A stretch of 10,776 nucleotides of DNA, taken from contig DUKX01000014.1 in NCBI GenBank assembly GCA_013329085.1, positions 1 to 10,776 of the forward strand, read 5' to 3'. Shown in pieces: positions 1-10,776 of this stretch (position 1 is the first letter of the stretch; each line of letters starts with the position of its first letter). The translations under genes were made by a program, and so were the position numbers. The notes beneath the pieces were generated by a model, which was not told the origin of the DNA, did no database searches, and saw only the letters and a program-made list of their open reading frames with translations. Source of the DNA: Methanofastidiosum sp. GTDB taxonomy: Archaea > Methanobacteriota_B > Thermococci > Methanofastidiosales > Methanofastidiosaceae.

Positions 1-50
1 AAAGGCCCGTACAAATCACGCTTCTCATATTTAGAAAACATGGAAAAAAG

Positions 51-845
51 ATGTTGTTTAATCATAAAGAGATGAATTTTAATGAATTTAAAGAGGGCGA
101 AGTTCTGGCTGTTACTTCCGGCTGGATATACGATGGTGATGAGCTTCGTAAATTAGCTGACACTAATGCAAATGTAATACTCCACAAAGACAAAATTACT
201 TCTGAAATTTCTGGGGATGAAATGGTATTCAGCGGATCTTTTCCAAATTATGTAATGACTCTAGGGGATTTGATCAATCTAAAAATGAAAAATGGAAACT
301 TTATTGAAACTAAAGATGCGTATGGGGTGTTTCTTCCTCCTTTTGGCATGGGCTGGGTAGATGTATTTTCAGATGCCAGTGGCACTGTACTTGGAAAGGA
401 TTTCAAAGGGACTGCGCACCTCCAGAAAGTAGTTGGCGTTGCACCATTTGGACCTTTCCACTGGGCGAGGATTGTTTTTAACAATCACTCTGTTTTTTCA
501 TTTTTTTGTCTAAAAACTGGAAAAGACTCAAAAACATTTCTCCACAAATCTATAAAATTTTTTGACACGCAAAATAACATTACAATAAGATTGAATAATC
601 CGAAACTGGAAGTATCAAGAATTGGCGATAATTGGGTCATCGAGGGCGTAGAAAAGAACAAATATGTAAAAGCCGTTCTAGAGATATATGCAACTAATAG
701 ATATGATATGAAAGGTGGCGGCTCTCAAGTTTATATTCAATATGCTGTCACCCCTAAAGAACTCACCATAAAAGATGATAACAATACATTTACTTTAAGT
801 GATCTGGGTGAAGGTGTAGGGACAATTGAAGACGCATACTGGTAG
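51..845 (+). CDS. Lipocalin-like AttH/CrtC-type protein, possibly 5'-partial
   Basis: The product is 264 residues from the ATG at 51. It has no signal peptide or membrane segment and is rich in beta-type alternation. The middle part (about residues 118-160) has a Gly-Thr-Ala-His...Gly...Pro-Phe...His-Trp-Ala-Arg pattern followed by a Ser-Val-Phe-Ser-Phe-Phe strand, and the end carries a GEGVGTIEDAY motif. This recalls the two-barrel lipocalin-like fold of the AttH/CrtC (hydroxyneurosporene synthase-like) group. The assignment is by pattern memory only and no catalytic role can be claimed. The frame stays open to the left edge (from base 3) and no clear ribosome site precedes ATG 51, so the true start may lie outside the window; ATG 72 is another candidate. 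Frame 1 upstream also reads as plausible protein up to a stop at 73-75, so a frameshift at the A-run near 44-49 is possible. The gene ends in TAG and is followed by about 225 bases without a gene. Confidence 0.5.
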   Translation: MLFNHKEMNFNEFKEGEVLAVTSGWIYDGDELRKLADTNANVILHKDKITSEISGDEMVFSGSFPNYVMTLGDLINLKMKNGNFIETKDAYGVFLPPFGMGWVDVFSDASGTVLGKDFKGTAHLQKVVGVAPFGPFHWARIVFNNHSVFSFFCLKTGKDSKTFLHKSIKFFDTQNNITIRLNNPKLEVSRIGDNWVIEGVEKNKYVKAVLEIYATNRYDMKGGGSQVYIQYAVTPKELTIKDDNNTFTLSDLGEGVGTIEDAYW

Positions 846-907
846 AGGTCAGATGCAAGTACAACAAGTATGCAAAGAAGCAATTGTTCTCAAAGTGATA
901 TGTAATT

Positions 908-988
908 AGTTGTCAAAAATAAATATGCTTCTTTATAAATGACTGGTCAATTTCTTTTTGGCTTATTTATATATGAGTTGTCAAAAAT
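908..988 (+). repeat. Pair of 13-bp direct repeats in A/T-rich intergenic DNA
   Basis: The 13-mer AGTTGTCAAAAAT occurs at 908-920 and again at 976-988, with starts 68 bases apart and A/T-rich sequence after both. TATA-like stretches lie just after the first copy (about 931-938) and just before the second (about 962-973). The rest of the 846-1071 gap holds no coding sequence that I can support. The two copies could be regulator sites for the downstream MNT gene or a small duplication. Function is inferred only from position. Confidence 0.4.
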
Positions 989-1040
989 CAATAAGTTTAT
1001 TTATTTAAAATATTATCATTACTTTTTAATAAAAGATAAT

Positions 1041-1050
1041 CGATAAATAC
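1041..1050 (+). promoter_or_regulatory. TATA-like box before the first MNT gene
   Basis: The stretch GATAAATA (1042-1049) lies 23-30 bases before the ATG at 1072, the usual archaeal TATA-to-transcription-start distance. No ribosome site precedes that ATG, so a leaderless message is the simplest reading. Confidence 0.35.
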
Positions 1051-1071
1051 ACTGCAGATGCATAGCATTTC

Positions 1072-1362
1072 ATGAACCCGCGAGAAAATGAAATTATTAT
1101 TTCATTTTTAAAAAAACACGGTGCTATAAAAATTGGAATATTTGGCTCAACAGCAAGAGGGGAGGAAAGGCCTGATAGTGACATAGATATTCTTGTAGAG
1201 TTTAATGAGGTAAAAGGCCTATTTGAATTTATAGGAATAGGGCTTGATTTAGAAGATATTTTGGGTAAAAAAATAGATCTATTTACAGAGGAAAATTTGA
1301 GACTCTTTATTAAAGATAGAGTGATGGAAGAGTTAGTTGTAATTTATGATGAAAGAGAGTGA
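1072..1362 (+). CDS. MNT-type minimal nucleotidyltransferase antitoxin (MntA-like)
   Basis: The 96-residue protein is a small single-domain nucleotidyltransferase of the MNT type. Residues 25-39 carry the family signature Gly-Ser-x-Ala-Arg-Gly-Glu followed by Ser-Asp-Ile-Asp (D37 and D39, metal-binding acids), and D69 in KKIDLF fits the third acidic position. In the MNT/HEPN systems that have been studied, this protein inactivates its HEPN RNase partner by adding AMP groups to a tyrosine near the HEPN active site. The partner should be encoded immediately downstream, and the next frame overlaps this stop codon exactly as expected. However, that HEPN frame breaks off after 31 residues, so this antitoxin seems to have lost its toxin. 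The catalytic motif itself is intact, so it may act on a partner encoded elsewhere. The ATG lacks a Shine-Dalgarno sequence and probably starts a leaderless message. Confidence 0.9.
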   Translation: MNPRENEIIISFLKKHGAIKIGIFGSTARGEERPDSDIDILVEFNEVKGLFEFIGIGLDLEDILGKKIDLFTEENLRLFIKDRVMEELVVIYDERE

Positions 1363-1441
1363 GCAGATTTATCTTAGGCGTATTATTGAAATTTCTGTAA
1401 TGAGCGAATATTCTCTAAAAAAGGATTGGCTAACTATCTAA
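1346..1441 (+). pseudogene. HEPN (DUF86-type) toxin remnant
   Basis: A reading frame opens at ATG 1346 (or ATG 1349), overlaps the end of the MNT gene by 17 bases and stops at TAA 1439-1441 after 31 codons. Its opening residues include YLRRIIEI, which resembles the first helix of DUF86/HEPN toxins (typically Tyr-Leu-x-x-Ile-Leu-x-x-Ile). Full-length members have about 110-140 residues and a late Arg-x(4)-His active-site motif; nothing like that occurs before the convergent RelE-type gene at 1526. Position right behind an MNT gene is the main support. Bases 1442-1525 add no continuation in any frame that I can recognise, so the 3' part was deleted rather than merely frameshifted. Confidence 0.6.
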
Positions 1442-1479
1442 GAGGATAACACTTGGGCAGATTTGTAAAAGGCGATGTT

Positions 1480-1517
1480 GTTTTTTATTTCTGTAGATAG
1501 GCGATATAAAAAAAAAC
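1480..1517. terminator. A/T inverted repeat between convergent genes
   Basis: GTTTTTTAT (1480-1488) and ATAAAAAAAAAC (1506-1517) form an inverted repeat between the HEPN remnant on the plus strand and the RelE-type gene on the minus strand. The A9 run (1508-1516) reads as a T-tract just after the RelE stop on the minus strand. T-tracts terminate archaeal transcription, so it could serve both directions. Confidence 0.45.
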
Positions 1518-1525
1518 TGTTGATA

Positions 1526-1780
1526 CTACTGATAAAATTTATCTCGTTTACCTATTTTCAGTATATTTATTATATCCTCATTTTCATATATTTCATAAGA
1601 AATTCTAAAGCCGCCTATCCTAATTCTATAAAGATTAGTTTCCCCTTTGATTTTCTTATATGGATAACTATAAGGATTTTCTTTTAAATGATCAATTATT
1701 ATATCTAATTTTTTCTTATTAGATTTAGGAAGATTTTTAATAAAACTAGAAGACTTATGTGTTAAAATTACTCTATACAT
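1526..1780 (-). CDS. RelE/ParE-family toxin
   Basis: The 84-residue product has the compact RelE/ParE layout: an opening strand (MYRVILTHKSSSF), two helices (about 13-34), then a beta-sheet with the family's basic positions in the LYRIRIGGFRISYEI stretch (R52, R54, R59 and Y62), and a final strand IINILKIGKRDKFYQ. Many members are ribosome-dependent mRNA endonucleases and others are gyrase poisons; the sequence does not decide between these. The length is normal and nothing is missing. The ATG sits two bases after the stop of the preceding small gene, on the same strand, which is the usual antitoxin-toxin order and coupling. A T-tract follows the TAG stop. This is one of the three modules in the island that look complete. 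Confidence 0.88.
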   Translation of the reverse strand: MYRVILTHKSSSFIKNLPKSNKKKLDIIIDHLKENPYSYPYKKIKGETNLYRIRIGGFRISYEIYENEDIINILKIGKRDKFYQ

Positions 1781-1782
1781 TT

Positions 1783-1968
1783 TTAGTCACAAAAAGTGTT
1801 TTCATATGTTTCATAGTGTCCATTCTTAATTTCTTCTCTTAATTTTTTAAATTCTTCTTTTTCGGCGTCTGTGATTTCTTCAAATCCTAAAAAATTATCA
1901 ATTTTACTATTGATTTCTTTTAGCATTTCTTCAATGTGGTCCAATTTTTCCATAAGAATGTCTGTCAA
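1783..1968 (-). CDS. Antitoxin partner of the RelE-type toxin
   Basis: The 61-residue acidic protein has an amphipathic, coiled-coil-like N-terminal half (KLDHIEEMLKEINSKIDNF) and a charged C-terminal tail. That shape suits an antitoxin that dimerises and wraps its toxin with the C-terminus. I do not recognise a specific family; the assignment rests on its place two bases before a RelE-type toxin. The start is TTG at 1966-1968. An AGGG ribosome site lies six bases before the TTG but too far from the internal ATG 1951-1953, which favours the TTG start. The gene shares its upstream gap with the divergent broken vapBC pair, with a TATA-like box at 2001-2010 on this strand. Confidence 0.7.
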   Translation of the reverse strand: MTDILMEKLDHIEEMLKEINSKIDNFLGFEEITDAEKEEFKKLREEIKNGHYETYENTFCD

Positions 1969-2000
1969 TTTAATCCCTATTATTAATTATTAAAACCACT

Positions 2001-2049
2001 ATATAAATATTTACTGGATAGAAAAATCAAAGAATGATAGATTTATATC
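2001..2049. promoter_or_regulatory. Divergent TATA-like boxes between two toxin-antitoxin units
   Basis: On the minus strand an ATATTTATAT box (2001-2010) lies 33 or more bases before the TTG start at 1968. On the plus strand an ATTTATAT box (about 2041-2048) lies 22-30 bases before the ATG at 2071, which again suggests a leaderless message. The 102-base gap holds nothing else that I can support. Confidence 0.4.
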
Positions 2050-2070
2050 TTATTTTCTAGATACGGATTA

Positions 2071-2287
2071 ATGGACTCGGATAGATCTGATTTACTCTCA
2101 GAAGAACTAGAAAACAAATTAAAGAAAAATACCCTTACCCTTGAAGACGCTATTATTCTAGGTAATAAAGTAAATAAATCTTTGAATAAACATTATATTG
2201 ATAAAACTTCTAAGCGCTTTTTCTATTAAATTCGATATACCTGAAAAAATAGTACTGGAGGTAATTGAAGATGAAGATATCTGGTAG
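2071..2287 (+). pseudogene. Frameshifted antitoxin gene of a VapBC-like pair
   Basis: A frame starting at ATG 2071 encodes an acidic helical stretch ending in LTLEDAIILGNKVNKSL and runs into a TAA at 2227-2229. The neighbouring frame continues the protein (SIKFDIPEKIVLEVIEDEDIW) to a TAG at 2285-2287. Removing one base near 2209-2216 would join the two into a protein of about 71 residues. The second half overlaps the start of a PIN-domain frame at 2271, the usual coupling of VapB with VapC. The reading is therefore an antitoxin gene with a one-base frameshift. The upstream TATA-like box is still present. A sequencing error in the short T-run could mimic this, but the toxin next door is also broken, which argues for real decay. 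Confidence 0.55.
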
Positions 2288-2420
2288 TCATCTTATTAGT
2301 GATTTTTCTGAAGATAAAATATTTATTGATGCCAACATAATTTTATTTACATTAATCAGTAATACTACTTTTCTCCAAAAAATTCAATATTTTTCTCAGC
2401 AGAATCTATCTTTGACATGA
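2271..2420 (+). pseudogene. Truncated VapC-type PIN-domain toxin
   Basis: The frame from ATG 2271 has a good ribosome site (GGAGGT, 2257-2262) and encodes 49 residues before a TGA at 2418-2420. Residues 16-25 (KIFIDANIIL) are the first strand of a PIN domain with its first catalytic aspartate (D20) and the usual Asn two residues later. PIN toxins are Mg2+-dependent RNases of about 130-140 residues with three or four acidic catalytic positions, and only the first is present here. The frame ends three bases before the stop of a convergent two-gene operon, so the missing part seems to have been replaced by that operon. I found no C-terminal PIN half on the far side of it. Confidence 0.7.
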
Positions 2421-2422
2421 TT

Positions 2423-3388
2423 CTATTTTTCTTTTTCATATAAAAATATAGATTTGTATTGAGAAGGATTTTTATTTTTTAGTTTATCTTCTAACGAATT
2501 GAATGAGTCCAGACAAAATTCTTCACTAATTAATTTTGGAAACATTTTTTTCAATACTAAATTAATTACTTCGATTTTATTGATATATTCCCCCCTTCCA
2601 CATAGGATAAATAAATTAGCTCCATTTTTCTTCAATTTTGACACAGGTGTTACATAATTCCATATTTTTTTATTTCCAACTCTAATTAGAACTAATTGAA
2701 CTGAACCAAAATCATAACATTTAGGGGGTATACTCTTATCTACTGAATATTCTTCTTTGAAACTTTCTAACAATAAAGTAAAATTGTCTCTGATTAAGTC
2801 ATTACTGTTTTCATCGACCAATAAAAATGACAATGGAAGAAAAACACCATCAAAATCACCGTAATAATCCAAGTATTCAAAACATCTTAGCCAGCTACGA
2901 ATATTGTTTTTGTTATTTTTTACTCCATTTTCTATAAACTGGACAAGATTATCTTTCTTGTATTTTTTTGCTATTTTATATGACAAATATAATTTAAATC
3001 CTACCCTAGCCGCAGGAATTAGAAATTTTTGAAAATCATTATATGCACAATCAGCATGTTTTAGGAAAATTCTTGCATCTGCATTTGAAGTGTCTTTTAA
3101 GATTTTCATTCTTCGATGTTTTGGTGCATATTCTCCATTATCATTTTCAAGAAAATAATACTCTACATTAAATTGAACATTACCATAAATATTTATTACT
3201 GATTTGTATTCTTCTTCGAACCTAAAATCGTTAATATATTCTATAATTTTAGGTTTTTTTATTCCAAAAAAATTATTTATTTTTTCTTCGTATTTATTAT
3301 AAATAACTGTGGCCAATACTCCCAAAATTATGACATAAAATATATTTAGAAGAAGACTAAATAAATTAGAAAAAAGGAAAGGCCACAA
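2423..3388 (-). CDS. Membrane-anchored protein of unknown function
   Basis: I do not recognise this 321-residue protein. One hydrophobic segment (about residues 4-29) at the N-terminus is followed by a basic/acidic linker (YNKYEEKINNFFGIKKPK) and a long soluble part, so it is probably a single-pass protein with its bulk on the cytoplasmic side. The soluble part mixes helices (about 110-175, with KHADCAYNDFQKFLIPAARVG) and a later strand-rich stretch (SVQLVLIRVGNKKIWNYVTP, then GANLFILCGRGEYINK, which looks like a Rossmann-like strand-loop-helix). The start is TTG at 3386-3388: an in-frame TAA lies directly before it, so no longer start exists; no clear ribosome site is seen. It lies eight bases after a four-cysteine protein gene and forms an operon with it. 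Base use is very A/T-rich, like the neighbours. The gene abuts a broken VapC, which suggests arrival by insertion. Confidence 0.65.
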   Translation of the reverse strand: MWPFLFSNLFSLLLNIFYVIILGVLATVIYNKYEEKINNFFGIKKPKIIEYINDFRFEEEYKSVINIYGNVQFNVEYYFLENDNGEYAPKHRRMKILKDTSNADARIFLKHADCAYNDFQKFLIPAARVGFKLYLSYKIAKKYKKDNLVQFIENGVKNNKNNIRSWLRCFEYLDYYGDFDGVFLPLSFLLVDENSNDLIRDNFTLLLESFKEEYSVDKSIPPKCYDFGSVQLVLIRVGNKKIWNYVTPVSKLKKNGANLFILCGRGEYINKIEVINLVLKKMFPKLISEEFCLDSFNSLEDKLKNKNPSQYKSIFLYEKEK

Positions 3389-3396
3389 TTAATCAT

Positions 3397-3702
3397 CTAT
3401 TTGTGGTTTTCTTTCTGTTTTTCCATCTCACATAAAGCAAGAATAAAGCATTCAGGATTTTGACATATCGGTTTAGAACTTCCAGGTATAAATGCAGTAA
3501 TCTCATTTTCATTGAGTTCTTTATTGCAAATTCCACACATCACTACTTTACCCTTATTATCTATAATTTTGCTTTCTTCAGATATTTTCCAATTCAATTT
3601 TTTAAATGCGTATTTTAAACTCTTAGCTTCAAATAAATCGATTACACACACTGCACCAGAATTTTTAGGAGTCAACTCAATCATATTATCCCTTGGAACC
3701 AT
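3397..3702 (-). CDS. Four-cysteine, putative zinc-binding protein, first gene of an unknown operon
   Basis: The 101-residue protein has no family that I recognise. The C-terminal half carries C56-x2-C59 and, 20 residues on, C80-x4-C85, a spacing compatible with a zinc ribbon or treble-clef-like knuckle, followed by a helix. The N-terminal half (1-50) is a small mixed alpha/beta region with the stretch AVCVIDLFEAKSLKYAFKKLNW. There is no signal peptide, so it should be cytoplasmic. The ATG at 3700-3702 is supported by a TATA-like box about 30-42 bases upstream; M7 is an alternative start. It is co-oriented with the membrane-anchored protein gene, with an eight-base gap, so the two probably work together: a soluble zinc protein plus a membrane partner. 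It could be a regulator or an adaptor; neither can be shown. Confidence 0.65.
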   Translation of the reverse strand: MVPRDNMIELTPKNSGAVCVIDLFEAKSLKYAFKKLNWKISEESKIIDNKGKVVMCGICNKELNENEITAFIPGSSKPICQNPECFILALCEMEKQKENHK

Positions 3703-3731
3703 ATTATCTTCAAATATTATATTAAAAATAA

Positions 3732-3744
3732 GTATATAAATATA
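3732..3744 (-). promoter_or_regulatory. TATA-like box of the two-gene unknown operon
   Basis: On the minus strand the stretch TATTTATATACTT is A/T-only apart from one C and lies 30-42 bases before the ATG at 3702. It is the only such box close to the start of the operon. Confidence 0.4.
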
Positions 3745-3786
3745 TCTTCACAAAAAAGTACTTTAGAAAAATTGTATAATCCCTTT

Positions 3787-4080
3787 TCAAATATAGATCA
3801 CTTCTTTTAGAATAGTTTCTTTGAGTTCTTTTCGTATATCTTCTTTTGGAACTAAATCCACCCTAATTCCTAATAGTTCGGTTAGATAATTCTCTGCTTT
3901 TATTACACCTAAAAGACTAACAGGCTCCTCAAATTCAACAATAAGATCTATATCGCTTCTTTCTTTAGCATTATTTCTAGCATATGAGCCAAAGATACCT
4001 ATATTCCTAATCTTATATTTAATGAAAAGTTCTTCTCTTTTCTCTTCTATTATTTTTTCAATGTCTGCAACATCCTTCAT
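3787..4080 (-). CDS. Orphan MNT-type nucleotidyltransferase antitoxin
   Basis: This is a second MNT-type protein (97 residues), clearly different from the one at 1072. It has Gly-Ser-Tyr-Ala-Arg at 31-35 and Ser-Asp-Ile-Asp at 42-45 (D43 and D45 as metal ligands), and D75 in GIRVDLV is the third acid. An extra N-terminal helix (1-21) precedes the core. The classic partner, a HEPN toxin, should follow on the minus strand, but only about 85 bases separate this stop from the next gene and they contain no HEPN-like frame. So this is a second MNT antitoxin without a toxin. The catalytic residues are all kept, which argues that it is still used, perhaps on a HEPN protein elsewhere, or that the loss is recent. 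A TATA-like box at 4101-4112 lies 21-32 bases from the ATG; no ribosome site is seen. Confidence 0.88.
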   Translation of the reverse strand: MKDVADIEKIIEEKREELFIKYKIRNIGIFGSYARNNAKERSDIDLIVEFEEPVSLLGVIKAENYLTELLGIRVDLVPKEDIRKELKETILKEVIYI

Positions 4081-4100
4081 TATTTATATTTTAATTAAAC

Positions 4101-4112
4101 TATAATTTAAAT
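4101..4112 (-). promoter_or_regulatory. TATA-like box of the orphan MNT gene
   Basis: ATTTAAATTATA on the minus strand lies 21-32 bases before the ATG at 4080, which fits a leaderless message. The rest of the stretch up to 4193 holds only short plus-strand frames with no recognisable product. Confidence 0.35.
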
Positions 4113-4193
4113 ATGTGCCAAATGAAGCGTTGGATTCTATTATGATTGGAATACCAAAAGTAAATTACAGTTAGAAAAAATACTGGATGATCT

Positions 4194-4343
4194 TTAAGGC
4201 TCTAGACAAAGCTCTATAGCTTCTTTGATGTTATCTATAGCCTCTTCTCTAGTATCCCCTTCTGAAATGCAACTGGGAAGAGAAGGCACAAAAACAGTGA
4301 ATCCACCTTCTTCTTGGGATTCTAACACAACAGTTACTTTCAT
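4194..4343 (-). CDS. Lone HicB-like antitoxin
   Basis: A 49-residue protein runs from the ATG at 4341-4343 to the TAA at 4194-4196. It is a textbook short HicB core: two strands (MKVTVVLESQEEGGFTVFVP), the Leu-Pro-Ser-Cys-Ile-Ser-Glu-Gly-Asp-Thr turn, then the helix EEAIDNIKEAIELCLE. This partly degraded RNase-H-like fold neutralises the HicA mRNA endonuclease in HicAB pairs and is also found alone. No hicA is present on either side: the 3' side has only about 110 bases before the MNT gene and the 5' side leads into repeat copy 1. The protein ends soon after the helix and lacks any DNA-binding extension. It resembles the HicB at 5237 (both contain NIKEAIELCLE), so it may protect against the HicA of that pair or be the survivor of a duplicated module. 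Confidence 0.85.
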   Translation of the reverse strand: MKVTVVLESQEEGGFTVFVPSLPSCISEGDTREEAIDNIKEAIELCLEP

Positions 4344-4364
4344 AATGAGTATTTACAAATACAA

Positions 4365-4374
4365 AATATATAAA
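4365..4374 (-). promoter_or_regulatory. TATA-like box of the lone hicB
   Basis: TTTATATATT on the minus strand lies 22-31 bases before the ATG at 4343. The start lacks a ribosome site, so a leaderless message is likely. Confidence 0.45.
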
Positions 4375-4394
4375 CATTCCTAATTGAAATAATT

Positions 4395-4431
4395 TTTTAG
4401 CCGGCGTTAACAGTAAAAACTACAAAGATTA
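4395..4431 (-). repeat. 37-bp cassette-tail repeat, copy 1
   Basis: This copy matches copy 2 at 34 of 37 positions, with all three mismatches visible by eye. On the coding strand it begins with the TAA stop codon of the RelE-type toxin and then reads TCTTTG, a T5 run and the dyad TGTTAACG. It therefore doubles as the 3' untranslated region of that toxin. The T-run could help to terminate transcription. Confidence 0.85.
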
Positions 4432-4689
4432 GAAAAATTTCTCAAGATCTTTATAAACTGTTTTTCTATGTCCAATCACTAAAAATATCACTTTATCATT
4501 TTCTATTGTATATATAATTCTAAGAACTCCTACTCTCTTTGAACGAATATTTTTAAAGTGCCTAAGGGGCTTTCCTCTTTCTGGGAATTCGCATATTGTA
4601 TCTATCGATTCATCTACTATTTTCTTAATATCTTCATTAAAGCGGACATAAATTGAAGAAAAACTTTTTGTAAAAGATGATTTATACAT
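4429..4689 (-). CDS. RelE/ParE-family toxin of the second pair
   Basis: The product is 86 residues from the ATG at 4687-4689. The opening strand MYKSSFTKSF, two helices (about 10-34), the GKPLRHF turn, basic strands (RSKRVGVLRIIYTIE, with R49, K51, R52 and R57) and the closing IGHRKTVY (72-79) are all typical of RelE-type toxins, which mostly cut mRNA in the ribosome. A longer frame begins at 4713, but those eight extra residues are unlike the family; the shorter start overlaps the antitoxin stop by eight bases (ATGTATAA) and has a GGAAAG ribosome site before it, so I prefer it. The TAA stop is the first codon of repeat copy 1. It is only distantly similar to the RelE-type toxin at 1526, so it is not a recent duplicate. 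Confidence 0.88.
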   Translation of the reverse strand: MYKSSFTKSFSSIYVRFNEDIKKIVDESIDTICEFPERGKPLRHFKNIRSKRVGVLRIIYTIENDKVIFLVIGHRKTVYKDLEKFF

Positions 4690-4882
4690 GTCTTTCTTTC
4701 CAGAGTTTTTCAAGTTCAGATCTATCGACCAACTTTCCTTCCTCTACTTCACTTATGGCATCATTTATGGCTTTTTCCCAATCGGGATTTAGAATTGTTT
4801 CAAGTTCGGCCTGTAATTTTTCTATATCCTCAACAAGCTCATACAAAAACTCTTTTTTAATCTCTATAGTTTCAGATGCCAT
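4682..4882 (-). CDS. Antitoxin of the second RelE-type pair
   Basis: The 66-residue acidic protein is predicted to be almost all helix: an N-terminal charged helix with leucine/isoleucine spacing (FLYELVEDIEKLQAELETI) and a C-terminal part (AINDAISEVEEGKLVDRSELEKLW) that would wrap the toxin. I see no ribbon-helix-helix or AbrB motif, so its DNA-binding mode, if any, is unclear. Its last codons overlap the toxin start by eight bases, giving translational coupling and fixing the pair. The ATG at 4880-4882 has a TATA-like box 29-38 bases upstream. The pair lies between repeat copies 2 (upstream) and 1 (downstream). Confidence 0.8.
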   Translation of the reverse strand: MASETIEIKKEFLYELVEDIEKLQAELETILNPDWEKAINDAISEVEEGKLVDRSELEKLWKERHV

Positions 4883-4910
4883 ACTATCTATCTTCTTTTA
4901 GTTGCTATCT

Positions 4911-4920
4911 TTTATATTAT
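4911..4920 (-). promoter_or_regulatory. TATA-like box of the second RelE-type pair
   Basis: ATAATATAAA on the minus strand lies 29-38 bases before the antitoxin ATG. It falls between repeat copy 2 and the gene, so this module has its own promoter and need not depend on read-through. Confidence 0.4.
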
Positions 4921-4966
4921 TTCCTATTGTTAAATTATTTGCCGTATACTTTGTATTTGACTATAC

Positions 4967-5003
4967 TTTTAGCCAGTGTTAACAGTAAAAACTCCAAAGA
5001 TTA
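4967..5003 (-). repeat. 37-bp cassette-tail repeat, copy 2
   Basis: It is the same element as copy 1 with three substitutions. Read on the minus strand it starts exactly with the TAA stop of hicA, continues TCTTTGGAG, a T5 run and the dyad TGTTAACA, and ends in CTAAAA. Sharing begins at the stop codon although the two toxin genes are unrelated. Confidence 0.85.
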
Positions 5004-5240
5004 TTTTTTAGAATTGTAAAGCTCTATAAATTCTTCTAGCTCAATTTCTAAATCTTCTCTTATAATTTTTCTAAGTAGTCCCTTTGGTAATTCTTTATTA
5101 GAATGAATTGGAACAGTTGTATATTTTCCATCCTCAGATTTAAGTCTGACATGAGATCCTTTAGTTCTTATTATATTGAAACCAATTTTTTCTAAAAAAG
5201 AAACTAGTTCTTTACCACTGATGGGTGGTAATTTTGTCAT
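5001..5240 (-). CDS. hicA: HicA toxin (mRNA interferase)
   Basis: The 79-residue protein shows the whole HicA double-stranded-RNA-binding-like fold: PPISGKELVSFLEKIGF helix, the RTKGSHVRL strand with the catalytic histidine (H30) after Gly-Ser, the TVPIH strand (H46), and the ELPKGLLRKIIRE helix. HicA enzymes cleave mRNA independently of the ribosome and are neutralised by HicB. Length and key residues are normal, so the toxin should be active. The ATG overlaps the stop of hicB by four bases (ATGA), so the order is antitoxin first, opposite to the classic hicA-hicB order. The TAA stop is the first codon of repeat copy 2. Confidence 0.95.
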   Translation of the reverse strand: MTKLPPISGKELVSFLEKIGFNIIRTKGSHVRLKSEDGKYTTVPIHSNKELPKGLLRKIIREDLEIELEEFIELYNSKK

Positions 5241-5419
5241 TGTAATACTTCCAGTTCCCTAAAACCTATGAATTTATTTATATCGTTAGGATTTTGATCT
5301 TCTAAGCAAAGCTCTATTGCTTCTTTGATGTTTTCCATTGCTTCTTCTATAGTTTCTCCATAAGAGTGGCAACCTTTAAGTTGTGGGCAACTTACTATAT
5401 ATACGCCGTCTTCATCCAT
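5237..5419 (-). CDS. hicB: HicB antitoxin with an unusual start
   Basis: From the first ATG (5417-5419) the protein is 60 residues: DEDGVYIVSCPQLKGC, the turn SYGETIEEA, helix MENIKEAIELCLE and a short tail. This ATG would remove the first HicB strand. The same frame continues upstream as LEKLHLPIIIE, which is precisely the missing strand, back to a CTG at 5450-5452; a TAG closes the frame 18 bases further on. No ATG, GTG or TTG lies in that extension. Either translation begins at CTG (71 residues), or one base was lost after the out-of-frame GTG at 5458-5460. A TATA-like box at 5484-5495 would place the transcription start close to 5460, favouring the long form. HicB blocks HicA and often represses its own promoter, though no ribbon-helix-helix tail is seen here. 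Confidence 0.88.
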   Translation of the reverse strand: MDEDGVYIVSCPQLKGCHSYGETIEEAMENIKEAIELCLEDQNPNDINKFIGFRELEVLQ

Positions 5420-5483
5420 CTCAATAATAATTGGAAGATGTAGTTTTTCCAGAGAATCACCTATTTCCTATCTGTTACTGTGG

Positions 5484-5495
5484 ATATAAACTTTT
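5484..5495 (-). promoter_or_regulatory. TATA-like box of the hicBA pair
   Basis: AAGTTTATATCC on the minus strand precedes hicB. A start of transcription about 25 bases on would fall near 5460, only a few bases before the CTG at 5452 but about 40 before the internal ATG. Confidence 0.4.
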
Positions 5496-5515
5496 CTAAT
5501 ACATATTTATCACTA

Positions 5516-5542
5516 TTTTAGCCAGTGTTAACAGCAAAGATT
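5516..5542 (-). repeat. Cassette-tail repeat, copy 3, shortened
   Basis: The first 19 bases (5516-5534) are identical to copy 2. The next nine bases of copy 2 are missing, and the match resumes with CAAAGATT (5535-5542). It lies upstream of the hicBA promoter, where it would be the tail of a further module to the right; no toxin gene remains there. Confidence 0.75.
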
Positions 5543-5577
5543 TCTTAAGAAGTATTTACATTGATAAGCAATAGATG

Positions 5578-5593
5578 CGAAAGCTTTAAATAC
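5578..5593 (+). promoter_or_regulatory. BRE/TATA-type promoter of the VapB-like gene
   Basis: A purine-rich GCGAAAG (BRE-like) is followed directly by CTTTAAATAC, the best archaeal promoter match in the window. Transcription would start near 5615, leaving a leader of some 65 bases before the ATG at 5682. Confidence 0.55.
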
Positions 5594-5652
5594 TATTACC
5601 TATTAATGATAATGATACTAGATAACAGCTTATACATATATATGGCGGAAAC

Positions 5653-5668
5653 TGATAATTATTAATCA
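5653..5668. promoter_or_regulatory. Candidate operator, imperfect palindrome
   Basis: TGATAATTATTAATCA is an imperfect 16-base palindrome between the promoter and the start of a ribbon-helix-helix gene. Such proteins bind short palindromes in their own leader, so autoregulation is plausible. The low complexity of A/T-rich DNA makes chance a real alternative. Confidence 0.3.
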
Positions 5669-5681
5669 TTGGGGTTAATTG

Positions 5682-5813
5682 ATGAAAAGTATAACGATTA
5701 AAGGAATCCCGGATGATCTCTATTTCAAACTCATTGAGTGGAAAGGCCGCATGAAGGCAGAGAACTGGGAGGATTTTCTGGAAAAGATGGTGAAGATGCT
5801 GGAGGAGAGCTGA
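5682..5813 (+). CDS. VapB-like ribbon-helix-helix antitoxin
   Basis: The 43-residue protein MKSITIKGIPDD... has a ribbon strand (residues 2-8), the GIPDDLYFKLIEWKG helix and the NWEDFLEKMVKMLEE helix: a minimal ribbon-helix-helix dimer of the archaeal VapB type, usually paired with a PIN-domain VapC. Base use is visibly richer in G than the toxin-antitoxin genes to its left. The ATG at 5682 has a GGGG ribosome site about seven bases upstream. A VapC should follow with a short overlap, but the next frame (5816) is only 28 codons and has no PIN motif. The gene may be an orphan regulator or the remainder of a VapBC pair; the intact fold suggests that it can still bind DNA. Confidence 0.75.
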   Translation: MKSITIKGIPDDLYFKLIEWKGRMKAENWEDFLEKMVKMLEES

Positions 5814-5815
5814 TT

Positions 5816-5902
5816 ATGAATGTTTCAATTTCTGAAATTATTGATAAATTGTTTCATGATAATGTTTTTATATCGTTTCACATTAGGGAGGTATTAGCTT
5901 GA
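5816..5902 (+). CDS. Tiny reading frame after the VapB-like gene
   Basis: The ATG at 5816 comes two bases after the VapB-like stop and opens a 28-codon frame to TGA 5900-5902. The peptide (MNVSISEIIDKLFHDN...) matches nothing that I know and lacks the Asp of a PIN first strand. It sits where a vapC should begin, so it may be a decayed or replaced start. GGAGG appears only near its end, where it serves the next frame. It could equally be non-coding. Confidence 0.25.
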   Translation: MNVSISEIIDKLFHDNVFISFHIREVLA

Positions 5903-6039
5903 AATATTTTAACGAGGATAATGGACTAAAATATAATGAAATTAATAGAGATAATTACATGATTAACATAAATCATGAGAGAAGTATTATGATAAAAAAA
6001 TTGATCATTTCAAAAAAGGAGGTAGATTTGTTTGAATAA
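5899..6039 (+). CDS. Small reading frame coupled to the surface-protein gene
   Basis: A TTG at 5899 follows a strong ribosome site (AGGGAGGT, 5885-5892) at a good distance. It opens a 46-codon frame whose TAA (6037-6039) overlaps the TTG start of the large gene (6032) by eight bases. The polar, Asn-rich peptide (KYFNEDNGLKYNEI...) has no membrane segment and no family that I recognise. The strong ribosome site and the overlap suggest a translated leader peptide that could couple translation to the surface protein, but composition alone does not prove coding. Confidence 0.35.
   Translation: MKYFNEDNGLKYNEINRDNYMININHERSIMIKKLIISKKEVDLFE
6015..6023 (+). promoter_or_regulatory. Strong ribosome binding site fixing a TTG start
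   Basis: AAAGGAGGT lies eight bases before the TTG at 6032. An earlier TTG at 6028 is in the frame of the small upstream reading frame and is closed by TAA within four codons, so only 6032 can start the large frame near this site. Confidence 0.75.
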
Positions 6040-9000
6040 GAAGATTTTGAGTTTTATATTTGGATCATTATTGATGTTTAGTTTATTTGGGGCAATTGAG
6101 TTTCAGGAGGTTGCTGCACAGAGCTGGAGTGCCACCGTTAAAAGTACGGCTAGTGGAACAGAATACTTTAACAGCGTAAACATGCCTATGACTTTTGAAG
6201 TTAAAGTCACATATACTAGCATTCAATCTGGCAGTGGATTAGATCAAGTTGGCATTCAAGTTCCTGTAGGGTATACTTTAGACAATATCGGCAATCAGCC
6301 ATCTCCACCTTCGGGATGGACCTTAGCGTCTATTGTTGGGCCGCTGATAACATATACTCGTCCAACAGGTGTAACAGGAAGTTCGAATATTACTTTTAAT
6401 GTTAAGCTTTCTGATGCCCCTGCGGGGGACACAGGTCCTACAGGAGATGCTTGGACAATTATTGCTAATGCAGGAGCAGGACCTGGATTGTCTGATTTAT
6501 CTCGAAATACATTTGTAGACAATACTCCTCCAGAATATAAAGTAATCTACAATAAAACACCCAAAATTGATGCTGCAGCACCAGATCCGGCGATACTCAG
6601 TTTAGGCTCAGTCACTATAAGAGTTGAAGCTAATGAGCAATTAGTTGAAAAGCCAACTATTGGCGTTAAACAAATTGGATTATCCTTGTCATCGGTTACT
6701 TCAACTGGAACTATTCCTGGAAATGTTTTCACACGTACTTATACTATTTCTAGTACAAATGGACAGAATGATGGTTTGGCTCAAGTTACTGTATCCGGAA
6801 AAGATAGGGCAGGAAATATTGGAACTGTAATTAACACTACAATAGATGCAACAAACGACGGTAAAGAATTTAGAGTAGACTCTCAATGCGATAAACCATC
6901 ATTAGATTCTCCAGCACAAGGAGCTATCGAAACTTCTTCAAACGTTACCTTCGACTGGGATGCGATAATTGATTTAGCTCAACCTGTAAATTATACGTTA
7001 CAATATTCTACTACTTCTACCTTTACTACTGCTACAACTCAAACTAGAAATACAGATTTAAATTCTTATGCTGCAACAGGTCTCACTGCTGGAACATGGT
7101 ACTGGAGAGTTAGGGCAATAGATGCTTTAGGAAATGATAGTGGATATACAACAACAAGGAGCTTTACAGTGTCTCTTGCATCGAGTGTACCCACTTTTAG
7201 AATTCGTTATCTTAAAACTCCAAAAATAGACTACAACACTACTCCTGATGTCGTTGGTGCAGGCTCAATGCAGATTAGAATTTATGCTTCAGAAGTGTTG
7301 AAAAATAAACCAACAGTCCAAGTAAAGTTACACAACCAAACTACCTGGACTACACTCTCAGTAACTGAATCAGCACCGGCATCTGTTTTCACTGCAACAT
7401 ATAATGTACCAACTGCATCTACAAACAATGGATTGGCGCAAATAACAGTATCTGGAACAAGTATGTCTGATAATGTTGGAACATTAATTAAAGATGCTAA
7501 CTGGAGTGATACTAGAGATAGCAATCCATGTGTACCTAATGAGTTAGATTCTGACGGTGCATTCTTCTATGTAGACACAGCTACGGATTCTCCGAGTTTA
7601 TTCCAACCACAAAATGGACATGTAATACCATTTAACCAAAATGAAGCTAACTTTACATTTTACAAAATAACAGATATATCTGCAGAAAGACCTGCAGATC
7701 CATGCCAGAACAACTGTTTGACATACCATATACAATACTCAACATCTTCCAATTTCACTACAAATGTAGTTACCCAAAGTGTCGATGTTAACGAATCAAC
7801 TGGGGACGGAAAACCTGTTTTCTGTGCCACAGGAACTGATAACTCTTATAACAGATGGGATGTCAAGGTAGATCCATTCCCAAATCTAAGAAGGCACAGA
7901 TCTCAAGCACTTTCAAACGGAACATGGTACTGGAGAGCATGGGCTACAGATAGGCTTGGGAATCAGAGTCCTTATTCAGAAACAAGAACATTTTCAGTTT
8001 CTACAGTAACTCCAAATCTTTTTGCACCCGCTGATCTATCATTATTAACTATAAATAATCCCAGATTACAATGGAAAGATGTATGCTCATCAGTTTGGTA
8101 TAATATAAGACTTTCAAGAAGCAATACTGACTTCTTGGACTATACTTTGTACCCTGATAAGATTGCAGTTAATCAATTCCAAAAAGCAAACGATGCAAAT
8201 AAAACAAACTATATAATGGAGGGATCTACAAAAGTTTGGCTTATCGACTACAACGTCTCAACTTCAACACCTCCTAACCCAGCTATAGGGCACCTTGAAG
8301 ATGGAGTTTGGTACTGGAAAGTTGCATCTAATCTTGACTCTACATCATATTCTCCAGTTTGGAGATTTACAGTTGATTCCACTGGGCCCCCAGCGCCAAA
8401 TCTAATTACATTGACAAATGGTCAAGTAAGTCAAAACAAGAGGCCAGAGTTTACTTGGGCTGCTGTGAGTGATGTTAATAATCTTTCAAATCCAGTTAGA
8501 TATTATATTCAAATATCCGGAAACTCAAGCTTCCCTGATTCAAATATTATTGGAACAAATACTTGGCCAAGTAGTTCTTCATTTGCTTCATGGCAAACAG
8601 TGACATATCAAAGGGGACCTCTAACAGTTACTAACTTTGTTACATCACAAGATTTTCCTGAAACATTATTGACAAATCCAAGTCATGTTTACTATTGGAG
8701 AGTATATGCAGTTGATTCAGCAGGTAATGTAGGATCAAATTCCTTTACAAGAAATTTCCGTGTTAGTACCTCACCACCATTATTATGGGGTGATTTCCCT
8801 GCAGGTTCTACACCATCTCCTCCTGTATGTGAGACTCCATGGCCAACTGGGTGTAAGACAGGAGATGACACAGATAGAGACCAATTAGCACTTGCACTTA
8901 GATCGCCATCAAATGGGTTTACACTTAACTCAAGCAATCCACAACTTGAATGGAGACATTCCAGATGTGACTGTGTTGTAAAAGAGATATCAAGTTATAT

Positions 9001-10776
9001 AATTCAATACTCAACAGACATCACCTTCCCACCTGGAACAACAACAGATGTATCTGGCGTGTTCCAGGTCTTAGGTATTAATGTTGACAATAATCTTTAT
9101 GTCAACATGGGATACACAATCCAGACTCCATTATATAATGGAACATACTTCTGGAGAGTATGTGCCGTAGACACAGCAGGGAACAGAACTCAGTTCACTG
9201 CTCCTTGGAGTTTCACAGTAAACGTTCCAAACAACGAGCAACCACCACAATGCTCTACAACACAACCATGCCCAACTGGATTCAACTGTCAATCAGGCGT
9301 TTGTGTACCTATTGTAATGTCCCCAGGAAACTTAACAATCACAGTCCAGAATGCAGGAGGAACAGCAATAGCTGGTGCCACAGTCACAGTTGACGGTGTT
9401 GCACAGGTAACAGATGCAGCAGGTCAGGTAACATACACCGCACTCACTGGAGGAAGCCACACACTAAACAATGTCACAGCTTCTGGATATAATGACTACG
9501 GAACAAGCACCATATCAATCAACGGAAACACAGCACAGACTTTAACTATGACAGTACCTGGTACAGAAGGTTATATCTGGGGAACAGTCTACTTTGATGC
9601 GATAGGAACAGCAGCACCAAATGTGTTGATAGACATCTACAACCAGTCCACAGATGTAAAGGTTGATAGCCGTCTTACAAACAGCGAAGGAAAATTCCAG
9701 TCATCCCCGCTTCCATCAACAGGCACATACTACGCAAAGATCCCGGCATATGAAAAAGAGCTAAGGGATTTACAGCCGACATCACTTACAACTGGGGAAA
9801 AGATTGTAATCCTTGAAACAAAAGGAACAGTCACAGGAATAGTCCAGGATGACTCAGGGCAGATAGTATCATCAGCAACAGTGGTATTGAAGAAGTACCC
9901 AGGTGAAGAGTTTGTCGACACAAAGACAACAAACTCAATCGGCCAGTTCTCATTTGATGCACTGCCAGGAACTTATGTTGTAACAATATCAAAGGCAGGA
10001 TACGATGCATACACATCCTCATCATTTAGCGTCCAGTCAAAGCAGACTGTGAACTTGCAATCTGTCCTTGGAAATATCGTCTTAAACTCAATAAGAGGAA
10101 CATTGACAGTATCTGTCAAGGATGATAAAGGTGCAACAATTAACACTGCCACAGTCACAATCAGGTCAAGCACTGGTGCAGTAGTTAGGTCCATTACTAC
10201 ATCTGGTGGTACAGGATCAACTCAACTTGCGCCAGGCGCTTACAGGGTATCTGCAGTAGCAACTGGATTTGCAGAAAGCCTTCAGCAGACAACAAACATC
10301 ACATCAAACCAGACCTCTTCGCTATCGATCACATTAGCCCCGGCAACTGGCTCCATAAGGGTCGTTGCAAAGGATGCAAGCGGTGCACCTCTTGCAGGCG
10401 CTAGCGTCTATGTTGACGGTACACTTTCTGGAATAACAGATTCGGAAGGGGAATTGCTTGTCACAGGACTTAAGCTTGGGACACACACAGTCAGAATCAC
10501 AAAAGGTGGATTCACAGCAGTAGAAGAGCAAGTTACAGCTGGAGACTCAACTGTAATTGTTGACACAGCACTTAGGAAAAATAATCTGCCGCTATACCTT
10601 GGCATAGGCCTTGGATTACTGATACTTGCAGGAGCACTTTACTACTTCAAATTCGGAAAGAAGGGAGGACCAAAGAGACCACCAATGTCAAAGGGATTAA
10701 CACTACCGGGAAGACCAGGCGCACCAAAACTAAGACCTCACAGGCACAAAGGCGGACTGCCGCCATCCTCAATTAG
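6032..10776 (+). CDS. Large secreted, C-terminally anchored multi-domain surface protein (3'-partial)
   Basis: The frame is unbroken for 1,581 codons and runs off the right edge. Residues 1-30 are a signal peptide (MNKKILSFIFGSLL..., cleavage near VAAQ/S). A Thr/Gly-rich N-terminal domain (about 31-165) follows. Two copies of an Ig-like module start at K175 and K395 (KTPKID...). Five Fn3-like domains each end in a WYWRV-type strand plus D-x-x-GN: motifs near residues 354, 630, 758, 885 and 1037. A short four-cysteine knot (C1074, C1080, C1086, C1091; CPTGFNCQSGVC) leads into five carboxypeptidase-regulatory/PEGA-like domains (about 1102-1177, 1181-1261, 1265-1348, 1356-1435, 1440-1515). A membrane span (about 1519-1541) and a Lys/Arg/Pro/Gly-rich tail end the visible part. 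The layout predicts an extracellular stalk with the C-terminal tail in the cytoplasm, suited to adhesion or cell-envelope structure. It has a strong ribosome site and a TTG start. Codon use shifts towards ACA, TCA and GCA in the 3' half. Confidence 0.85.
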   Translation, partial: MNKKILSFIFGSLLMFSLFGAIEFQEVAAQSWSATVKSTASGTEYFNSVNMPMTFEVKVTYTSIQSGSGLDQVGIQVPVGYTLDNIGNQPSPPSGWTLASIVGPLITYTRPTGVTGSSNITFNVKLSDAPAGDTGPTGDAWTIIANAGAGPGLSDLSRNTFVDNTPPEYKVIYNKTPKIDAAAPDPAILSLGSVTIRVEANEQLVEKPTIGVKQIGLSLSSVTSTGTIPGNVFTRTYTISSTNGQNDGLAQVTVSGKDRAGNIGTVINTTIDATNDGKEFRVDSQCDKPSLDSPAQGAIETSSNVTFDWDAIIDLAQPVNYTLQYSTTSTFTTATTQTRNTDLNSYAATGLTAGTWYWRVRAIDALGNDSGYTTTRSFTVSLASSVPTFRIRYLKTPKIDYNTTPDVVGAGSMQIRIYASEVLKNKPTVQVKLHNQTTWTTLSVTESAPASVFTATYNVPTASTNNGLAQITVSGTSMSDNVGTLIKDANWSDTRDSNPCVPNELDSDGAFFYVDTATDSPSLFQPQNGHVIPFNQNEANFTFYKITDISAERPADPCQNNCLTYHIQYSTSSNFTTNVVTQSVDVNESTGDGKPVFCATGTDNSYNRWDVKVDPFPNLRRHRSQALSNGTWYWRAWATDRLGNQSPYSETRTFSVSTVTPNLFAPADLSLLTINNPRLQWKDVCSSVWYNIRLSRSNTDFLDYTLYPDKIAVNQFQKANDANKTNYIMEGSTKVWLIDYNVSTSTPPNPAIGHLEDGVWYWKVASNLDSTSYSPVWRFTVDSTGPPAPNLITLTNGQVSQNKRPEFTWAAVSDVNNLSNPVRYYIQISGNSSFPDSNIIGTNTWPSSSSFASWQTVTYQRGPLTVTNFVTSQDFPETLLTNPSHVYYWRVYAVDSAGNVGSNSFTRNFRVSTSPPLLWGDFPAGSTPSPPVCETPWPTGCKTGDDTDRDQLALALRSPSNGFTLNSSNPQLEWRHSRCDCVVKEISSYIIQYSTDITFPPGTTTDVSGVFQVLGINVDNNLYVNMGYTIQTPLYNGTYFWRVCAVDTAGNRTQFTAPWSFTVNVPNNEQPPQCSTTQPCPTGFNCQSGVCVPIVMSPGNLTITVQNAGGTAIAGATVTVDGVAQVTDAAGQVTYTALTGGSHTLNNVTASGYNDYGTSTISINGNTAQTLTMTVPGTEGYIWGTVYFDAIGTAAPNVLIDIYNQSTDVKVDSRLTNSEGKFQSSPLPSTGTYYAKIPAYEKELRDLQPTSLTTGEKIVILETKGTVTGIVQDDSGQIVSSATVVLKKYPGEEFVDTKTTNSIGQFSFDALPGTYVVTISKAGYDAYTSSSFSVQSKQTVNLQSVLGNIVLNSIRGTLTVSVKDDKGATINTATVTIRSSTGAVVRSITTSGGTGSTQLAPGAYRVSAVATGFAESLQQTTNITSNQTSSLSITLAPATGSIRVVAKDASGAPLAGASVYVDGTLSGITDSEGELLVTGLKLGTHTVRITKGGFTAVEEQVTAGDSTVIVDTALRKNNLPLYLGIGLGLLILAGALYYFKFGKKGGPKRPPMSKGLTLPGRPGAPKLRPHRHKGGLPPSSI
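6554..8002 (+). repeat. Internal duplication: Ig-like module plus Fn3 domain, two copies
   Basis: Copy 1 (residues about 175-386) and copy 2 (about 395-657) share the order: KTPKID start, a VxIRVxAxExLxxKPT strand, NGLAQVTVSG, then an Fn3 domain ending GTWYWR. The bases of the last motif are identical over 19 positions (7091-7109 and 7919-7937), so the duplication is visible at DNA level. Copy 2 carries extra loops with cysteines. Confidence 0.65.
9335..10576 (+). repeat. Five tandem carboxypeptidase-regulatory-like domains
   Basis: Each unit of about 75-85 residues has the pattern G-x-V-x-D-x-x-G-x-x-(I/L)-x-x-A-x-V, then a T-(D/N)-x-x-G turn and L-x-x-G-x-(Y/H)-x-V, ending with a glycine-tyrosine or glycine-phenylalanine turn. 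Unit 5 is the most regular, and unit 2 lacks part of the pattern. The block is richer in G and C than the first half of the gene. Confidence 0.65.

What the first reader, a model, noticed from the sequence alone, without database searches (positions are those of the whole stretch)
4395..5542. Three-copy 37-bp repeat that tails unrelated toxin genes exactly at their stop codon: a cassette-like toxin-antitoxin array
Copies 1 and 2 (4395-4431, 4967-5003) are identical at 34 of 37 positions, and on the coding strand both begin with the TAA stop of a toxin gene: RelE-type in one case, hicA in the other. Copy 3 (5516-5542) is the same element with a clean nine-base deletion and sits upstream of hicBA. 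Two unrelated modules of about 550-570 bases in one orientation thus share the same tail, each with its own promoter. This is how mobile gene cassettes look: a unit plus an exchange site. The core holds the dyad TGTTAACA and, on the minus strand, a T5 run. Sharing that starts at the stop codon is hard to explain by gene duplication because the proteins are unrelated. It may be a recombination site, or a common terminator or 3' RNA element along which modules were exchanged by homology. The mechanism is inference.
Basis: partly seen in the sequence, partly recalled or inferred. Interest (0 to 1): 0.85.

Follow-up and report, generated by a model that had tools for sequence, protein, structure and literature searches.

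The report
Toxin modules swapped between short repeats
In a group of related archaea, one spot beside a surface-protein gene carries small toxin-antitoxin gene pairs that come, go and change order between copies of a 36-base repeat, most likely by ordinary DNA recombination rather than by a dedicated integron-like machine.

Summary
The repeat is real: three copies (4395-4431, 4967-5003, 5516-5542), beyond chance. The window belongs to the genus of Candidatus Methanofastidiosum. The repeat has 14 copies at one orthologous spot in 7 of 10 genus genomes and none in 51 other genomes. There, toxin-antitoxin units between repeats are gained, lost and permuted: relBE-R-hicBA-R in the window, hicBA-R-relBE-R in G002. 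Identity drops at both repeat edges when neighbouring modules differ. All 5 relE/hicA genes beside a repeat stop at it. This supports 'unit plus exchange point', but not a dedicated system: the repeat is the left end of a conserved block upstream of a surface-protein operon, lacks a dif-like dyad, does not fold, and no tyrosine recombinase lies on its (mostly short) contigs. Nine of 14 copies abut no toxin stop, and hicB holds a second recurrent breakpoint. TA pieces exceed a core locus in identity in 15 of 15 species pairs. Best explanation: one locus where TA units spread by homologous recombination, with the repeat as shared anchor. New variant of a known kind.

The parts
4395..4431 (-). 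Repeat copy 1; begins (minus strand) with the TAA of the relE/parE-type gene
4967..5003 (-). Repeat copy 2; begins (minus strand) with the TAA of hicA
5516..5542 (-). Repeat copy 3 with a 9-base deletion; flank-adjacent copy, left end of the conserved upstream block
4429..4713 (-). ParE/RelE-superfamily toxin gene of unit 1 (94 aa from a listed TTG)
   Evidence: ParE_toxin 5.9e-10
4682..4882 (-). Antitoxin-position gene upstream of the relE-type toxin (66 aa, no Pfam match)
   Evidence: role inferred from position
5001..5240 (-). hicA toxin gene of unit 2 (79 aa)
   Evidence: HicA_toxin 4.4e-20
5237..5419 (-). hicB antitoxin gene of unit 2 (60 aa from the listed ATG)
   Evidence: HicB_lk_antitox 3.8e-10
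4194..4343 (-). Solo hicB-like gene (49 aa, no hicA beside it) left of copy 1; 83% identical to hicB over 59 nt and 78.5% over 177 nt to an integrase-linked hicB region in G009
3787..4080 (-). Nucleotidyltransferase (MNT-type) gene left of the array; 90.4% identical over 365 bp in G009, 89.4% over 367 bp in G007
5543..6117 (+). Conserved block right of copy 3: upstream region, small ORFs and start of the large surface-type protein; present beside the repeat in 7 of 10 genus genomes
   Evidence: Pfam on the G002 orthologue of the large protein

Best explanation
The locus is a single hot spot next to a surface-protein operon in the genus of Ca. Methanofastidiosum, where compact TA units pile up and are exchanged. 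The 36-base repeat is the outer end of the conserved region upstream of that operon. It was copied along with units as they were added. Each relBE or hicBA unit is read away from the operon: repeat, promoter region, antitoxin, toxin, stop codon at the next repeat. The near-identical repeats, the shared upstream block (about 600 bp) and related hicB copies act as anchors for homologous recombination or replication slippage, within an array and with DNA from other species, so units are gained, lost and permuted. Shown: repeat-bounded units, permutation, an excess of borders at repeat edges, restriction to one locus in the genomes searched, higher similarity of TA pieces than of one core locus. 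Inferred: that general recombination does it, that DNA moves between species, how the repeat was first duplicated, and that the repeat doubles as spacer/terminator.
For: Orthologous spot in 7 of 10 genus genomes, each with the repeat beside the conserved block. Structures: G000 solo hicB-R-relBE-R-hicBA-R-flank; G002 MNT/HEPN-R-hicBA-R-relBE-R-flank; G005 hicB'-R-relBE-R-flank; G003 R-vapBC-like-hicB'-R-flank; G007 R-HEPN/MNT-hicB'-R-flank; G001 and G009 hicB'-R-flank. Border test on 14 copies: among copies with different neighbours, identity is 0.50-1.0 at the 36 columns inside the repeat edges and at most 0.50 at 54 of 60 columns outside, highest 0.67. Flank-adjacent copies: repeat identity 0.95 without G000 (0.89 with it), 36-base windows starting at +24 and +60 give 0.95 and 0.94, windows wholly to the left 0.58-0.62 (two of the seven have relB, not hicB, on the left). 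TA pieces against the XerA locus in all 15 pairs of six genomes: higher in 15 of 15, by 3.7-18.3 points, median 8.4; repeat plus flank block higher in 15 of 15, by 4.1-12.8. relBE and hicBA of these kinds match only on the repeat-bearing contigs, save a 56-nt hicB-like match (G009:C171) and a 165-nt relB-like match at a contig start (G004:C130). hicB is also a recurrent breakpoint, as expected if any homology serves.
Against: Homology of 36 bases is short for general recombination. The toxin stop falls at the repeat in 5 of 5 relE/hicA cases beside a repeat, which homology alone does not require. Within-genome copies are not significantly more alike than between-genome copies (826 of 5000 permutations reach the observed difference), so concerted evolution is not shown. 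No two strains of one species were available. The core comparison rests on one locus, plus mtnA for G002, and local alignment favours the better-conserved pieces of the TA part; strong conservation without transfer could explain the flank block.
Confidence: 0.55

Rival explanations
1. The repeat is a cis-regulatory or termination element (operator upstream of each TA promoter and of the surface operon, and/or T-rich terminator after each toxin), kept by selection; module shuffling is secondary.
For: The flank-adjacent copy is about as conserved as the region next to it. On the minus strand a T5 run lies about 10 nt after the toxin stop in 4 of the 5 relE/hicA copies. TGTTAACA is in 9 of 14 copies and copy 2 has two tandem CAGTNNNAA words (by eye).
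Against: It is kept beside the flank in all 7 loci, where no toxin gene ends. Copies G000_3, G003_1 and G005_1 carry deletions. No other gene in the 10 genus genomes was found with a copy, apart from the one 3-mismatch match.
Confidence: 0.2
2. The repeat is a true recombination site of an unlinked recombinase (XerA or another tyrosine recombinase), so the units are integron-like or dif-module-like cassettes.
For: Same orientation of all 14 copies, unit-plus-repeat anatomy, toxin stop at the repeat, permuted order, tyrosine recombinases in 10 of 10 genomes. Acinetobacter plasmids shuffle TA-carrying modules between pdif sites (PMC13141974, passages).
Against: Best 11-bp arms match at 6 of 11; 422 of 500 shuffles do as well. 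No fold. No tyrosine recombinase on the repeat-bearing contigs. No second locus in the genus genomes and no exact match in viral contigs. hicB breakpoints lie outside the repeat. Serine recombinases were not searched.
Confidence: 0.15
3. Units were inserted with duplication of a 36-base target at the flank edge (transposase- or Cas1-like integration at a leader end).
For: The repeat is the left end of a conserved flank block, and units sit between repeat and flank as a leader-end insertion would leave them.
Against: No transposase noticed by eye among the listed ORFs; neither transposases nor cas genes were searched for. Units of about 510-1,225 bp with shared homologies are explained without it.
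Confidence: 0.07

Closest known systems
dif (pdif) modules of Acinetobacter plasmids
   Same: TA pairs as compact units between short sites; order and content shuffled between relatives (PMC13141974, passages).
   Different: There: XerC/XerD sites (28 bp, recalled) on plasmids, sites in both orientations. Here: no dyad found, one chromosomal-type locus, one orientation, no recombinase link.
Integron cassette arrays, including archaeal integrons
   Same: Arrays of short genes in one orientation interspersed with a shared element (PMC9668308, passages); TA cassettes with their own promoters are known in integrons (recalled).
   Different: Archaeal integrons were called by IntI and/or clusters of folding attC sites (PMC9668308). 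Here the element is 36 bp, does not fold, and no tyrosine recombinase is linked; that paper's main text has 0 occurrences of 'Methanofastidios'.
TA islands exchanged by homologous recombination between conserved flanks (general kind, recalled)
   Same: One conserved position with variable cargo of relBE, hicBA, HEPN/MNT and vapBC-like genes, TA pieces more similar between species than one core locus.
   Different: Here internal unit borders, not only the outer flanks, coincide with copies of the flank's own edge.

Membership tests
Integron | attC sites that fold as single strands | tested here: not met
   Three strands/copies folded as DNA: -0.1 kcal/mol each, 173-187 of 200 shuffles at least as good
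Integron | linked integron integrase IntI | tested here: not met
   No PF00589 match on any of the 7 repeat-bearing contigs; contigs are incomplete and the IntI-specific domain was not searched
Integron | cassette = gene plus site, same orientation, gained and lost as units | tested here: met
   Unit differences between genomes with an excess of borders at the repeat; the vapBC-like genes of G003 lie in the other orientation
Xer/dif or pdif module | two 11-bp imperfect inverted arms around a short spacer | tested here: not met
   Best 6 of 11 with spacers 4-8; 422 of 500 shuffles as good
Xer/dif or pdif module | Xer-type recombinase present in the cell | tested here: met
   Tyrosine recombinases in 10 of 10 genomes; that one of them is XerA is inferred from size and score, no phylogeny made
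Xer/dif or pdif module | recombination between sites shown | not testable with these tools
   needs an experiment
TA hot spot exchanged by homologous recombination | conserved flank with variable TA cargo at one position | tested here: met
   7 of 10 genus genomes; the other three uninformative or not covered
TA hot spot exchanged by homologous recombination | cargo transferred between species | tested here: inconclusive
   TA pieces more similar than one core locus in 15 of 15 pairs; one core locus, local alignment bias
Type II TA modules | toxin of a known family with antitoxin gene beside it | tested here: met
   HicA/HicB and ParE_toxin Pfam matches; the relB-position protein has no Pfam match

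The most novel reading that the evidence does not exclude
The 36-base element is a native attachment site of an unidentified recombinase, and this spot is an archaeal TA-capture platform that works like an integron without attC hairpins or IntI, with new units entering next to the surface-protein operon.
Probability: 0.12. Interest if true: 0.85.

Novelty: new variant of a known kind. Interest (0 to 1): 0.5.

Why it matters
It gives a clear natural case, in uncultured archaea, of unrelated toxin-antitoxin pairs behaving as interchangeable units whose borders are set by a short piece of a neighbouring operon's upstream region. It would show how TA islands can be built and shuffled without an integrase, and gives a defined place to look for recombination in metagenomic strain data.

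Tried and rejected
Canonical archaeal dif: a dif-like core at up to 1 mismatch matched in 9 of 10 genus genomes; the reversed-pattern control was lower in 7 genomes and higher in 3. A longer pattern, based partly on a recalled Pyrococcus dif, gave 0 of 10. The genus's own dif was not located, so 'the repeat is not dif' rests on its lack of dyad only.

RNA or single-stranded DNA structure of the repeat: none. Viral contigs: 0 stretches for an exact 18-base pattern. The same pattern in genome contigs: 6 stretches, 2 of them Ca. Methanofastidiosum, 4 in unrelated bacteria; my arithmetic gives about 7 expected by chance, so the 4 are taken as chance and were not examined.

Absence in G004, G006 and G008 is not informative: a G004 contig starts inside a relB-like remnant and a G008 contig starts before the array; G006 is 68% complete.

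Concerted evolution of copies: not significant. G007's two copies share two private changes and two of G002's share one, which is not a test.

G000 is not in that comparison.

Literature searches for such an archaeal TA array (listings only) and passages of PMC9668308, PMC2958812 and PMC13141974 showed none; the library lacks most subscription journals.

Full report
Observation. The three copies exist as described; the ORFs give the TAA of a ParE/RelE-type toxin at copy 1 and the TAA of hicA at copy 2. Copy 3 is a 27-base form with a 9-base deletion; G001, the best match to the window in this region (92.8% over 829 bp), keeps the full form, and the deleted piece lies between CAAA words (by eye).

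Where it is. A 25-base pattern at up to 3 mismatches hits 7 of 61 genomes, all in the window's genus (7 of 10), none of the 51 outside it. Of its 12 places 11 are at the orthologous spot; the twelfth (G005:C39, 3 mismatches) lies on another contig and I take it as chance. A looser search of the fetched loci adds three diverged copies, 14 in all. A profile built from those 14 finds them again, by construction, and no further copy in the 7 loci (next E-value 1.7) or in 5 other fetched stretches (best 0.57).

Anatomy. The right neighbour is constant: a conserved block leading to a large surface-type protein (Pfam on the G002 orthologue: carboxypeptidase-regulatory-like and PEGA domains). The repeat is the left end of this block: identity over the repeat 0.95 without G000, 0.89 with it; the 36-base windows starting at +24 and +60 give 0.95 and 0.94; windows wholly to the left give 0.58-0.62, where two of the seven have relB and not hicB. 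Left of it are TA genes. G000: solo hicB-R-relBE-R-hicBA-R. G002: MNT/HEPN-R-hicBA-R-relBE-R. G005: hicB'-R-relBE-R. G003: R-small protein, PIN toxin (vapBC-like), hicB'-R. G007: R-HEPN/MNT, hicB'-R. G001 and G009: hicB'-R. That makes 7 repeat-bounded units in 5 genomes, of 4 kinds, and two genomes without a bounded unit. relBE and hicBA units are read away from the operon; the vapBC-like genes of G003 lie the other way.

Borders. Among copies whose left or right module differs, identity is 0.50-1.0 at the 36 columns examined just inside the edges, and at most 0.50 at 54 of 60 columns outside, highest 0.67. The right edge is sharp at GATT; at the left the first three T's are already weaker (0.66-0.69). 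Of 64 alignment ends (BLAST pieces of at least 150 bp between the 7 loci, both ends inside the TA region), 18 lie within 6 nt of a repeat edge, against a random mean of 2.2 and maximum of 8 in 5000 draws. These ends are not independent, since one event gives several. By my reading of the same list, 16 of the 64 lie instead in or beside the 3' part of hicB, a second recurrent breakpoint; in G000, G001 and G009 the neighbour there is the end, or a remnant of the end, of a HEPN gene (remnants by eye). Recombination between hicB copies could turn a G000-like array into the short G001/G009 forms; that is inference.

Stop codons. All five relE/hicA tails beside a repeat have their TAA at its edge. 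The other nine copies abut no recognisable toxin gene on that side: 7 are beside the flank; G003_1 and G007_1 are beside other sequence, although G007_1 also shows a TAA at that place. A 32-base hicA tail remnant in G003 has no recognisable repeat beside it. At the other side of G002_1 a HEPN gene read towards the repeat stops 3 bases before it. So the rule is true of the two module types next to a repeat, not of the element. The relE-type gene is interrupted in G002 and G005 by the ORF lists.

Similarity between species. For all 15 pairs of the six genomes with a XerA-type locus and a repeat locus in hand, alignable TA pieces are more similar than the XerA locus in 15 of 15, by 3.7-18.3 points (median 8.4), for example G003-G005 91.7 against 76.9% and G007-G009 91.0 against 76.1%; the repeat plus flank block is higher in 15 of 15, by 4.1-12.8. 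mtnA gives 81-84% between G002 and G000, G001, G003 and G005. This suggests transfer between species. Against that: one core locus, local alignment picks the better pieces, and the flank block may simply be well conserved.

Mechanism. A dedicated site is possible but not supported: no dyad, no fold, no tyrosine recombinase on the repeat-bearing contigs although all 10 genomes have some, no second locus. Homologous recombination or slippage on the repeat, the upstream block and hicB fits the borders seen. How the repeat was first duplicated, and why toxin stops fall on it, stay open; a compact terminator/spacer role is my guess. Published relatives are Acinetobacter dif modules (PMC13141974), archaeal integrons (PMC9668308) and archaeal dif (PMC2958812), each read as passages only. 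The locus meets the anatomy of cassette arrays but not the defining sites of either family.

Verdict. Real, informative, probably not a new recombination machine. Interest 0.5; novelty: new variant of a known kind.

Noticed in passing
L079 (G009:C171) 616-2068: A hicBA pair (both Pfam-supported) directly beside a tyrosine integrase gene; its hicB region is 78.5% identical over 177 nt to the window's solo hicB region, and no repeat copy was found on this contig. TA pairs of this genus may also travel with integrases.
   Followed up: partly
window 5817-5884; G001:C35:11554-11618; G004:C89:17281-17348: A 65-70 bp stretch with several GTTTCA/TGAAAC words and a TATA-like box recurs at other places in two genomes, in front of what looks like another gene start; possibly a shared operator-promoter.
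   Followed up: partly
window 5682-5810: A 43-aa ORF in the conserved block reads like a ribbon-helix-helix protein by eye; Pfam gave no match.
   Followed up: no
window 1526-1968: A second ParE-type toxin gene (Pfam 2.4e-9) with a small upstream gene, without a repeat copy beside it.
   Followed up: no
L024 8963-10258: In G003 the vapBC-like genes lie in the opposite orientation to the hicB remnant inside one repeat-bounded unit, with a 32-base hicA tail remnant between them.
   Followed up: partly
G000:C10:1197-1216; G001:C77; G003:C16; G004:C25; G005:C87: The same dif-like palindromic 20-mer core recurs once each in five genus genomes; it could be the genus's dif or part of a conserved gene.
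   Followed up: no
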